From Stackebrandtia endophytica (GTDB lineage: Bacteria; Actinomycetota; Actinomycetes; Mycobacteriales; Micromonosporaceae), in the NCBI RefSeq assembly GCF_006716355.1, contig NZ_VFOW01000001.1, forward strand, positions 2,666,001 to 2,730,000: a DNA stretch of 64,000 nucleotides, written 5' to 3'. The first letter of the stretch is position 1, and the number at the start of each line of letters is the position of its first letter. The notes beneath the pieces are model-generated. The model searched no databases, was not told where the DNA came from, and was given only the letters and a program-made list of their open reading frames with translations. Of the stretch, positions 1 to 64,000 are shown one piece after another. A program made the translations under genes and the position numbers.

Positions 1-927
1 GATACCCGTCGGCTTGACCGGGATGATCTCGTCGGTGCCTGCCCGCAACGCGGTCGCGATCGGATTACACCCGGCCGACTGAGCGCCGAATACCCTCGAC
101 TCACCACCCTCGATGAGTCCGATCTCGACCATCTCGGTGAAAGCCTTGTCCACTTTGGTGAGCAGCTCACCCGACGCCATCGGGATGACCACCTGCTCCG
201 GAATCCGCCACCCCAACTGCTCCGCCACCTCGTAACCGAGCGTCTTGGAACCCTCGGCGTAGTACGGGCGCACGTTGACGTTGACGAAGGCGGTGGCCTC
301 GAACTCGTCGGTCTCGGTCAGCTCCGAACACAACCGGTTGACGTCGTCGTAGGAACCCTCGATCGCCACCAACTCACCACCGTAGACCGCGGTGGTGACA
401 ACCTTCCCGGTCTCCAGATCATGTGGGATGAACACAATCGACGGACGACCGGCGCGGGCCGCGTGCGCGGCGACCGAATTGGCGAGGTTCCCGGTGGAGG
501 CGCAGGCATACCGTTCGAAACCCAACTGAGAGGCGGCGGTCAACGCCACCGACACCACCCGGTCCTTGAAGGAATGCGTCGGGTTGGCGCTGTCGTCCTT
601 GACCCACAACGACTTCATGCCCAGCTCCGCAGCCAGAACCTCGGCCTTGATCAGCGGGGTCATACCGGGGTTGAGAGTGACCCGGGTAGCCGGATCGACA
701 CCTGCGGGAAGCAACGCCGCGTACCGCCAGATGTTGTGCGGACCGGCCTCGATGTCGGCGCGAGTCACGCGGCCCAACGCGTCGAGGTCGTAGTCGACCT
801 CCAACGGGCCGAAACACTGCCAGCAGGCGTGCTGCGCGGCCAGCGGATAGGTGGCTTGACAGTTGCGACAGATCAACCCGACCGCAGGACTGTCGGTGAA
901 CGGGTTGGCGGATACAGACGTGCTCAC
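1..927 (-). CDS. thrC: threonine synthase, 3'-truncated by window edge
   Basis: PLP-dependent enzyme that converts O-phosphohomoserine to threonine in the cytoplasm. I translated this strand by hand from a GTG at 925-927, preceded by GAGGAGG; 309 codons lie in the window and the C-terminus is missing. The N-terminus has a small zinc-ribbon-like CxxC...CxxC (CRNC, CWQC), as in one class of actinobacterial threonine synthases. It is followed by the PLP-lysine motif around SANPTHSFKDR and the ASTGN phosphate loop. A SAM-I riboswitch sits directly upstream, so SAM level is expected to control translation; that is unusual for a threonine gene. It could be a paralogue recruited to methionine metabolism; the gene to its left is outside the window. 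Confidence 0.88.
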   Translation of the reverse strand, partial: MSTSVSANPFTDSPAVGLICRNCQATYPLAAQHACWQCFGPLEVDYDLDALGRVTRADIEAGPHNIWRYAALLPAGVDPATRVTLNPGMTPLIKAEVLAAELGMKSLWVKDDSANPTHSFKDRVVSVALTAASQLGFERYACASTGNLANSVAAHAARAGRPSIVFIPHDLETGKVVTTAVYGGELVAIEGSYDDVNRLCSELTETDEFEATAFVNVNVRPYYAEGSKTLGYEVAEQLGWRIPEQVVIPMASGELLTKVDKAFTEMVEIGLIEGGESRVFGAQSAGCNPIATALRAGTDEIIPVKPTGI

Positions 928-937
928 AGAGGCTCCT

Positions 938-1042
938 CCTCATCTACCCGGTGATCACACACCGGCCGGAATTGGCACCTTCCGCATGAACGGTGGTTGC
1001 CGAAGCGTCACAGGGCCGTTCCCTCAGCTTCTCTGGATGAAG
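938..1042 (-). promoter_or_regulatory. SAM-I (S-box) riboswitch in the thrC leader
   Basis: Read on the minus strand, the leader carries S-box hallmarks in order: CUUCAUCCAGAG, then GAAGC-UGAGGGA, GGCCC, UGUGAC-GCUUC, CGGCAACC and GGUGCCAAUUCC. A P4 hairpin follows (CCGGUG-N6-CACCGG), then GAUGAGG. GAAGC pairs with GCUUC around the UGA/UGA kink-turn, and CUUCAUC pairs with GAUGAGG to close P1. The 3' strand of P1 (938-944) overlaps the thrC Shine-Dalgarno (935-941). SAM binding should therefore hide the ribosome-binding site, which implies translational repression. Confidence 0.85.
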
Positions 1043-1120
1043 TACGCCGCGAAGTTTACCGACAGACCGGCAGCTGACGCAATGCGACATAAACCACTGA
1101 ACAGGCCTGAGAACACGACG

Positions 1121-1149
1121 CGGCCCGAGCTCACGGTGAGCTCGGGCCG
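1121..1149 (-). terminator. GC-rich hairpin downstream of the surface-protein gene
   Basis: A perfect 13-bp stem (CGGCCCGAGCTCA / TGAGCTCGGGCCG) with a 3-nt loop lies 12 bp past the stop of the gene ending at 1162. There is no long U-tract, as is common in high-GC actinobacteria. It separates that gene from the thrC riboswitch. Confidence 0.7.
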
Positions 1150-1161
1150 GGTGTTACACGG

Positions 1162-2277
1162 TCAGCGGTTGCGCATCTCGCTCACCATGTCGTCGGCTTT
1201 GCCGTACAGGTAGTTGGTCATGGTCTCCTCGTCGACACTGGTGGTGCGGGTGGTGACGGTGAGAACTACGAACGAGCCGGCGGCGTCCACGATCCACAGG
1301 CCCTGTTCGTAAGCGGAGATCAACGAATCGACCTGGAACCGGTAGTCGTCTTCGAACTCGGCGTCGTTCAGTTCCTCCCGCAGATCAGTGGCGGAGCTGG
1401 AGTCCTCCAGCGCCAGAACCAGCTGCGACACCCGGACGTCCCCGCCCTCGGCGTCGTGAACGATCTCGAAGGCGTACTGGCAGCCGCTGTCGGTGAGCTT
1501 CGTCCCGCGGGCCACATCCGAACACGAGGCGTAGTCCCAGCCGTTGTAGTACTCGGCGGACAGGCTGGTTCCCTCGAAGCTGCCCGACCAGGACGCGGCA
1601 TAGTCCAGGTAACTGGCGTTCTCGGATACCGGGTCCTCGCTCGGGGGATCCGAAGGTTCCTCCGACGGCGGGGCGCTGGACTGCTGCCCGGTCGGGGGAT
1701 CATCGTCACCGCCGCCACCGATGTTGATGACCAGGAAGGTGCCCAGCGCCAGCAACAGCACCACACCGATGACCGCACCGACGATCAGGCCGGTGTTACT
1801 GCTCTTCTGCGGTTGAGGCATCGGAGGGCCGAAGCCGCCCATTCCGGGCTGGGGCATCCCGGGCTGGCCGTAGCCGGGCTGGCCCATCGCACCCGGGCCG
1901 CTGACCGGGGGGCCGCTCATCGGTGGACCACTCATCGGAGGCGCGCTCATGGGCGGAGCGGCCGGATTGTATCCACCCGGTGACGACTGCTGCGGCGCGC
2001 CCCAGGCGTCGGCGGCAGGAGAGGCGTACGGGTCCGGTTGCTGCGCATACGGATCCGGCTGCGGGGCGTACGGATCGTTCGCCGGCGGATACTGTGGCTG
2101 TTGTTGGGCATACGGGTCGGCGGCCGACGGGTACTGCGGCTGCGGAGAGGCGTACGGATCGTTCGCGGGCGGTGGAGGGTACTGCGGCTGTTGCGGCGCA
2201 TAGGGATCCGGCTGCTGCCCATACGGGTCGTTGGGCGGGCCACCCGGGTAACCCTGGGGCGGTGGGGGGTAAGTCAT
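1162..2277 (-). CDS. proline-rich membrane-anchored surface protein (paralogue of 2559-3323)
   Basis: A 371-residue protein of unknown function. Residues 1-160 are low-complexity P/Y/Q/G repeats (YPPPP, DPYA, QPQYP, PPMSGPP). A single hydrophobic segment (GLIVGAVIGVVLLLALGTFLVI) follows, then a Pro/Ser/Glu linker and a folded C-terminal domain of about 150 residues with one Cys pair (ASCSDV ... GCQYAFE). Topology suggests a cytoplasmic proline-rich tail and an extracellular sensor-like domain. I start at the ATG (2275-2277), preceded by AAAGG, rather than the longer open frame to 2427, because the upstream part looks non-coding. The C-terminal domain resembles that of the next gene, so the two are likely duplicates. 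Confidence 0.8.
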   Translation of the reverse strand: MTYPPPPQGYPGGPPNDPYGQQPDPYAPQQPQYPPPPANDPYASPQPQYPSAADPYAQQQPQYPPANDPYAPQPDPYAQQPDPYASPAADAWGAPQQSSPGGYNPAAPPMSAPPMSGPPMSGPPVSGPGAMGQPGYGQPGMPQPGMGGFGPPMPQPQKSSNTGLIVGAVIGVVLLLALGTFLVINIGGGGDDDPPTGQQSSAPPSEEPSDPPSEDPVSENASYLDYAASWSGSFEGTSLSAEYYNGWDYASCSDVARGTKLTDSGCQYAFEIVHDAEGGDVRVSQLVLALEDSSSATDLREELNDAEFEDDYRFQVDSLISAYEQGLWIVDAAGSFVVLTVTTRTTSVDEETMTNYLYGKADDMVSEMRNR

Positions 2278-2558
2278 GGTCCAATGCACCTTTCCATACG
2301 TCACGCCGACGTGGCTTGCGCTCCCCTCGCGGCTATCAGTTCCGATTGTGGGGCACGCCCGCAATAGCGCCGACCCACCATCGACCACGTACCGTGAGCA
2401 ATTCAGAACTCGATTTCGCGCCGACATTCATTCACTCGTGTCCAATGCGGCCCGCACCCCGTTCATTCCAACGCGAGCCGACACCGTCCAACAAGGTGGC
2501 ACCATGCTACACGCGACAATTAAATGGATGAATGTCGCTATTTTCCGACGCTCTGGGC

Positions 2559-3323
2559 CTACCGACCGAACAACAGGTCGTCGGTGAAGTCGTCGTGAAA
2601 GGCGCCCAGGGTGTACTTTCCGCGCTCCACGACATCGAACTCCGAGGTGTCGATCGACCCGATCGTGACCACCAGGAAATTACCGATGGACTGGCTATAG
2701 GCGTAGATCTCCATATCGGTTTCATAAATTCCACTGTCGGGAGCCAACCGGTAACTCATGAAATCGATGGTTTCGGCCTGAAACGCGGCGATATCGCTCC
2801 CGAATACCAGTATCAACTGAGCGATGCCCATATGCCCGTCAGCCGAACGGTACGCCGCCTCTATCCCGTATCCGCAGCCCAGGTCATTCAACGTGGACTG
2901 GCTCGACGACAAGCCGACGTCACAGCAGTCGGAGTGGTTCCACACCCCCAGCCGATCGGCCGCGTAATCCCCGTCACCGGAATAGCGCCACGGATCCGAC
3001 CGGTAGAAGTCCTCGGCGTCCATCGGGTCACCGACCGGCACATCCGCCGGTACACAATCGACACCCATCTTGCCCGACGTCGCCGACGGCGGCGTGTCCT
3101 CGGGCGGACTGATCAGCACCAACCCGGTCACCAGACCGACGACCATCGCCACACCCAGAACCGCCATCAACACCCACGGGGTGCGCGACGGCTGCTGCGG
3201 CGGCTCCGCGACCGGAGGCATCCGGTAATCCCAGGTGGGCCGAATGGGCGCATCGGGAGGAGTCATCGCGGGAACACCCGAAACCGGTTTGCCAAGCCCC
3301 TCGGGTGGACGATCCCGGCTCAC
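2559..3323 (-). CDS. membrane-anchored sensor-like protein (paralogue of 1162-2277)
   Basis: A 254-residue protein of unknown function. A short proline-rich cytoplasmic tail is followed by one transmembrane helix (WVLMAVLGVAMVVGLVTGLVLI) and an external domain with HSDCCDVGL ... LGCGYGIEA. The region then matches the upstream paralogue in pattern (Q-L-I-L-V, a Tyr-rich stretch, a VVT strand). The GTG at 3321-3323 has a strong GGAGGGGG upstream and is preferred over the open frame that continues to 3386. Both genes face the same way with 281 bp between them, so they may have separate promoters. No enzyme motif is visible. Confidence 0.78.
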   Translation of the reverse strand: MSRDRPPEGLGKPVSGVPAMTPPDAPIRPTWDYRMPPVAEPPQQPSRTPWVLMAVLGVAMVVGLVTGLVLISPPEDTPPSATSGKMGVDCVPADVPVGDPMDAEDFYRSDPWRYSGDGDYAADRLGVWNHSDCCDVGLSSSQSTLNDLGCGYGIEAAYRSADGHMGIAQLILVFGSDIAAFQAETIDFMSYRLAPDSGIYETDMEIYAYSQSIGNFLVVTIGSIDTSEFDVVERGKYTLGAFHDDFTDDLLFGR

Positions 3324-3429
3324 AGGTCCCCCTCCGCTTCCGCCATCAGCCACCCATCGATAGTGCCAGGCCCCGCAACCGGCCACAACCGGTATGGGTT
3401 ACCACCGTCGACAACTCGTCTCCGGTTAC

Positions 3430-4302
3430 CTAAGAGGTCACGTCCTTACGACTGAACCGGATGAACGCCGCGACGGTGAACACACTCGCGTAGATCAACG
3501 ACACCACGATGCCGCGGACCATGTCGTCGTACTGCGCCGGCTCCGACAGCAGCCCCAACCACGCCTGCGCGTACCGGGTGGGCAGCAGATCGCGCAGATC
3601 CCCCAGCGCGGTCACCGCGTTCAGAATGTTCGACATGATGTGCAGCAGCACCGCGCCACCCACCGCCGCCAACGGTGCGTCGGTCATGACCGACAGCAGA
3701 AACGCCAGGGACGCGACCACCAGCATGGACACCGACAGGTAACCGGCCACGCCCAGAACCCGCCACACGGCATCGGCGGCGGCGATCTCGCCGCCCAACG
3801 GCGCGACCAGCGGCTCCCACCCGTAGGCGAGGAAACCCACCAGCAGACTGGCCGCGGTGAGCACCACCATCGCCAGCCCCGAGAACGCCAAACCGACGGT
3901 GAACTTGACCGCCAACAACCGTCCCCGAGGTACCGGAGTGGCCAACAGGTACCGAAGACTGCCCCACTGGGCTTCGCTGGCGATCGTGTCGCCGCAGAAC
4001 AACGCGACCACCACGATCAGCAGGAAACCCGAGGTCACCAGCAGCGCGAACAGGGCGAAGTTCGCCGCCCCGAAGGTGCCGAAGTCGGCGAGTGCGAACG
4101 CGCCGTTGCCGCCTCCATCGCGCGCCTGATCACCACCGACGGTGAACGCGATGTACAACACGACCGGCAGCAGCGCCAGCAGACCCAATGTCCACTGAGT
4201 ACGCCGTCGGGTCAGCTGGCGACGGAACTCGGTGCCGAAGGTGAGAGTGCTGTGCGCGCGGTAACCCGCCGCCGCTCCATCGGGAGCCACCTGTGTACTC
4301 AT
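3430..4302 (-). CDS. ABC-2 type transporter permease
   Basis: A 290-residue integral membrane protein with about six hydrophobic helices: TLGLLALLPVVLYIAFTV, ALFALLVTSGFLLIVVVALFCGD, LAFSGLAMVVLTAASLLVGFLAYG and further segments to YASVFTVAAFIRF. The soluble GDTIASEAQWGSLRYLLATPVPRGRLLAVK loop is typical of ABC-2 permeases. Its ATG directly follows the TAA of the upstream fusion gene (TAAATG), so the two are translationally coupled. It is the membrane partner expected for that protein's ABC ATPase domain. The substrate cannot be told from sequence. Confidence 0.87.
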   Translation of the reverse strand: MSTQVAPDGAAAGYRAHSTLTFGTEFRRQLTRRRTQWTLGLLALLPVVLYIAFTVGGDQARDGGGNGAFALADFGTFGAANFALFALLVTSGFLLIVVVALFCGDTIASEAQWGSLRYLLATPVPRGRLLAVKFTVGLAFSGLAMVVLTAASLLVGFLAYGWEPLVAPLGGEIAAADAVWRVLGVAGYLSVSMLVVASLAFLLSVMTDAPLAAVGGAVLLHIMSNILNAVTALGDLRDLLPTRYAQAWLGLLSEPAQYDDMVRGIVVSLIYASVFTVAAFIRFSRKDVTS

Positions 4303-6897
4303 TTACTCCACCAACTCCAGGAATGCGTCCTCCAGGCGGCCGCCCGAACCGATGACGTCCTTGACCTCGCCCTTGCCGACGACTCGGCCCCGGCTCATGA
4401 CCACGACGTGAGTACAGGTCTGTTCCACCTCGGCCAACAGGTGCGACGACACCAGGACCGCCCGACCGTCGGAGGCGTAGTCGTGCAGCACCCGACGCAT
4501 CTCGGCGATCTGCGGCGGATCGAGCCCGTCGGTGGGCTCGTCCAACACCAGCAGCTCCGGCAGGCCCAGCATCGCCTGAGCGATCGCGATGCGTTGCTTC
4601 ATACCGTGGGAATACTTACGCACCTTGCGATGTATCCGGTCGCCCAAGTCGGCGATGCGCACCACGGTGTCGAACTCCGCCTCCGACTCCGGCCGCCCCG
4701 TCGAACGCCAGTACAGCTTCAGATTGTCCATACCCGACAGATGCGGCAACAGCCCCGGCCCCTCAACCAGGGCGCCCAGCCGGGACAGCACCGGCGCGCC
4801 GGGAGTGACCTTGTGCCCGAACACCCGCATCTCGCCCTCGGTGGGCTGCAGCAAGCCCATCAGTGTCCGCAGGCTCGTGGTCTTGCCGGCTCCGTTGGGG
4901 CCCAACAGACCCACCACCTGGCCACGCTCCACTGTGAAATCAACCCCGTCGACGGCGACGAAACCGTCCCCATAGGTCTTACGCAGTCCCCTGACGACCA
5001 AGGGAGTGTCCGCGATCTCCGCCTCGACGCTGCGGTCGCGACGCCGATGCCGGACCCGCGCGATCACCCACGCCGCCAAGCCCGCAGCCGGCAAACCGAC
5101 CACCAGGACGATCAACGCCACAAACCAGGCACTGTCCTGTGAGGGCAACGGCGTTGCGGCGGTCTGCGGAACGATCACCTCGGACGGCATCGCCACGGTG
5201 TACTCCACCGGTTCGACCGGGCCGTGGAAGGACTGATCCGCGGTCGCGACCACGATGCGCAGATGATGCCCCGGCTCCAACCGCTGCACGATGCCCGGCA
5301 GCGTGACCGTGACCTCTTCGGCGTCGGCGATGTCCTCACTCAACCCCGACAACCGAACCGGCGCGATGAGCCCATTGGACAGACGCCCCTGGCCGGAGGA
5401 GTCGACGTCGTACAACTTGACGAACAGGACCGCCTCACCGGTCGGCGAGGCCACCCGCAACGACACCTGCGGCGCACCGACGATGTCCACCGTCTCGGTC
5501 ACCGGAGCGGTCTCCACCATCGCGAACTGCCCCGGGATGTCGGCACCGAACCCGGTGTTACCCGCCAACGTCGACAACTGACCCAACGACGGCAACGAGG
5601 ACAGCGCCGCCGGAGTACCCGACGGTGGGCTGGCGATCGTCTGCACCACCTCGGCGGTCGCCGGCTCCGCCAGCGGTTCCTCCGACCCACTCAGCCCGGG
5701 GTAGGTCTCCCGCGTCAGGCCCATGGTCGCCAGGTCGGAACTGCGGGAGGTCACCCCGCCGATGCGCGAGAACGTGAAGTCGTCGCCGGGGGCCTCCCCC
5801 TCACCCTTGAGGTAGTGGTCGAGCCACTGCCCGGTCAGGTAGTCGATGCGTTCCTGGTCGCTGGGAGTACCGGCGGCGTCATGCCCACCCGAGTACCACG
5901 CGACCTTCACCGGCGCGTTGATGATTCCGCGGGCGTTCGCGTCGGCCTGCGCCAGATCGAACAGCGAGTCCGCCTGACCCTGAATCAGCAGAGTCGGCGC
6001 CTCGATCAGGCTGACGATCGACGACGGACTGCTGGCGTCCAGCAGGGTCCGCGCCTCGTCGGTGAGTCGACCGGACGCGGCGATGTCCTGGTACACCGCG
6101 CACACCTCGGGAGCCCACCGACCACACGCCGGGTCCAGGGCCACCGGGCTGACCGGCGACTCCGCGTCGGGGGCGGGTGGGCCGGCCAGGCCGCCCGGGG
6201 CCAACCCGGTCGCATAGAACAGGCCCGCCCACGCCGACTTGAAGACGCCGTCGTAGCCGGCGGGGGTGTCCTCCGGCTCGACGGACTCACCCTCCTCATC
6301 GGACACGATGGCGGTGGTGTCGGCGTGGTCCCCGTAGTTGGGGAACAGCGACTCGGCGAGACTGTTCCAGGTGATCTGCGGGACGATCGCATCGACGCGG
6401 TCGTCGTAGCCGGCCAACAGCAACGACAACGCGCCACCGTAGGAGCCGCCCACCGCCGCGACGCGCGGGTCCCCCTCGCCGTCTCGCTGGACCTCCGGAC
6501 GTTCGGCCAGGAAGGTCAGCAGTTCGGAGGCGTCGGCCACCTCGTACTGCGGGGAGTTCAGATGAATGAGGCCACCGGAGGCCCCGAACCCGCGCGCGGT
6601 GTAGGTCAACACGACGTACCCGCGACCGGCGAGCTGTTCGGCCGACTCCGATACCGAATCCTTGGTTCCGCCGAAACCGTGCGCCAGCAGGACCGCCGGG
6701 GCGGGCACCTGCTCGGGCAGGTACAGCCGGGCATCCAACTCGGCGGGTTCGTCGCTGCCCACGGCGATGCGCAGCTCCTCGGTCGTGTGAGGCGGCGGGC
6801 CCGAAGTCCCCCACCACACCAGGCCGGCCGCGGCCACGACCGCCACAACGACCCCGAGCGTCACCCAACGCCGCCAACGACGCACCCACTCACGCAT
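4303..6897 (-). CDS. membrane-spanning alpha/beta hydrolase (S15/CocE-like) fused to an ABC transporter ATPase
   Basis: An 864-residue chimeric protein. Residues 12-29 form an N-terminal membrane helix. Residues 40-590 are a peptidase S15/CocE-type alpha/beta hydrolase with LAHGFGGTKD, nucleophile motif GGSYGG (Ser152), acid region GQADSLFD and GGHDAAG histidine, then a jelly-roll-like C-terminal domain. A second helix spans about 591-612 and ends in RVRHRRR. Residues 630-864 are an ABC ATPase: Walker A GPNGAGKT at 666, signature YSHGMKQR at 762, Walker B LLVLDEP at 782 and a switch His (SSHLL). The predicted topology places the hydrolase outside and the ATPase inside. A TAGGTT box lies 6 nt before the ATG. 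The permease gene abuts downstream. Confidence 0.88.
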   Translation of the reverse strand: MREWVRRWRRWVTLGVVVAVVAAAGLVWWGTSGPPPHTTEELRIAVGSDEPAELDARLYLPEQVPAPAVLLAHGFGGTKDSVSESAEQLAGRGYVVLTYTARGFGASGGLIHLNSPQYEVADASELLTFLAERPEVQRDGEGDPRVAAVGGSYGGALSLLLAGYDDRVDAIVPQITWNSLAESLFPNYGDHADTTAIVSDEEGESVEPEDTPAGYDGVFKSAWAGLFYATGLAPGGLAGPPAPDAESPVSPVALDPACGRWAPEVCAVYQDIAASGRLTDEARTLLDASSPSSIVSLIEAPTLLIQGQADSLFDLAQADANARGIINAPVKVAWYSGGHDAAGTPSDQERIDYLTGQWLDHYLKGEGEAPGDDFTFSRIGGVTSRSSDLATMGLTRETYPGLSGSEEPLAEPATAEVVQTIASPPSGTPAALSSLPSLGQLSTLAGNTGFGADIPGQFAMVETAPVTETVDIVGAPQVSLRVASPTGEAVLFVKLYDVDSSGQGRLSNGLIAPVRLSGLSEDIADAEEVTVTLPGIVQRLEPGHHLRIVVATADQSFHGPVEPVEYTVAMPSEVIVPQTAATPLPSQDSAWFVALIVLVVGLPAAGLAAWVIARVRHRRRDRSVEAEIADTPLVVRGLRKTYGDGFVAVDGVDFTVERGQVVGLLGPNGAGKTTSLRTLMGLLQPTEGEMRVFGHKVTPGAPVLSRLGALVEGPGLLPHLSGMDNLKLYWRSTGRPESEAEFDTVVRIADLGDRIHRKVRKYSHGMKQRIAIAQAMLGLPELLVLDEPTDGLDPPQIAEMRRVLHDYASDGRAVLVSSHLLAEVEQTCTHVVVMSRGRVVGKGEVKDVIGSGGRLEDAFLELVE

Positions 6898-6903
6898 GCG
6901 AAC

Positions 6904-6909
6904 AACCTA
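6904..6909 (-). promoter_or_regulatory. -10 box of a probable leaderless promoter for the hydrolase-ABC gene
   Basis: TAGGTT on the minus strand ends 6 nt before the ATG at 6897, and no Shine-Dalgarno is visible. This fits the TANNNT-N6/7-start pattern of leaderless actinobacterial mRNAs seen repeatedly in the window. Confidence 0.5.
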
Positions 6910-6996
6910 CGCGCCGACGGCGCCGACCCGACGACGATCCTCAGCCGGGTCTCAGTCGGGTATCGGCGAATCCGGCCGGGCATCGCCGACGGAGGG

Positions 6997-9222
6997 CTAT
7001 ATATAGCGCCAACAGACCGTATAGGACAGTGAGGGGAAGTGGCGCGACTTCCACCAGGTCGAACCGTGGTTCCCGCAGAACGACCGATCGTCGGGATCGC
7101 TGGTGCGGCCGGTCACGTAGACATTGGACTCATCACAGGACCGAAACGTGAAGTCGACGGAACCGTCGGTGTACTCCGTCCGCAACATGCAGCTGTTGAT
7201 CTGCGCATGACCGGCGTCATGCGGGTAGTTCATCGACAGACACAGCACCACGTCGAGGTCGTCCGCCGCGCCCACCGGCAGGTGAACCATCCAATCCAAC
7301 CGATGTGAATCGGCGCACGCCTCCAAATCGGACTCATCGCGCAGCCGCTGCAACACCGTGAACGTGCCGGTGTCGCAACCGACCTCCTCCCAGGGCTGAT
7401 CATCCCCATAACGGAATACACAGTCACCCGGGCGAGCCGCGTAAGCGCTGCTGCGATGCCGATATTCGAGGCAGAGTCGCATGTCGAAGTGTTCGTTGTA
7501 GACACTCCAGTCGGCGTTGTAGTCGCTGTAGCAGTCGGAGCTGGTCTCATAAGCCAACACCTTGATCACCTCGAACACGCCGTTGCCGCACCCGGTGAAC
7601 TCCAAGTCCAACGAATCGTCCGAACCGCGGTTCTCGATGCAGTCACCCACCGTCGCGTCCGGAAACACCCGCGGCTCGGGTTCGGGGCTCACACTGGTTC
7701 GAGACGCCGTCGTGGGAGCCGCCGTGGTGGCCGCCTGAGTGGTCGTGGCGGATTCGCCGCCCTCGGCGCCCGACGACTCCGCATCAAACAGTCCGTTCTC
7801 GACGGCAACGAACAGCAACACCATCGCCAGGATCGCGACGGTCACCACCCGGGTCATGTTCCACACGCTCTTTCCCAGCGGTGGAATGGGCTTCGGTCGT
7901 TGTTTCGCACCGGGCACCGGGGGCTTGAGCGTCGGTTTCGTCTTCGAGGACTTCAGCGGAATCGTCGGCCGGCCGCCGGTGGGCGGTTTGGATGGGGTCT
8001 TTGGTTGGGTTTTCGGTTGGCTCTTGGGCTGTGACTTCGGTGGGGTCTTGGACGTGTTCAGGGAAATCGTCGGCCGATCGCCCGCAGGCGGTTTCGCCGT
8101 CTGGGGTGGCTTCTTCAGCGGTATCTTCGGTCGCGTTCCGCCGGGCGTCGCAGCGGGCGGGTTGGGGGCCGGCGGAATCACCCGGGTCGTGCCCGAGCTC
8201 GTGCCGCCGGTCGGTCCCGGGTCGTGCAGTGTCGGCTTCACCGGGTCGACGATCACCGTCGCGCCGGTATGCCACCGTTTGGTGCCACCGGTCGGCATGA
8301 CGTCATCGGGACGTTCTCGCCATCGGACACCGGAGAGTCGGCTGACCGCGTCGGAGATTTCGGTCCGTTGCGCCCGGATCAGTGAGTAGACCCCGGTCGG
8401 CCAGGGACGGTCGCTGACCGGCAACTGTCCAATGAGGTCGAGAAGTTCCTCCGGGGTCGGGCGATCGTCGGCGACCTTCTTCAGGCAGGGCTCGACGATG
8501 CCGCGAACGGCGGGGGACAGCGGCGACAGATCCGGTTCGGAGTAGACGATCTTGAACAGGGTCTGCGGGATGCCGGTGGCCTCGAAGGGGTTGCGACCGG
8601 TCGCGGCGACATACAGCACGCATCCCAGGGAGAATAGGTCGCTGGTGGCGGTGACCTCCCGGCCATCGGCCTGCTCGGGAGACATGAACCCGGGTGCGCC
8701 GATCACGCCACCGGTCTGGGTGAGGCCGCTGACGTTGGGATCGTCCAAGGCGCGGGCGATACCGAAGTCGAGCACCTTGGGGCCGTCATCGCCCAGCAGC
8801 ACGTTCTCGGGGCGAAGATCACGATGGACCACATCGGCGGCGTGGATCGCGATCAGGGCCGACGCCAATCCCGCCGCCAACCGCAACACCGAGTCTTCGG
8901 GCAGCGGCCCGACCGCGTGGATCGCTTCGCGCAGGGTGGGCCCCCACACGAACTCCGACACCAGCCAGGGGACATCCGCTTCGGTGTCGGCGTCGATGAC
9001 CGCAGCGGTGTAAAGGCCGGCGACCTGGCGGGACGCCACGACCTCGCGACTGAACCGGGCACGGAACTCCGCATCACCGCTGTAACGGTCCAAAATGTGT
9101 TTGAGCGCCACCAATCGCCCGTCGGGACCGGCCGCCAGATACACCCGCCCCATGCCGCCAGCACCCAACTCGCCCAGCAACCGGTACTTCCCCACCTGCT
9201 GCAAGTCATCAAAAGGCCCCAC
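6997..9222 (-). CDS. receptor-type Ser/Thr protein kinase with three extracellular four-cysteine modules
   Basis: A 741-residue protein. The kinase domain (about 13-270) has a glycine loop GELGAGGMGRVYLA, Lys41, HRD 133-135 (HRDLRPEN, with Arg where Lys is usual), DFG 152-154 and SPE 181-183. A Pro/Lys/Ser-rich juxtamembrane stretch (300-450, PKSQPK repeats) leads to one helix (about 458-476). The ectodomain has cysteines at 528/545/564/584, 601/616/636/661 and 678/696/716/737, i.e. three repeats of about 75 residues. It lacks PASTA repeats. The GTG at 9220-9222 follows GGAGG; the open frame to 9288 is not needed. It likely phosphorylates cytoplasmic targets in response to an external cue. 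The hydrolase-ABC genes follow 99 bp downstream. Confidence 0.9.
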   Translation of the reverse strand: MGPFDDLQQVGKYRLLGELGAGGMGRVYLAAGPDGRLVALKHILDRYSGDAEFRARFSREVVASRQVAGLYTAAVIDADTEADVPWLVSEFVWGPTLREAIHAVGPLPEDSVLRLAAGLASALIAIHAADVVHRDLRPENVLLGDDGPKVLDFGIARALDDPNVSGLTQTGGVIGAPGFMSPEQADGREVTATSDLFSLGCVLYVAATGRNPFEATGIPQTLFKIVYSEPDLSPLSPAVRGIVEPCLKKVADDRPTPEELLDLIGQLPVSDRPWPTGVYSLIRAQRTEISDAVSRLSGVRWRERPDDVMPTGGTKRWHTGATVIVDPVKPTLHDPGPTGGTSSGTTRVIPPAPNPPAATPGGTRPKIPLKKPPQTAKPPAGDRPTISLNTSKTPPKSQPKSQPKTQPKTPSKPPTGGRPTIPLKSSKTKPTLKPPVPGAKQRPKPIPPLGKSVWNMTRVVTVAILAMVLLFVAVENGLFDAESSGAEGGESATTTQAATTAAPTTASRTSVSPEPEPRVFPDATVGDCIENRGSDDSLDLEFTGCGNGVFEVIKVLAYETSSDCYSDYNADWSVYNEHFDMRLCLEYRHRSSAYAARPGDCVFRYGDDQPWEEVGCDTGTFTVLQRLRDESDLEACADSHRLDWMVHLPVGAADDLDVVLCLSMNYPHDAGHAQINSCMLRTEYTDGSVDFTFRSCDESNVYVTGRTSDPDDRSFCGNHGSTWWKSRHFPSLSYTVCWRYI

Positions 9223-9963
9223 CGTGTCCTCCTGTCGACGATCGACCCCGGCGAATCCCACCGATGCGGCAAATCGGCTGGGCAACACACCGCGTCATGG
9301 CAAGTGAGCGGTAGACCGACGGAATCGGTTCAACCCTACTGAGGGAGGACAAATCAGACGTCGGCGGTGGAAGCCCTGCGCCCGTGGCGATCTCGGGGGC
9401 GGGGTGAGCGGGGTCCCCGGGGACGGCGGTCCGCATCGGCGGGGCCCGACCCGGCCGGTTCGGCCGTGGGGGCCTCCAACCTCCACCCCTAATTTGAGCG
9501 TAACCAGGTTTCGCTGAAGGGGACCTTAAGCCGCCTGAAGCCTGTGGATAACCGGGTCGTTGTGGATAACCCTGAGACACACGACGCCCGGGGCAGGGTT
9601 CCGCCGAGATGTCAGAGGAATAGCCGACCGGTCTGCACGCCGGGCACCTCGTGTCAGGTCCAGCTGTCGCATCGAGACGCTGACCAGTGGGCGACAGGTC
9701 TGGACGGTTCCGACGGTTGGTGTCCGGATCAACGTCGCTGTTCTCCGACACTCCGCACCGGCCATCGCGACCTAAGGCGGCCCTGGATATGAGCGCGTCC
9801 AACACGCCGCATCCGGACGGCGACACCGCATCCGACAAGTAAGTCGAGACACCGACATGATCACCTGAACCTGACCACGCCAAGTTCGTCGGGTGATTCC
9901 CGCCATAATTTACCAGCCAGTAACCTACGGGGGCGTAAGTTATCGGTAGCGAAGGAGGGTGCC
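9223..9963. other. 741-bp intergenic region with two DnaA boxes
   Basis: This stretch lies between the divergently transcribed kinase and TrhA-like genes. Open frames here (for example 9209-9883 on the minus strand) are compositionally unconvincing and overlap the kinase start. The clear content is two DnaA boxes (9543-9569) and GC-rich sequence near 9400-9480. The promoters of both flanking genes must lie here, but no sure -35/-10 pair stands out. Confidence 0.6.
9543..9569 (-). repeat. two perfect DnaA boxes in direct repeat, 18-bp period
   Basis: TGTGGATAA occurs at 9543-9551 and again at 9561-9569 (TTATCCACA on the minus strand). Both copies match the DnaA-box consensus exactly. They share orientation and are 18 bp apart start to start, the same phasing as the three-box cluster at 58582-58626. 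No origin-type AT-rich unwinding element or dnaA/dnaN gene is nearby, so a regulatory or titration site is more likely than oriC. Confidence 0.65.
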
Positions 9964-10620
9964 GTGACCACCGCGATCGAAGAACTCGTCAAACCGCGAC
10001 TCCGCGGCTGGCTACACACCGCGGTGTTCCCCGCGTCCGTGGCCGCCGGGCTACTGCTGATCCTGTTGGCGCCCAACACCGCCGCCGTCATCTCGGCGAG
10101 CATCTACGCAGCCACCTCGGCGCTACTGTTCGGGACCTCCGGCTACTACCACCGTCGCGACCACTCCCCCAGGGCCGACGAACTACTACGGCGCATGGAC
10201 CACGCGAACATCTACCTGATCATCGCGGGCACCTACACGCCGTTCGCCGTACTGGCCCTCAACGGCACCGCGCAGGTGGCGGTGCTTCTGATCATCTGGA
10301 TCGGGGCGATCGCCGGAGTGATCTTCCGCGCCGTCTGGATGGGCGCGCCGCGGTGGCTCTACACGTCGCTCTACATCGGCCTCGGCTGGGTCGCGGTGTT
10401 CTTCATCCCGCAGTTCGTCGCCGGAGTCGGTCTGGCCGCGGTGATCCTGGTGTTCGCCGGTGGCATCCTCTACAGCATCGGCGGCGTCGTCTACGGCCTG
10501 AAACGACCCGACCCGTCACCGGAGTGGTTCGGCTTCCACGAGGTCTTCCACGCCTTCACCATCGCGGCCTGGATCTGCCAGTACATCGCGGTACTGCTGG
10601 TCGTGCTGTCGGTGGCGTAA
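9964..10620 (+). CDS. TrhA / hemolysin III family membrane protein
   Basis: A 218-residue polytopic protein with seven hydrophobic segments. It carries the PAQR/hemolysin III signature: an early SGYYHR, then LRRMDHANIYLIIAGTYTPF, and a late FGFHEVFHAFTIAAW (the three conserved histidine regions expected to bind metal). The length matches the family. It sits in the inner membrane; bacterial members have been linked to membrane energetics or fluidity, but the precise reaction is unsettled. The GTG start follows AAGGAGG. The gene stands alone, and its 3' end overlaps a small antisense gene by 105 bp. Confidence 0.9.
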   Translation: MTTAIEELVKPRLRGWLHTAVFPASVAAGLLLILLAPNTAAVISASIYAATSALLFGTSGYYHRRDHSPRADELLRRMDHANIYLIIAGTYTPFAVLALNGTAQVAVLLIIWIGAIAGVIFRAVWMGAPRWLYTSLYIGLGWVAVFFIPQFVAGVGLAAVILVFAGGILYSIGGVVYGLKRPDPSPEWFGFHEVFHAFTIAAWICQYIAVLLVVLSVA

Positions 10621-10884
10621 CGACACCTGTCCCCGAATCCTGTCCCCCTCCCGGATCAGGTCGGCGATCACCCGCGCCAGTGACTCCTCGGTCGATTCGA
10701 CGAGGAAGTCGGCGTCGACGTCTATGTCCACAATGCTTCCGGTAGCGGTCATGTGCAGCACGACCTCACCGTCGCGACTCTCCACGACGAGCTCGGCGGC
10801 ATCAACTCCGCGCCCACGTCGCCATCTGTTCAGGGGAAGATCGGTGAGCTGGTCTATCAGATAGCCGACTCGACGATTGACCAT
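10516..10884 (-). CDS. small YbaB/EbfC-like protein, antisense overlap with the TrhA-like gene
   Basis: A 122-residue frame. Residues 25-95 follow the YbaB pattern: a beta strand pair (VESRDGEVVLHMTATGSIVDIDV) and then a helix (STEESLARVIADLIREGDRIRG). The last ~30 residues are encoded opposite the end of the TrhA-like gene and look like antisense translation (RHRQHDQQYRDVL), so the functional part may be the first 90 residues. YbaB-like proteins bind DNA or act as type VII secretion partners. I am unsure this is a real gene; conservation of the N-terminal part would settle it. Confidence 0.42.
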   Translation of the reverse strand: MVNRRVGYLIDQLTDLPLNRWRRGRGVDAAELVVESRDGEVVLHMTATGSIVDIDVDADFLVESTEESLARVIADLIREGDRIRGQVSLRHRQHDQQYRDVLADPGRDGEGVEDLVEAEPLR

Positions 10885-11263
10885 GGGTTGTCTCGTCTCA
10901 ATGTGGTCCGGACACAGACCCCCACCACGTCGGTGTGAATTCAGAACTCAAGCCCGTACCCGAGTCAAGCCCACCAGACTCGAGAAATGTCCACAGTCAA
11001 TAGATGACCGCCGGCTGGTCACCACAACGTGACACAACCTACAACGACCGTAGCCACCCCTGACGACCAAAGTCAACAGCGGCCCAGCTCCATTCCACGA
11101 ACCACCAGATCAGGCGGCGACACGATGGCACAACCGGATGACATCGCAGCGCACTCCGCCTGAGGCGACGGCGATGTGGGGAAACAAGTCCCGACGACCG
11201 AGGCGGACAATCCGGACCCAACCACCCGCCGCACCGATCCTCAAAATGTCCTAGGGTTACGCC
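10885..11263. other. 379-bp intergenic region, no gene seen
   Basis: It lies between the divergent YbaB-like gene and the 66-residue protein gene. No tRNA-like cloverleaf, strong hairpin or convincing small frame was found. The only clear signal is the TAGGGT box at its right edge (11252-11257), just before the next gene. Confidence 0.5.
11252..11257 (+). promoter_or_regulatory. -10 box of a probable leaderless promoter
   Basis: TAGGGT ends 6 nt before the ATG at 11264, and no ribosome-binding site lies between. Same arrangement as several other genes here. Confidence 0.5.
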
Positions 11264-11464
11264 ATGACTTGGACCTGGCACTTCACCGACGCCTCCGGCG
11301 AACCCGTCGAAGCCCCCGAGGGCGGCGACCACAGCAACCAGGGCGATGCCGAGTCCTGGCTCGGAGAGATCTGGCGCGACCTGGCCGAAGAAGGCGCCGT
11401 CATGGCCATCCTCAAGGAAGACGACCGCACCGAATACGAGATGCCACTGACCTCACCGGAATAG
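11264..11464 (+). CDS. small conserved hypothetical protein (66 aa)
   Basis: A short acidic protein beginning MTWTWHFTDASGEPV, with a central SQ/NQGDAESWLGEIWRDLAEEG stretch and an ILKEDDRTEYEMPL strand. From memory, this layout (W-rich first strand, then QGDAESWLGE) is widespread among actinomycetes as an unnamed small protein; its function is unknown. Codon use is typical of the host. It probably has its own leaderless promoter, and it precedes the AAA+ gene by 100 bp on the same strand. Confidence 0.8.
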   Translation: MTWTWHFTDASGEPVEAPEGGDHSNQGDAESWLGEIWRDLAEEGAVMAILKEDDRTEYEMPLTSPE

Positions 11465-11552
11465 CCGACGGGGCATCCGACGTGGCGGCGGACCCGCTGC
11501 ACACCCGCGACCACCGCCACGGGACAGCCGCCGGTCACGTGCGTCACGCCGC

Positions 11553-11558
11553 TACGCT
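11553..11558 (+). promoter_or_regulatory. -10 box of a probable leaderless promoter for the AAA+ gene
   Basis: TACGCT lies 6 nt before the GTG at 11565, with no Shine-Dalgarno between. Confidence 0.5.
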
Positions 11559-11564
11559 TGCCCG

Positions 11565-13790
11565 GTGAGCTCCCAAGAATCGTTGAGCCTCGTGGTGTCG
11601 CTGCGCCCGGCCGCCCTCGACGCGCGCCGCGGCATCGTGCGGATGCACCCGGAGGTCCTGACCGCGCTCGGCCTGCAATCCGGTGACCCGGTTCGATTGC
11701 GAGCACAACGCAGCACCACCTGCATCGCGCTCGCCGACGACTGCTTCGGCGGCCGCAGCGCCATCTACGCCGACGACCTCACACTGGGCAACCTGGGAGC
11801 CCGCGACGGCGAACCCATCATGGTCGAGACCGTCGACCTCGCCGCCGCCCGCCGCGTCGTCCTGGCCGGGCCGCGCGAGATCAGCGTCGCCGTCACCGCC
11901 GACACCCTGCGACTGGCACTGTTGAGCAAAGTGGTCACCGTCGGCGACGACGTCTCCCTGCTGCCGTTGGACATCGGCGGTGCCGAACGCGACATGATCG
12001 CCGCGGCTCGCCGATCACTGTCGAACACCGTGGGCATGGGGTGGACCACGGTGTTGTTGAAAGTAGTGGAGGCCGACCCGGCCGAAGCGGTCATGATCAC
12101 CTCCGACACCCAGGTCGTCTGGCAACACGGATCCGGTACCACCGCTCCCGCACAACGCCCGGACCTCAGACTGGTTCCACCGGTCACGACCGTCACCGAC
12201 GTTCCCGCCGAACCGGTGGCCTCCGGCGCGACCGAAACCGTTCCGCTGGAGGACCTCGCGGGGATACGGGGACAGGCCGAAGAGCTGCGGGAACTGCTCG
12301 ATCTCGGTTTCCACCACCGCGAAATCCTCACCAGCGTCGGCACCGACATGACCATGGGCGTCCTGATCACCGGGCCGTCTGGCAGCGGTAAGAGCACCAT
12401 GGCCCGATCGGTGGCCGACGCCGTCAACGCCAGCGTCGAACACCTGTGGGGGCCGGACCTGGCCGCGCTGGAACCCAACGCGGCCGCCGGTCTCATCCGC
12501 AAGGCGGTGGACCGCATGCTGCCACCCGCCATCCTCCTGGTCACCGGGGTGGAAGCATTGGCGCCCAAGGACTCCACGACCCCGCTGTCGACGGTTTTCC
12601 GGCGCACCGTCCGAGAACTGCTGGCCGGCGGGCACTCGGTGGTCTGCACGACCGGCAGCCCGGAGCAGGTCTCGCCACTGCTGCGCCAGCCGGGCCTCCT
12701 CGAACACGAGATCTCCGTTCCGATGCCCGACGCGAACGCCCGCAAGGACCTGTTGTCGGCGTTCACCCGAAACATGCGGCTCAGCGACGAACTCAGCCTC
12801 GAAGACGTCGCCTCACGGTCCCCCGGTTACGTCGCCGCGGACCTGTTGACACTGGTCCGGGAGGCCGGAGTGCGCGCCGCGATGCGCGCCAAGGAAGGCG
12901 GCGACACCACCCTGCGAGGCAGCGACTTCGAAACAGCACTGTCGACAGTCCGTCCGTCCAGCATGGCCGATTCCTCCCTGGAGCTGGCCCAGATCACCCT
13001 CGACGACGTCGGCGACATGGAAGAGGTCAAACAGGTCCTCACCGAATCGGTGCTGTGGCCGTTGACCTACCCCGACACGTTCACCCGGCTCGGAATCGAA
13101 GCGCCCCGCGGAGTCCTCCTCTACGGTCCACCCGGATGCGGGAAGACCTTCCTGGTCAAGGCGATCGCCGGAACCGGAAAGTCCAATGTGCTGTCAGTCA
13201 AGGGCGCAGAGCTCCTCACCAAATGGGTCGGAGAGTCCGAAGCCAGCGTTCGGGACCTGTTCCGCCGCGCCCGACAAGCCGCCCCCGCCCTGGTGTTCTT
13301 CGACGAACTCGACGCCCTGGCGCCGGTGCGCGGACAGGACACCAGCAGCGGAACCGCCGACCGGGTCGTCGCCTCGCTGCTCACCGAACTCGACGGCATC
13401 GAGTCACTGCGCAACGTCGTCGTCATCGGCGCCACCAACCGCCCCGACATGATCGACCCGGCGCTACTACGCCCCGGCCGACTCGAACGCCTGGTATACG
13501 TACCGCCACCGGATGCCGCTGCCCGGCACGCGATCCTCAAGTCGGCGGCCAAATCCGTGCCGCTGTCCGAGGGCATCGACCTCGAAGACCTCGCGGCAGA
13601 CCTCGACATGTTCTCCGCCGCCGACTGTGCCGCACTCATCCGAGAGGCCGCACTCACCGCGATGCGCGAATCCGTCGACGCCGCCGAGGTCACCGCCGAC
13701 CACATGGCCGCCGCCCGCGACAAGGTGACCGGATCCCTCGACCCCGACCAACTGCGCTGGCTGGAGGACTTCGCCGACAGTCGCGGATGA
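11565..13790 (+). CDS. Cdc48/p97 (VCP)-like AAA+ ATPase, D1 site degenerate
   Basis: A 741-residue two-ring AAA+ unfoldase/segregase. The N-terminal 190 residues resemble the Cdc48 N domain (VVSLRPAALDARRGIVRMHPEVLTALGLQSGDPVRL). D1 (about 228-440) has Walker A GPSGSGKST (270-278), but its Walker B reads ILLVTGVEA with no Asp-Glu, and the Arg-finger region reads LRQPGLLEHEI. D2 (about 478-710) is intact: Walker A GPPGCGKT (521-528), aromatic pore KWVG (553-556), Walker B LVFFDELD (576-583) and LLRPGRLERLV. ATP hydrolysis is therefore expected only in D2. The family is known in mycobacteria and streptomycetes; bacterial substrates are mostly unknown. The gene appears monocistronic. Confidence 0.92.
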   Translation: MSSQESLSLVVSLRPAALDARRGIVRMHPEVLTALGLQSGDPVRLRAQRSTTCIALADDCFGGRSAIYADDLTLGNLGARDGEPIMVETVDLAAARRVVLAGPREISVAVTADTLRLALLSKVVTVGDDVSLLPLDIGGAERDMIAAARRSLSNTVGMGWTTVLLKVVEADPAEAVMITSDTQVVWQHGSGTTAPAQRPDLRLVPPVTTVTDVPAEPVASGATETVPLEDLAGIRGQAEELRELLDLGFHHREILTSVGTDMTMGVLITGPSGSGKSTMARSVADAVNASVEHLWGPDLAALEPNAAAGLIRKAVDRMLPPAILLVTGVEALAPKDSTTPLSTVFRRTVRELLAGGHSVVCTTGSPEQVSPLLRQPGLLEHEISVPMPDANARKDLLSAFTRNMRLSDELSLEDVASRSPGYVAADLLTLVREAGVRAAMRAKEGGDTTLRGSDFETALSTVRPSSMADSSLELAQITLDDVGDMEEVKQVLTESVLWPLTYPDTFTRLGIEAPRGVLLYGPPGCGKTFLVKAIAGTGKSNVLSVKGAELLTKWVGESEASVRDLFRRARQAAPALVFFDELDALAPVRGQDTSSGTADRVVASLLTELDGIESLRNVVVIGATNRPDMIDPALLRPGRLERLVYVPPPDAAARHAILKSAAKSVPLSEGIDLEDLAADLDMFSAADCAALIREAALTAMRESVDAAEVTADHMAAARDKVTGSLDPDQLRWLEDFADSRG

Positions 13791-13922
13791 GTCCACAAAG
13801 TTATAACGATTCCCGATTACTTTCCGTAGTCAATGATCACGGAGTTGCAGCACACCCACCACAGTCGTCAATCACACTGAGTGACATTCCGCGATCTTCG
13901 AAACGCATTGTTACCGGCCAGG

Positions 13923-13951
13923 TTGATTCGGTCGCCAACCCTCAGTATGGT
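13923..13951 (+). promoter_or_regulatory. promoter of the type VII-associated cassette
   Basis: TTGATT (13923-13928), a 17-bp spacer, then TATGGT (13946-13951), about 80 bp before the first gene. Spacing is ideal for a vegetative sigma factor, and no other promoter-like pair is seen in this gap. Confidence 0.5.
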
Positions 13952-14031
13952 TGTAGGGATTACAAAAACGGGGCTCACAGACACGGACCTGATCTGTGAA
14001 CGCGACCGGTTCTTTGGAGGGAACGCGACAG

Positions 14032-14472
14032 ATGGTCAAAGAAGATCCTGGTGGGGACGGCGGATACCCCACACCCGATCCCAGTATCGAGTACGAACCC
14101 GTCCACATTGATGTGGACAGCATCGGGGGATTCGCGCAACTGCTGCAGGCAACGGGACAGAACCTGGGCAACGCGGTGCCGGACATCACGGCGCTGCTGA
14201 AGGATCCGGGGGGCAAGTACGAATCCGGCACTCCCATCGGACGTGACATCCGACAGGAACGGCTCTACGCCATCGGACTGGCCCACTCCGAACAGATGGG
14301 TGAGATGACGACGCTGCTCGGAAACGTCAAGAGCGGGATCGACAGCCTGGGCCTCATCACCGCCCGGATCGTCGCCGAGTTCGGCGACCAGGACGGTTTG
14401 AACGGTGCCAGTGTCGACGAGGTCGACGCGGTGATCAACGGCAACCAACCCAGCAGTCGGCCGGAGGTGTAA
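14032..14472 (+). CDS. helical type VII (ESX)-associated protein
   Basis: A 146-residue protein. After a disordered acidic N-terminus (DPGGDGGYPTPDPSIEYEP) it forms two long helices separated by a Gly/Pro/Tyr turn (LLQATGQNLGNAVPDITALL ... YAIGLAHSEQMGEMTTLLGNVKSGIDSLGLITARIVAEF), like the helical hairpin of WXG/ESX proteins but without a WXG motif. The ATG is chosen because GGAGGG lies 10 nt upstream; the GTG at 13996 is the alternative. It lies 4 bp upstream of the WXG-like gene and is probably its folding or secretion partner. Confidence 0.75.
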   Translation: MVKEDPGGDGGYPTPDPSIEYEPVHIDVDSIGGFAQLLQATGQNLGNAVPDITALLKDPGGKYESGTPIGRDIRQERLYAIGLAHSEQMGEMTTLLGNVKSGIDSLGLITARIVAEFGDQDGLNGASVDEVDAVINGNQPSSRPEV

Positions 14473-14476
14473 TCCC

Positions 14477-16336
14477 GTGAGCCAGAACGAGTACGAAGCC
14501 TTCACCATTGAAGAGATCATGGACATGATCAGCTCCGACTCCATCGAGTCGATGAGCGATCAGGCCCAAGGCTGGTCCAATGCCGCCGCCGTGCTGCAAA
14601 CCGAGTACGACAACCTGAACGAGCAGTACGGCAAGGCCATGGAGTCGTGGACCTCTCGATCGGCCGCTCCGTTCCAGGCCCAGATGCACGTAGTCCTGCA
14701 GACGATCTCGCTGGCCAAGGGACACGCCGAAAAGAAGGCGTCCGCCTGGGCGAACATCGCCGGCCGCGCGAAACTGACCTACGAAAACGTCGACACCAAG
14801 TACCAGGAATGGTTGCAGGTCCGGGACACCCCGAATGAGGGCACCGGCCTGAAGCTGCTCCTGGGTGATCTGTCGGTCCTCGACTTCGATGCCAGCACCG
14901 ATGAGAACCTGCAGGCGCAGAAGCGGGTGGAGTTCGACCGAGCGGCCCGTAACCACATGAACCTGCTGGCCGAGTATGCCGACCAAGAGGCACAGGTCAT
15001 CAAGATGCCGCTTCCGGAGTACACGCCGCCGGAGCCGCCGTCCCGTCCCGACCCCGGCGATTACCCCGATTCCGGTGGGGTCAGCCCCACGACCGTGGGA
15101 GCAGCAATCAGCACCACGTCGGCGGGACCCACGTTGCAATCAGGGCTCCCGGTTGGCGCCGCACCACCAACCCTGCCCACCGGCCCCGGTGCCCCGAGCA
15201 CCTACACCCCCTCGATGCCCGGCGGCGCGGGGCCCATCGGTGGACTCTCACCGATCGGTCGGACTCCGACTCCGCCGGCGTTGCGTCCACCGCCGCCTGG
15301 CGGCAAGCCACCAGTCTCACCGGTGCGGACGACCGCGCCTCGAACCCCGGGGCTGCCGACCAACCGGACACCGATGACTCGGCCCGGCAATCTCCCCATG
15401 CCGCGCAGCATCAGCACCAACCCGACCACGCGACCGGGTATGCCACCGCGTGGACAGGGATCAACTCAGCCCACGAACCGTGCGGTCCCGACGCAACGGA
15501 GCCAGGGTGCACCCCGCAGCCAGGCAAACCCGCGTGGCCAAGCAGCACAGCGGAACAACACGCCGCACCGTGGCCAGGCCGGGCAGTCGACCGGCCGTAC
15601 CACCACCGGTCGATCCGACCGGTTGCAGCGTTCGCAGATGGCTCCGGTCGACCGGCGCAGCTCGGTGCGCGGTTCCGGCCAGGTGCTGGGACAACGTCCC
15701 ACCGCCAACCCGAAGGAATCCACGGCGAGGACCGACAAGCCCGCCGCACGACGAGTACAGCCACCAGTCATCGGCAATCGGGCCGGTACCGGCAGTCGGG
15801 CGAAGTTGGGTGGTCTGACCCGTCGGCAACCCACCGACCAGACCGCGAAGGGCTACACCAAGTCGGTCATCGGGAAGAAGACGAAGCGCGACGACGAGGA
15901 CAAGTTTTCTCGCACCCCCATCGTGCCCACCACGATCGCGACGACCGGTGTGGTGATCGGTTCCCGGGCGGTCGCCGCCGAGGAAGCCGACAGCCAACGT
16001 CGCCTGAAGATCCGGCAGGCGCGCCGGAAGAAGATGCGCTTCGGTGGCGAGGAACCGACCCGGGCCGTCATCGGCAACGGGGTGCAGCGCCCCGACCAAC
16101 TCGACGAGGCGACTCCCACCGGCGAACAGCCGGTGAAGACGCCGACCTCGTTCTGGGAGACCGATGCGGTGGTTCCTGGAGTCATCGGACAGCGACGACC
16201 TCGTCCCAAGTTGCAGCATGACCCGGGACCGACGATGCTCGGTGACACTCCGGCCCCGTCATCAACCTCTCATTCCGCCGGCCCGGTCGCGTTCAAGGAC
16301 CGCGACCAGCGCCCCGGAACCGACTGGCTGAGCTGA
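14477..16336 (+). CDS. WXG100-like protein with long proline-rich tail
   Basis: A 619-residue protein, start GTG with GGAGGT 8 nt upstream. Residues 20-110 are helical with ESWTSRSAAPFQAQM in WXG position, then LTYENVDTKYQEW, which contains a YxxxD motif known as a type VII secretion signal. Residues 190-600 are low-complexity Pro/Thr/Arg/Gln (RPGMPPRG, QRSQGAPRSQANPRG) with repeated V-I-G-N/Q/K/S motifs in the last third. It is probably exported or surface-located, like ESX EspB/PPE-type proteins. Its codon use is host-like. Forms the first operon with 14032-14472. Confidence 0.78.
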   Translation: MSQNEYEAFTIEEIMDMISSDSIESMSDQAQGWSNAAAVLQTEYDNLNEQYGKAMESWTSRSAAPFQAQMHVVLQTISLAKGHAEKKASAWANIAGRAKLTYENVDTKYQEWLQVRDTPNEGTGLKLLLGDLSVLDFDASTDENLQAQKRVEFDRAARNHMNLLAEYADQEAQVIKMPLPEYTPPEPPSRPDPGDYPDSGGVSPTTVGAAISTTSAGPTLQSGLPVGAAPPTLPTGPGAPSTYTPSMPGGAGPIGGLSPIGRTPTPPALRPPPPGGKPPVSPVRTTAPRTPGLPTNRTPMTRPGNLPMPRSISTNPTTRPGMPPRGQGSTQPTNRAVPTQRSQGAPRSQANPRGQAAQRNNTPHRGQAGQSTGRTTTGRSDRLQRSQMAPVDRRSSVRGSGQVLGQRPTANPKESTARTDKPAARRVQPPVIGNRAGTGSRAKLGGLTRRQPTDQTAKGYTKSVIGKKTKRDDEDKFSRTPIVPTTIATTGVVIGSRAVAAEEADSQRRLKIRQARRKKMRFGGEEPTRAVIGNGVQRPDQLDEATPTGEQPVKTPTSFWETDAVVPGVIGQRRPRPKLQHDPGPTMLGDTPAPSSTSHSAGPVAFKDRDQRPGTDWLS

Positions 16337-16356
16337 TGAGGTGAGGGTGGCTATGT

Positions 16357-16367
16357 TGACTTAGTCA
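16357..16367. promoter_or_regulatory. 11-bp palindrome upstream of the mycosin gene
   Basis: TGACT-T-AGTCA is a perfect inverted repeat 46 bp before the mycosin ATG, in a 77-bp gap. It could be an operator; there is no other evidence. Confidence 0.25.
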
Positions 16368-16413
16368 GTCGAAACATGGTCACCCCACCACTCATTGATC
16401 GGAGACTCCACCG

Positions 16414-17709
16414 ATGCGACGACGCATAGCGGCCGCGTGCCTGGCGGCAGGCCTAGGACTGGCACTGGTTCCGGGTGTTGCCGCCGCCGATGAGATCCGC
16501 GACGGTCAGTGGTACCTCGACACGCTCGGCATCAATGAGGCACATCAACTGTCACAAGGCGCGGGGGTCACGATCGGGGTGATCGACTCCGGGGTCGATG
16601 CCACCCATCCAGACTTGGTCAACCAGGTACTACCTGGTATCGATCTAGGAACGTCCGAAGGCGATGGTCTCGCGCCCACCGCAGACCACGGTACTGCTAC
16701 CACCTCGGTACTCGTCGGTACCGGTCATGGAAGTAACAATGCTGATGGAATCCTAGGCATCGCGCCCCGCGCGAAAGTCATCTCAGTAGGAGTGGACTGG
16801 GATTCACCAGGGAGCTTCGACAACGAATGGATCCCTCAAGCGGTTCAATGGTTGATCGACAACGGTGCCGACATCATTTCGATCACAACAACCAGCGCCC
16901 CAGGAAGCTCCGAAGTATTCAAACAGGCTCGCGACAACGGGATACCCGTTGTCGCCTCGGCGGGGAACACCACCGATCAAGAGTGGGGAGACGGCCAACT
17001 CAGTGGAACGCTGTGGCCCGCGCGTGAATACAACGTCATCCCCGTCACCGGAGTCGATCGAAACGATCAGTTCTGGGACGAAAGCATGACTCTCAATCTC
17101 GCAGCGCCGCAACCGCAGCTAGGACTCGCCGCCCCCGCCGTCGATATACCAACCGCAATATTGAACGGTGGATACGACATCAAGCGTGGTACCTCGTTCA
17201 GCGCCCCCATCGTCGCCGGCACCCTCGCACTCATCAAATCCGCCTACCCCGACCTCGACTACCAAACCCTGATAGCTCGGCTTATCGAAACCGTTGAGGA
17301 CCAGGGGCCTGAAGGCTACGACGACAAATACGGCTGGGGCATCGTCAATCCACTCGCTGCTCTCACCGAAGACGTGGTCTTCGACGACGATTACAGCTCG
17401 ATCGAGAGCTACGCAGACGATCGACTCTCTCTTGAGGATCAGGGCCAGCAATCCGATGATTCCACCGAGCCGAACGGCGACCAGGGCCCGTCAGCCGAAC
17501 CGAGTGATGACCAGGCCCTGACCGGCTCCGACACCGGAACCCCACTGTGGATCCCCATCGCCATCACCGCCGCTGCCCTCCTCGCCGCCGCCGTCATCCT
17601 CACCCTGATCCTCCGCAAAAAACGCCACCGAGCCAACACCCCCTCGCCGCACCCCCCAACCCAGCCCGGCCCAGCCGAACAGCAGTGCCAGTCACCACCA
17701 CATCCCTAA
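16414..17709 (+). CDS. mycP: mycosin-like subtilisin serine protease (type VII secretion-associated)
   Basis: A 431-residue S8 protease with signal peptide (residues 1-25, RRRIAAACLAAGLGLALVPGVAAA). The catalytic triad is Asp58 (GVIDSGVDATHPD), His92 (DHGTATTS) and Ser261 (GTSFSAP), with the oxyanion Asn in SAGN near 185. An acidic linker leads to a C-terminal helix (WIPIAITAAALLAAAVILTLIL) and the basic tail RKKRHR. This is the layout of mycosins, which process or stabilise ESX secretion systems on the outer face of the membrane. GGAGA lies about 10 nt before the ATG. It follows the WXG-like gene by 77 bp. No EccB/C/D/E gene is in the window. Confidence 0.92.
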   Translation: MRRRIAAACLAAGLGLALVPGVAAADEIRDGQWYLDTLGINEAHQLSQGAGVTIGVIDSGVDATHPDLVNQVLPGIDLGTSEGDGLAPTADHGTATTSVLVGTGHGSNNADGILGIAPRAKVISVGVDWDSPGSFDNEWIPQAVQWLIDNGADIISITTTSAPGSSEVFKQARDNGIPVVASAGNTTDQEWGDGQLSGTLWPAREYNVIPVTGVDRNDQFWDESMTLNLAAPQPQLGLAAPAVDIPTAILNGGYDIKRGTSFSAPIVAGTLALIKSAYPDLDYQTLIARLIETVEDQGPEGYDDKYGWGIVNPLAALTEDVVFDDDYSSIESYADDRLSLEDQGQQSDDSTEPNGDQGPSAEPSDDQALTGSDTGTPLWIPIAITAAALLAAAVILTLILRKKRHRANTPSPHPPTQPGPAEQQCQSPPHP

Positions 17710-17813
17710 CTGCCTATCAGTGCCCAATCTATTTCTCCTACCTTATCCACCGGCTTGAATTCCCAAAGTACGCGTAAAATACCTGTCCATCAAATATTCA
17801 TAGGAACGCAATT

Positions 17814-18308
17814 ATGAGTGAGCTAATCGAAGCTCTCAGAACAGCAGTCTTTGAATCTGCTTCAAATGATGGTGAGATCGTCGCTACGCTAACTCGTTCC
17901 GATGGGATACAGGTGCAATTCGCCCCCGGAGTGTCAAATTTCGTCGCTGATGATCTTGAACAAGCGGTGAGCGAGCTAGTTTATGACCTAATTGCGCAAC
18001 ATAAAGAAGCTGTCAAAGACCTCATCGGTGAGCACTCATTTGATAACAAAATGGAGCGATATCGAAAGAATCTTGACGATGCTATTGAAAATATTGAAGT
18101 CACCGGACGCTCGGAAGGGAATTGGGCCATATTCGATTGGTGTGGTGAATCGGATGCCCAACTCATCCTGAGGGCTGATGCACCCCAAGTACTGGGGCAC
18201 CGCGAACTAGAAAGTAAGGTGAACGACGCAATACGTGCCGCGTTTTCAATGCACCGCCAAGAGGCAAAAAAGGTGCGCGACGAAAGCATCAGACTACTAA
18301 TATCCTGA
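17814..18308 (+). CDS. tandem YbaB/EbfC-like (EspL-like) protein
   Basis: A 164-residue protein. Two halves each read strand-strand-long helix in the YbaB manner: EIVATLTRSDGIQVQFAP + DDLEQAVSELVYDLIAQHKEAVKDL, then NWAIFDWCGESDAQLILRADAP + RELESKVNDAIRAAFSMHRQEAKKV. In mycobacterial ESX-1 the YbaB-fold protein EspL sits beside EspB and MycP1, so a chaperone role for the neighbouring secreted proteins is a reasonable inference. The DNA here is distinctly AT-richer than the flanks (many AAT, ATA and AAA codons). AGGA lies 10 nt before the ATG. Confidence 0.65.
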   Translation: MSELIEALRTAVFESASNDGEIVATLTRSDGIQVQFAPGVSNFVADDLEQAVSELVYDLIAQHKEAVKDLIGEHSFDNKMERYRKNLDDAIENIEVTGRSEGNWAIFDWCGESDAQLILRADAPQVLGHRELESKVNDAIRAAFSMHRQEAKKVRDESIRLLIS

Positions 18309-18320
18309 AAGGAAATGTGG

Positions 18321-18731
18321 ATGAAAACGGGCGAAGAACTTGCAGCTGATCTTAGGCAACTGATGATCGTCGCGACAGTTAAAATTCCAAATATCGCAAA
18401 CATATATGCCAAGTCAGCGACTTCCGTATATGAAACAAATTCACTAGAGTCAAGTGGGCTCGGTAAGCCCGGCCCTGGAGGCGCCGTTCACGGAACTGAA
18501 CTAAAGGGCCTAATCGATTTGCTTTACAAAGCCCTTTGGGCAAATAGTTCGAACCTGATCGCGGTAGGCGAAGCCCTCGAAACCATAGCTTGGAATTATG
18601 CAACCGAGGATGAACACAATGCTGCCGACATCTTGAAAACCGACATGGACGAGTACGAGAGCTGGGGTGACACGGTCGACCAAGCGCCCGAGGGCGGCGT
18701 CAATCTGCCAAGTGAGCCTGCAGACCTTTAG
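18321..18731 (+). CDS. EspC-like type VII secreted protein
   Basis: A 136-residue protein. I start at the second ATG (18321) because AAAGGA is correctly spaced for it and too close to the ATG at 18315. Two helices with LYKALWANSSNLIAVGEALETIAWNYATEDEHNAADI at the end of the second: WNYATED holds the YxxxD/E export motif and resembles the Y..TDE.. ending of EspC/ESX proteins. An acidic C-terminal tail follows. It lies 12 bp after the YbaB-like gene and 12 bp before the WDG gene, so the three form an operon. AT-rich like its neighbours. Confidence 0.65.
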   Translation: MKTGEELAADLRQLMIVATVKIPNIANIYAKSATSVYETNSLESSGLGKPGPGGAVHGTELKGLIDLLYKALWANSSNLIAVGEALETIAWNYATEDEHNAADILKTDMDEYESWGDTVDQAPEGGVNLPSEPADL

Positions 18732-18742
18732 GTGGGGAAGAC

Positions 18743-19744
18743 ATGACCAACCATGCGCTCGCGGCTGAGCTACAAGCAAAGGCCGAGAAGATCATTGAGC
18801 TGTCCGTCACTCGGAGAATCGAGCAAGAGACAGCGCTATTGCCCACGATGGAGCTTCCTGACGAAGCAGCCATTAAACAAGAACATGAGCAGTTTGGGAT
18901 AGCCTCTCTGTTCGTGCCTTTCTCAGAAAGGGATCCATCTGCGCTAGCTGAAATGGCTGACCACCTTCAAATCGCAGCTGATCTCATCAAATCGAAATCC
19001 ACCACAGATGACAGTTCATCAGGAGAGGAAAGTTCTGACTCAGAAGAAGGTTCGCCGGATGACGTCAAGGGGATGATGGACTCTGTCCATAACCACATTG
19101 ATAGCTACTGGGACGGCCATGGAGCGACGAATTTCAAGGATAAGTTTATTCAACCATTCCAAGGAAGAATTAGCCGTCAGTGTGAACTGATATTCGAGCT
19201 CCATACCGCGCTAAAAGCTAGCGAGGAAATACTGAAAGCTACCCAGCGCGATATCGTAATGATCGCGGACAGAGCAATCGTCTCGCTTGGGGGCGAAGTG
19301 CCCAAAGGTTCAGTCATTGTCGATAGAACCGCTGATTTGAATGTGCTAAGCGTAGTTGGGACCTTCTTGGCCGTGCTCGCCGCAATACCAACCGGCGGTC
19401 TTTCAGGGTTTGGCGCCACCGCATCAATGGGGCTCGCGTTGACTTCTACAAGTATGCAGTTCGCAGACGCAACCTCCAACATAAAAGGGGCCGATCAGGG
19501 GACGGGCGCGGATGCTGGAATATTGAATGATGGCGCCCATGCCACACACGTCCTGGATTCAGTAGTGAAAGCAATTTATAAACTGCAAGCAGCCGCCAAT
19601 GATGAAGAACTTCAGCTAATGGAAGCACTGAGACGCGACGCAGATTATTTGTCCCTAAACACTTATCGTGAACTGATCCCTCCGCCACCAATGATTCTAG
19701 ACAACCAAACAACCGAATTCTTCGATGATAACGGGCCACGGTAA
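18743..19744 (+). CDS. WXG-like helical protein, candidate type VII effector
   Basis: A 333-residue protein. Residues 1-85 are helical; a Ser/Asp/Glu linker (DDSSSGEESSDSEEGSPDD) leads to a WXG-type hairpin with YWDGHGATNFKDKF (a WDG motif) and a long second helix. A hydrophobic Ala/Gly-rich stretch (LSVVGTFLAVLAAIPTGGLSGFGATASMGLAL) could insert in or pass a membrane. The C-terminus is mixed helix. GGGGAAG precedes the ATG. The layout (WXG domain plus hydrophobic segment) is compatible with EspB-like or toxin-type ESX substrates, but no enzymatic domain is recognised. AT-rich DNA. Confidence 0.65.
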   Translation: MTNHALAAELQAKAEKIIELSVTRRIEQETALLPTMELPDEAAIKQEHEQFGIASLFVPFSERDPSALAEMADHLQIAADLIKSKSTTDDSSSGEESSDSEEGSPDDVKGMMDSVHNHIDSYWDGHGATNFKDKFIQPFQGRISRQCELIFELHTALKASEEILKATQRDIVMIADRAIVSLGGEVPKGSVIVDRTADLNVLSVVGTFLAVLAAIPTGGLSGFGATASMGLALTSTSMQFADATSNIKGADQGTGADAGILNDGAHATHVLDSVVKAIYKLQAAANDEELQLMEALRRDADYLSLNTYRELIPPPPMILDNQTTEFFDDNGPR

Positions 19745-19781
19745 CAATCGTTTCAACTTCTGATACCGGAAGGTCAGAATT

Positions 19782-21146
19782 ATGCAGAACGCCATCCACC
19801 GAATCAGTGCCACCCTGCTGGTGGTCGCCATACTTTCGGCGTGTGGATCCACCCCAAATGAACCCGGCAAAATTGATCCAGTATGGACCGGGTCGGTGCC
19901 CGAGACCGCTGCGGCTGCGCCAGCTCCAACTGTGCCTGAGTTGGCACTCGTTGGTGAACACATCGTGATGCGGACACTGGAAACAGTGACTGTTTCTTCA
20001 TTGGATGGCGAGACACAGCGCGAGGTCAACTTCGATGACTTGCGAATTGACCTTGAAGTTCCGCTGGATGTTGTTCCGCAAGTGACCGTGTATCCCGACC
20101 ACCTCGTCGTTAGCGGACCTGAGGTCGGCACCACGATCATGTCGCTAGCCTCAGGAGAAGTAACCTATCGAGATGAGCACCGACAGACCACTACTGAAAC
20201 TTACTTGGACTCGTTCCTGACGATAATGTGCGAAACCGGCAACTGCGATCTGACGGCCCGCAGCATCCCGGATGGGGACGAACTCTGGTCGGTTCCCATA
20301 GAAGGTCGGTCACCCGTCTTTCTCACGCCCTCGGATCGACCACAGTCAATGATGTCGCAGATGACTGACATCTATCCAGCGATGCTTCGACCTTTCGACG
20401 CAGACCTCGCCCTGGTGCGGGAGACGGACGGATCGGAACGAGTTACCAGCGTCGACATTTCGAATGGCGAGGCTGTGGCAACCTACGATATTCCACTGGA
20501 TAACCCGCGACTTCAGTTGATCTCACCAACAATCGCGCTGTCCTGGACGGAGCCGGACTCCAAGTGTGAAATCACCATAGAAGCGTTCGATGTTCAAACC
20601 TGGACCCCAGCTTGGGAAACAACGATTCTGAACCGGTCCGGCGACATTGCCAGCACTTTCGACACCTGCTCCATAGGAATACGCGGGCCTCGGATAACCG
20701 ATGGAAAAATGCTCGCCGTTGACGTCGATGAACACCCCATTGCCATCGACTCAATCACCGGCGAAATCGTCTGGCGCGCGGAAGAGCCGGGAGGCATACC
20801 CATCGGGTTCACCGCCGACACTGTCATAACTGCAGCTTATGCCGATGATTTCGAGGACTTCATAGCGTACTCAGCAACGAGCGGCGATACACTATGGACA
20901 TCGAGATTCTCGGCCGCGGTAACAGGAATGGCCGCTTCCATTGGCATGTCAGAGGCGGTTCTGGCGTTCGAAAGCCCTGGCACAACGGAGGGAGCTGTCG
21001 ATACGATCATGATCGACATCGCTTCTGGAGCCAGTTCGGTTGCCCAGGATGCATATCTCGTCTCTGTATCCGGAACTGAGGTTTTCACTGTCAATTCAGT
21101 GGAAAGTGGCCAGGCCCGGACCGCCTCACTGTTTCGTGTGACCTGA
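19782..21146 (+). CDS. lipoprotein with PQQ-like beta-propeller repeats
   Basis: A 454-residue exported lipoprotein. Signal peptide with lipobox LSAC (Cys22, VVAILSACGST). The rest consists of repeated four-strand blades with VYPDHLVVSGPEVGTTIMSLASGE, GDELWSVP, SNGEAVATYDIP, WTPAWETTI, GEIVWRAEEPG and GDTLWTSRF. The W-x-x/GxxLW pattern is typical of PQQ/WD-like propellers. It probably acts as an outer-face scaffold or binding protein. GGAAGG precedes the ATG; it lies 37 bp downstream of the WDG gene and may be cotranscribed with the secretion cassette. Confidence 0.78.
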   Translation: MQNAIHRISATLLVVAILSACGSTPNEPGKIDPVWTGSVPETAAAAPAPTVPELALVGEHIVMRTLETVTVSSLDGETQREVNFDDLRIDLEVPLDVVPQVTVYPDHLVVSGPEVGTTIMSLASGEVTYRDEHRQTTTETYLDSFLTIMCETGNCDLTARSIPDGDELWSVPIEGRSPVFLTPSDRPQSMMSQMTDIYPAMLRPFDADLALVRETDGSERVTSVDISNGEAVATYDIPLDNPRLQLISPTIALSWTEPDSKCEITIEAFDVQTWTPAWETTILNRSGDIASTFDTCSIGIRGPRITDGKMLAVDVDEHPIAIDSITGEIVWRAEEPGGIPIGFTADTVITAAYADDFEDFIAYSATSGDTLWTSRFSAAVTGMAASIGMSEAVLAFESPGTTEGAVDTIMIDIASGASSVAQDAYLVSVSGTEVFTVNSVESGQARTASLFRVT

Positions 21147-21228
21147 TTGTCGGGTGCCCCCAGACCTGCTTCTCTAGGTACACGATCCTTTACTCCCGCG
21201 CAGAACTGTTATTGCCATTACGCCCTCA

Positions 21229-21234
21229 TTGACA
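21229..21234 (+). promoter_or_regulatory. consensus -35 box upstream of the DUF3558-like lipoprotein
   Basis: A perfect TTGACA lies 56 bp before the ATG at 21290. The best -10 candidate (TATCAG, 21250-21255) is at 15 bp, shorter than ideal, so the promoter is tentative. Confidence 0.3.
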
Positions 21235-21289
21235 AATTCTCGCAGGAACTATCAGGTTCATTCGCTATTTCACTGATGAAGGTAACGTA

Positions 21290-21919
21290 ATGGCTCGGGT
21301 ATTGCTGATGAGTTCTGCTATCGCAGTCGCTCTCACCCTGTCGGGGTGTTCAGCACAGTCCTCAACACCGTCGTCTCGGTCATCTGAGTCGGCTACGCCT
21401 GAAGCCGTCGTGGATGAACGGTTCGAGGACGAACCGTTCAGTCAGACGGAGAAGATCGACATCTGCACCCAGGTCTCCGAACTCGCAGATAACAGCGACG
21501 TCCTGGACGGCAAACCCCACCTCGACATCGTTGAAGAACCTGACTGGTTCTGCCGCATCGATAACATCGAATGGACCAAACTGGACGCTGGCGCGACCAT
21601 CGAACTCGGCTTCCGCGAATATACCGACGAAGAGATCCAGAACATCCAAGACCAGGCTGCCAAGAACGGTACTACCAGCACCTGCGGCCTGATCACCTTC
21701 TACGAAGGCGACCTCGTGCTCACCGACAGTGCGCGCACACCCGCCTCCTGCGGACTACAAACCACCGTCCATCGCACCGGTTACCTCGTGCGGAACTCCA
21801 CCGCCATCACCCTCAAACTCAAACTAGACGGAAGCCCCGAAGAACACACAACCTACGATCTACACGAGGATGACTCCACTGTCTACATGGGCGTCATGGA
21901 ACTACTCGACCGATACTGA
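21290..21919 (+). CDS. DUF3558-like lipoprotein
   Basis: A 209-residue exported lipoprotein. Signal peptide VLLMSSAIAVALTLSGC with lipobox LSGC, then a Ser/Thr/Glu linker. The mature domain has cysteines in CTQVSEL, WFCRIDN, TCGLITF and SCGLQTT. The early cysteine/WFC pattern is reminiscent of actinobacterial DUF3558 lipoproteins, which are common near type VII and surface loci. The function is unknown. GAAGG is correctly spaced for the ATG. It ends the cassette that begins at 13923. Confidence 0.68.
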   Translation: MARVLLMSSAIAVALTLSGCSAQSSTPSSRSSESATPEAVVDERFEDEPFSQTEKIDICTQVSELADNSDVLDGKPHLDIVEEPDWFCRIDNIEWTKLDAGATIELGFREYTDEEIQNIQDQAAKNGTTSTCGLITFYEGDLVLTDSARTPASCGLQTTVHRTGYLVRNSTAITLKLKLDGSPEEHTTYDLHEDDSTVYMGVMELLDRY

Positions 21920-22005
21920 GGTCGAAAGCCCGCCAGCGCTGCCCATAGCTACGAAAACCGTTGCCATCGCTGACGTTCCCCACCATAGGGGTTGGCCTTT
22001 CTCTA

Positions 22006-22011
22006 TACCTT
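22006..22011 (+). promoter_or_regulatory. -10 box of a probable leaderless promoter
   Basis: TACCTT ends 6 nt before the ATG at 22018. This supports that ATG over the upstream TTG at 21961. Confidence 0.45.
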
Positions 22012-22017
22012 GATGGC

Positions 22018-22602
22018 ATGGTTGCTCGGCGGGTTCGGAAGGTGCAGGTCTTGCCGGGTGGGCGGCAGGTCACCGTGGGCTTTGAGGCTGACCGGATTCG
22101 ACTTCACCCGCCGTCGTTCGGATGGGACGACCTATGGGAGATTCCGCTCTACCTGGTGTCGTTTCTCGGGATGATCGGGCTGTTCGTTGGAGGTTTGAGC
22201 CTGATCGCGGCTGGACAGCCCGTGCTCGGCGCTGTCCTGCTGGTGCTTGGGGCCGTCGTCGGAATTCCCATCCTGTTCCAGCTGCTGCTCGAAGCCGCAG
22301 GTTACCTGATTCTTCCCGTCATCATCGTGGGTGCGCTGGTCATGGTGTGGTTTCCTGCCGGCCGTCGGAAGATGAAGCGGATGTGGAACAGCGGCAAGGC
22401 CATCGGGGAGCAGCTCACCGAGATCAAGTACAGCGACATCGCCGCGTTCTCCCCCACTGTGAACGGGCGCAGAGTCGAGATCGTGATCCAACGATGGTCT
22501 GGACCGTCAGTGGGGCTGGCGGCCAACGGCCGCGTCGGGCGGCGACTACACCGGGCATTGGCTGAACTGCATCACGGTCACGTCAACGCAGCAGGTGGAT
22601 GA
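22018..22602 (+). CDS. uncharacterised two/three-helix membrane protein
   Basis: A 194-residue protein. A 45-residue basic/beta-rich N-terminus (RRVRKVQVLPGGRQVTVGFEADRIRL) precedes three hydrophobic segments (LYLVSFLGMIGLFVGGLSLIAAG, LGAVLLVLGAVVGIPILFQLLL, GYLILPVIIVGALVMVWF) and a C-terminal cytoplasmic domain (IGEQLTEIKYSDIAAFSPTVNGRRVEIVIQRWSG). No known family is recognised. The longer reading from TTG 21961 is less likely given the TACCTT box. Its last 20 bp overlap the end of the convergent DUF397 gene. Confidence 0.65.
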   Translation: MVARRVRKVQVLPGGRQVTVGFEADRIRLHPPSFGWDDLWEIPLYLVSFLGMIGLFVGGLSLIAAGQPVLGAVLLVLGAVVGIPILFQLLLEAAGYLILPVIIVGALVMVWFPAGRRKMKRMWNSGKAIGEQLTEIKYSDIAAFSPTVNGRRVEIVIQRWSGPSVGLAANGRVGRRLHRALAELHHGHVNAAGG

Positions 22603-22777
22603 CCGCGTTCCAATCGGCCCGATCAGCTGAAAGCGTGGGATAGTCCGCATCGCTTGCCTGCTTTGAATCGCGGATGAGAACCATGCCGTCCTCGGATGCC
22701 ACCTCTACGCATGCGGTGTTCGCGTTACTTCGGGATGACTTCTTCCACGCGGGTTTGTTGTCTGAGTGAAACGTCAT
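22583..22777 (-). CDS. DUF397 domain protein
   Basis: A 64-residue protein with the DUF397 signature W-K-K-S-S-R-S-N(A)NTACVEVA and VLIRDSKQASD, ending W-N-A-V-I. DUF397 proteins are encoded next to XRE regulators in actinomycetes and are thought to act with them; BldB-related and WhiJ-linked members are examples. Its ATG overlaps the TGA of the XRE gene (ATGA), so the two form one operon. Confidence 0.92.
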   Translation of the reverse strand: MTFHSDNKPAWKKSSRSNANTACVEVASEDGMVLIRDSKQASDADYPTLSADRADWNAVIHLLR

Positions 22778-23631
22778 GATGCTCCTGGCCAGCGAGACTG
22801 GGACTGGCTCGCCACCTCGCTGATGAGTGTTCTTGATTGGTTGGGGGACAGTGCTCGTGCGACGAGCTGTTCAAATGCCCGTTCACATGCCAGAGCATAT
22901 TTCCCTTCGGGATAGACCTCGCCAGCCGGAGTCTCGGAGTACACCGACTGTCCATCCTCGAACGTCAACAGGGTGAACTGGCCACGAGTTCCAGGATGCG
23001 CGCCCTCAGATGAGGGCATAACCTGCAATGACAGCTCTGGTCGCCGGGATGCCTGAAGAAGTGATTCATACTGTTCCGACATTGTTGGCAGGTCCCCCAC
23101 CTGCCGGTACAGAACTGCCTGATCCAGGATGACCCACATCCTCGTTGCGGACAGCCTCTCCTGTCTCGCAACGCGAAGGGTCACTTGTTTTTCAACTTGA
23201 CCGTCGCTCAACTCCGGCATGGTTCCCCGGATCATCGCCTCGGCGTAACGAGGCGTCTGCAATAGACCGTTGATGAGTATCGGTTCCCACGTTCGGATTT
23301 CGATCGCACTCGTCTCGATACCGATGTATGTCTCGTAGGTCTTCGGCAACGGCCCATACGTCGACCACCAGCCCGGCTGCTTGCCCGCCCGTGCCATGGC
23401 CACATATTCATCGACCTGTTCCGGTTTATCGACGCCAAAATGCCGAAGGAGCTCGCGTAGTTCCTTGGGTTTGATGCCCTGCTTGCCGCCCTCAAGCCGG
23501 TAGACCTTGCCGGGATCCCACTCCATTAGCCCCGCGACCTGAGGCCCGGTCAGCCCAGAGACTTCGCGTAGTCGACGCAGCTCAGAACCGAGTTGTCGCC
23601 GACGGATCGTCGGACTGTCCCTTTGGGTCAT
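22774..23631 (-). CDS. XRE-family regulator with DUF5753 sensor-like domain (WhiJ-type)
   Basis: A 285-residue DNA-binding protein. The HTH is at about residues 10-65 (LGSELRRLREVSGLTGPQVAGLMEWDPGKVYRLEGGKQGI). The C-terminal DUF5753 domain includes PGWWSTYG, YIGIETSAIEIRTWEPILINGLLQTPRYAEAMIRG and LDQAVLYRQVG, plus a late FTLLTFEDGQSVYSETPAG. I start at the second ATG (23631) because GGGAGA is spaced 8 nt from it. The gene is paired with DUF397 and diverges from two small genes; the operator array at 23653-23717 probably binds this protein. Confidence 0.92.
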   Translation of the reverse strand: MTQRDSPTIRRRQLGSELRRLREVSGLTGPQVAGLMEWDPGKVYRLEGGKQGIKPKELRELLRHFGVDKPEQVDEYVAMARAGKQPGWWSTYGPLPKTYETYIGIETSAIEIRTWEPILINGLLQTPRYAEAMIRGTMPELSDGQVEKQVTLRVARQERLSATRMWVILDQAVLYRQVGDLPTMSEQYESLLQASRRPELSLQVMPSSEGAHPGTRGQFTLLTFEDGQSVYSETPAGEVYPEGKYALACERAFEQLVARALSPNQSRTLISEVASQSQSRWPGAS

Positions 23632-23652
23632 ACAGATCATCTCCCTATCGCA

Positions 23653-23717
23653 GTGTCAGGTACATGACACTAGCGAAATTGCATAGTGTATTCCTACATG
23701 CTACGGTTCATAGTGTA
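23653..23717. promoter_or_regulatory. operator array between the XRE/DUF397 and small-protein operons
   Basis: The divergent region holds GTGTCA-N6-TGACAC (23653-23670), then ACACTA-N11-TAGTGT (23667-23689), and CATAGTGTA twice (23682-23690 and 23709-23717, 27 bp apart). Repeated TAGTGT half-sites in both orientations fit cooperative binding by the XRE protein and control of both operons. The AT-rich stretch 23674-23717 also suits promoters. Confidence 0.55.
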
Positions 23718-23776
23718 GTCATCACGTAACGGCCACTGGGGAGTGGCGAGGGTGGCTGCTTGAATGAGGGGGATGC

Positions 23777-24070
23777 ATGACTGTTCACGCATCAGATCTA
23801 TGGCGATGTTCCCAAAGCGACCGCTACGTCATCTGGCTACCGCTGCGGACCGGGATGTCCTTTGAGGGGGCTGCTCGGCGAGCACACGAGTTGGTGTTGG
23901 CGGGCCATCAAGGGCTCGGCGACGTCATCTGCGCGCCGGATACTCAGCTGGCGCTCGAATCCCACCCGGGCTCTCGCTGGCAGCTGTACGGCGAATCGAT
24001 CGCCTCAGTCTCCGAAGCACTGCGGCGCTTCGAGAACCGCAACAACGTGGAGGTGACCGGACATGGCTGA
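23777..24070 (+). CDS. small hypothetical protein of XRE/DUF397 neighbourhood
   Basis: A 97-residue protein of unknown function (WRCSQSDRYVIWLPLRTGMSFEGAARRAHELVLAGHQGLGDVICAP). A GAGGGGG sequence precedes the ATG. The gene is divergent from the XRE regulator across the operator array and overlaps the next gene by 8 bp, so the two are cotranscribed. It has a predicted alpha/beta fold and no catalytic motif. Similar small genes beside XRE-DUF397 pairs are common in streptomycetes and relatives. Confidence 0.7.
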   Translation: MTVHASDLWRCSQSDRYVIWLPLRTGMSFEGAARRAHELVLAGHQGLGDVICAPDTQLALESHPGSRWQLYGESIASVSEALRRFENRNNVEVTGHG

Positions 24071-24386
24071 CAACGACAACCGTAGGCCGCTCACGATGCA
24101 CCCGACCGACGCGGCACTCGGCACCAAACTGTTGGCGCAACGGGTGATTCGCAGTCTGGCCTGCGATCACGTGATGGTCTCGGCCGAGGACGACGCGACC
24201 AGCTGCGTCTGCGATCCGGCCGAGTGCGGCTGGCACCGCGCGAAGGTAGCGCTGATCGCGGCCGGCTATCGCCGCTTCGATGTCCCTGAGGAGAGCGAGC
24301 CGACGGTCATCTGGGTCATTCCCGGAACCAGCGTTGTTCCCGGGGTCATCCATCGCCGCAAAACCGAAGAACAACCAGAGCCTTAA
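24063..24386 (+). CDS. small hypothetical protein with a Cys/His cluster
   Basis: A 107-residue protein. The central region CDHVMVSAEDDATSCVCDPAECGWHRAKVAL contains four Cys and two His that could bind a metal. C-terminal strands (PTVIWVIPGTSVVPGVIHRR) precede an acidic tail. GGAGGTGA lies upstream of the ATG, inside the previous gene. No known domain is recognised. It ends 20 bp before a strong hairpin. Confidence 0.7.
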   Translation: MADNDNRRPLTMHPTDAALGTKLLAQRVIRSLACDHVMVSAEDDATSCVCDPAECGWHRAKVALIAAGYRRFDVPEESEPTVIWVIPGTSVVPGVIHRRKTEEQPEP

Positions 24387-24406
24387 CCACATTTCCCCCT
24401 GGGAAA

Positions 24407-24461
24407 CCGACTGCCGCTCCGTCGCCAAGACGCCAATCAAGATGACCGGAGCGGCAGTCGG
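24407..24461 (+). terminator. large inverted repeat / terminator after the small-protein operon
   Basis: A perfect 15-bp stem (CCGACTGCCGCTCCG / CGGAGCGGCAGTCGG) encloses a 25-nt loop. It follows the stop at 24386 by 20 bp. There is no U-tract. The large loop is more than a terminator requires, so a protein-binding or small-RNA role is also possible. Confidence 0.55.
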
Positions 24462-24482
24462 GCAAAGAATCCGAGGATTCCC

Positions 24483-24860
24483 ATGCAATCGGTAACCGTA
24501 CCGTATCTACTGCTCATCACCGTGGCCGTCACGTTGGCCGTTCTCACGCTGACGACGACCGCCCTGACGATTCAACAGTCGTCGGCCAGACGCGCCGTCG
24601 ACCTGTCCAGACCCTCGCCGCACACCAATCGCACCGATTGCCCGCGGCCGGGGTGCACGATCGTCCATCCCCGGGCCGGACGTCACCGGGCCGACCCACA
24701 GCCCGATACTCCATTTAAGATAGTCATCGCCACGCTGGCGCTGGTCGTGCGAGGTGGCCGCCGCCGGCACCATCGCCGCCGGTCCACGCAGATCGGTGGG
24801 AGTCGCCACGCACTGGAGCAGCGACCGACGCCGTATCGCAGATCAGCCCGCCGTAGCTAA
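24483..24860 (+). CDS. small single-pass membrane protein, doubtful C-terminus
   Basis: A 125-residue frame. It starts with one transmembrane helix (VPYLLLITVAVTLAVLTLTTTAL) and a cytoplasmic tail with CPRPGC and many Arg/His. The basic C-terminal part (RRRHHRRRSTQIGG) looks like shifted-frame translation of GC-rich DNA, so the real gene may be shorter or absent. A weak GAGG precedes the ATG. It follows the hairpin at 24407-24461. No homologue is recognised. Confidence 0.4.
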   Translation: MQSVTVPYLLLITVAVTLAVLTLTTTALTIQQSSARRAVDLSRPSPHTNRTDCPRPGCTIVHPRAGRHRADPQPDTPFKIVIATLALVVRGGRRRHHRRRSTQIGGSRHALEQRPTPYRRSARRS

Positions 24861-24903
24861 CGGATCGCCGCTCGAACGAACGGCTCGCCGCATCGACCCG
24901 CGC

Positions 24904-25566
24904 CTATGGCGTGCGTCGGATCAGGCGGATGCCGTAGGCGACCAGCCAGACCACCCAGATCAGCCAACCGGTGAGACCGATCGGGCCGAGCGAACCGCCG
25001 TTCTGGGTGACGGGGTAGCTCAGTGTCGCACCCGCGAATTGGAGTGTCGCGGCGAGGAATCCGAGTGCCGCCAACCAGTTCGGGATGATGCCGGATCGCC
25101 GACCGCACATGCTGAGTCCGATGAGGGCGGTCGCGAGGAAGGTTCCGTTGAGCGCGATGATCGCGTCGTGCAGCGCGAATGTCGCGACGCTTTCCGGGTC
25201 GGCCACCAGCGCGATCCGGCTCGCGATGACCACCACGAAGGCACCGTTCTGCAGGAGGACTCCCGCGAATCCGACGAGTGCCCATGCCTCGCCGCGGTCG
25301 CGTTCGCCGCGCCAGGTGATCGCGACGACGGCGGCTCCGAAGATGGTGATCAGCAGCCACCCCGCTGGTATCAGCGCCGCTGTCGTACCGACGATTCCGC
25401 CGTTGGTGCTGAAGTATGCGGTGACATCGGCCATGTCGGCACCGGGGGCGGGTTGCCCGGCCGGCAACGCGATCGCGTTGCCGAGGACGATCATGGTGGC
25501 GAAACCGATGGCTCCGATGCCGCCGATTCGCGTGAAGGTCAACCAGGATTTGACTTTATGCAACAT
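24904..25566 (-). CDS. TetR-controlled multi-pass membrane protein
   Basis: A 220-residue integral membrane protein with six hydrophobic segments (IGAIGFATMIVLGNAIAL, ALIPAGWLLITIFGAAVVAI, LVGFAGVLLQNGAFVVVIAS and others), ending in VWLVAYGIRLIRRTP. DUF4386-type proteins look similar but I cannot confirm membership. The start is placed at MLHKVKS because the further upstream open frame runs into the TetR gene. No Shine-Dalgarno is visible. It is divergent from the TetR regulator with 29 bp between start codons and carries the operator over its own ATG, so repression is expected. Confidence 0.75.
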   Translation of the reverse strand: MLHKVKSWLTFTRIGGIGAIGFATMIVLGNAIALPAGQPAPGADMADVTAYFSTNGGIVGTTAALIPAGWLLITIFGAAVVAITWRGERDRGEAWALVGFAGVLLQNGAFVVVIASRIALVADPESVATFALHDAIIALNGTFLATALIGLSMCGRRSGIIPNWLAALGFLAATLQFAGATLSYPVTQNGGSLGPIGLTGWLIWVVWLVAYGIRLIRRTP

Positions 25567-25578
25567 ATATTGAATATA
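25566..25578. promoter_or_regulatory. 13-bp palindromic TetR operator
   Basis: TATATT-G-AATATA is a perfect palindrome in the 29-bp space between two divergent start codons, and its first base is part of the membrane protein's ATG. Being very AT-rich in a GC-rich genome, it stands out. Binding of the adjacent TetR protein would block both promoters. Confidence 0.6.
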
Positions 25579-25595
25579 ACTAATGGAAGGTGAAA

Positions 25596-26231
25596 ATGGT
25601 GGACGGACCCGACCGACGCCGATACGAATCGCTGCGCCGCACCGCACAGGCGAAGGAGACTCGCGCCCAGATCGCCGTCGCTGCAAGGGAACTGTTCATC
25701 TCACGCGGCTGGGCGGCCACGACGATCCGTGATGTCGCCGAGCTCGCGGGCGTCTCGGTCCCAACGGTGTATTCCGCCTATCAGAACAAGACCGGATTGG
25801 CGCTGGCCCTGGCCGACGCCGCCAATCTGTCGGCCGATCTCACTCGGATGGTGGCCGAGCTCGAAGCCGACGATGGTTCCCCACAGCGACAACTCGCCGC
25901 GATGGCCGGATACGACCGGCGCCTGTTCGAACTCCAAGGTGAACTGATCGTCCGCATACGTGAAGCGGGACGCAGCACACCCGAACTGGCCGAGGTCTAT
26001 CGGAACGGTCGACGGGGCGCCGACCAGACCCGATACCAGGTGTTCGAGTCCTGGCCACAAGGCACGCTGCGACCCGGATTGGACATCGACGGCGCCGTCG
26101 ACATCTACGCGGCACTGTGCAATGTCGACGTTTATCTCACCTTGACGGTGGAGCGGGAATGGAACCCCGACCGAGTCGAGGAATGGTGGGGCGGGGTGCT
26201 GGAGCGGGAACTGCTCGCCCCCGGACGGTGA
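25596..26231 (+). CDS. TetR/AcrR family transcriptional regulator
   Basis: A 211-residue repressor. The N-terminal HTH (about 20-66) reads TRAQIAVAARELFISRGWAATTIRDVAELAGVSVPTVYSAYQNKTGLALALADAA, the classic TetR recognition helix. The C-terminal ligand domain is helical and family-variable. I choose the ATG at 25596 over the in-frame GTG at 25590 because GGAAGG is well spaced for it. It probably regulates itself and the divergent membrane protein through the palindrome at 25566-25578. Confidence 0.92.
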   Translation: MVDGPDRRRYESLRRTAQAKETRAQIAVAARELFISRGWAATTIRDVAELAGVSVPTVYSAYQNKTGLALALADAANLSADLTRMVAELEADDGSPQRQLAAMAGYDRRLFELQGELIVRIREAGRSTPELAEVYRNGRRGADQTRYQVFESWPQGTLRPGLDIDGAVDIYAALCNVDVYLTLTVEREWNPDRVEEWWGGVLERELLAPGR

Positions 26232-26262
26232 CTCGTCCACGGTGAATCTGCGGCGGCCACGC

Positions 26263-26268
26263 TACTGT
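26263..26268 (+). promoter_or_regulatory. -10 box of a probable leaderless promoter
   Basis: TACTGT ends 7 nt before the ATG at 26276; the intervening GGAGA is too close to be an effective ribosome-binding site. Confidence 0.4.
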
Positions 26269-26275
26269 TCGGAGA

Positions 26276-27121
26276 ATGTGCGTCTCCGCCGGTGCCGCTG
26301 AGTTCTCCTCGACCATCATCTACTCCGGTCGGCGGGACCACCCCGAGCACGGACTGATCCACGTGCTCGGCTACCAGAACAGCGCCGTAAATCTGGCACC
26401 CGGCCCCAACGCGATGCTGCTGCATGTTCCCACCCGGCAGCTTCGACCCGATCAGTTCATCTCCATCGACCGCGACCGCGAGGTCCTGTCCCGGATGGGT
26501 CGGATGGTCGACAGAAGCAGCAGCGTCAGTCGAGCTGCCTCCATGGATTGGATGAGCGGCGACGTTCACGTCTTCGACCATGACCTGTACACCGTCGTCG
26601 TCGCCGACGATCCGCTGAGAATTCCCGATGCGTTGTCCAGGGTCGAGCCGAGGAAGCGTCCCGACCTCACCGCCGACCTCCTGGAATTCTATTCCATTAT
26701 GTATAGCAATCATGTCATGGTGTTGTGCTGCTTCGACAACGCCGACGTTCGCGAATCCGCACCGATTCTATTGTGGTATCGACCAACGGACCCGGACCGG
26801 CTGGTCATGCCCGCCATCGACGCCCACACCGGGCGGCCGCCACTACTAGGAGCGCCGGTGAGACGCGACCATGTACTGGTCTTCGGAACCGATGCGGCAG
26901 CCGACGGGTGGGGCACCTCGATGACCTACCCGCGACGACTGCGCCGCAAGACGCGGTCGTTTCTGCCCGATGCAGTAGGCGGATTCTCGCTGTCGTCACT
27001 GCAAGTATCGACCGGCACCCCTCATCCGTTGGCCTTCAACGGCGACTTCGCCATAGCCCATACCAACCTGCTCGAAGCACGCTTGGACCGAGTCGTCCTG
27101 GCCACACCAGACGGCAGCTGA
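26276..27121 (+). CDS. uncharacterised cytoplasmic protein
   Basis: A 281-residue protein with no signal peptide or membrane segment. It begins MCVSAGAAEFSSTIIYSGRRDHPEHGLIHVLGYQNSAVN, then GPNAMLLHVPTRQLRPDQFISIDR, a central SNHVMVLCCFDN, and a C-terminal PHPLAFNGDFAIAHTNLLEARLDRVVL. Cys2 directly after the initiator Met, followed by a self-contained beta-rich sequence, is reminiscent of N-terminal-nucleophile enzymes, but the evidence is thin. No family is recognised. The nearest gene on its left is TetR, 44 bp upstream on the same strand. Confidence 0.65.
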   Translation: MCVSAGAAEFSSTIIYSGRRDHPEHGLIHVLGYQNSAVNLAPGPNAMLLHVPTRQLRPDQFISIDRDREVLSRMGRMVDRSSSVSRAASMDWMSGDVHVFDHDLYTVVVADDPLRIPDALSRVEPRKRPDLTADLLEFYSIMYSNHVMVLCCFDNADVRESAPILLWYRPTDPDRLVMPAIDAHTGRPPLLGAPVRRDHVLVFGTDAAADGWGTSMTYPRRLRRKTRSFLPDAVGGFSLSSLQVSTGTPHPLAFNGDFAIAHTNLLEARLDRVVLATPDGS

Positions 27122-27154
27122 CGATCAGGTGTCATGGCCAACTACCGACCAGCT

Positions 27155-28237
27155 TCAGCTGGGGCAGGTCGCCCACCACGAGCTGGGTAGGGTGGAATCG
27201 GATTCGTCGGGACCACCCACCTGGTAGTCGAACAACCTCAGCTGCTCATTCGCGATTTCAAACCCCAACTTCGACGTGTCCACCATGCATGTGAGGCTGA
27301 CATCCTCGTCGTCATCGTTCAGGCGAGTTCCCACACCAGACAATTCTACTATGCCCGGTATCCGATCGACGACGATGAATCCATCCTCAGCCTGCACACC
27401 GGTGACGACCGGATACTGTTGTATCGTCCATGTTAGATCTTCGAGCTCGTAGTAGGTCCTCCCCGACTCGCCGCGTACCGAGTGAGCCACGCCGAATGGA
27501 CAACCTTGAAGTGTGAACTGCCGTTTGGCCGCACAGTCATCGAGCAGCAGATCGACCTGCCGTTGTAGTTCCTGTTCACCGGATTCCGTCAACGAGGCCG
27601 CCTCAGATTCATCGGCGCCGGTCACCACGACACCATTGACCAGCAAGCGCTCGGCGGAGTCGGCGTCAACCAGTTCGGAGGCGATGGACTGCAACCGATA
27701 CAACCCAGGAAACAACGCGAACTGGTGCGGCTGGGCAGGATCCACCTCTACCTGTTCATCATTGGCCGCCACGACACCCAGAAGTGAACTCTGGAACGAC
27801 ACCGTCACGAACGGGTTGGTGATCTGCCAGGTTTCGCCGTGCCCCGCAAGTGCGAACACCCCGGATGCCGTCCGGCCGTCAGAAGCGCTGATGATGGCGA
27901 CGACCACGATGTTGCGGTACTCGGTGGTCGCCTGGTGGAGACTTTCGACCTCCCAATCGGGGTCGATCGCGTCAGCGGTGAGCAGTCTGTCGTCGTACTC
28001 GGAATACGAGGTGGTGTACTCAAGTGCCGCATCCACATCACGTTCCTTGACTGAAGTGAGATAGCCGCGCACGACATCAACGGCCGAATGGCCGCCTCCG
28101 GCAGCCAGATGTTCGAGCACTCCGATGCTCACCATCGTCGCGGCTATCAGCATAGCCAGGCTCATGAACATCCATCCGACCTGGTGATGCCCACTTCGCA
28201 TTACTCGTCGATGCATGACGGCGACGTGATCGAGCAT
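27155..28237 (-). CDS. membrane-anchored extracellular protein of unknown function
   Basis: A 360-residue protein with a short cytoplasmic N-terminus, one helix (WMFMSLAMLIAATMVSIGVL) and a large external domain. Residues after the helix (HSAVDVVRGYLTSVKERDVDAALEYTTSY) resemble the NTF2/DUF4878 fold that begins many actinobacterial surface proteins. The domain has Cys in DDCAAKRQFTLQGCPFG. The ATG at 28237 is favoured by AAAGG 11 nt upstream and a TATGTT box at 28271-28276 on this strand. It diverges from 28332, and the two may share a promoter region. Confidence 0.68.
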   Translation of the reverse strand: MLDHVAVMHRRVMRSGHHQVGWMFMSLAMLIAATMVSIGVLEHLAAGGGHSAVDVVRGYLTSVKERDVDAALEYTTSYSEYDDRLLTADAIDPDWEVESLHQATTEYRNIVVVAIISASDGRTASGVFALAGHGETWQITNPFVTVSFQSSLLGVVAANDEQVEVDPAQPHQFALFPGLYRLQSIASELVDADSAERLLVNGVVVTGADESEAASLTESGEQELQRQVDLLLDDCAAKRQFTLQGCPFGVAHSVRGESGRTYYELEDLTWTIQQYPVVTGVQAEDGFIVVDRIPGIVELSGVGTRLNDDDEDVSLTCMVDTSKLGFEIANEQLRLFDYQVGGPDESDSTLPSSWWATCPS

Positions 28238-28270
28238 GACGGACCGACCTTTCAGAGCACTGTCCATCAG

Positions 28271-28325
28271 AACATAATGGTGCAGCCCAACATATTGCGA
28301 CCAACTGGGCACGTCAGGCTATTGT
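28271..28325. promoter_or_regulatory. divergent promoter region of two surface-protein genes
   Basis: On the minus strand TATGTT (28271-28276) serves the gene starting at 28237. On the plus strand TATTGT (28320-28325) ends 6 nt before the ATG at 28332. The two -10 boxes face away from each other. Confidence 0.4.
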
Positions 28326-28331
28326 GTGCGC

Positions 28332-29234
28332 ATGGCCGAACCGTCCAGCGCTCCATATGGGATTCAGCAGTCCATCCCGCGCCCGAGATCGGGAGCGACC
28401 CCGTTCGTCGCCATCTCACTGGTGTCGTTGGCCTGCGCCTCATTGACGATGATCACCCTGTACCTGACCGTCCCCGCACCCGCGACATTGGTGGTCACCG
28501 AGGCCTGGCTGGAACAGACCGTGGCCCAATCCGGTCCCGGCACCGGCCCAGGATTCACCGAGCCGGCACCCGAGTCCAGCGACGACGGCGAACTCCGGGT
28601 CGAAGAGTTCGGCTATTCCGTCATCGAGCGCCCCACCAGTCGACCGGTGGTCTCGTGGGGTGCGATCGTCGTCAACGACAGTGATGAGATGGCGGGCCAG
28701 GGCCAGGTCCGCGTCCTGTTCTCCGATGTAAACGGTGCGCCGGTTCAACTCTCCGACTCGCATGTCACGGTCCCCCCAATTCCGCCGAACGGACGCATCG
28801 GTATCGGCAATGTGACCTATGTGAGCGATCCCGACATCACCGACCTTCGCCTCGACGTGGGACAAGCCGGATGGTGGAATCTCGCCTCATCGACGCCGGT
28901 CGCCACGATGTCCACCGGTGAGGTCCAAGCTCAATGGGCTCCGCGGGACCATCCGCCAGCAGAATGGACGAATGTGGATCCCGATGCCGAACCAGGCGAC
29001 TACGACCGCATCTATCTGCGCTTCCACGTCGATTCACAGCACAGTGGCATAGTGGACTCGGCAGGAGCCGTCGCCGTCTACCGTGACGACACCGGTGCCA
29101 TCATCGGCGCCACAATGGCGCCCGGCTTGGAGGCTCCCAACATCATCCCGCCTGGTTCCTCGTACCAACTCATGCAGTCCCAGGACAATCCGCCACCGGA
29201 ATACGAGGCAATAGAGATATACGTTCACCTGTAG
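28332..29234 (+). CDS. membrane-anchored beta-rich extracellular protein
   Basis: A 300-residue protein with one N-terminal helix (FVAISLVSLACASLTMITLYLTV) and an external part made of two similar beta domains. The first reads ELRVEEFGYSVIERPTSRPVVSWGAIVVNDSDEMAGQGQVRVLF. The second (YLRFHVDSQHSGIVDSAGAVAVYRDDTGAIIGATMAPG ... IPPGSSYQLM) is FxLYD-like. The function is unknown. The ATG is chosen because the TATTGT box lies 6 nt upstream; the in-frame GTG at 28326 would sit inside the promoter. Convergent with the chitinase gene. Confidence 0.68.
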   Translation: MAEPSSAPYGIQQSIPRPRSGATPFVAISLVSLACASLTMITLYLTVPAPATLVVTEAWLEQTVAQSGPGTGPGFTEPAPESSDDGELRVEEFGYSVIERPTSRPVVSWGAIVVNDSDEMAGQGQVRVLFSDVNGAPVQLSDSHVTVPPIPPNGRIGIGNVTYVSDPDITDLRLDVGQAGWWNLASSTPVATMSTGEVQAQWAPRDHPPAEWTNVDPDAEPGDYDRIYLRFHVDSQHSGIVDSAGAVAVYRDDTGAIIGATMAPGLEAPNIIPPGSSYQLMQSQDNPPPEYEAIEIYVHL

Positions 29235-29255
29235 TGGCAAGCGCATCAGGCATGA

Positions 29256-29291
29256 CACCGGCCGGACGTCGGTGTGGACGCCCGGCCGGTG
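29256..29291. terminator. bidirectional terminator between convergent genes
   Basis: CACCGGCCGG ... CCGGCCGGTG forms a perfect 10-bp stem around a 16-nt loop. It lies 22 bp after the surface-protein stop and 11 bp after the chitinase stop on the opposite strand. Confidence 0.65.
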
Positions 29292-29302
29292 GAGTGGGAG
29301 GG

Positions 29303-30778
29303 TCAGGTTCTCAGGGCGCCGTCGATCGCGGTGATCAGTTCACCGTTGGCGGTGTCGCCGGACAGTTCCCAGAAGAACGCACCGGCTAGGTTCTGGGATT
29401 TCGCCCAGGCGATCTTGGTGGCGATGGTTGCGGGAGTGTCGTAGCTCCACCAGTTGCTGCCACAGTGGGCATAGGCGGTTCCGGCGACGGTTCCGTTGGA
29501 GGGACAGCTGTTCTTCAGGACCTTGTAGTCCTCAATGCCCTGCTCGTAGGTTCCCGGTGCCGGGCCGGTGGCGGTGCCACCCGGCTCCGATTGGGACACT
29601 CCGGTCCAACCTCGACCGTAGAATCCGAGTCCCAATAGGAGTTTCGTACTGGGTATCCCCTTGCCTTTCAATTTCGTGATGGCCGCTTCGCTGTTGAAGC
29701 CCTCGGAGGGGATGCCGTCGTAACCGGTCAACGGTGAATGGGGAGCTGTGGGCCCGGTGGGCGCCCAGGCACCGAAGAAGTCGTAGGTCATGACCATGTA
29801 GAAGTCGACGTACTGCGCGGCTCCGGCGTAGTCGGCGACGTCGAGTTTCCCGCCGTCGCTGGCGTCGGCGGTGATCGCGGCGGTGACGAGGTTGTCGGAG
29901 CCGAACTTGGCCCGCAGCGCCTGCATCAGGTTGCGGTAGGCGTCGAATCCGCTGTCGTCACAGCTGAGACCACAGGCGTTCGGGTATTCCCAGTCGATGT
30001 CGATGCCGTCGAACACGTCGGCCCACCGCGGGTCTTCAACCAGGTTGTAGCAGGATTCGGCGAAGGCCGCCGGGTTCTGAGCCGCCTGGGTGAACCCACC
30101 GGACCAGGTCCAGCCGCCGAACGACCAGATGACCTTGATGTGCGGGTACATCGCCTTCAGTTTGCGCAACTGGTTGAAGTTGCCGCGCAGTTCGCCGGCG
30201 TCCCAGCTGTCGGAGGTTCCGTCCACGCTTTCACCGGGTCCGTAGAACCGGTCGTAGTCGGCGTAGCTGTCGCCGATCGTGCATTGTCCGTTCTGGACGT
30301 TTCCGAAGGCGTACATGATGTGGGTGAGCTTCTCGGCGGAACCACTGGTGTGGATGTTCTTCACGTGGTATCCACGCTGGTAGATGCCCCATTGGGCGAA
30401 GTATCCGACGTTGTACTCCCCCACCGCCGGGGGCTCGCCCGGTTCGCCGGGTTCACCGGGTTCGCCGGGTTCGCCGGGTTCGCCCGGCTCTCCGGGTTCT
30501 CCCGGGTCGGTGCAGGAGCCGATCAGGGTCCAGACACCCCATTCGCCTCCGCCTCCGGGTTCTTCACCCTGGGTCCACCATTTGGCACGGTATTCGTTGC
30601 CGTTGTGGCTGACCTCGTCACCTCCGTTGTAGACGGCGGTGCTCGACCAGGCGGTGCGGGTGCATTCGGCTGCGATCGTGGAGTCTTCGGCTTGGGCGGT
30701 GCTACTCGGGCTGAGTCCGACCAGGGCTACCGCGATCACTGCGGCGCCGGTGAGGATGGACTTGAGTCGACTTCTCAT
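29303..30778 (-). CDS. secreted GH18 chitinase with N-terminal CBM5/12 domain
   Basis: A 491-residue exported endo-acting chitinase that cleaves beta-1,4-GlcNAc chains. Signal peptide at residues 1-30 (RLKSILTGAAVIAVALVGLS ... AQA). A CBM5/12-like chitin-binding domain (about 36-90, TAWSSTAVYNGGDEVSHNGNEYRAKWW) is joined by eight GEP repeats (93-116) to a GH18 barrel. SxGGW lies near 219 and the catalytic DGIDIDWE at 257-264 (proton donor Glu264); MTYDFFGAW follows. AGGAGG precedes the ATG, with a palindromic operator just upstream. Released amino sugars could feed the operon at 32172-37026. Confidence 0.95.
   Translation of the reverse strand: MRSRLKSILTGAAVIAVALVGLSPSSTAQAEDSTIAAECTRTAWSSTAVYNGGDEVSHNGNEYRAKWWTQGEEPGGGGEWGVWTLIGSCTDPGEPGEPGEPGEPGEPGEPGEPGEPPAVGEYNVGYFAQWGIYQRGYHVKNIHTSGSAEKLTHIMYAFGNVQNGQCTIGDSYADYDRFYGPGESVDGTSDSWDAGELRGNFNQLRKLKAMYPHIKVIWSFGGWTWSGGFTQAAQNPAAFAESCYNLVEDPRWADVFDGIDIDWEYPNACGLSCDDSGFDAYRNLMQALRAKFGSDNLVTAAITADASDGGKLDVADYAGAAQYVDFYMVMTYDFFGAWAPTGPTAPHSPLTGYDGIPSEGFNSEAAITKLKGKGIPSTKLLLGLGFYGRGWTGVSQSEPGGTATGPAPGTYEQGIEDYKVLKNSCPSNGTVAGTAYAHCGSNWWSYDTPATIATKIAWAKSQNLAGAFFWELSGDTANGELITAIDGALRT
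30431..30502 (-). repeat. 9-bp tandem repeat encoding (Gly-Glu-Pro)8 linker
   Basis: Eight consecutive 9-bp units encode GEP between the chitin-binding and catalytic domains. Third-position variation between units shows purifying selection on the peptide rather than a very recent expansion. Confidence 0.85.
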
Positions 30779-30789
30779 GATGTCCTCCT

Positions 30790-30806
30790 GTCTTAATGGT
30801 TAAGAC
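30790..30806. promoter_or_regulatory. 17-bp perfect palindrome in the chitinase leader
   Basis: GTCTTAA-TGG-TTAAGAC lies immediately before the chitinase Shine-Dalgarno. It is partly similar to the TGGTCTAGACCA-type site of the GlcNAc regulator DasR (8 of 12 positions when aligned at TGGT), but its arms differ. A repressor operator is likely; the identity of the regulator is open. Confidence 0.55.
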
Positions 30807-30924
30807 ATCTAATAGAAAAGTTTCCGCCAAACTAACGCCAACCACACCGCCGCGTCAATAGGTAGATTGAAATGCATCACTAAATACTGTCGCGTAACCT
30901 GGAATCCCCCAGCGAACACGAAGA

Positions 30925-30950
30925 CGGCCGGCCACCGAAGTGACCGGCCG
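30925..30950 (-). terminator. terminator after the Old Yellow Enzyme gene
   Basis: CGGCCGGCCAC-cgaa-GTGACCGGCCG forms an 11-bp stem with one C-A mismatch and a tetraloop, 21 bp past the stop of the gene ending at 30972. No U-tract. Confidence 0.6.
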
Positions 30951-30971
30951 GCGACGTGGATCCACGCCACC

Positions 30972-32087
30972 TCAGTACAGCGTCGCCTCGTGCCCCTTCT
31001 CGTAACGGCGAATCTCATCGGCGCGGCCGTCGCGAACCTTGACCATCCACTCCGGATCCGACAACACCGCGCGCCCCACACCGATCAGATCGAACTCCCC
31101 GGCCTCGAATCGGCGCACCAACGGCGCCAGGCTAACACCCGCCGTATTCGCCTCGGCGCCACCGAAAATCGTCCGCACACCCACCGATCCCAATAGGATG
31201 GTCGGTAGTCCGGTCAGCTTCTTGGCCCACCCGGCAAGAGTCAGCTCCGATCCGTCGAACCCCGGCAGCCAATGCCGCCGAGTAGATGCGTGCCACACCG
31301 AGACCCCCGCCTCCACCAGCGGCGCCAGGAAGCGTTCCAGTTCACCGGGAGTCTCCGCGAACCGGGCGTCGTAGTGCCGCGCCTTCCACTGCGAGAACCG
31401 GTAGACGATCGGTAGATCCGGCCCCACCTCGGCGCGCACCGCTCGCACGATCTCAGTGGACAGTTTGACGCGGCCGGAAATGTCACCACCGAACGCATCG
31501 GTGCGTCGATTGGTCAGCTTCCAGAAGAAGTCATCGAGCAGGTATCCGTGTGCCCCGTGCAGTTCCAGACCGTCGAACCCGATCGCCTGTGCGTTCTTCG
31601 CCGAACGGGCGAAACCGGCGACGACCTCATCGATGTCCTTAATAGTGGCGGCGGTGCCGTGAGCGGAGCCGTCGGGCGCGGTCCCCGAGGCGGTCAGGAC
31701 CGGTGCCTGCGGATGTGGTGCGGCGCCCGCGGGGCGGGCGGCTCCCACATGCCACAGTTGCGGAATGATCTTGCCGCCCCGGTCGTGAACCGCCGTGACT
31801 ACCTCGCGCCAACCGTCGAGGCTCGCCTCGCCGTAGAGCCGGGGTACGTCGGCACTCGCGCCCGCGGAGGGGTGGTCCACATAGGTGCCCTCGGTGATGA
31901 TCAAGCCCAGATGAGCACGCCGGGCGTAGTACTCGGCGACGTCGCGACCGGGCACCCCTCCCGGAGAGTGCTGCCGGGTCATCGGCGCCATCACGAACCG
32001 GTTCGCCATCGTCAACGGGCCGGTGGCGAACGGCGTGAACAACGCCGAGGCGTCGGCACCGGTGGTTTCGAGGTCAGATGAAGTCAC
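30972..32087 (-). CDS. NADH:flavin oxidoreductase / Old Yellow Enzyme family
   Basis: A 371-residue FMN-dependent TIM-barrel ene-reductase. Evidence: LFTPFATGPLTMANRFVMAPMTRQHS at the N-terminus, IITEGTYVD, PQLWHVGAAR, and the family signature HGAHGYLLDDFFWKLTNRRTDAFGG with substrate-binding His/Asn-region residues. VGRAVLSDPEWMVKVRDG is the FMN phosphate site. It likely reduces activated C=C bonds; the natural substrate is unknown. The GTG at 32085-32087 is chosen over the ATG at 32156 because the extra 23 residues lack family features. It lies 84 bp downstream of the aldolase and could be the last gene of the amino-sugar operon. Confidence 0.9.
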   Translation of the reverse strand: MTSSDLETTGADASALFTPFATGPLTMANRFVMAPMTRQHSPGGVPGRDVAEYYARRAHLGLIITEGTYVDHPSAGASADVPRLYGEASLDGWREVVTAVHDRGGKIIPQLWHVGAARPAGAAPHPQAPVLTASGTAPDGSAHGTAATIKDIDEVVAGFARSAKNAQAIGFDGLELHGAHGYLLDDFFWKLTNRRTDAFGGDISGRVKLSTEIVRAVRAEVGPDLPIVYRFSQWKARHYDARFAETPGELERFLAPLVEAGVSVWHASTRRHWLPGFDGSELTLAGWAKKLTGLPTILLGSVGVRTIFGGAEANTAGVSLAPLVRRFEAGEFDLIGVGRAVLSDPEWMVKVRDGRADEIRRYEKGHEATLY

Positions 32088-32171
32088 GACACATCGCTTT
32101 CGCTCATGGAGGGCGTCTCCTGGCGGGCAACCGCCCCCGGACCGGCCGTGTTCCACGATGTGACACGGCTA

Positions 32172-33017
32172 TCAGCCGGCGAGGACCCCCAGGAAGTGCG
32201 CGACCGCGTTCGACATCGCCTCACGCGCGACCACCAGGTATTTCCGTGGGTCGACGTCATCCGGATTGGCGGCCAGATGCTGCCGCACCGCCTCCGTGAA
32301 CGCGATGTTCAGGGCGGTGCCGATGTTGACCTTCACCATTCCCCCGCTGACCGCGCGGGCCAGTTCGTCGTCGGGGACACCGGAGGAGCCGTGCAGCACC
32401 AACGGAACCTCGACGGCCGCCCGGAGGTCGGCGATCAGGTCGTGGTCCAGTACCGCGTCCCGGCTGGTCATCGCGTGCGACGAGCCCACCGCGACCGCCA
32501 GGGCGTCGACGGCGCTCTCGGCGACGAAGGCGGCGGCCTCCTGCGGCGAGGTACGGGCGCCGGGGGCGTGAGCCGACAGGGGCTTCCCCCCGTCCTTTCC
32601 GCCGACCTGTCCGATCTCGCTTTCCACCCAGAGTCCACGGGAGTTGAGGAACTCCACGGCGCGAGAGGTTTCGGCGACGTTCTCCTCATAGGAGAGTTTG
32701 GAGTAGTCGACCATGACCGAGCCGAATCCGTGTGCGGGCGCGACTTCCCACAGCGCCGGATCGCTGACGTGATCCAAGTGGAGCGATACCGGGACCGAGG
32801 CGGCTTCGGCGACGGCGGTGGTCGCCGCGGCGATCGGCGCCAGCTGTCCGTTGTGGAATTTGACGGCGTTCTGGCTGATCTGCAGGATGACCGGTCGCTG
32901 TGCCCGTTCGGCTCCGGCGACGATCGCTTCAGCGTGTTCCACCGTGATCACGTTGAAGGCCCCGATTCCGGTGCCCTCGGCGGTCTCGATGAGTTGTCCA
33001 GTGGGAATCACTGGCAT
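32172..33017 (-). CDS. class II sugar-bisphosphate aldolase (GatY/KbaY/AgaY-like)
   Basis: A 281-residue zinc aldolase that splits tagatose-1,6- or fructose-1,6-bisphosphate into dihydroxyacetone phosphate and glyceraldehyde-3-phosphate. Family motifs: GIGAFNVITVEHAEAIVAGAE, SLHLDHVSD (zinc-site His and catalytic Asp), GFGSVMVDYSKLSYEENV, WVESEIGQVGG, VPLVLHGSSGVPDDELARAV and KVNIGTALNIAFT. It begins 1 bp after the PfkB stop and is therefore coupled to it. The length matches GatY/KbaY rather than the longer Fba. The pairing with a PfkB kinase and SIS protein favours the tagatose route, but fructose is possible. Confidence 0.9.
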   Translation of the reverse strand: MPVIPTGQLIETAEGTGIGAFNVITVEHAEAIVAGAERAQRPVILQISQNAVKFHNGQLAPIAAATTAVAEAASVPVSLHLDHVSDPALWEVAPAHGFGSVMVDYSKLSYEENVAETSRAVEFLNSRGLWVESEIGQVGGKDGGKPLSAHAPGARTSPQEAAAFVAESAVDALAVAVGSSHAMTSRDAVLDHDLIADLRAAVEVPLVLHGSSGVPDDELARAVSGGMVKVNIGTALNIAFTEAVRQHLAANPDDVDPRKYLVVAREAMSNAVAHFLGVLAG

Positions 33018-33018
33018 G

Positions 33019-33987
33019 TCATTGCTCCTCGGTGTTGTCGCTGACGTGCTGGTTGTTCACTACGAAGTCACGAAGGTCGACAGTGCCACGCAGACGCAAA
33101 TAGTCGTTGACCTCGACGTGCCCGGCTATCGGCGCCAGGACCGACGCCGACGACAATGCCACCGCGCCACGCAGTCGACTCGGCCAGGGTTGTCCGTGCA
33201 GGATGCCGCGCGCCAATCCGGCCACGCAGGCGTCCCCCGCGCCGGTGGGATTTCCCACGATCGCCGCGGCCGGTGCGGCGGACCAGTGCCCGTCATCGGT
33301 GACCGCGATGAGGCCCTCGGGGCCGCGCGAGGCGACCACGGTGCCGGCTCCGGCGCGCAGCAGTACCCGTGCGGCATCGACGACGCCCGCGTCGTCACCG
33401 GTGTCGAGGTGCGGTACCGCTTCGGCCAGTTCGGCGGTGTTGGGTTTGATGACGTCGGGTCGTTCCGGCAGCGCGGCGTGCAGGGCGGAGCCGTCGCAGT
33501 CGAGGATGGTGGTCGCCCGGTTCAGCCGCGCGATGCGTACCAGTTGCGCGTAGGCGTCGATCGGCAGACCGGGCGGAAGGGAGCCGGACAGCACCACCAC
33601 TCGCGCCACCGCACTCAGTCCGGCGTACCGGTCGAGGAAGCCGGACCATTCGGCGTCGGTGACGTCGGCGCCCGGTTCCCAGAAACCGGTGGCGTCGTCG
33701 GGGTCGGCGACGACGAGGGCACGTCGTGACTCGGCGGCCACCGACACGAACGAATGCCGCAGGCCCTGCGGGATCAACCCGGCGATCTGTCGCCCGGTGG
33801 CGCCGCCGAGCAGTCCGGTGGATACCACCGATTCTCCCAGGGTGTGCAAGATGCGGGCGGTGTTGAGTGCCTTTCCACCGGCGGCCGCGGTCACCTCCCG
33901 CACCCGATGCGTCGAGTGTGGACTGATCGATTGATCAATGTGGTAGGTGACGTCCAGTGCCGCGTTGAGCGCCACGGTAAGGATCAC
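33019..33987 (-). CDS. PfkB-family sugar phosphate kinase (tagatose-6-P / 1-phosphofructokinase type)
   Basis: A 322-residue ATP-dependent kinase. It opens ILTVALNAALDVTYHI like 1-phosphofructokinases and LacC-type kinases. It has AAGGKALNTARILHTLG (the substrate GGKxxN motif), VVLSGSLPPGLP, DVIKPNTAE and the catalytic GNPTGAGDACVAG with the base Asp. Expected reaction: tagatose-6-phosphate (or fructose phosphate) to the bisphosphate used by the adjacent aldolase. The GTG start lies 40 bp downstream of the deacetylase stop. Confidence 0.9.
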   Translation of the reverse strand: MILTVALNAALDVTYHIDQSISPHSTHRVREVTAAAGGKALNTARILHTLGESVVSTGLLGGATGRQIAGLIPQGLRHSFVSVAAESRRALVVADPDDATGFWEPGADVTDAEWSGFLDRYAGLSAVARVVVLSGSLPPGLPIDAYAQLVRIARLNRATTILDCDGSALHAALPERPDVIKPNTAELAEAVPHLDTGDDAGVVDAARVLLRAGAGTVVASRGPEGLIAVTDDGHWSAAPAAAIVGNPTGAGDACVAGLARGILHGQPWPSRLRGAVALSSASVLAPIAGHVEVNDYLRLRGTVDLRDFVVNNQHVSDNTEEQ

Positions 33988-34027
33988 TGCGGTGTCACCA
34001 CCGCCGGCGCCGACGACATTCGAACGG

Positions 34028-35134
34028 TCACCGTTCGATCCATTCGCCGGCTCGCATGACCCCCTGCAGCTTCAGGTCTTCGGAGTAGACCAACAGGTCG
34101 GCACGCATTCCCGGCGAGATCTGACCGACATCGGTCAATCCGAGCAGCTCGGCCGGGGTGCCGGAGGCCATCTGGGAGACCATCGGAATCTCGATACCGG
34201 CCAACTCCACGGCGTTGCGGAATCCGTCGTCCATGGTGATGACCGAACCGGCGATGGAGCCGTCGTCTGCCAACCGGGCCGCGCCCTCGGCCACTCGCAC
34301 CTTGAGGCCACCCAGATCGTAGTCACCGTCGGGCATCCCGGTGGCGCTCATCGCATCGGTCACCAGGACCGCCCACGGCGCGCAGGACGCGTGAGTGGCG
34401 AAGGCGAGCGTGCCGGGGTGCAGGTGCACCGGGTCGGGAATGAACTCGCACACCACGCGCGGATCGTCGAGCAGCGCCGGGATCGGCCCCGGGTCACGGT
34501 GGTTGAACGGACGCATCCCGTTGAAGACGTGGGTGGCGGCGGTGGCGCCCGCCGCGATCGCGGCCTGAGTGACCTCAAAGGACGCATCCGTGTGTCCTAT
34601 GGAGGCGATGACGCCCTGGACGGACAGGTACTCGATGGCCTCGATCGCCCCGTCACGTTCGGGCGCGATCGTCATCATCTTCACCGTGCCGGCACCGGCC
34701 TCGATGAGTTGATCGATCTCCTTGACGTCGGGATCACGTAGCGCCGCGGGATTCTGCGCACCGCACCGGGCATCCGACAAGTACGGGCCTTCGAAGTGGA
34801 TTCCGGCGAGCACGCCCTCCTCCACCAGCGGCCGAAACGCCTTGGTCGCCGACAGCATGAGGTCGAACGGCGACGACACCAGCGAGGCCATGGTGGTCGT
34901 CGTGCCGTGTCGCAAATGGAACGCCGCAGCGGTGCGTGCCTGGTCGGCGTCGCCGGTGGTGTAGGTGGCGCCGTTGCCGCCGTGGCAGTGGATGTCGATG
35001 AATCCGGGGATGATCCAACCGGTGGGTTCGGCCTCCGATTCGGTGATCGCGGCGATCCGGTCGCCGTCGACCTGAACGGTTCCGTTGATCACCAGGTCGG
35101 GCGTGACCACTCGGGCCGAGGTGGGCAGCTGCAT
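34028..35134 (-). CDS. nagA: N-acetylglucosamine/galactosamine-6-phosphate deacetylase
   Basis: A 368-residue amidohydrolase. It removes acetate from GlcNAc-6-P or GalNAc-6-P, giving the amino-sugar phosphate. Evidence: IIPGFIDIHCHGG with HCH 49-51, FHLRHGTTTTMASLVSS, GIHFEGPYLS (metal-binding Glu), ASIGHTDASFE, ATHVFNGMRPF and VLVTDAMSATG (catalytic Asp), ending ISPGMRADLLVYS. AAGGGGA precedes the ATG. It sits between ROK kinase (93 bp) and PfkB (40 bp) in the operon. Gene order, not its own sequence, suggests GalNAc use (AgaA-like). Confidence 0.93.
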   Translation of the reverse strand: MQLPTSARVVTPDLVINGTVQVDGDRIAAITESEAEPTGWIIPGFIDIHCHGGNGATYTTGDADQARTAAAFHLRHGTTTTMASLVSSPFDLMLSATKAFRPLVEEGVLAGIHFEGPYLSDARCGAQNPAALRDPDVKEIDQLIEAGAGTVKMMTIAPERDGAIEAIEYLSVQGVIASIGHTDASFEVTQAAIAAGATAATHVFNGMRPFNHRDPGPIPALLDDPRVVCEFIPDPVHLHPGTLAFATHASCAPWAVLVTDAMSATGMPDGDYDLGGLKVRVAEGAARLADDGSIAGSVITMDDGFRNAVELAGIEIPMVSQMASGTPAELLGLTDVGQISPGMRADLLVYSEDLKLQGVMRAGEWIER

Positions 35135-35227
35135 GTCGTTCCCCTTCTGATCGTGTCTGCTCTGTTGAGAGTGTGCGTGAATATTCGAACGCCGTGTCGT
35201 CCCGGTGGGTGCCGACGCTCCCGCCGA

Positions 35228-36157
35228 CTACCGGACCCGATCACCAGGCTCGGCGACCTCGTCCAGCCGTTCCAGACCCAGCAGGGCCGCACCGACGCAC
35301 CCGGCGGTGTCACCGAGTTCGGCGTTCACCAGTCGGGGGACGGTGTGGAACGTCGCGCGAGCCGTCAGCCGGTCGCGCAGCGGTTCCAGGAGACGCTCAC
35401 CCGCCTCGGCCAGGCCGCCGCCCAACACGATGGTGTCGGGGTCGAGCATCGCCATGCCGACGAGAAGACCGTCGGCCAGCACGTCGACGGTTTCGGTCCA
35501 GATGCGCGCCGCGACCGGGTCGTCGTCGATGGCGGCGATGATCGCCGCGGCGTCCAGGTCTCGCCCGGCGGCTTCGGCGTAGCGGCGTTCGAAGGTCACC
35601 GCGGACGCGACCGACTCGACACAACCGCGCTGCCCACACCCGCACAACGGTCCGTCAGGACGGACCACGACATGGCCCAGTTCGCAGGCCGAACCGTGCG
35701 CGCCCGGCATGGCGGCGCCGTCGATGAAGTGGGCACCGGCGATTCCGGTTCCGATGGCCACGAACAACAGCTGTCGGCTGCCTCGCCCACCACCGAGCCG
35801 GGCTTCGGCCAGACCACCGGCGCGCACGTCGTGTCCCAACGCGGTCGGCAAACCCAGCTCGGCCTCCGCCAGTCGGCGAAACGGCACGTCGCGCCACCCC
35901 AGATTGGAGGCGTAGACAGCGATACCGTCGGCGGAGTTGATGACACCGGGGACGACCAGCCCGACCGCGCGCGGCGTGTAGCCGTCAACGGCGGTCAGCT
36001 CGGCGGCGGTCGACAGGATCGTCTCGACGACCGCGTCGGGGCCCCGGTCCCGCCCGGTCGGCACCCGGCGGGTCAGCAGGACCTTGCCGGCGCGGTCGAC
36101 CAGCGCGCATTTGATGGAGGTGCCGCCCACGTCGAGGGCGACCACGACCTCGGTCAT
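35228..36157 (-). CDS. ROK-family sugar kinase
   Basis: A 309-residue kinase that probably phosphorylates an N-acetylhexosamine at C6. It starts EVVVALDVGGTSIKCALVD (phosphate-1 loop), then GLVVPGVIN, SNLGWRDVPF, GHDVRAGGLAEAR (catalytic Asp), FVAIGTGIAGAHFID and CELGHVVV. The ROK zinc motif CGCGQRGCVES follows. The ATG overlaps the TGA of the SIS gene (ATGA); the much longer open frame upstream is shadow coding within that gene. As the only hexosamine kinase in the operon it would provide the first step after non-PTS uptake. Confidence 0.92.
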   Translation of the reverse strand: MTEVVVALDVGGTSIKCALVDRAGKVLLTRRVPTGRDRGPDAVVETILSTAAELTAVDGYTPRAVGLVVPGVINSADGIAVYASNLGWRDVPFRRLAEAELGLPTALGHDVRAGGLAEARLGGGRGSRQLLFVAIGTGIAGAHFIDGAAMPGAHGSACELGHVVVRPDGPLCGCGQRGCVESVASAVTFERRYAEAAGRDLDAAAIIAAIDDDPVAARIWTETVDVLADGLLVGMAMLDPDTIVLGGGLAEAGERLLEPLRDRLTARATFHTVPRLVNAELGDTAGCVGAALLGLERLDEVAEPGDRVR

Positions 36158-37026
36158 TTCAGGATGACCGAACGTGACAGGTGCCGTGGTTGATCGGGGT
36201 CGAGGCCGCGGTGCTCGGCCATGGCCACCGCCAACCGCTGCGCCAGAACCAGGTCCGCCATCGGGTCCAGCGTGCTGGTGACGAACCGCCCACCGGTGCG
36301 GGTGACGTCGTCGGCCAGCCCCTGCGGCGCCGCACCGAACATCCAGGTCGCCCGGTTGGGGCCGGTGATGCTGATCGGCCCGTGCCGGTACTCCATCGCC
36401 GGGTAGGACTCGGTCCAGAAGGTCGCGGCTTCGCGCATCTTCAGGCCCGCCTCGTGTGCGAGGCCGACGGTCCAGCCATCGCCGAGGAAGGTGACCTGTT
36501 CCAGGGGCGCGATGTCGACGGGCAGGTCGGCGGCCAGCGCGGTCGACGCGTCGGCGATCGCGGCGGTGAGGTCCTCGCCGAGGTGGGCGCGCAGCAACGC
36601 CAACGCGGAGGTCGCGTATCGGGTCTGTACGACGGATTTCTCGTCGGCGAACGGCATGACGACGCTGTGGGTGGCCAGTTCGGTGGCGGGGGTGCCGCCC
36701 TCTCCGACGATCGCGGTGGACGGGGTGTCGAGTTCGCGCAGCAGTTCGCAGACCTCGGAGGTGGTACCCGAACGGGTGATCGCGACGATGCGGTCGTAGC
36801 GACGCGAGCGCGGCATCTGGGAGGCGGCGAACGCATCGGTCTCGCCGTGGCCGCCCGCTTCGCGCAGTTCCGCGTACGACTGCGCCATGAACCAGGAGGT
36901 GCCGCATCCGACGACGGCGACCCGCTCACCGGCGGCCGGAAGCGCCTCGATCTGTTTGACGGCCAGGTCAGCGGCTTGTGCCCAACACTGCGGTTGGCTG
37001 GCGATCTCTTCGTTCACGTAAGACAT
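36154..37026 (-). CDS. SIS-domain sugar phosphate isomerase/deaminase (AgaS-like)
   Basis: A 290-residue protein with two SIS domains. The first has VAVVGCGTSWFMAQSYAELRE and VAITRSGTTSEVCELL, the second QVTFLGDGWTVGLAHEAGLKMREAATFWTESYPAMEYRHGP, resembling the isomerase half of GlmS. In amino-sugar operons such proteins (AgaS) deaminate/isomerise galactosamine-6-P or glucosamine-6-P to the ketose phosphate. The start MSYVNEE follows GGGAG; the open frame to 37227 is rejected because it would cross the operator repeats. First gene of the operon and divergent from the DeoR regulator. Confidence 0.88.
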   Translation of the reverse strand: MSYVNEEIASQPQCWAQAADLAVKQIEALPAAGERVAVVGCGTSWFMAQSYAELREAGGHGETDAFAASQMPRSRRYDRIVAITRSGTTSEVCELLRELDTPSTAIVGEGGTPATELATHSVVMPFADEKSVVQTRYATSALALLRAHLGEDLTAAIADASTALAADLPVDIAPLEQVTFLGDGWTVGLAHEAGLKMREAATFWTESYPAMEYRHGPISITGPNRATWMFGAAPQGLADDVTRTGGRFVTSTLDPMADLVLAQRLAVAMAEHRGLDPDQPRHLSRSVILK

Positions 37027-37063
37027 GAGACTCCCAACAACGGTTCGGGGGTCGCGCTCGATC

Positions 37064-37106
37064 GGTTTCGCGCAGGACCACCGGCGAGGCGACGGGGTTT
37101 CGCGCA
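37064..37106. promoter_or_regulatory. two 11-bp direct repeats, candidate DeoR operator
   Basis: GGTTTCGCGCA occurs at 37064-37074 and at 37096-37106, exactly 32 bp (about three helical turns) apart, in the 139-bp gap between the divergent amino-sugar operon and the DeoR gene. DeoR-family regulators often bind spaced direct repeats. A TGTGCACA palindrome follows at 37111-37118. Confidence 0.6.
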
Positions 37107-37165
37107 TTATTGTGCACACAGACACGGCACCTGATGTTTCCCGGGTGCGGGTTTGAGGAGGAACG

Positions 37166-37951
37166 ATGGACCGGTACGCCCGCTGGAACACCCTGCTTGA
37201 GATTCTGGCCTCAACAGGACGCATCACGGTGGAGGAAGCCGCCGAACGACTTCACGTGTCCCAGGCGACAATCAGACGCGATTTCGATCAGTTGTCCCAA
37301 CAGCAGATGATCACCCGGACCCGAGGCGGCGCGGTCGCCGGCGGCGTCTCCTACGACCTGCCGCTGCGTTACAAGACCGCGAAACGGGTGGAGGAGAAAC
37401 ACCGCATCGGCGCCGCCGCGGCCGGGCTCGTCGCTTCCGGCATGGTTGTCGGACTCAACGGTGGAACCACCATCACCGAAGTGGCCAGAGCCCTGGCCAT
37501 GCGTACCGATCTGGTCGCCACCTCCGGGACCACGCCGCTGACCATCGTCACCAATGCGCTCAACATCGCCAACGAGATGATCGTTCGGCCCCACATCAAG
37601 GTGGTCGTGGTGGGCGGCGTCGTCCGGCCCCAATCGTATGAGCTGATAGGGCCGCTGGCGGCACCGATTCTTCGCGAGATCACCCTGGACATGGTGTTCC
37701 TGGGGGTCGACGCCGTCGACATCAAATTGGGCGCCACCGCTCATCACGAGGGCGAGGCGGCCATCAATCAGCTCATGGCGGCCAGGGCCCGCAAGGTGGT
37801 GATCATCGCGGACGGGTCAAAATTGGGCGGTCACGCGTTCGCGCGCATCTGCCCCATCGAACGGGTCCACACCCTGATCACCGACACCACCGTCTCAGCG
37901 GACAAGGCCGCCGAGTTCACGGCGGCCGGCATCAAGGTGCTGCGGGTGTAG
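37166..37951 (+). CDS. DeoR-family regulator of the amino-sugar operon
   Basis: A 261-residue regulator. The HTH is at residues 5-57 (RWNTLLEILASTGRITVEEAAERLHVSQATIRRDFDQLSQQQMITRTRGGA). The sugar-phosphate sensor domain has GMVVGLNGGTTITEVARAL, TNALNIANEM, VVVGGVVRPQSYELIGPLA, DMVFLGVDAVD and ADGSKLGGHAF. Divergent from the SIS-ROK-nagA-pfkB-aldolase operon with candidate operator repeats between. It likely responds to a phosphorylated intermediate; AgaR is the closest functional analogue. GAGGAGGAA precedes the ATG. Confidence 0.93.
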   Translation: MDRYARWNTLLEILASTGRITVEEAAERLHVSQATIRRDFDQLSQQQMITRTRGGAVAGGVSYDLPLRYKTAKRVEEKHRIGAAAAGLVASGMVVGLNGGTTITEVARALAMRTDLVATSGTTPLTIVTNALNIANEMIVRPHIKVVVVGGVVRPQSYELIGPLAAPILREITLDMVFLGVDAVDIKLGATAHHEGEAAINQLMAARARKVVIIADGSKLGGHAFARICPIERVHTLITDTTVSADKAAEFTAAGIKVLRV

Positions 37952-38048
37952 TCACCCACACGTGGTGGACCGGTGTCGGGGCGCGGCGGCTTCGCAGCCC
38001 CGGCGCCACGTACGGCGTACTCATAGGCCACCACATCGCCCGACGCAC

Positions 38049-38501
38049 TCAGCCGGGCGGGATCCCGTACGGCGCGAGAATCGCGGCGAACGGCAGGTTA
38101 CGCAGCAACCAGAAGGCTAGGATTCCCCAGAACAGCGCCCATATCCAATACGGATGCGCCATCGTCTTCCGAATGGACCGCCCCAGGAACCGTTCGGTCG
38201 TCCACCGGACGTAAATGAACACCGACATCGGAATCATGATGGCCACCGTCATCACGTTGAGTCGCAAGGCGGTGCCCAGATCGAGGTGCGCCAACGCGTA
38301 GATGGCCCGCATCGACCCGCAGCCGGGACAGTAATACCCGGTCATGGCCAGGAAGGGGCAGGTCGGCATCCCACCGGGAACGTTGGGGTCGTTCAACAGC
38401 AGATACGTCACCAACGCCACGGGGATGGCCAGAACGCCCGCCGGTTCCAACAGCGGAAACCGTTGGCGCCAGCGGGCGGTCATGACGGTGAACGTGCTCA
38501 T
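38049..38501 (-). CDS. DUF2752 membrane protein
   Basis: A 150-residue protein with three to four membrane helices. It carries the DUF2752 signature CPFLAMTGYYCPGCGSMRAIYALAHLDLGTALRLN, with the cysteines in CPF and CPGCG. The start MSTFTVMTARW lies 8 bp downstream of the CD225-like stop; the longer open frame would overlap that gene. The pairing of DUF2752 with a CD225-type protein is frequent in actinobacteria; function unknown. Confidence 0.9.
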   Translation of the reverse strand: MSTFTVMTARWRQRFPLLEPAGVLAIPVALVTYLLLNDPNVPGGMPTCPFLAMTGYYCPGCGSMRAIYALAHLDLGTALRLNVMTVAIMIPMSVFIYVRWTTERFLGRSIRKTMAHPYWIWALFWGILAFWLLRNLPFAAILAPYGIPPG

Positions 38502-38509
38502 GCGGAGAA

Positions 38510-38857
38510 TTAGATCGCCACGAAGAACGTGGCCACACCCGCGACGTAAAGGATGGTCCACAGCACGACCCAGGCGATACCGACCGAGAACGCGATGGTC
38601 ATCCACTTCTTGGCCTGCGCCGAGGCCTCCTGCGCGCCCGCGACGTCGCCGACGGCCCAGGCGGAGTTCACCTTGGAGGCTTGAATGATCGCCGGAATCG
38701 CGAACGGCCAGCAGCAGAAGATCGCGATGATCGAGGCGGCCATGTAGTTGGACGGCGGCTGCCCACCCGGCTGCTGTCCGTAACCGGGCTGCTGCCCATA
38801 GCCTGGCTGCTGTCCGTAGCCAGGCTGTTGGCCATATCCAGGCTGTTGATAAGCCAT
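38510..38857 (-). CDS. CD225/dispanin-like small membrane protein with GYGQQP repeats
   Basis: A 115-residue protein. The N-terminal 35 residues are five copies of a QQPGYGQQPGY-type repeat. Two hydrophobic segments follow (NYMAASIIAIFCCWPFAIPAIIQASKVNSAWAVGD and WMTIAFSVGIAWVVLWTILYV). The CCWP...A..Y/Q..KV pattern and AKKW before the second helix match bacterial CD225 (interferon-induced transmembrane-like) proteins. AAGGA precedes the ATG. Operon with DUF2752. Confidence 0.88.
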   Translation of the reverse strand: MAYQQPGYGQQPGYGQQPGYGQQPGYGQQPGGQPPSNYMAASIIAIFCCWPFAIPAIIQASKVNSAWAVGDVAGAQEASAQAKKWMTIAFSVGIAWVVLWTILYVAGVATFFVAI

Positions 38858-39139
38858 TGGGGGTTCCTTCGCTTGTTCGTGGACCAGGTGTCCACTATGT
38901 CCATTTTGAGGTTTTGCGGTGTGTCGGTTACACCAGACGCGGCGCACTCGCCCGGCCGAATCCGCCGATCGATGAATCGATGTATTCGTCAGTGGTGCCT
39001 GGACATAGTGGCATTGCCGGGCAAGTCCGATTAGGTCAGGCTGGTAATCGTTGTGCAGCTGTGACGATTGACCACGCGATATCGATGTGAAGTAACCTGA
39101 CCCGTGACACCTCGAACCGCTGCCTGAAGGACTGATTCG

Positions 39140-39967
39140 ATGACTTACCCACCCGCGCCCGGCGGATACGGTCAGCAACCGGATCCCTATGGCCAGCAGG
39201 GGCAGCAACCCGGATACGGACAACAGCCGGGATACGGTCAGCAACCGGGTTACGACCCGACGCAGGCGCCCCCGGTGTTCGGCCAACCCGATCCCTACGG
39301 CCAGCCCGTCACGGGGGTCCCGGCGTCACCGGCTTACGGTCAACCGGTCACCGGGGTACCGGCCTCCCCGGCCTACGGACAACCCGCCTACGGCGGTATG
39401 CCACCGCCTCCGGTGCAGGCCCCCGGCGAACGGCCACCGAAGGTCACGGTCGGCGCGATGCTGACGCTGGGAACCGGTGCCGCGGCGCTGATCAGCTCCA
39501 TCGCCGGCTTCGTGGGCGTATCGGTCTTCGAGAACAACCTCAACCGCATGGCCAGTCAGCTCAACACCACCGCCGACACCGGCTTCGGTTCCACCTACAT
39601 CGTCAACGGCCTCTTCAACGTGCTGTGGCTCATCGGTTTCACCATCATCGCCCTGTTCCTGCTGCGCGGATTCAACGGCGCGCGGATCGCGGCGTTCATC
39701 GTGCACGGCCTCAACATCGCCTGCGCCAGCGTTGGATTGCTGGCATTGGTGGCCTTCACTGCCGTGCTCGCCAGCCTCGAGGAGGAACTGGTCGGCACCG
39801 GCATGTCCATGTCCGACATCCTGCCCAGCTGGTACCTGCCGATCACGATCACCATGAGCATTCTGCAGATCGCCTTCCCCATCGCCGCGATTTCACTGTT
39901 GGCCGTCCGAGACTCCAGTCAGTGGTTCCAGGCCCACACCCGGGCGCGGGCAGCGGGACTGATCTAA
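39140..39967 (+). CDS. proline/glutamine-rich four-helix membrane protein
   Basis: A 275-residue protein. The first 95 residues are QQPGYGQQPGY and GQPVTGVPASPAY repeats. Four hydrophobic helices follow (VGAMLTLGTGAAALISSIAGFVGV, LFNVLWLIGFTIIALFLL, ACASVGLLALVAFTAVLA, LPITITMSILQIAFPIAAISLLA), with the family sequence LLRGFNGARIAAFIVHGL. The same RG.NGARI loop occurs in the next two genes, so they are paralogues. GAAGGA precedes the ATG. Unknown function; probably envelope-associated. Confidence 0.8.
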   Translation: MTYPPAPGGYGQQPDPYGQQGQQPGYGQQPGYGQQPGYDPTQAPPVFGQPDPYGQPVTGVPASPAYGQPVTGVPASPAYGQPAYGGMPPPPVQAPGERPPKVTVGAMLTLGTGAAALISSIAGFVGVSVFENNLNRMASQLNTTADTGFGSTYIVNGLFNVLWLIGFTIIALFLLRGFNGARIAAFIVHGLNIACASVGLLALVAFTAVLASLEEELVGTGMSMSDILPSWYLPITITMSILQIAFPIAAISLLAVRDSSQWFQAHTRARAAGLI

Positions 39968-39988
39968 CCTCCACAATGGCCATTTGAT

Positions 39989-40025
39989 GACGGGGCCCGT
40001 CCGGTCTGACCGGGCGGGCCCCGTC
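39989..40025 (+). terminator. strong hairpin terminator
   Basis: GACGGGGCCCGTCCGG / CCGGGCGGGCCCCGTC form a 16-bp stem with one G-U pair and a 5-nt loop, 21 bp after the stop at 39967. It separates the first from the second paralogue. Confidence 0.8.
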
Positions 40026-40158
40026 GTCTATGCAGCGCGGTCCGATGTCGGCGGCACGGGATGGATCCGGTGGGGCATCCTCGACACAACACCGATGCGG
40101 ATCCACCGCGTCCGACGACCGCAGACACCGGACGGTTTCGAACCGGGAACGGGACCAC

Positions 40159-40821
40159 ATGACCGAGAACGACTCGACGTCATCGGGACAACATTACGAA
40201 CTCGACCCCCGTTCGTTGCCCTCTCAGACTCCACCGACACCACCACCTGCCGTCCACCGGCAACCCGCCCCAGCCTCGTGGGCTCCGGTTCGGGCTCCCG
40301 CGTATCAGCCACCGATACCGCCTCCGGCCGAACCACCGGGACCGCGTCCCTCAACCGTCACCGCTGCGGGCATCAGCATCCTGGGAACCGTGATCCTGGC
40401 GTTGATCGGCGGCACGATGCTGCTGATTCCCGAAAACGCCGCGAATCAGAACGACAACACGTTCATGGGGATATCCGGAGGGCTGCACCTGGTGATCGCC
40501 CTCGGATTCATCGGGGTGTCCCTGGGCGTCTTCCAAGGAAGAAACGGCGGCCGGATCACCGCGTTCGTGCTGTACGGGTTCGCCATGCTGTTCAACGGCT
40601 GCCTGGGATCACTGCTACTCCTGGCGACCAAACCCGACGATCCGATGCCCTGGCAGGGCATCACCTTCACCGTGATCATGTTGTTGTTGATGTTCGCCGA
40701 CGTGGTGGTCATCATCCTGCTGGCCCTGACCCCCTCCAACCGGTGGTTCCGCGCGATGAGCCGGGCCCGCAAGCTGGAGGCTCTCCGACACCGATCGGCG
40801 AGGTCCGGCGGAATCCGGTAG
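40159..40821 (+). CDS. proline-rich four-helix membrane protein, paralogue of its neighbours
   Basis: A 220-residue protein. The proline-rich N-terminus (PPTPPPAVHRQPAPASWAPVRAPAYQPP) precedes four helices (TAAGISILGTVILALIGGTMLLI and others), with QGRNGGRITAFVLYGFAMLFNG between helices 2 and 3. The tail NRWFRAMSRARKLEA matches SQWFQAHTRARA of the preceding gene. The start at MTENDST removes a 43-residue non-coding extension. No known enzymatic motif. Confidence 0.78.
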   Translation: MTENDSTSSGQHYELDPRSLPSQTPPTPPPAVHRQPAPASWAPVRAPAYQPPIPPPAEPPGPRPSTVTAAGISILGTVILALIGGTMLLIPENAANQNDNTFMGISGGLHLVIALGFIGVSLGVFQGRNGGRITAFVLYGFAMLFNGCLGSLLLLATKPDDPMPWQGITFTVIMLLLMFADVVVIILLALTPSNRWFRAMSRARKLEALRHRSARSGGIR

Positions 40822-40824
40822 CGT
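40819..40824 (+). promoter_or_regulatory. -10 box of a probable leaderless promoter inside the upstream stop codon
   Basis: TAGCGT begins with the TAG stop of the preceding gene and ends 6 nt before the ATG at 40831. Confidence 0.4.
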
Positions 40825-40830
40825 GCTCCC

Positions 40831-41472
40831 ATGTCCAGCGAACCGATTGATCCGGTCCCTTTCGACCCCATGCCGGTCTCGCGATCGGAGAAGACGCCGC
40901 CGCCCCCGGTCGTCTACGCCGCCTGGTCGCAGTACGCGATCCTGGCGCTGGCCGTCGTCTCCACGATCATCACCGTCGTCTCGACGATGGACCTCGTCAA
41001 CCAGATGCGCGACGCGATGGACGGTGTCGGCGCCCTGACCAGCGAGGTCACCACGATTCTGGGCCTGATCCAGGTCGTGGCGATCGGCTTGGCCGTGGTG
41101 ATGCTGCTGTTCGCGGTGGGTATCGGAATCCTGGGCTATTTCAACCTTCGGGGGAAGAACGGCGCCCGGATCACCACCTGGGTCCTGGCCGGCATCGGAC
41201 TGGCCTGCGGGGTGTGCAACGGGGTCAGTGCCCCCTTCGCATCCACCGATGTCACCGTCACCGGCGGCACCGATGAGACCAGCCGACTCGTCAACGAGGC
41301 CATGTCGACCGTCGACATCCCCGCCTGGCAGAACACCGTGGGCATCGTTCTGCTGCTCATCAGCACCCTGCTGTACCTGGGCGTCATCATCCTGTTGGCG
41401 CTGCCGGCCTCGAACGACTACTTCCGCAAGGATCCGCCGGTCATCGGGATTCCGCCGTCTCACTTCGGTTGA
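40831..41472 (+). CDS. four-helix membrane protein, third paralogue
   Basis: A 213-residue protein. A short Pro-rich N-terminus (PVPFDPMPVSRSEKTPPPP) is followed by four helices (YAILALAVVSTIITVVSTM, IQVVAIGLAVVMLLFAVGIGILGYF, TTWVLAGIGLACGVCNGVSA, TVGIVLLLISTLLYLGVIILLAL). NLRGKNGARITTWVLAGI is the paralogue signature, and ASNDYFRK is the remnant of the WFRA tail. It starts 9 bp after the previous stop. Function unknown. Confidence 0.78.
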   Translation: MSSEPIDPVPFDPMPVSRSEKTPPPPVVYAAWSQYAILALAVVSTIITVVSTMDLVNQMRDAMDGVGALTSEVTTILGLIQVVAIGLAVVMLLFAVGIGILGYFNLRGKNGARITTWVLAGIGLACGVCNGVSAPFASTDVTVTGGTDETSRLVNEAMSTVDIPAWQNTVGIVLLLISTLLYLGVIILLALPASNDYFRKDPPVIGIPPSHFG

Positions 41473-41553
41473 GGACCGGTATTCGAACCTCGCACCGAAC
41501 GACCGCCATGACCCGTCCGCAGCATTCCACATTGAACCTAGACAGGAGTGGCG

Positions 41554-42333
41554 ATGAGCACCGCGTTGATCACCGGAGGTACCGCGGGACTGGGTGCCGC
41601 GTTCGCACGGTATTTCGCATCGGCCGGTTACGACCTGATTCTGGTGGCGCGCGGCGTCGAACGGCTGGACCGCTTCGGCGCGGAGTTGGCACAGCAGTAC
41701 TCGGTGACGGTCTCCTCGACGGCTGCCGATTTGACGACCGACGAGGGCTGCTCGGCGGTGATCGAGCTGTTGGACGGCGTTGACGTCTTGGTCAACAATG
41801 CGGGCATCGGGCTGGGCAAGGGGTTCTCCGCAGCGGGTTTGGAAGCCGAGGAACGCCTGCTCAACCTGAACGTCAGGTCGGTGTTGCGACTGTCCCATGA
41901 GGCGTTCAAGCACATGCGTCGCCGCGGCCGCGGCACCATCATCAACGTGTCCTCTGTGGCGGGTTTCGGTCCCACGATGCCCGGCTCGACCTACAACGCG
42001 TCGAAGGCGTGGGTGACGTCGTTCAGCGAGTCCATCGGACTGCTGGGACGTTCGGAGAACGTCCGGGTCATGGCGTTGTGCCCCGGTTTCGTCCGGACCG
42101 AGTTCCATTCCAGCGCCAACATTCCCACCAGTGATATTCCAGGGTGGATGTGGCTGAACGCCGACTCGGTCGTCGAGTCGGGGATGCGGGATCTGCGCCG
42201 AGGAAAGCTCATCAGCGTCCCGTCCGTGAAGTATAAATTCATTGTGTCAGCAATCCGACACATGCCGTTGGGGGCGTTGGGGCGCATCACGACTCGACTG
42301 GCCGCCATCTCGGCCAGGGGTCAGATCCGCTGA
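41554..42333 (+). CDS. short-chain dehydrogenase/reductase
   Basis: A 259-residue NAD(P)-dependent oxidoreductase. The cofactor loop TGGTAGLG (residues 7-14), VNNAG, and catalytic Ser...Tyr-x-x-x-Lys in NVSSVAGFGPTMPGSTYNASKAW define a classical SDR. An Arg in LVAR after the second strand favours NADP. The ATG at 41554 with GACAGGAG upstream is used rather than the in-frame GTG at 41548. Substrate unknown. Its 3' neighbour is pyrE with its own promoter. Confidence 0.9.
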   Translation: MSTALITGGTAGLGAAFARYFASAGYDLILVARGVERLDRFGAELAQQYSVTVSSTAADLTTDEGCSAVIELLDGVDVLVNNAGIGLGKGFSAAGLEAEERLLNLNVRSVLRLSHEAFKHMRRRGRGTIINVSSVAGFGPTMPGSTYNASKAWVTSFSESIGLLGRSENVRVMALCPGFVRTEFHSSANIPTSDIPGWMWLNADSVVESGMRDLRRGKLISVPSVKYKFIVSAIRHMPLGALGRITTRLAAISARGQIR

Positions 42334-42431
42334 TCAGACATAATATTTGCGACTTTCGATTGAATGTGTCGTGCCCCACATCTGTAATCGATAGCTGACA
42401 CTCCGAGGAGAGTCGGCTCACCATCGTGTCG

Positions 42432-42437
42432 TAGGCT
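42432..42437 (+). promoter_or_regulatory. -10 box of a probable leaderless promoter for pyrE
   Basis: TAGGCT ends 7 nt before the GTG at 42445; no Shine-Dalgarno is present. Confidence 0.5.
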
Positions 42438-42444
42438 CCAAAGC

Positions 42445-42969
42445 GTGTCCGACCGGGACGATTTGCTTGCACTCATCAATGAACTCGCCGTAGTGCGCGG
42501 TCGCGTCGTGCTGTCCAGTGGCAGAGAGGCCGCCTACTACATCGACTTGCGCCGCATAACGCTTCATCACCGTGCCGCACCGCTGGTCGGGCGGGTCATG
42601 GCCGAGCTGACCGCCGACTGGGACTACTCGGCCGTAGGCGGCCTGACCCTCGGCGCCGACCCGGTCGCCACCGCGATCATGCATCAGTCCACCCGCGACA
42701 TCGACGCCTTCGTCGTACGGAAAACCGGCAAGGCTCACGGCCTACAACGCCGCATCGAAGGACCCGACATCGCCGGCAAGCGCGTGCTGGCCGTCGAGGA
42801 CACCTCCACGACGGGAGGTAGTGTGTTGACAGCCGTCGATGCGCTGCGCGAGGCGGGTGCGCACCCGGTGGGCGTCGCGGTGATCATGGATCGGGGTGCT
42901 GCGGACACGGTTCGTAATGCCGGTTACCAGTATCGGGCCGTTTTCAACAGCAAAGATCTAGAATTGTAA
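42445..42969 (+). CDS. pyrE: orotate phosphoribosyltransferase
   Basis: A 174-residue enzyme of UMP synthesis: orotate + PRPP to orotidine 5'-phosphate. Signature VVLSSGREAAYYIDLRRITLHHRAAPLVG, VGGLTLGADPVATAI, VVRKTGKAHGLQRRIEG and the PRPP loop VLAVEDTSTTGGS. The length matches bacterial PyrE. It is separate from the other pyr genes here, as in several actinomycetes. Confidence 0.95.
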   Translation: MSDRDDLLALINELAVVRGRVVLSSGREAAYYIDLRRITLHHRAAPLVGRVMAELTADWDYSAVGGLTLGADPVATAIMHQSTRDIDAFVVRKTGKAHGLQRRIEGPDIAGKRVLAVEDTSTTGGSVLTAVDALREAGAHPVGVAVIMDRGAADTVRNAGYQYRAVFNSKDLEL

Positions 42970-43022
42970 AACAATCGAGGAACCCCGTTCTCCTCGTAAT
43001 CTCGCCCCTCACTAGAAGTACA

Positions 43023-43043
43023 TACAGTCTGTAGTGATATAAA
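43023..43043 (+). promoter_or_regulatory. ArsR operator/promoter
   Basis: TACAG-T-CTGTA (43023-43033) is a perfect 11-bp palindrome, followed directly by an AT-rich TATAAATAC that can serve as -10. It lies 34-54 bp before the GTG at 43077, the expected place for autorepression by the metal-sensing protein. Confidence 0.55.
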
Positions 43044-43076
43044 TACTAATCGATAGTCTTGGTGAGAGGATGAACC

Positions 43077-43439
43077 GTGGTCCGCGTAATCGCAGATACC
43101 ACAACCCCGGCATCTCCGGTGGGCGGCGAACCGCTGCCCCGCAAAGATGCCGAACGAATCGCCGGGGTGCTCAAAGCACTAGCCGACCCAAACCGCTTGC
43201 GGCTCATCAGCCTGATCCAGTCCACTGAGGGCGGCGAGGCCTGCGTATGTGAGCTGACCGAACCTCTGGGCCTGTCCCAGCCGACCATCAGCCACCACCT
43301 GCGCATCCTGACCGAAGCCGGTCTCGTCGAGCGCGACAAGCGCGGCGTGTGGGCGTACTTCCGCATCGTTCCGGAAACGCTGAACGCGGTGGCGGATCTC
43401 CTGACACCGCCCAAGCGGCGGGGCCGCAGGCGAAGCTAG
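43077..43439 (+). CDS. ArsR-family metalloregulator
   Basis: A 120-residue winged-helix repressor. GVLKALADPNRLRLISLIQ is followed by GGEACVCELTEPLGLSQPTISHHLRILTEAGLVERDKRGVWAYFRI. The CVC in the alpha-3 motif is the classic arsenite/antimonite site of ArsR (ELCVCDL), so a soft-metal ligand is expected. No arsenic export or reductase gene is adjacent in the window, so its target may be itself or distant. Basic C-terminal tail PKRRGRRRS. Confidence 0.93.
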   Translation: MVRVIADTTTPASPVGGEPLPRKDAERIAGVLKALADPNRLRLISLIQSTEGGEACVCELTEPLGLSQPTISHHLRILTEAGLVERDKRGVWAYFRIVPETLNAVADLLTPPKRRGRRRS

Positions 43440-43526
43440 ACAACCCGTGTGCCTCCGCCGCCCACCAATCGGCGGAAACAGGTCACCACAAAACGTCAAT
43501 GGAATCACCACCGCAGAACCCACCGC

Positions 43527-43564
43527 GAAGACGAAACCGCATGATCCGAAGCGGTTTCGTCTTC
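43527..43564 (+). terminator. terminator after arsR
   Basis: GAAGACGAAACCGC / GCGGTTTCGTCTTC form a perfect 14-bp stem with a 10-nt loop, 87 bp past the arsR stop. Confidence 0.75.
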
Positions 43565-43591
43565 CCATCGCCGGCTGAGTCCAAAATCGAC

Positions 43592-43612
43592 AAGCCCCGC
43601 ACCGGGGCTTTT
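43592..43612 (+). terminator. second terminator, just upstream of the next gene
   Basis: AAGCCCCG-cac-CGGGGCTT plus a TT run: an 8-bp stem with a 3-nt loop. It ends only 17 bp before the next start codon and so insulates that gene from read-through. Confidence 0.6.
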
Positions 43613-43616
43613 CCAC

Positions 43617-43622
43617 TAGACT
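43617..43622 (+). promoter_or_regulatory. -10 box of a probable leaderless promoter
   Basis: TAGACT ends 7 nt before the GTG at 43630. Because a terminator ends at 43612, the transcript can only start here, which strongly supports a leaderless mRNA. Confidence 0.55.
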
Positions 43623-43629
43623 CGATCTC

Positions 43630-44544
43630 GTGACACGCAGACACCGAAAGCCGGCCCGGCTGTCATCCCGGGCTCGCCGCACCTTGCTCGGGGTGGCCAT
43701 GTTGGCCGTTCTGGCGCCGGTGACCGGTGTCGCGCTGGCCTCGGCCATCGGGGACGTCAACCAATGCCGTGAGACGGTCGCCCTGGAGGTCGCGGCAGCA
43801 CCGGAGATCGCTCCCGTGCTGCGAGAACACGCCGCCGACTGGTCCTCCGCCGCCCGACCTTCCCAGGGCACCTGTGTATCGGTGACCGTGACCGCGATCG
43901 ACTCCGTGTCGGTCGCGATGGCATACGCGAACGCCGCCGGGTTGGATCTGGACGTCGGTGACGCACAGATCCAACCCGTCGAACTTCCCGACGTGTGGAT
44001 CCCGGAGTCACTGCTGTGGCCGGCCCGGCTGGGCGGCGACCTGGGCGGGCGGCTCAGCGACCGAATCGATCCGGTCGCCGCCAGCCCGGTGGGTTTCGGC
44101 GTCGACGACGCGCAGCTTGACGCGGTCTTCGAGGGAACCCCGTTGGACACCGTCGCGGTGTCGCTGTCCGACCCGCGCTACGACACCGCCTCCTTGGCGT
44201 TGCTGATGGTGGCGCAGGAGTATGGAATCAGCCTGCGAAACGACGCCGACGGTGTCACTCCGATGTCGGCGGCCGAGGTCACCGCGCAGCGCCTAGCGGG
44301 AAACGAGTCGGGGCCGACCTTCGTGTCACCCCAGCCCAATGTCGCCACATTCGAATACCCATATATCGCCTGGAGTGACGACACCGGCGCCACCAAACGA
44401 GGTGTCGAGGTGTTCCGGTCATCCCTGTTGACCAACGCCTTCACCGATCGGCTCACCCAGTACAACCTGCAGGTCGCCGGCCCCTACCCGGCCATGCCCG
44501 ACGTCGAGGTCATCGAGAGGGCACTCGCCGACTGGCGGAGTTGA
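43630..44544 (+). CDS. exported substrate-binding-fold protein
   Basis: A 304-residue protein. N-terminal basic stretch and membrane helix/signal (RTLLGVAMLAVLAPVTGVALASA). Then a periplasmic-binding-protein-like sequence: ETVALEVAAAPEIAPVLREHAADW, CVSVTVTAIDSVSVAMAY, PDVWIPESLLWPARL, TPLDTVAVSLSDPRYDTASLALLMVAQEYG. It ends FEYPYIAWSDDTGATKRGVEVFRSSLLTNAFTDRL. This matches the binding half of actinobacterial extracellular solute-binding/VWA proteins, but the VWA half is absent. Ligand unknown; surface location expected. Confidence 0.78.
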   Translation: MTRRHRKPARLSSRARRTLLGVAMLAVLAPVTGVALASAIGDVNQCRETVALEVAAAPEIAPVLREHAADWSSAARPSQGTCVSVTVTAIDSVSVAMAYANAAGLDLDVGDAQIQPVELPDVWIPESLLWPARLGGDLGGRLSDRIDPVAASPVGFGVDDAQLDAVFEGTPLDTVAVSLSDPRYDTASLALLMVAQEYGISLRNDADGVTPMSAAEVTAQRLAGNESGPTFVSPQPNVATFEYPYIAWSDDTGATKRGVEVFRSSLLTNAFTDRLTQYNLQVAGPYPAMPDVEVIERALADWRS

Positions 44545-44741
44545 CGCGGTTCGGTGGATGGCGTGGTTCGGTGGGCGGCGCGGTTTCGCGGCGCACCCAC
44601 AGTGGACATCAACAGGTCGAAGCCGCCCGGGTATCCATTCAATCGTGCCGAACAGAGCTGTCTGCGCTGCCAGGCGGAAAGATCTGGTCCCCGACAAGGG
44701 AAACGACCGAACCGACCCCAGCACAACACCAGTACGTCGAA

Positions 44742-44772
44742 AGGGCCCGTGTGGATTCACCACACAGGCCCT
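44742..44772 (-). terminator. hairpin overlapping the 3' end of the acyl-CoA dehydrogenase gene
   Basis: AGGGCC-cg-TGTGG-attca-CCACA-ca-GGCCCT forms a two-step stem with a 2x2 internal loop. It contains the dehydrogenase stop codon (44757-44759). Confidence 0.5.
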
Positions 44773-45980
44773 AGTACAAAGTGTGTACTTGCGACAACGC
44801 CGCCAGGTGCAAATAACCCGTCCCGCAAGCGAAATAACATAAGGTCGCGAGCGATCAGCATTCGCTGGATCTCGCTGGTGCCCTCACCGATCTCCAGAAT
44901 CTTGGTGTCCCGCCACATCCGGGCGACCGGGGTCTCGTTCATGAAACCGTAGCCACCGAAGATCTGGGTCGCGGCACGCGCGTTGTCGACCGCCGCGTTG
45001 GAGGCGTGCAGCTTGGCGATCGACGCCTGCCGCTTGAACGGCTCCTCGGCGCGCATCCGCGCCGCCGCGTCGTAATACGCCAGCCGGGACGTGTGCGCCC
45101 GCACCTCCATGTCGGCGATCATGAACTGAATGGCCTGGTTACTACCGATGGGACGCCCGAACGCCTCACGCTCCCCGGCATACCGGATCGACTCGTCGAT
45201 GCAGCCCTGTGCCAGACCGGTCGACAGCGCGGCGATCGCGATCCGTCCCTCATCCAGAATCTGCAGGAACTGCGCGTAACCGCGACCACGTTGTCCCAAC
45301 AGGTTGGCAACCGGGACACGGCAATCGTCGAAGAACAGCTCCCGGGTGTCGGAGGCGCACCAGCCCACTTTGGAGTACTTCTGACCAACCGTGAATCCCG
45401 GGGTTCCGTTGGGAACGATGATGCTGGAGATCTCCGGCTTACCGTCCTCGGTGGTACCGGTCACCGCGGTCACGGTCACCAGGTCGGTGATGTCGGTTCC
45501 GGCGTTGGTGATGAAACACTTGGCGCCGTTGATGACCCACTCGTCACCCTCGATGACCGCCTTGGTCTGGGTGGCTCCGGCATCGGACCCTCCACCGGGT
45601 TCGGTCAATCCGAACGCCGCGAGTGCCTCGCCTCGGCACAGTCGGGGCAGCCAGCGCTGCTTCTGCTCGTCGGTGCCGAAACGGTAGATCGGCATGGCGC
45701 CCAGTGAGACCGCGGCCTCCACGGTGATCGCCACCGAGGAGTCGACTCGCGCCAACTGCTCCAACGCCAGGCACAGCATGAAGTAGTCGCCGCCGGCTCC
45801 GTCGTACTTCTCGTCGAACGGGGCACCGAAGATCCCCATGCGGCCCAGTTCGGCGACCAGGTCGTAGGGAAACTCACCGCGCTCGTAGTAGTCACCGATG
45901 ACCGGTGCGACCTTCTCGGTCGCGAACTCGGTGACCGCGTCACGCAACGCCAGTTCGTCGTCGCTCAACCGAAAGTCCAT
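44757..45980 (-). CDS. acyl-CoA dehydrogenase
   Basis: A 407-residue FAD enzyme that introduces the alpha-beta double bond into short or branched acyl-CoA. Evidence: FGLTEPGGGSDAGATQTKAVIEGDEWVINGAKCFITNAG, REAFGRPIGSNQAIQF, ATQIFGGYGFMNETPVARMWRDTKILEIGEGTSEIQR with the catalytic Glu in the GEGT position (short-chain type rather than isovaleryl type). Start MDFRLSD; GAGGGG lies 6 nt upstream (an ATG 3 bp earlier is possible). The last ~15 residues (APGGVVASTHFVLGPVW) are atypical and lie in the terminator hairpin. It forms an operon with the carboxyltransferase gene. Confidence 0.93.
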   Translation of the reverse strand: MDFRLSDDELALRDAVTEFATEKVAPVIGDYYERGEFPYDLVAELGRMGIFGAPFDEKYDGAGGDYFMLCLALEQLARVDSSVAITVEAAVSLGAMPIYRFGTDEQKQRWLPRLCRGEALAAFGLTEPGGGSDAGATQTKAVIEGDEWVINGAKCFITNAGTDITDLVTVTAVTGTTEDGKPEISSIIVPNGTPGFTVGQKYSKVGWCASDTRELFFDDCRVPVANLLGQRGRGYAQFLQILDEGRIAIAALSTGLAQGCIDESIRYAGEREAFGRPIGSNQAIQFMIADMEVRAHTSRLAYYDAAARMRAEEPFKRQASIAKLHASNAAVDNARAATQIFGGYGFMNETPVARMWRDTKILEIGEGTSEIQRMLIARDLMLFRLRDGLFAPGGVVASTHFVLGPVW

Positions 45981-46046
45981 CATGTCCCCTCTCAGGGTTG
46001 TGGTGATCAGTCCGGTGGCGGTCCTCGCCGCCGCCACCGACTCGAA

Positions 46047-47561
46047 TCAGACGGGAGTGACGCCGTGGCGACGTCGGGAGAAGGAGCGATCCTTGTTGGC
46101 GGAGGCCGCGTACCGGGCGACGAGTTCGTCGCGCAGCCGCTCCGGTTCGATGATTCCGTCGATGACCAGTTCGCTGGCCAACCGAACGACGTCGATGTCG
46201 GTCTCGTACTCTTCGCGCTTCGCGCGAACGAACTCGTCCCGTTCGGCCTCATCCTCGATGGCGGCGATCTTGCGTGCGTAGACGGCGTTCACGGCGGCAT
46301 CGGCGCCCATGACCGCGATCTTCGCGGTGGGCAGTGCCAGTGTCGCGTCGGGGCCGAATCCCGGACCCGCCATGGCGTACAACCCGGCGCCGTACGCCTT
46401 GCGCACGACCACGCAGATCTTGGGGACGGTCGCCTCCGAAATCGCCGAGACCATCTTTGCGCCGTGGCGGATGATGCCCTGCTTCTCCACCGCGCTGCCG
46501 ACCATGAAGCCGGGAACATCGGCCAGGAACAACAGCGGAATGTTGAACGCGTCGCACAGTTGGACGAAGCGAGCGGCCTTGTCGCTGGAGTCGACGAACA
46601 GCACGCCGCCCTTGAACATGGAGTTGTTGCCGACCACACCGATCGGTTTGCCGTTCAACCGTCCGAACCCGGTGACGAGTTCCTTGGCCCACCTGGCGTG
46701 CACCTCGAAGAACTCGCCGTCGTCCAGGAGGCCCTTGACGTACTTGCGCATGTCGAAGGCCTGTCGTTCGCTCTCGGGGACCATCGCGCGCAGGTCGACC
46801 TCGGGGGCGGCACCGGGCTCGGTCACCGGTGGCTGCTGGGTCCAGTTATCCGGCAGGAATGAGAGGTATCGCTTGACGACGTTGAGAGCCTCATCCTCGT
46901 CGGCGCACAGGAAGTGCCCGACCCCGGATTCGGTGCAGTGCACCTTCGCGCCACCCATCGCCTCCAGGGTGGTCTTCTCTCCGGTGACCATCTCGACCAT
47001 GCGGTCGGAGCCGAGGTACATCGAGGCGTTCTTGTCGACCATGGCGACCACGTCGCAGAACGCCGGAATGTAGGCGCCGCCGGCGGCACTGGGGCCGAAC
47101 AACGCGCACACCTGCGGAATCGATCCGGAGTTGCGAACCTGGTTGTAGAAGATGCGACCGGCACCCCGGCGGCCCGGGAACAGCTCGACCTGGTCGGTGA
47201 TCCGGGCGCCGGCGGAGTCCACCAGGTACACCATCGGAACCCCGGTGTTGTAGGCCTGGTCGGTGATCCTGATCATCTTCTCGACCGTCCGGGCGCCCCA
47301 AGACCCGGCTTTGACGGTGGAGTCGTTGGCCAACAGGCACACCGGGCGTCCGTTGATGCGCGCGCTGCCGGTGATGACCCCGTCGGCGGGGAGATCGGGG
47401 GCGGCCGCGTTGGCGAAGTGGCCGTCCTCGACAAAGGAGTCCTTGTCCACCAGGCGGACAATGCGTTCTCTGGCGAACAGTTTGCCTTTCGCGGCGTTCG
47501 CCTCGTGGTACTTGGCCGCGCCGCCAGCCTGGATTCGTTCGCTCAGATCTTTGGTGTTCAC
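46047..47561 (-). CDS. acyl-CoA carboxylase carboxyltransferase (beta) subunit
   Basis: A 504-residue biotin-dependent carboxyltransferase (propionyl/methylcrotonyl/acyl-CoA type). Conserved regions: KGKLFARERIVRLVDKDSFVE, GARITDQVELFPGRRGAGRIFYNQV, VCALFGPSAAGGAYIPAFCD, GKPIGVVGNNSMFKGGVLFVDSSDKAARF, LFLADVPGFMVGSAVEKQGIIRHGAKM and RKAYGAGLYAMAGPGFGPDATLALPTAKIAVMGADAAV. The biotin carboxylase/carrier partner is not in the window. With the dehydrogenase 66 bp downstream this resembles a branched-chain acyl-CoA degradation unit. Confidence 0.92.
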   Translation of the reverse strand: MNTKDLSERIQAGGAAKYHEANAAKGKLFARERIVRLVDKDSFVEDGHFANAAAPDLPADGVITGSARINGRPVCLLANDSTVKAGSWGARTVEKMIRITDQAYNTGVPMVYLVDSAGARITDQVELFPGRRGAGRIFYNQVRNSGSIPQVCALFGPSAAGGAYIPAFCDVVAMVDKNASMYLGSDRMVEMVTGEKTTLEAMGGAKVHCTESGVGHFLCADEDEALNVVKRYLSFLPDNWTQQPPVTEPGAAPEVDLRAMVPESERQAFDMRKYVKGLLDDGEFFEVHARWAKELVTGFGRLNGKPIGVVGNNSMFKGGVLFVDSSDKAARFVQLCDAFNIPLLFLADVPGFMVGSAVEKQGIIRHGAKMVSAISEATVPKICVVVRKAYGAGLYAMAGPGFGPDATLALPTAKIAVMGADAAVNAVYARKIAAIEDEAERDEFVRAKREEYETDIDVVRLASELVIDGIIEPERLRDELVARYAASANKDRSFSRRRHGVTPV

Positions 47562-47586
47562 ACCGGCTCCGATCCTACCCTCACAA

Positions 47587-47602
47587 CTTAACGTGCGTTA
47601 AG
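47587..47602. promoter_or_regulatory. 16-bp palindromic operator upstream of the carboxylase operon
   Basis: CTTAACG-TG-CGTTAAG is a perfect inverted repeat 26-41 bp before the ATG at 47561, the typical position and form for a TetR-family operator. No regulator gene is adjacent. Confidence 0.6.
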
Positions 47603-47712
47603 GGTAGAACACCGGGTCCGATTGGCCAAGTCGACGCCGCGTTCGTCGTCGGACGAACACGACGGGTGGCGCAAGGTACGGCGAAGCCGCCGGTACCGGG
47701 TGCTCCGGACGG

Positions 47713-47744
47713 AAAAAACCGGGACGCGGTATCGCGTCCCGGTT
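47713..47744 (-). terminator. Rho-independent terminator of the surface-protein gene
   Basis: AACCGGGACGCG-gtat-CGCGTCCCGGTT is a perfect 12-bp stem with a tetraloop; on the minus strand it is followed by a run of six U. It lies 25 bp after the stop at 47770. This is the only hairpin in the window with a textbook U-tract. Confidence 0.9.
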
Positions 47745-47769
47745 GAGATCTGGATCGAACAGACAGGCG

Positions 47770-48711
47770 CTAACTGCGAGCAGCCGCCCGCTGCGCCATC
47801 ATGGTCCGGAACGCCGCGACCGCAACGCCCACGAGACAGACCGTGGCCAACAGGGCGAGCAGCCCGGAGGAACCGGTCTCCTCGATGGTGCCGACGTCAA
47901 CCGCCTCGACCTGGTCGTTTTGGGCGGTCGTGCTGCCGTTGTCACCGGTGGTTCCGCTAGTTCCGCTGGTCTCCGCGTCATCGCCGGTGGTGGCCTCGTC
48001 CTTGGCGTCCTTGTCACCGTCCGGCTCGGGCACCGCGCCCGAAGCCGCCGGGTCGTCGCCGTCCAACGGTGCCTGGCCGTCGTCGGGGATGCCGTCACCG
48101 CTGGGACCCGGCTGGTTGCCCGGCCCATTCGAGGTGCCGGAGTCTCCGGAACGGTTGGAGTCGCCCGACGTCGAGTTGTCGGAACCGTTGGAGGAACCCG
48201 GGTCCTCCGCGGGTGGTGTCTCGGTGACCGTCAAGGTCACGATGTCGGCCCGCTCATGGAGATTGGTCACGCAGTCGGGAGCCATCACCGCCTCACTGGA
48301 GGTGGCCAACGTCGTGGTGTATTCACCGCCCTTGGGGACGTTGATCTTCTCCTTGCCGAGCAGCAGGGTTGCCTTGGTGCCCAGGTTGTTGACGAAGGTG
48401 ATCCGGTCCTGCTCCGTTATGGAGAGGCTTTCCTTGTCCGGCTTGGACGCCTGACCCAGTCCGATCAATCCACAGTGTCCGTTGAAGACCACCGTGTCGT
48501 CTCCGCCTTCGGCGTAGGCGCTGCCGGTGGACATCATCCCCGCAGTCACCGCCGCGACCACCGCGGCGGCCGACACGCCGGCGATGTACCGCCTGCGGTT
48601 GCCGCCACGGCGCTTCGGGGCGGCCTTCGCGGGCGCCGCCATGGCCGACTGGTCTTGTGGCGATCGTGGGTACGGACTGGGTCGCCGGCCGGTGCCGCCG
48701 GTTTCACGCAT
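47770..48711 (-). CDS. exported cell-surface protein with C-terminal membrane anchor
   Basis: A 313-residue protein. The long basic N-terminus (APKRRGGNRRR) leads to a signal helix (YIAGVSAAAVVAAVTAGMMSTGSAYA). A compact domain of about 90 residues follows with FNGHCGLIGLG ... MAPDCVTNL, predicted to be disulfide-linked. Next is a Ser/Gly/Asp/Pro-rich linker of about 110 residues. It ends with a helix (GLLALLATVCLVGVAVAAF) and the tail RTMMAQRAAARS. The layout is that of wall-spanning surface proteins, but no LPXTG is seen. Monocistronic. Confidence 0.78.
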   Translation of the reverse strand: MRETGGTGRRPSPYPRSPQDQSAMAAPAKAAPKRRGGNRRRYIAGVSAAAVVAAVTAGMMSTGSAYAEGGDDTVVFNGHCGLIGLGQASKPDKESLSITEQDRITFVNNLGTKATLLLGKEKINVPKGGEYTTTLATSSEAVMAPDCVTNLHERADIVTLTVTETPPAEDPGSSNGSDNSTSGDSNRSGDSGTSNGPGNQPGPSGDGIPDDGQAPLDGDDPAASGAVPEPDGDKDAKDEATTGDDAETSGTSGTTGDNGSTTAQNDQVEAVDVGTIEETGSSGLLALLATVCLVGVAVAAFRTMMAQRAAARS

Positions 48712-49106
48712 GAATGGTTCTCCTACCTACGGTTGTGCCACGTCATACCGGGAAACTCGGACTGAGGGTGACGGCGTGCTTCACGTGGCATGTCACGCCG
48801 GCCGGTGCCGGGTCCCGGTCGATATCGCTCGGTGGCGAATCGGAATTGAGTTGTGGTCTCTACGGTTAACGACGCGACGCCGTGAGGGTAACGTGCTTTG
48901 CCCCAAAATGTGCGACCAAGTTTTATTCGCCGGGTTTTGATCGGATTTTCGCTCCCATCATTGCCAGACTACGCCCGAAAACACCGCCGGGGTGACCCCG
49001 AAATCCCACGCCCCCAACATATGTGGCTCAATGTCGCCGGCAGCCACACCCATTGCGGCGAGCCACGGATGCGGCGGTTCGAGCGAATACGACCTATTCT
49101 CGGTGA
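48712..49106. other. 395-bp intergenic region
   Basis: It lies between the divergent surface-protein and endonuclease IV genes. It contains a patch of T/A-rich sequence (48905-48950) that may hold promoters and, at its right edge, the TATTCT box for the nuclease. No small gene or RNA is recognised. Confidence 0.5.
49095..49100 (+). promoter_or_regulatory. -10 box of a probable leaderless promoter
   Basis: TATTCT ends 6 nt before the ATG at 49107. The GGTGA between is too close to act as a ribosome-binding site. Confidence 0.45.
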
Positions 49107-49883
49107 ATGCTCATTGGCTCCCACGTCGATCAAGCCGACCCGCTGGCCGAGGCCGCCGAACGACAGGCTGAGGTCGTCCAGTTCTTCCTCGGCGACCCGC
49201 AGGGATGGAAGAAGCCGGTCCCCCGCGACGACGCCGAAACGCTGCGCGCCTCCGACATCCAGATCTTCATCCACGCGCCGTACGTCATCAACGTCGCCTC
49301 ACCGAACAACCGGATCCGAGTCCCCAGCCGACGCCTGCTGCTTCAGCAGGCCCAGGCCGCCGCCGCCATCGGCGCCTCCGGCCTCATCGTTCACGGTGGC
49401 CACGTCACCAAGGACACCGACCTGTCGGTCGGTTTCGACAACTGGCGCAAGGCCTTTCAATACGGCGTGGAGCAGGGCGGATTCGACGTCCCCATCCTCA
49501 TCGAGAACACCGCCGGCGGCGACCGGGCGTGCTCCCGTCATTTCGACGACATCGCCCGACTCTGGGACGCCGTTGGCGAGTTCAACCCCGGATTCTGCCT
49601 CGACACCTGCCACGCGCACGCCGGCGGCGAAGACCTGTCGACCGCCGTCGACCGGTTGAAGGCCATCACCGGCCGCATCGACCTGGTGCACGCCAACGAC
49701 TCACGCGACACCTTCAACTCCGGACGCGACCGACACGCCAACCTCGGCGCCGGGAACATCGATCCAGTCATAATTGCCGATATCATCTCGGCTGTGGGCG
49801 GTCCCGCCGTCGTCGAAACCCCCGGCGACGCGCAGTCCCAGGCCGCCGACATAGCCTTGATTCGGAAGCTGACCACCAGATGA
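49107..49883 (+). CDS. nfo: endonuclease IV (AP endonuclease family 2)
   Basis: A 258-residue zinc-dependent enzyme that cuts at abasic sites in base-excision repair. TIM-barrel motifs: LIGSHVDQADPL, VVQFFLGDPQGWKKP, FIHAPYVINVASPN, LIVHGGHV, PILIENTAGG (metal Glu), GFCLDTCHAHAGG, IDLVHANDSRDTFNSGRDRHANLGAG and AVVETPG. The metal-binding His/Asp/Glu set is present. It overlaps the next gene by 4 bp (ATGA). Confidence 0.95.
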   Translation: MLIGSHVDQADPLAEAAERQAEVVQFFLGDPQGWKKPVPRDDAETLRASDIQIFIHAPYVINVASPNNRIRVPSRRLLLQQAQAAAAIGASGLIVHGGHVTKDTDLSVGFDNWRKAFQYGVEQGGFDVPILIENTAGGDRACSRHFDDIARLWDAVGEFNPGFCLDTCHAHAGGEDLSTAVDRLKAITGRIDLVHANDSRDTFNSGRDRHANLGAGNIDPVIIADIISAVGGPAVVETPGDAQSQAADIALIRKLTTR

Positions 49884-51817
49884 GCTCACCCGCCACGGCG
49901 GACGTCGACTCCGGCGAACCCGCCGACAACGGCGTCGACGACACCGAGAAATCCGACTCGACCACCACCGCTCCGGCGGACGACACCGACACCACGGGCG
50001 ACACCGTCGAGGACTCCCCGGAAGTCGACCGCTGGCAACGATTCGTCGCCGACGACCCGGTGGAAGAACCGGCCACCGAACCCACGGGCCGACTGGCCCG
50101 CCTCAAACACCGACTGGTGACGACGGCCCGCCACGAGTGGACACTGGCGGCCCTGGCGAGTGTCGTCCTGGCTGCGGTCATGACCTGGCCGGTCCTGAAG
50201 GACCCGCTGCACACCATCCCGCACGACGTCGGCGACCCGCTGCTCATCACCTACGTACTCGCCTGGACCGGCCATGCGCTATGGAACAACCCGGGCGGGT
50301 TGTGGGACACCTCGGCGTTCTACCCGTTGTCCGACAGTTACGCCTTCACCGACACGTTCCTCGGTTACGCCCCGGCGAGCCTCATCGGGTCGGGCACCGA
50401 GGCGGCGCTGCTGCGATACAACCTCCTATACGTGTTCGCGTTCGCGCTGGCCTTCTTCGGCGCCTACGCACTGTTTCGACAGTTGGGCGCCCGGATCGCC
50501 GGTTCGACGGTCGCGGCCGCCGCATTCGCGTACGCACCGTGGAAACTGGCCCAGGCCGGGCACCTCCAGGTGCTGTCGGTGGGCGGGATCGTGTTGGCGC
50601 TGGCGATGCTGGCGCGCGGACACGGCTACAGCCTCCGACACGGTTACCGGCCGAAACGCACCAGGTGGGGCTGGGTGATCGCCGGATGGTTGGTCGCGAC
50701 CTGGCAGGTCTCCATCGGGTTCGGCATGGGGGTGCCGTTCGCGTACTTCCTCGCCGGGGTCTGCGTCGTGGCGGCGGTCAACTGGGTGCTGTCGCGATTC
50801 CCACGCATCCCGTGGCGGGTCCTGGCCGCCAACGCCGGTGGCATCCTGATCTTCGCCGGTGCCGGGATTCTCCAGGCCATTCCATACTTCCGGGTCCTCG
50901 CCAACCATCCCGAAGCCGAACGCACCCTCGACTACGTCGGTTTCTACTCCCCCAGCTGGTCCAGTTTCCTGGTCAGTCCGCCGGAGTCGGCGCTGTGGGG
51001 GGCCGCGCACGAACCGGCCCGGGCTCAGATGGTGTGGCATCAGGAGACCAGCCTGTTGGTCGGGTTCACCGTTCTGGCACTGGCCGTGGTTGGTCTGATC
51101 TGGTCGGTGTGGAGCATCTGGCAACGCGTCGTCCTGGCCTTGGGCGTCGTGGTGTCGGTGTCACTGGCGATGGGAACCAACTTCATCGACCAGGGCGAAT
51201 GGGCCTACGCGTTGCTGTTCGAGTACCTGCCGGGCTTCGACGGGCTCCGCACCCCGGGCCGACTGGTCCTGTACACGACGTTGTTCCTGGCCGTGCTGGC
51301 CGCCGGAACCATCACCCACCTCGCCGACCGCATCGACGGATACGCCGACGCCGACCGGGTCGACCCGCGATGGAAGGTCTCCACACCGATTCCGTTGCGG
51401 CTGGCGATGTTCCTGCCCATCCTGCTGGTGCTCGCCGAAGGTGTCAGCGTCGCCGACAACCCGCAACCGCCACCTCCACCGGTCGCGATGTCTGAAGTGG
51501 ATGGACCGATCCTCGTGCTGCCGTCCGACGGCGCCGCCGACACGATCGTCCAGTACTGGAGCGTCGACGGTTTCCCCGACATCGTCAACGGAACCGCCGG
51601 GTTCGTCCCGACCGCGCAACAGGACATCCGGGACAGTTCGATGTCGTTCCCCTCGGCGCCCAGCGTGGAGGCGCTGCGGCAGGCGGGCATCGAGACCGTG
51701 ATCGTGGTGCGGGATCGCATCGACGGCACGCCCTGGCAGAACGTGCTCAACAATCCCACTCAAAACCCGTCGATCACCGTCGTGGACTACGGTCCGGCAG
51801 TGGTTTTCCAGCTCTGA
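49880..51817 (+). CDS. polytopic glycosyltransferase-like membrane protein (GT-C type)
   Basis: A 645-residue protein. An acidic, disordered N-terminal 85 residues precede at least ten hydrophobic helices. After helix 1 comes DPLHTIPHDVGDPLLITYVLAWTGHALWNNPGGLWDTSAFYP, the kind of acidic first loop with a DD/DxD-like motif seen in lipid-linked sugar transferases. The C-terminal ~140 residues are soluble (SEVDGPILVLPSDGAADTIVQYWSVDGFPDIVNG). A glycosyltransferase acting on polyprenyl-phosphate sugars is an inference. The ATG overlaps the endonuclease stop. The long upstream open frame is shadow coding. Its end overlaps the next, convergent gene by 44 bp. Confidence 0.78.
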   Translation: MSSPATADVDSGEPADNGVDDTEKSDSTTTAPADDTDTTGDTVEDSPEVDRWQRFVADDPVEEPATEPTGRLARLKHRLVTTARHEWTLAALASVVLAAVMTWPVLKDPLHTIPHDVGDPLLITYVLAWTGHALWNNPGGLWDTSAFYPLSDSYAFTDTFLGYAPASLIGSGTEAALLRYNLLYVFAFALAFFGAYALFRQLGARIAGSTVAAAAFAYAPWKLAQAGHLQVLSVGGIVLALAMLARGHGYSLRHGYRPKRTRWGWVIAGWLVATWQVSIGFGMGVPFAYFLAGVCVVAAVNWVLSRFPRIPWRVLAANAGGILIFAGAGILQAIPYFRVLANHPEAERTLDYVGFYSPSWSSFLVSPPESALWGAAHEPARAQMVWHQETSLLVGFTVLALAVVGLIWSVWSIWQRVVLALGVVVSVSLAMGTNFIDQGEWAYALLFEYLPGFDGLRTPGRLVLYTTLFLAVLAAGTITHLADRIDGYADADRVDPRWKVSTPIPLRLAMFLPILLVLAEGVSVADNPQPPPPPVAMSEVDGPILVLPSDGAADTIVQYWSVDGFPDIVNGTAGFVPTAQQDIRDSSMSFPSAPSVEALRQAGIETVIVVRDRIDGTPWQNVLNNPTQNPSITVVDYGPAVVFQL

Positions 51818-53246
51818 CCGTCTCCGGTCCCGATGCCGGCAGCAACAGGCCGGCGTCGGGATCGGTTCCGTAGAACGATCGGATCACGTCCCGGCTCGGA
51901 TCTCGGACGTCACGAACCACCGCGACCACCAGCATCGTCAACGTGACCAGCCGGGCCAGCGACGCGGCTATGAACACCCACTCGGGGATGACCAGCCCCC
52001 AGACCGGCGCGGGATTGTCGTTGGAGCTCGACACCGTCAGCAGTTCGGAGTAGAAGCCGAAGAAGTACAGCAGCTCCCCGACCTGCCAGACCAGGAACAT
52101 GCGCCACTGTGGACGCGCTAGGACGGCCAGCGGGATCAACCACATGACGTACTGCTGCGACCAGACCTTGCCGGTCAACAGGAACGCCGCCACCACGAGG
52201 AAGGCCACCTGGGCCAGCCGCGGCGGGGTCGGCGAGAACAGGGTCAGCCAGGCGATCGCGACACACGCGACCACGAACGCGACCAGGTAGAGCCAGTTCA
52301 ACACCGGGATGGTCCCCAGCAACTCGTTCAACGGGTCACCGGGTTCGGTGAAGTGTCGAACGATGTACCAGGAGGTTCCCCAGTCGATGCCGCGTTCGGA
52401 GTTCAGCTCGAAGAACCGGTACCAGCCCTCGCGGGCCCAGATGATCGCCGGAAGGTTCGCCACCAGCCAGGTCGCCGCCGCGACTCCCACGGTCACCAAA
52501 GCGGCGCGGAACCGTCGATAACGCCAGGCCAACAGCAACAACGGGCCGGCTATCAACAGTGGATAGAACTTGGCGGCGACCGCGAGTCCCCATAGGATTC
52601 CAGCGGTGACCGTGCGTCCGCGCGCGAACGCCACCATGAAGAACATCGTCAACGCGACCGGCAGCCAGTCCCAGTTGACCAGAGCGGTGAACAGAACCGC
52701 CGGGGCGGCCACGAGCATCATCGCGTCCCACGGTCGGCCGGGGCGAAGCTTCAACAGCCCGGCCACCGCGACGACACCGAGGATCAACAGCACGATCGCC
52801 GACAGGTGATAGTAGACGGTGCCGCCGGCGGCGCCCAGGACTCCGTAGGAGAACAGACCGAAGATTCCCATGAAATAGCCGGTGAGCACCGGATACTCGA
52901 CCGGGTGGTCGAGGTAGGGAATCGCGCCCTGGTCCAGCCGTTCCGCGCCCCACAGTGCGCGGATGTCGCTGTAGCAGTACTGGGTGTACTGCTGGAAGTC
53001 CGCCCAGCCGCCGTCGGCGCACGGGTACTTCTGGAGCCACGACAGTGCGGCCATCACGATCGCCGACAGCAACACCACCCGGGTCGGCGCCCAGAACCGG
53101 CGGCGGGGCGGGTCGTTGGCGTGTCGGCCCAGTGGTCCCCCGATGGCGAAGGACAACGATCGCACGACCGGATCGGATGTCGACGGCGCATCGACCCCAC
53201 GCGGTGTGCGGCTCTCTGAATCAGACTGCGGTTTGATGACGCTCAT
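51774..53246 (-). CDS. GT87/DUF2029-type mannosyltransferase-like membrane protein
   Basis: A 490-residue protein with about ten helices. The extracytoplasmic loop contains YTQYCYSDIRALWGAERLDQGAIPYLDHPVEYPVLTGYFMGIFG, matching the DUF2029/GT87 pattern (SDI ... YP.....EYPP) of actinobacterial polyprenol-linked mannosyl- and arabinosyltransferases. LKLRPGRPWDAMMLVAAPAVLF and AAKFYPLLIAGPLLLL are further family features. Acceptor unknown; lipoglycan or wall polymer likely. ATG 53246 or GTG 53249 are possible starts. Convergent with the other membrane glycosyltransferase-like gene. Confidence 0.85.
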   Translation of the reverse strand: MSVIKPQSDSESRTPRGVDAPSTSDPVVRSLSFAIGGPLGRHANDPPRRRFWAPTRVVLLSAIVMAALSWLQKYPCADGGWADFQQYTQYCYSDIRALWGAERLDQGAIPYLDHPVEYPVLTGYFMGIFGLFSYGVLGAAGGTVYYHLSAIVLLILGVVAVAGLLKLRPGRPWDAMMLVAAPAVLFTALVNWDWLPVALTMFFMVAFARGRTVTAGILWGLAVAAKFYPLLIAGPLLLLAWRYRRFRAALVTVGVAAATWLVANLPAIIWAREGWYRFFELNSERGIDWGTSWYIVRHFTEPGDPLNELLGTIPVLNWLYLVAFVVACVAIAWLTLFSPTPPRLAQVAFLVVAAFLLTGKVWSQQYVMWLIPLAVLARPQWRMFLVWQVGELLYFFGFYSELLTVSSSNDNPAPVWGLVIPEWVFIAASLARLVTLTMLVVAVVRDVRDPSRDVIRSFYGTDPDAGLLLPASGPETVRAGKPLPDRSPRR

Positions 53247-53308
53247 CACGGCTCATCATGCCGTATCCGTCCGCAGCCTGGTCAGCCCAGCTGGCGGTGG
53301 TCGGGTTT

Positions 53309-53340
53309 GGTTGGGGTTGGGCTCATACCCCACCCCAACC
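53309..53340. other. G-rich hairpin in the 5' region of the GT87-like gene
   Basis: GGTTGGGGTTGGG-ctcata-CCCCACCCCAACC forms a 13-bp stem with one mismatch. The plus strand also has three or four G-runs that could form a quadruplex. There is no U-tract. It lies between the GNAT and GT87-like genes, both minus strand. Confidence 0.4.
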
Positions 53341-53539
53341 GGGGGCTTAACCACCCCCGCAGCATCGACAACCATTCCATTTCCCCCCAATGCGGTCAAA
53401 CCGATTTCAGCTGGGCTTCAGGTTGAGGCCTGATCTTCAAGGCCGAGCCGACCCGGTGCCCGCCGGCACTCAGATTGACGCCGCCCAGGGGTCCGACGGA
53501 AGGCTGCGCCGACGATCCGGCCGGGACGCCGGAACCGGA

Positions 53540-54022
53540 TCAGGCGAGGGACTTCTCGAAGTGGATCAGCGTCCAATGCCATTCGGGCCGTGTCTCGTTC
53601 CGCACGTCCCGGTATCCGAGCGCCCGGTAGAAGGCGACGGCCTCCGGTTGATTGGTGGCGGTGTTGAGGATGACGTCGGTGTGCCCCGCCACGGCGGCGC
53701 GCCGTTCCAGGGCACCCATGAGCTCGCGACCGATGCCCTGCCGTCGCGTCGCCGGGTGCACCCGAACGTAGACGATCTCGGCTCGGCCACGACCTCGCGC
53801 ACGCAGTCCGCCCATGGCGACGAGGTCTCCATCGAGATCGCCAACCAGAAGACATTCCAATGTCGATGGATCGGCCAACCCGGGAAACGTGTCCGGGGCT
53901 TCAGCTGCGAGCGGAAGCGTCAAAGGCATCGCCGGATCCGCCGTGGCGCCGACATTGGGCAACGTCGCCATCGTCCACACTGTCGAGAGATCGCTCGGTC
54001 GGTAATCCCGAATGGCCACCAT
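53540..54022 (-). CDS. GNAT-family N-acetyltransferase
   Basis: A 160-residue acetyl-CoA-dependent transferase. [15 protein letters not shown] opens the fold. [66 protein letters not shown] contains the pantetheine loop [20 protein letters not shown] is the C-terminal signature. Substrate unknown. Its first 122 bp overlap, in another frame, the 3' end of the hydantoinase gene on the same strand. Confidence 0.9.
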
Positions 54023-57000
54023 GACAGAATGATCGTCGCCGTGACCGTTCGGCGCCAGCGGATTTCACGTGCCCCTCAGCCGAAACTAACTCCGTCGTCG
54101 CTTCTCCGTATCCACCGCCGCCGGGGGTGTGGAGGACGAAGACGTCATCGGTGTCCAGCTCCACCGAGTCGCATCCGTTGACGGCGGTGGTCGATCCGTC
54201 CGGGTGCTCTATCCACTGCGTCCCGAGGTCGCCGGAGTCACCGCCGGCCATACCGTAGGGCGGAACCCTCCGGTGCCCACTCAGGATGGTCACGGTCATC
54301 GGCTCGGTGAACCTGAGTCGACGAACCGCGCCGTCTCCGCCGCGATGCCGCCCGTTCCCGCCGCTGCCACGACGAATCGAGAACTCCTCCAACAGCACCG
54401 GGAATCGAAACTCCAGGACCTCGGGATCGGTGAGCCGCGAGTTGGTCATGTGCGTCTGCACCACGTCGGTGCCCGGGTGGGTCGCGTCGGCTCCTGATCC
54501 GGAGGACACCGTCTCGTAGTACTGGTATCGGCCGTTGCCGAAGGTCAGGTTATTCATCGTTCCCGAGCCTTCGGCCCGTACTCGCAGCGCCGCATAGAGG
54601 GCACCGACGACGGCCTGCGACGTCTCGACATTTCCGGCGACCACCGCCGCCGGGTGTTCCGGCGCCAACATGCTCTGCGCGGGCACAGTGACTCGCAATG
54701 GTCGCATGCATCCGGAGTTCAGCGGTATTTGATCATCCACAAGGGTGCGGAATACGTAGATGACGGCGGCCATGACCACAGCGGTGGGAGCGTTGAAGTT
54801 ACCGGACAACTGGGCCGATGTACCGGTGAAGTCGATATGCGCCTCACGGGCTTTCGCATCGACACGTACCTTCACATCGATCTTGGCTCCGCTGTCCATT
54901 TCATACTCGTAGTCGCCGTCACGCAGTTGGTCGATCACCCGGCGCACCGCCGCCTCGGCGTTGTCCTGGACGTGTGACATGTACGCCTGCACGACATCGA
55001 GGCCAAATTGCTCCACCATGGACCGCAACTCGCCGACACCGGTCTTGTTGGCGGCCAACTGTGCCCGCAGGTCGGCCAGGTTGTCGTTCGGGTTCCGCGA
55101 CGGATACTTCGCCCCGGTCAACAGATCCAACATCGCGTCGTGCCGCAGTCGTCCGTCACGTGCCAACAGGAAATCGGTGATCAGCACCCCCTCCTGGTCC
55201 ACGGTGCGGGAGAAGGCGGGCATCGAACCGGGGGTGATCCCACCGACGTCGGCGTGGTGGCCCCGTGAGGCCACATAGAACCAGATGTCGTCGCCGTCGG
55301 GATCGAAAACCGGTGTGATGACGGTGATGTCCGGCAAGTGGGTGCCACCCGCGTACGGGTTGTTGAGCACATAGGAGTCCCCGTCGCGCATGGCCCCGGT
55401 CCGGTTCGCGATGACCGTCTTGATGGACTGACCCATCGATCCGAGGTGGACCGGCATGTGGGGGGCGTTGGCGATCAACTCCCCCTCCGCGTCGAATACC
55501 GCGCAGGAGAAGTCCAACCGTTCCTTGATGTTGACGGAGTTGGCGGTGGCGCGCAGTCGATGACCCATCTGCTCGGCCACCGACATGAACAGGTTGTTGA
55601 ACAGCTCCAACATCACCGGATCGGCGACCGAGGCGTCGACCTCCTCGGTCACGGCCGCCGATACCCGTCGCATCATCATGTCGCCGGCGGCGGTGATCTC
55701 GGCACGCCAACCGGTGTCGACCACGGTGGTGGCGCCCGATTCGGCGATGACGGCCGGTCCGGACAACCGACTTCCGGGCCGCAAATCCGCCCGGCGATAC
55801 AGCGGCACCGACAGCCGGGCACCGGATTCGTACAGGGTCACCGTGTCGACGGGTTCCGGCTCGCCACCCTCCTCGGGGACGGAGCCGCCACCGGGTTGAA
55901 GTTCTGCCGCCGGGGAGACCATCTCGACCGCGACCGCCTCGATCACGATGTCGCGCTCGGGCATCAGAAACGAGAACATCTGCCGGTACCGGTCGGTGAA
56001 CTCGGTGATCATGTCGTCCATGTCGCCGATCTCGACGGAGACGGTCGTATCGGTTCCGGCGTATTTCAAGTGGGCGCGGTGAGTACCGGTGAGGTTGGCG
56101 GCGTCGATTCCCTGTGTGGTGAGTTCGTCGACGGCCTCGTCGGTGAGTTCACGCGCCTGTCGTTTCGCCAGTTCGAGTCCGGCGGCGTCGAAGGGCGCCT
56201 CGGTGGCGATCTCACGGGTGGCGGTGACGTCGGCCAAGCCCATGCCCAGCGCCGACAGCACACCCGAGTGCGGGTGAACGAACACGCTGGTCATGCCGAG
56301 TTCATCGGCCACCGCGCACGCGTGTTGGCCACCGGCCCCGCCGAAGGCCGCGAGGGTGTACTTGGTGACGTCGTGACCGCGTTGCACCGATATCTTCTTG
56401 ATGGCTTCGGCCATGTTGGATACCGCGATTCGCCGGAATCCTTCGGCGACGTCCTCACCGCTTCGGCCGTCGTCGATCTCGGCGGCCAGCTCGGTGAACT
56501 TCTCGGCTACGAGTTCATGATCGAGGGGTTGATCACCAGTGGGGCCGAAGACGCGGGGGAAGTAGGCGGACTGGATGCGTCCCAGCCGAATGTTGGCGTC
56601 GGTGACGGTCAGCGGGCCACCCCTGCGGTAGGCGGTCGGACCGGGTACCGCGCCCGCCGATTGCGGTCCGACACGGAATCGCGATCCGTCGTAGTAGAGG
56701 ATCGACCCGCCGCCGGCGGCGACGGTGTGGATGCTCATCATCGGTGCGCGCAACCGGATCCCGGCCACCTGGGTGTCGAATTCGCGTTCGAACTCGCCGG
56801 CGAATCGGGACACGTCGGTGGAGGTTCCACCCATGTCGAAGCCGATGACCCGGTCGATTCCGGCGGCTTGCGCGGTTCGGGCCATGCCGACGATTCCACC
56901 TGCCGGTCCGGACATGATGGCGTCCTTGCCGCGGAAGGTCTCTGCGGATGTCAGGCCGCCGGATGACCGCATGAACTGAACCCGCACACCCGGAAGCTGA

Positions 57001-57692
57001 CGGGATACCGCCGATACGTATCGGTCGAGAATTGGTGAGAGATAGGCGTCGGCGACCGTGGTGTCGGTGCGCGACACCAGTCTCATCAAGGGACTGACCT
57101 CATGCGACAGTGAGATCTGACGGAAGCCCGCATCTGCTGCGATCTCGCCGATCCGTTTCTCATGTCCAGTGTGGTGGTAGCCGTGAAGGAGGCTGACCGC
57201 AACGCTCGTGACGCCCTGTTCACGGGCCTGTTCCAGCCGTGAAACGAGATCTTCTTCGTCGAGTGTGGTCAGTTCGTCGCCGCTGGCGGTCACTCGGGCG
57301 GTGACCTCGATGGTATGGGAGTGAAGAAGTTCCGGCAGCGCGATGTGCTGGGCGAAGATGTCCGGCCGGTTCTGGTAGCCGATCCGGGGTGCGTCGGCAA
57401 AGCCCCGCGTGGTGATCAGGACGGTGGGATCGCCCGCGCGCTCCAGTAGAGCGTTGGTGGCGACGGTGGTTCCCATCCGGACCACCGCGATGTCGGCGAC
57501 GGGCAGGTCGGCGTCGGCGGGCACCCGAAGAATCCTCCGAATGCCCTCGATGGCGGCATCGGGGTAGGCGTCGGGGTTCTCCGACAGCAGCTTGTCGACG
57601 TACAGCTTTCCATCGCCGTCGCGCGCCACGATGTCGGTGAATGTGCCGCCGCGATCTATCCAGAACTGCCAGCCACTGGTCATGGTCATCAT
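53901..57692 (-). CDS. fused hydantoinase A/B (5-oxoprolinase-type) protein
   Basis: A 1263-residue ATP-dependent ring-opening hydrolase with both HyuA and HyuB parts. The HyuA half starts [22 protein letters not shown], then [26 protein letters not shown] (ATP site) and [16 protein letters not shown]. The HyuB half has [84 protein letters not shown], and ends [12 protein letters not shown]. About 65 residues after that motif are basic/irregular and overlap the GNAT gene, so they are probably not functional. GGAGGG precedes the ATG at 57692. Substrate may be 5-oxoproline or a hydantoin; sequence alone does not decide. Confidence 0.92.
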
Positions 57693-58232
57693 TGTGCCCT
57701 CCACCGGGGTGCCCGCAGGGGTCAGACACCGCGCGTTGCCCTTGTAAGGAATCACGACGGTCGCCGGCGTCGGTGAGGCAGCCGCCGATAGTCACCGCGC
57801 GAATGGATCTCGCGGTCGGCCGTACCGGACGAGGTGTCTCGACCAAGTGACGGGGAAAGGTTCGATCATCGAATTCGCAGCTCACCGCGAGCCGGTGGGC
57901 ACCGAAGTCTCATGATCACCAGGCTTCGTACGAGAGGTTCGGTGTATCCAATGGTCGATCGGGGAGCGACTCGGCGACGACGAAACCCGGTATGTCATCG
58001 GTTCGGATGCATCATGCGTATTCTTCGCCGCCCGGCGGCACCACCGGGTGACGCTTATTCGCAGGTGAACCGAATTCGCTTGGAGGAACTTCAAAAAACT
58101 GCGTCCCCAAGGTTCCCGTGCATCGATTTCATCGGATACACTCTAGGCACACCATGGTGCCGGGCTCCGGCTCTCCTCCCGTGGAGCTGCAGCCCCGACT
58201 CCGGTTCTTTATCCGTGTTGAACCCGAGTCCC

Positions 58233-58268
58233 CCCGCCCCGGCCGTTCCCCCGTGCCGCCGGGGCGGG
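58233..58268. other. GC-rich stem-loop in the intergenic region
   Basis: CCCGCCCCGGC ... GCCGGGGCGGG is a perfect 11-bp stem with a 14-nt loop. No gene ends nearby on either strand, so an ordinary terminator role is unexplained; it might end an unrecognised short RNA. Confidence 0.5.
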
Positions 58269-58581
58269 CCCCAATCAATTGAGTTGATGGGGTTTCCGCC
58301 GCGCCGATCGGCGCCCGCCGGTTCGTTTTCCACCGAATGAGTTAGTCAAGTCACATTTATATATGTGCCTACTCAACCGCTTAGGGCACCTCTTGGATCA
58401 ACCGAGACCGCCTTAGCACGGTCGGTGGTGAATCGAATCCGGCACCTTCTGCGATCAGCTCGGAAAAGTGATCTCTCCTCCGTGCAAATGTCCTCGGCAA
58501 AGCGTTCGGATATGAATTCCGACCGCAATGCGATATTCCACTACTTCGATACAGCTTGTCGTCATGCCGCGTTTCAACCGG

Positions 58582-58626
58582 TTATCCACAGGCGGGTGGT
58601 TATCCACAGGACGACGGTTATCCACA
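58582..58626 (+). repeat. three perfect DnaA boxes, direct repeat, exact 18-bp period
   Basis: TTATCCACA occurs at 58582-58590, 58600-58608 and 58618-58626, same orientation, each copy preceded by G and followed by GG. The 9-bp gaps differ in sequence, so selection acts on the boxes and their spacing. All three match the DnaA consensus. The region is 54 bp before the DUF4192 start and is not flanked by dnaA, dnaN, gyrB, rpmH or an AT-rich unwinding element, so a DnaA-titrating or regulatory cluster is more likely than oriC. Confidence 0.8.
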
Positions 58627-58679
58627 GGGACGAACATCGGTGCTGGCCTTCCCCGCCGAGTGGGGCGAAGCTTTTCGGC

Positions 58680-59654
58680 ATGAACATGAAACTCACATCG
58701 GCAGCACCCGACATCTCCCTGCGAAACCCACGCGACCTATTGGCCGCCGTGCCGTACCTGCTGGGATATCGACCCACCGACAGCATCGTCCTCATCGGAC
58801 TGGATGGGGAACGGATCGCGGTCACCGGACGTGCTCCGCTGCCCAAGTCGGAACAGTCACTCGAACCCATCGCCACCATCGCGAAAGCCCTACGCAACAA
58901 CCAGGTGACCTCGTCGATCATCATCGGATACGGTCCACCGGCCGTGGTGACCCGCAGCGTCGACCGGTTGCGGCAGGCGATATCCGACCTCGACATCGAG
59001 GTCGTCGAGATCCTCCGTGTCACCGGAGACCGGTACTGGTCATACCTGTGCGAGGACCTCCGCTGCTGCCCGGTGGACGGGACACCGCTCTCCGGACCCC
59101 ACAGCGCCGTGGCCGCCGAGTTCACTGCGGCCGGGTCGCAGACCCAGCCCGACCGGGACGCCGTCATCCGACAACTGGATCCGGTCACCGGTGACCGACA
59201 AGAGGCGATGTCGAAGGCGATGACCCGCCTGCTCAACCTGGTCGGCGACCCCGTGGACAGCCGAATGATCATCGAACGGGGCAGCGCGATCCTGTCGCGG
59301 TGCATGGACATGGCCGAACTGCCCTCACCCGCCGACATCGCGTGGCTGTCATTGGCTCTCACCGAACCGGGGGTGATGGATCAGGCCATGGTCGCGATCG
59401 ACCAGGCCCCCATCGATTACGACGGCACCTCACTGTGGTTGTGGCTGACCAGGCACGCACTGCCGGAGTACCGCGCCACGATGGCCGCCCTACTGGCATA
59501 CGCGGCTTGGCGCGCCGGCAACGGCGTACTGGCCATCGAAGCACTCAACGTCGCCGTCGGCACCGAACCCGATCACGAGTTGGCGACAACCATGCGGCGC
59601 GTCCTCGACGCCGCGATACCGCCGTGGACACCGATGGAACCCGAACCGATGTAA
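58680..59654 (+). CDS. DUF4192 family protein
   Basis: A 324-residue cytoplasmic protein. Start of the domain: ISLRNPRDLLAAVPYLLGYRPTDSIVLIGLDGERIAVTGRAPLP, followed by a long helical region and SYLCEDLRCCPVDGTPLSGPHSAVAAEFTAAG, both typical of DUF4192. The C-terminus has Trp-rich helices (LWLWLTRHALPEYRATMAALLAYAAWRAGNGVLAIEAL). Function unknown; the domain is largely actinobacterial. ATG 58680 (or 58686) is preferred over the open frame from 58365, which would run through the DnaA boxes. Ends 10 bp before the fdhD stop on the other strand. Confidence 0.88.
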   Translation: MNMKLTSAAPDISLRNPRDLLAAVPYLLGYRPTDSIVLIGLDGERIAVTGRAPLPKSEQSLEPIATIAKALRNNQVTSSIIIGYGPPAVVTRSVDRLRQAISDLDIEVVEILRVTGDRYWSYLCEDLRCCPVDGTPLSGPHSAVAAEFTAAGSQTQPDRDAVIRQLDPVTGDRQEAMSKAMTRLLNLVGDPVDSRMIIERGSAILSRCMDMAELPSPADIAWLSLALTEPGVMDQAMVAIDQAPIDYDGTSLWLWLTRHALPEYRATMAALLAYAAWRAGNGVLAIEALNVAVGTEPDHELATTMRRVLDAAIPPWTPMEPEPM

Positions 59655-59663
59655 GGAACACAC

Positions 59664-60482
59664 CTATGTGGTCACATCATCCGCGATTCGATCAAACCCG
59701 CTGTAGACGTTGCAACGGCCGTCCCGCACGAAGCCGGCCAGGGTCATTCCCCACCGCTGCGCCAGGTCGACGGCCAGGGTGCTCGGCGCCGATATCGCGG
59801 CGAGCACCGGGATACCCGCCATCGCGGCCTTCTGCACGATCTCGGCGCCCACCCGCCCGCTCACCGCCAATAGGTTGCCGTTCAACGGCAGTCGACCCTC
59901 CCGCAACGCCCAGCCGATGACCTTGTCGACGGCGTTGTGACGCCCGACGTCCTCACGAACACATAGGAGGTCACCATCCGATGTGAACAATGCCGCGCCG
60001 TGTGAACCACCGGTGCGGCTGAACGTGCGCTGTGCGGCGCGCAGCTTCTCCGGCACCCCGGTCAACACCGGAACCTCCACCGACACCGGGTCCGAGGCGA
60101 TCTCATAGCGCAACCGCGGTGTGAGGTACTCCCACAGGGCGTCCAAGCTGCTCGTCCCACACGCGCCGCAGGCACTGGATACGGTGAAGCCGGTCCGCGG
60201 CGGTGGCGCGGTGACCCGCAATGTCACATCGAGGACGTTGAGGTCGCTGTCGGTGCAGTGTTTCGCGGTGACCGTGTCCTCGGCGGTGGAGATGACCGCC
60301 TCGGAGTGCAACAGTCCCAACGCGAGGTCGACGTCGTCGCCGGGGGTCCGCATGGTCACGGTGTAGGCGGCGCCGTTCAACTGAATCTCCAGGGGCTCCT
60401 CGCCCAACAGGGTGTCGGCACGAAACCGCCGTTGCTCCGGCCCCACGCGTAGTATCCGGCGTCGATCACTGACTCGTCCCAT
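59664..60482 (-). CDS. fdhD: formate dehydrogenase sulfurtransferase FdhD
   Basis: A 272-residue protein that transfers sulfur from IscS to the molybdenum cofactor of formate dehydrogenase. Evidence: DTLLGEEPLEIQLNG, VTMRTPGDDVDLALGLLHSEAVI, SSACGACGTSSLDAL with the essential CxxC, GGSHGAALFTSDGDLLCVREDVGRHNAVDKVIGWAL and VSGRVGAEIVQKAAMAGIPVLAAISAPSTLAVDLA. I start at MGRVSD because TACCGT lies 7 nt upstream; the open frame to 60602 would overlap mobA. No formate dehydrogenase gene is in the window. Confidence 0.95.
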   Translation of the reverse strand: MGRVSDRRRILRVGPEQRRFRADTLLGEEPLEIQLNGAAYTVTMRTPGDDVDLALGLLHSEAVISTAEDTVTAKHCTDSDLNVLDVTLRVTAPPPRTGFTVSSACGACGTSSLDALWEYLTPRLRYEIASDPVSVEVPVLTGVPEKLRAAQRTFSRTGGSHGAALFTSDGDLLCVREDVGRHNAVDKVIGWALREGRLPLNGNLLAVSGRVGAEIVQKAAMAGIPVLAAISAPSTLAVDLAQRWGMTLAGFVRDGRCNVYSGFDRIADDVTT

Positions 60483-60489
60483 GAATTGG

Positions 60490-60531
60490 ACGGTATCCCG
60501 ATAGCCGAACCGGGGCCACCGCCGGTAGCTT
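60490..60531. promoter_or_regulatory. divergent leaderless promoters of fdhD and mobA
   Basis: On the minus strand TACCGT (60490-60495) ends 7 nt before the fdhD ATG. On the plus strand TAGCTT (60526-60531) ends 7 nt before the GTG at 60539. Only 56 bp separate the two start codons, so the promoters overlap back to back. Confidence 0.5.
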
Positions 60532-60538
60532 GACCATT

Positions 60539-61237
60539 GTGGTGATGCTGCCGGAAGAAATCGGACCGGACGACCAACAATCGGGGGATCGCTGCGCGCC
60601 AACGGGTCGACTCGCCGCCATCGTGCTGGCCGGTGGGGGGTCCACCCGGATGGGCGGGGTGCCCAAGCCCGAGCTGACCGTGGGTGACCGCAGTCTCCTC
60701 GGGCGGGTGCTGGACGCGGTGCCCGAGGCCCGGCCCAAGGTCGTCGTCGGGGATGTCGTCAATCGGGGATTCATCGTGGTGTCGGAGGACCCACCCGGAT
60801 CGGGGCCGGCCTATGCGCTGCGCACCGGCCTGGAGCATGTTCCCGGGTCGGTGCCGTTGGTGGCGGTGTTGGCGGCCGACCTGCCGTTCTTGACACCGGA
60901 GGTCGTCGAGGCGTTGTGTAACGCCGTCGACGACACCGTGGACGGCGCGGTACTCGTCGATCATCACGAGCGCCCCCAGTGGCTGTGCGGTGTGTGGCGA
61001 TCGGAGACGTTGGCGCGGCGGGCAGGTGATGTCGAGCCGGGCACGGGCATGCGGAATCTGTTCGGGTCGCTGCGTTTCGCGTCGGTGAGCTGGTTCGACA
61101 GCGACCTGCCGGCCTGGTTCGACTGCGACACTCCGCAGGCCCTGGAGTACGCGCGCTTCCTCGACCGGGAGTTCGGGCGCCCGAACCGATACCGCCCTCC
61201 CGAGTCCGGGGCGGCGAAGGTCGGCGGTGACGGGTGA
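60539..61237 (+). CDS. mobA: molybdenum cofactor guanylyltransferase
   Basis: A 232-residue nucleotidyltransferase that adds GMP (or CMP) to molybdopterin. LAAIVLAGGGSTRMGGVPKPELTVGDRSLLGRVL is the nucleotide-binding signature, followed by GPAYALRTGLEHV and VLAADLPFLTPEVVEAL (metal-binding Asp). WFDCDTPQALEYAR is typical of MobA C-termini. The start is uncertain (TTG 60530, GTG 60539, ATG 60545); the TAGCTT box favours 60539. Divergent from fdhD, matching a joint role in molybdoenzyme maturation. Confidence 0.9.
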   Translation: MVMLPEEIGPDDQQSGDRCAPTGRLAAIVLAGGGSTRMGGVPKPELTVGDRSLLGRVLDAVPEARPKVVVGDVVNRGFIVVSEDPPGSGPAYALRTGLEHVPGSVPLVAVLAADLPFLTPEVVEALCNAVDDTVDGAVLVDHHERPQWLCGVWRSETLARRAGDVEPGTGMRNLFGSLRFASVSWFDSDLPAWFDCDTPQALEYARFLDREFGRPNRYRPPESGAAKVGGDG

Positions 61238-61332
61238 GGCGCGGGTGATCGCCCGTTCCACGTCGGATCACGGTGGTGAGCTGAACCGCTGGTGAGTGTC
61301 GAAATCGCGAAGGCCGTGTGACGAATCCCGCG

Positions 61333-61361
61333 TTGTGCGGGGTCTGGAGCGGATCTATCGT
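61333..61361 (+). promoter_or_regulatory. promoter of the pantothenate operon
   Basis: TTGTGC (61333-61338), a 17-bp spacer and TATCGT (61356-61361), 46 bp before the first gene. Confidence 0.5.
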
Positions 61362-61406
61362 GTGAACTGACCGGTACCGACAACACGAGGACTGGATCCA
61401 ACCCAC

Positions 61407-62333
61407 ATGGCAATGTCGCCACACGGTTTCGCACGCCCGAGCGAAGCCGCCAGCCGACTGGACGTCGGCATCATTTCGGCGGGCCGGGTCGGCTCGACAC
61501 TCGGCGCGGCGTTGGCCCGCGCCGGTCATCGCATCGTCGCCGCCAGCGCGGTATCGGAAGCCTCCAAGGCTCGCGCCGCCCGATTGATCCCCTCCGCTGA
61601 AATCCTTCCCGCCGACGAGGTGGCCCGTCGGGCGGCCCTGTTGCTGATCGCGGTGCCCGATGACACGATCGCCGACCTCATCGGGGGCCTGGTCGGCGGC
61701 GGTCATCTGCAACCGGGGCAGCTGGTGGCTCACACCAGCGGTTCGCACGGGATCGAGGTGCTGCGGCCCGCCGCTTCGGTGGGAACGCTGAACATGGCGC
61801 TTCATCCGGTGATGACGTTCACCGGTCGCGACGAGGATCTCGAACGGCTGCAGGGAGCGTCGTTCGGGGTCACCGCCGACGAGCCGCTTCAGCTGGTCGG
61901 TGAGGCGTTGGTCCTGGAGATGGGCGGTGAGGCGGAGTTCGTCGCGGAGGAGGCTCGACCGCTGTATCACGCGGCGTTGTCGCACGGCGCCAATCACCTC
62001 AACACCCTCGTCAACGAAGCCGTCGACATGCTGCGGGCGGCGGGCATCAGCCATCCGGAACGGATGATCGCGCCGATCCTCTCCGCGTCACTGGACAACA
62101 CGCTTCGTTTGGGAGACAAGGCATTGACCGGCCCGGTCGCTCGCGGAGACGCCAGCACGGTGTCGGCGCACCTGAGCGCATTGGCGGCAGCCCGTCCGGA
62201 TTCGGTGGCCGCCTACCTGGCTATGGCCAGGCGCACAGCCGACCGTGCCATCGATTCGGGTCGGCTTTCCGTTGAAGATGCTGAACCCCTGTTGGGGGTT
62301 CTAGCCCGTAGAGACCAGGGAGATTCACCATGA
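61407..62333 (+). CDS. Rossmann-like / DUF2520 protein, putative ketopantoate reductase-like
   Basis: A 308-residue two-domain protein. An NAD(P)-binding Rossmann domain (LDVGIISAGRVGSTLGAALARAGHRIVAASAVSEASKARAARL, LLLIAVPDDTIADLI) is followed by LNMALHPVMTFTGRDEDLERLQGASFGVTADE and a helical DUF2520 domain (YHAALSHGANHLNTLVNEAVDMLRAAG ... GPVARGDASTVSAHLSAL). The conserved HP and N/S/H residues fit a dehydrogenase. It overlaps panC by 4 bp. The arrangement DUF2520-panC-panD suggests it supplies pantoate, but this is inference. Alternative ATG at 61413. Confidence 0.88.
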   Translation: MAMSPHGFARPSEAASRLDVGIISAGRVGSTLGAALARAGHRIVAASAVSEASKARAARLIPSAEILPADEVARRAALLLIAVPDDTIADLIGGLVGGGHLQPGQLVAHTSGSHGIEVLRPAASVGTLNMALHPVMTFTGRDEDLERLQGASFGVTADEPLQLVGEALVLEMGGEAEFVAEEARPLYHAALSHGANHLNTLVNEAVDMLRAAGISHPERMIAPILSASLDNTLRLGDKALTGPVARGDASTVSAHLSALAAARPDSVAAYLAMARRTADRAIDSGRLSVEDAEPLLGVLARRDQGDSP

Positions 62334-63187
62334 CCGTGGTGACCGATCGAGCATCGCTGGCGACCGCGCGGGCGGCGTTGACCGGCACCGTCGCCCTGGT
62401 GCCGACCATGGGTGCGCTCCATGAGGGACACCTGTCGCTGGTCCGCTCCGCGAAGGCCGCCGGTGCCGACCACGTGATTGTGTCGATCTTCGTCAATCCG
62501 TTGCAGTTCGCTCCCGGCGAGGATTTCGAGACCTACCCCCGCGACTTGGACGCCGACGTGACGGCACTTCGGTCGGAGGGCGTGTCCCTGGTGTTCGCGC
62601 CCACGCGCGAGGTCATGTACCCGCATCGGGTAAGGGTCACCGTCTCCCCGGGCCCGGTCGCCGGAATCCTGGAGGGCGCCTCGCGTCCCGGATTCTTCGA
62701 CGGCGTGTTGACCGTCGTGACGAAGTTGTTCCATCTGACCACCCCGGATATCGCGGTGTTCGGGGAGAAGGACTATCAGCAGTTGACCCTGATCCGTCAA
62801 CTGGTGACCGATCTGGATTTCGGTATCGACATCGTCGGCGCTCCGACGGTGCGGGACGCCGACGGGCTGGCGAAGTCCAGTCGCAACGCCTACCTGTCGA
62901 CACCGCAGCGGGAACTGGCGCTGACATTGTCTCGGGCACTGCATGCGGGGGCGGCCGACACCGTCGACCCGCTGGGCGCGGCGTCCACAGTGATCTCAGA
63001 TGCCGGGGACGCGGTCGAACTGGACTATCTGGAGCTGACCTCACCCGACCTCGGTGAACCGGTGGCCGGTGACCAGGCTCGGCTGTTGGTGGCGGCCACC
63101 GTCGGTTCGACCCGCCTGATCGACAACATCGCGGTGACGCTGTCGCCCGAGTTCACCGCGCATTCCTCACCCCGAGTCCATTCCTGA
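62330..63187 (+). CDS. panC: pantothenate synthetase
   Basis: A 285-residue ligase: pantoate + beta-alanine + ATP to pantothenate. Signatures: [20 protein letters not shown] (HxGH nucleotide site), [55 protein letters not shown] and [14 protein letters not shown] (KxSRN-like loop). Length as usual. Its start codon overlaps the DUF2520 stop (ATGA). panD follows 14 bp downstream. Confidence 0.97.
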
Positions 63188-63201
63188 ACGGAGACCTTTT
63201 C

Positions 63202-63666
63202 ATGCTGCGGACGATGTTGAAGTCCAAGATCCATCGGGCCACCGTGACCCAGGCCGACCTGCACTACGTCGGTTCGGTGACGGTTGATCAGAACCTGATG
63301 GAGGCCGCCGACATCCTCGACGGTGAGCAGGTCGCGATCGTCGACATCACCAACGGCGCCCGCCTGGAGACCTATGTGATCGCCGGGGAGCGCGGCAGCG
63401 GGGTGATCGGCATCAACGGTGCCGCGGCCCGGCTGATCCACGAGGGCGACCTGGTGATTCTGATCTCATATGCCGCCATGGACGATGCGCAGGCCCGCTC
63501 CTTCCAACCCGCCATCGTGCACGTCAACGAACGCAACGAGATCGTGGAACTGGGACACGACGCGACAATCGCGGCACCCGGCACGGCGGGCGACCCGGTG
63601 TCGAACCCGCTGGCGGCCCGTGATGCGGAACATTCGTCGGTTCCCCAGACCGCCTCGAATGGATAG
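63202..63666 (+). CDS. panD: aspartate 1-decarboxylase
   Basis: A 154-residue pyruvoyl enzyme that makes beta-alanine for pan[30 protein letters not shown] contains the self-cleavage site Gly24-Ser25 (Ser becomes the pyruvoyl group). [35 protein letters not shown] is the active-site region. The C-terminal ~35 residues are a low-complexity tail, as in other actinobacterial PanD. GGAG precedes the ATG. Third gene of the operon. Confidence 0.96.
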
Positions 63667-63677
63667 GGTCGGCGGTT

Positions 63678-64000
63678 ATGACTGACGAGAAGAAATCGGG
63701 CTCCGAAGAGGCCAAGGACAAGGCCGACAAACCTGTCGAACCCACTGACGACCTGGTCACGACCTCGCACACGTTGGGCGATCTCAACTACACCGCCACC
63801 ACCGGACGCATCGTCCTGCGTGAAGAGGTGTACGAGGATGAGAAGTTCACCGGGCACAAGGCCAAGGCCGAGGTGTCGATCACGTCTTACGTCCTCGACG
63901 GGACCGACCACTCGCAGCGTCCGGTCACGTTCGCCTTCAACGGCGGACCGGGCTCGTCGAGCGTGTGGCTGCACCTGGGCGTGCTGGGCCCGCGTCGCGT
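63678..64000 (+). CDS. S10-family serine carboxypeptidase, 3'-truncated by window edge
   Basis: 107 residues lie in the window. A charged N-terminus (TDEKKSGSEEAKDKADKPVEP) is followed by LNYTATTGRIVLREE, AEVSITSYVLDG and VTFAFNGGPGSSSVWLHLGVLGPRR. The last matches the FxFNGGPGSSS...GxxGPRR start of bacterial S10-like peptidases; GGPGSSS forms part of the oxyanion hole. The catalytic Ser, Asp and His would be downstream of the window. No signal peptide is seen. A TAGGGT box lies 8 nt upstream and overlaps the panD stop. Confidence 0.85.
   Translation, partial: MTDEKKSGSEEAKDKADKPVEPTDDLVTTSHTLGDLNYTATTGRIVLREEVYEDEKFTGHKAKAEVSITSYVLDGTDHSQRPVTFAFNGGPGSSSVWLHLGVLGPRR

What the first reader, a model, noticed from the sequence alone, without database searches (positions are those of the whole stretch)
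938..1042. SAM-I riboswitch controlling a threonine synthase gene, with P1 overlapping the Shine-Dalgarno
All S-box elements (kink-turn UGA/UGA, GGCAACC, GGUGCCAAUUCC, P4 hairpin, GAUGAGG) are present on the minus strand. The 3' strand of P1 shares four bases with the thrC Shine-Dalgarno. S-box elements normally govern methionine/SAM genes. SAM-dependent repression of threonine synthase runs opposite to plants, where SAM activates the enzyme. The gene may be a thrC paralogue used at the homoserine-phosphate branch point for methionine.
Basis: partly seen in the sequence, partly recalled or inferred. Interest (0 to 1): 0.75.

Follow-up and report, generated by a model that had tools for sequence, protein, structure and literature searches.

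The report
SAM riboswitch on a homocysteine-synthase gene
A well-known kind of RNA switch that senses S-adenosylmethionine sits directly in front of a gene that looks like threonine synthase but most likely makes the methionine precursor homocysteine, so the pairing is ordinary feedback control rather than a paradox.

Summary
Window 937-1043 (minus strand) is a full-length SAM-I riboswitch (Rfam RF00162, 89.9 bits), the only one found in this genome, ending 9 nt before the GTG start of a threonine-synthase-like gene. That gene is probably not threonine synthase. The genome has a separate thrC beside homoserine dehydrogenase, and the S-box gene falls in another clade with CxxC pairs and NPTHSFKDRV at the PLP lysine. 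No MetX or MetA was found, so this gene is the likely route from O-phosphohomoserine to homocysteine. This matches MetM of Streptomyces albulus, reported with an upstream SAM riboswitch; I know that 2024 paper only through a citing paper's passages. All 80 relatives kept from the search carry an S-box at the same place. Two details are less standard: no metO carrier gene is adjacent (the nearest relative is CysO of a mec-cysO-cysM cluster), and the Shine-Dalgarno lies in a small recurrent hairpin next to P1. SAM binding and the direction of control were not tested, and folding calculations do not reproduce a switch for this leader.

The parts
937..1043 (-). SAM-I (S-box) riboswitch aptamer, full length
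   Evidence: Rfam RF00162, 89.9 bits, E 4.4e-20, model 1-108/108
1036..1043 (-). P1 5' strand
   Evidence: Rfam alignment
937..944 (-). P1 3' strand (GAUGAGGA)
   Evidence: Rfam alignment
935..940 (-). Shine-Dalgarno AGGAGG, three bases of it paired in P1
   Evidence: sequence; script
929..941 (-). short hairpin GAGG-AGGAG-CCUC with the Shine-Dalgarno in 5' arm and loop; competes with P1 for bases 941-938
   Evidence: fold of the leader 3' end, -4.6 kcal/mol; a hairpin is predicted in 43 of 44 distinct leader ends
1..927 (-). MetM-type (thrC-like) PLP enzyme, GTG start, 5' part of a 424-aa gene that continues beyond window position 1
   Evidence: ORF in L002 7654-8928; PALP 215.9 bits; clade, motifs and CxxC pairs

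Best explanation
A SAM-I riboswitch controls translation of a MetM-type homocysteine synthase that family models name threonine synthase. The enzyme takes O-phosphohomoserine, which ThrC also uses, and with sulfur from a carrier protein makes homocysteine for methionine and SAM. When SAM is high it binds the aptamer and stabilises P1, whose 3' strand overlaps the Shine-Dalgarno just before the start codon, so ribosome entry falls. Shown here: the aptamer, its place, its conservation, the enzyme's clade, and the lack of MetX and MetA hits. Inferred: the enzyme's reaction, its carrier (probably CysO), and the OFF direction at the level of translation. The confidence below is for a SAM-I switch on a MetM-type gene; for P1 overlap as the main switching element I would give about 0.5, the hairpin rival below being a variant of the same reading.
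For: Aptamer: 89.9 bits, the only SAM-I found in the genome. 80 of 80 kept relatives (80 of 228 found) have an S-box core directly upstream of the same gene, 79 by pattern and L026 by eye; 20 of these 80 were given to Rfam and 20 of 20 passed gathering, L026 included, at 62.8-93.3 bits. In 149 genomes of the phylum, 33 of 58 MetM-like matches (57 genomes) and 13 of 53 metX matches have SAM-I within 600 nt upstream; one link of each kind (G135, G102) rests on a SAM-I match below the gathering score. 11 genomes have both enzymes, Fisher p 0.0014, not corrected for kinship. Own genome: best MetX match 20.5 bits, where matches counted as MetX in the phylum score 372-478 bits as best hits; no MetA/HTS match. 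A ThrC lies next to homoserine dehydrogenase and is 33% identical to this protein. 38 of 38 MetM-type and 30 of 30 ThrC sequences separate; NPTHSFKDRV in 95 of 101 against NPTGSFKDRG in 30 of 30; CxxC pairs in 100 of 101 against 0 of 30. A MetO-like carrier ORF is in the fetched stretch of 14 of 20 more distant relatives by a screen, and of L107. MetM with a SAM riboswitch in S. albulus: PMC12172450 passages. No terminator-like site in 900-1250 and 9 nt between aptamer and start codon, so transcription attenuation has little room.
Against: The MetM paper was not held and no characterised MetM sequence was compared. No carrier gene is adjacent in this genome. In the own leader the unconstrained minimum-energy fold lacks P1 (-49.9 against -49.0 kcal/mol with P1 enforced), and Shine-Dalgarno accessibility is the same with P1 enforced (0.35) or its 5' strand blocked (0.31), so energy alone does not show a switch. 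25 of 58 MetM-like matches in the phylum sample have no SAM-I within 600 nt, and 56 of 102 SAM-I hits are linked to neither metM nor metX. A cystathionine gamma-synthase-type gene is present (673 bits, cut-off 513), so another route to homocysteine is not excluded. The authors of PMC12172450 report that the Microcystis homologue works mainly as threonine synthase and as threonine deaminase at high threonine (passages).
Confidence: 0.85

Rival explanations
1. The gene is a true second threonine synthase and SAM shuts it off, so that threonine supply follows methionine status.
For: TIGR00260 thrC over cut-off (246.9 against 167.1 bits); the 5 distinct solved sequences matched at E 1e-10 or better are all threonine synthases; the Microcystis homologue is reported to have threonine synthase activity (PMC12172450 passages).
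Against: A separate ThrC beside homoserine dehydrogenase exists; distinct clade and motifs; no MetX or MetA found, so homocysteine synthesis would lack its usual first step; carrier-protein ORFs near it in other lineages.
Confidence: 0.1
2. Same riboswitch and gene, but the switch works through the small Shine-Dalgarno hairpin rather than P1 overlap: the hairpin is the sequestering element, and aptamer folding decides whether it forms, in some lineages together with P1 and in others instead of it.
For: A hairpin is predicted in 43 of 44 distinct leader ends; in 21 of 44 at most 5% of base-shuffled tails fold as well, about 2 expected. P1 overlap with the SD is not general: none in 75 of 81 by the script. 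In the Xanthomonas SAM-I a hairpin holds SD and AUG in the SAM-bound state (PMC7270179 passages).
Against: The leaders are related, so these are not independent tests; energies are small (mean -4.5 kcal/mol); no control with other genes' start regions was run; in the own leader hairpin and P1 exclude each other, which would rather have SAM open the hairpin.
Confidence: 0.3
3. The riboswitch acts by transcription termination.
For: Transcription attenuation dominates among Firmicutes riboswitches (PMC2258182 passages).
Against: No terminator-like site in 900-1250; 9 nt between aptamer and start codon; [quoted passage not shown]
Confidence: 0.04

Closest known systems
metM of Streptomyces albulus (Hasebe et al. 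2024, known here only from PMC12172450 passages)
   Same: threonine-synthase-like gene assigned to making homocysteine from O-phosphohomoserine, with a SAM riboswitch upstream
   Different: here no carrier gene lies next to it; the best carrier candidate is CysO in a mec-cysO-cysM type cluster. That metO lies beside metM in Streptomyces is recalled, not from the passages
SAM-I riboswitches with the RBS in the 3' side of P1 (Barrick and Breaker 2007, PMC2258182, passages read)
   Same: Shine-Dalgarno partly in the P1 3' strand in the own leader
   Different: 75 of 81 leaders examined have no P1 base in the SD window; a small hairpin follows
Xanthomonas campestris met-operon SAM-I (PMC7270179, abstract and passages read)
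   Same: SAM-I acting at translation, with the SD in a short hairpin
   Different: a different target operon; sensing of uncharged initiator tRNA was not examined here
Threonine synthase ThrC (TIGR00260)
   Same: PLP enzyme family, model score over cut-off, presumably the same substrate
   Different: separate clade; CxxC pairs; NPTHSFKDRV instead of NPTGSFKDRG

Membership tests
SAM-I riboswitch (RF00162) | covariance-model score over gathering, full length | tested here: met
   89.9 against 44.4 bits, 1-108/108
SAM-I riboswitch (RF00162) | located in the 5' leader of a methionine/SAM-related gene | tested here: met
   9 nt before the start of a MetM-type gene; the methionine role of the gene is inferred
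SAM-I riboswitch (RF00162) | binds SAM and changes expression | not testable with these tools
   needs in-line probing and a reporter
MetM homocysteine synthase | threonine-synthase-like PALP protein in a clade apart from ThrC | tested here: met
   38 of 38 and 30 of 30 separated; the S. albulus protein itself was not compared
MetM homocysteine synthase | SAM riboswitch upstream | tested here: met
MetM homocysteine synthase | metO-type carrier gene adjacent | tested here: not met
   the one GG-ending ORF of L002 is not carrier-like and the four ThiS matches of the genome lie elsewhere. Carrier ORFs are near the gene in 14 of 20 loci L105-L124 by the screen plus L107, so adjacency is common, not known to be required
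MetM homocysteine synthase | makes homocysteine from O-phosphohomoserine | not testable with these tools
   enzyme assay needed
Threonine synthase ThrC | groups with ThrC found by the hom-linked own ThrC | tested here: not met
   33% identity to the own ThrC
Threonine synthase ThrC | TIGR00260 over cut-off | tested here: met
   246.9 against 167.1 bits; the model does not separate the two clades, since the own ThrC also passes (291.7 bits)

The most novel reading that the evidence does not exclude
In this actinobacterial family MetM has no dedicated carrier, and one sulfur carrier, CysO of mec-cysO-cysM, feeds both cysteine synthase CysM and the SAM-riboswitch-controlled homocysteine synthase. 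SAM would then decide at translation how shared carrier sulfur is split between cysteine and methionine.
Probability: 0.4. Interest if true: 0.5.

Novelty: new member of a known kind. Interest (0 to 1): 0.3.

Why it matters
It removes an apparent paradox (SAM repressing threonine synthesis) and suggests that genes which family models name threonine synthase in Stackebrandtia, Glycomyces, Actinoplanes and their kin belong to methionine synthesis. The missing adjacent carrier gene, with a single CysO-grade carrier in 56 of 61 family genomes, gives a simple biochemical question: can one carrier serve both sulfur amino acids?

Tried and rejected
Threonine synthase proper was considered and disfavoured on clade, motifs and the separate ThrC beside homoserine dehydrogenase. 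Transcription attenuation was judged unlikely. A carrier gene next to the MetM-type gene was looked for in L002 and in the flanks (2.5 kb or less) of the 80 relatives by a screen for ORFs of 60-149 aa ending in GG: L002 and eight of the 80 gave such ORFs, none carrier-like by eye. The screen needs that exact ending and missed L107, where one search shows a carrier, so it can miss others. The second carrier-like gene of the own genome (L016, 43% to the MetO-like protein of L105, 36% to CysO) was considered as the partner; it sits beside a MauE gene and a gene with weak redoxin matches below Pfam's cut-off, so it is not favoured and not excluded. Energy-based proof of the switch failed for the own leader; over all leaders P1 lowered SD accessibility in 57 of 81 and not in 24. 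A promoter TTGCGT-18-TAAACT at 1082-1053 was seen by eye, but the scan reports none, so it is not claimed.

Rows and limits. In the phylum sample 25 of 58 MetM-like matches had no SAM-I within 600 nt; some lie near contig ends, two are pieces of one gene in G127, and one (G034) is only 35% identical. Of 102 SAM-I hits, 6 are below the gathering score. Of 60 MetX rows I used 53, one per genome, and left out 7 weaker second matches. No MetX row passes the model's own cut-off of 500 bits, controls included, so I used E-values. The tree used 38 of the 101 MetM-type sequences; the first support value printed for the MetM node was 0.263 under an arbitrary root, and after re-rooting the same split showed 1.0 on the ThrC side. 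In one search the leader of L098 was cut at a wrong GATG; its segment was replaced by hand. MetM was not searched in the 61 family genomes, and no search was left for it.

Full report
The minus strand at 1043-937 matches the Rfam SAM-I model over its full length at 89.9 bits, E 4.4e-20, the only gathering-level RNA match in the window and the only SAM-I match found in the genome. The leader is compact: P1 3' strand 944-937, Shine-Dalgarno AGGAGG 940-935, GTG start 927-925, with 9 nt between aptamer and start codon.

Family models name the gene threonine synthase (TIGR00260, 246.9 bits, cut-off 167.1), but several lines say otherwise. The genome has another threonine synthase, in L006, overlapping the end of a homoserine dehydrogenase gene and 33% identical to this one. 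In a tree of 38 MetM-type sequences (chosen from 101) and 30 ThrC sequences (the own one and 29 from the phylum sample) the two sets separate completely. The PLP-lysine motif is NPTHSFKDRV in 95 of 101 of one set and NPTGSFKDRG in 30 of 30 of the other; N-terminal CxxC pairs are in 100 of 101 against 0 of 30. The genome shows no homoserine acetyltransferase beyond a 20.5-bit match (best hits counted as MetX elsewhere in the phylum score 372-478 bits) and no homoserine succinyltransferase. These are, from general knowledge, the usual ways to activate homoserine for methionine.

A published system fits. A 2025 paper on Microcystis says that Hasebe et al. [quoted passage not shown] that MetM converts O-phosphohomoserine to homocysteine; and that metM of S. 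albulus, unlike the Microcystis thrC, has an upstream SAM riboswitch. It also says that the gene next to the Microcystis thrC resembles metO of S. albulus, a putative sulfur carrier (PMC12172450, passages only). The 2024 paper is not held. From memory, not from a call: its abstract says that metO lies downstream of metM and that thiocarboxylated MetO is the sulfur donor. In three same-class genomes of 7.9-9.7 Mb (unnamed; Streptomyces-like by size, an inference) the relative is 58% identical and a MetO-like match follows the gene within about 60 bases in each. By a screen, 14 of the 20 distant loci L105-L124 hold a carrier ORF of 88-92 aa ending in AVAGG; these 20 were chosen because they have both the gene and a SAM-I.

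The arrangement is conserved. All 80 relatives kept from the genome collection (228 found, best 80 kept) have an S-box core just upstream, 79 by pattern and L026 by eye. Twenty of these 80, chosen for spread, were given to Rfam and 20 of 20 passed, L026 included. In 149 genomes drawn from the phylum, 57 have a MetM-like match at E 1e-60 or better, 53 a MetX match at 1e-40 or better, 11 both (Fisher p 0.0014, uncorrected for kinship). 33 of 58 MetM-like matches and 13 of 53 metX matches have SAM-I within 600 nt upstream, one of each through a SAM-I match below the gathering score. So in this phylum the S-box often stands before an enzyme that commits homoserine to methionine, though 56 of 102 SAM-I hits stand elsewhere and 25 of 58 MetM-like matches have none nearby.

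How it works is partly inferred. With 9 nt between aptamer and start codon and no terminator-like site, control of translation is the natural reading. RBS inclusion in P1 is a described SAM-I mode (PMC2258182 passages). Yet by script the overlap is 2-3 nt in only 6 of 81 leaders and none in 75. More general is a small hairpin just before the start codon, predicted in 43 of 44 distinct leader ends; in 21 of 44 at most 5% of shuffled tails fold as well. Enforcing P1 lowered SD accessibility in 57 of 81 leaders (means 0.47 against 0.61 with the P1 5' strand blocked), but not in the own leader (0.35 against 0.31), whose unconstrained minimum-energy fold does not contain P1. The direction of control is therefore an inference from the gene's role.

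The carrier is the open point. The own genome has four ThiS-family matches, none beside this gene. The best is CysO-like, 57% identical to the MetO-like protein of L105, in a cluster of JAB-domain, ThiS and PALP genes of the mec-cysO-cysM kind (a recalled name). The three Streptomyces-like genomes have two strong matches each to it, at 66-70% and, next to metM, at 54-57%, while the own genome has only itself and one remote match at 36%. In 61 family genomes searched with the MetO-like protein, 58 have a match, and read off the table only G164 and G167 have more than one at 47% identity or above. MetM presence was not tested in those 61. A carrier shared with cysteine synthesis is therefore possible and untested.

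Verdict: a sound riboswitch call, a misread target, and a known kind of system in another group.

Noticed in passing
window 1122-1148: 13-bp inverted repeat (GGCCCGAGCTCAC / GTGAGCTCGGGCC) just after the upstream ORF 1162-2427 (minus), seen by eye; no T run, and the terminator scan reports none.
   Followed up: no
L002 4054-6724 (genome 2662053-2664723): On the opposite strand to the metM-type gene, beyond the window: solute-binding protein, permease and ABC ATPase with TOBE domain, looking like a molybdate-type transporter (Pfam; the substrate is a guess).
   Followed up: partly
L016 1498-1872 and L164 2956-4081: A second ThiS-like carrier (43% to the MetO-like protein of L105) beside a MauE gene and a weakly redoxin-like gene; many family genomes have a similar second match.
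   Followed up: partly
phylum sample: 56 of 102 SAM-I hits are linked to neither metM nor metX; some genomes have three or four, e.g. G111.
   Followed up: no
L018 1492-2835: Cystathionine gamma-synthase-type gene well over cut-off (673 against 513 bits) in a genome without MetX or MetA hits; it may serve reverse transsulfuration instead (inference).
   Followed up: no
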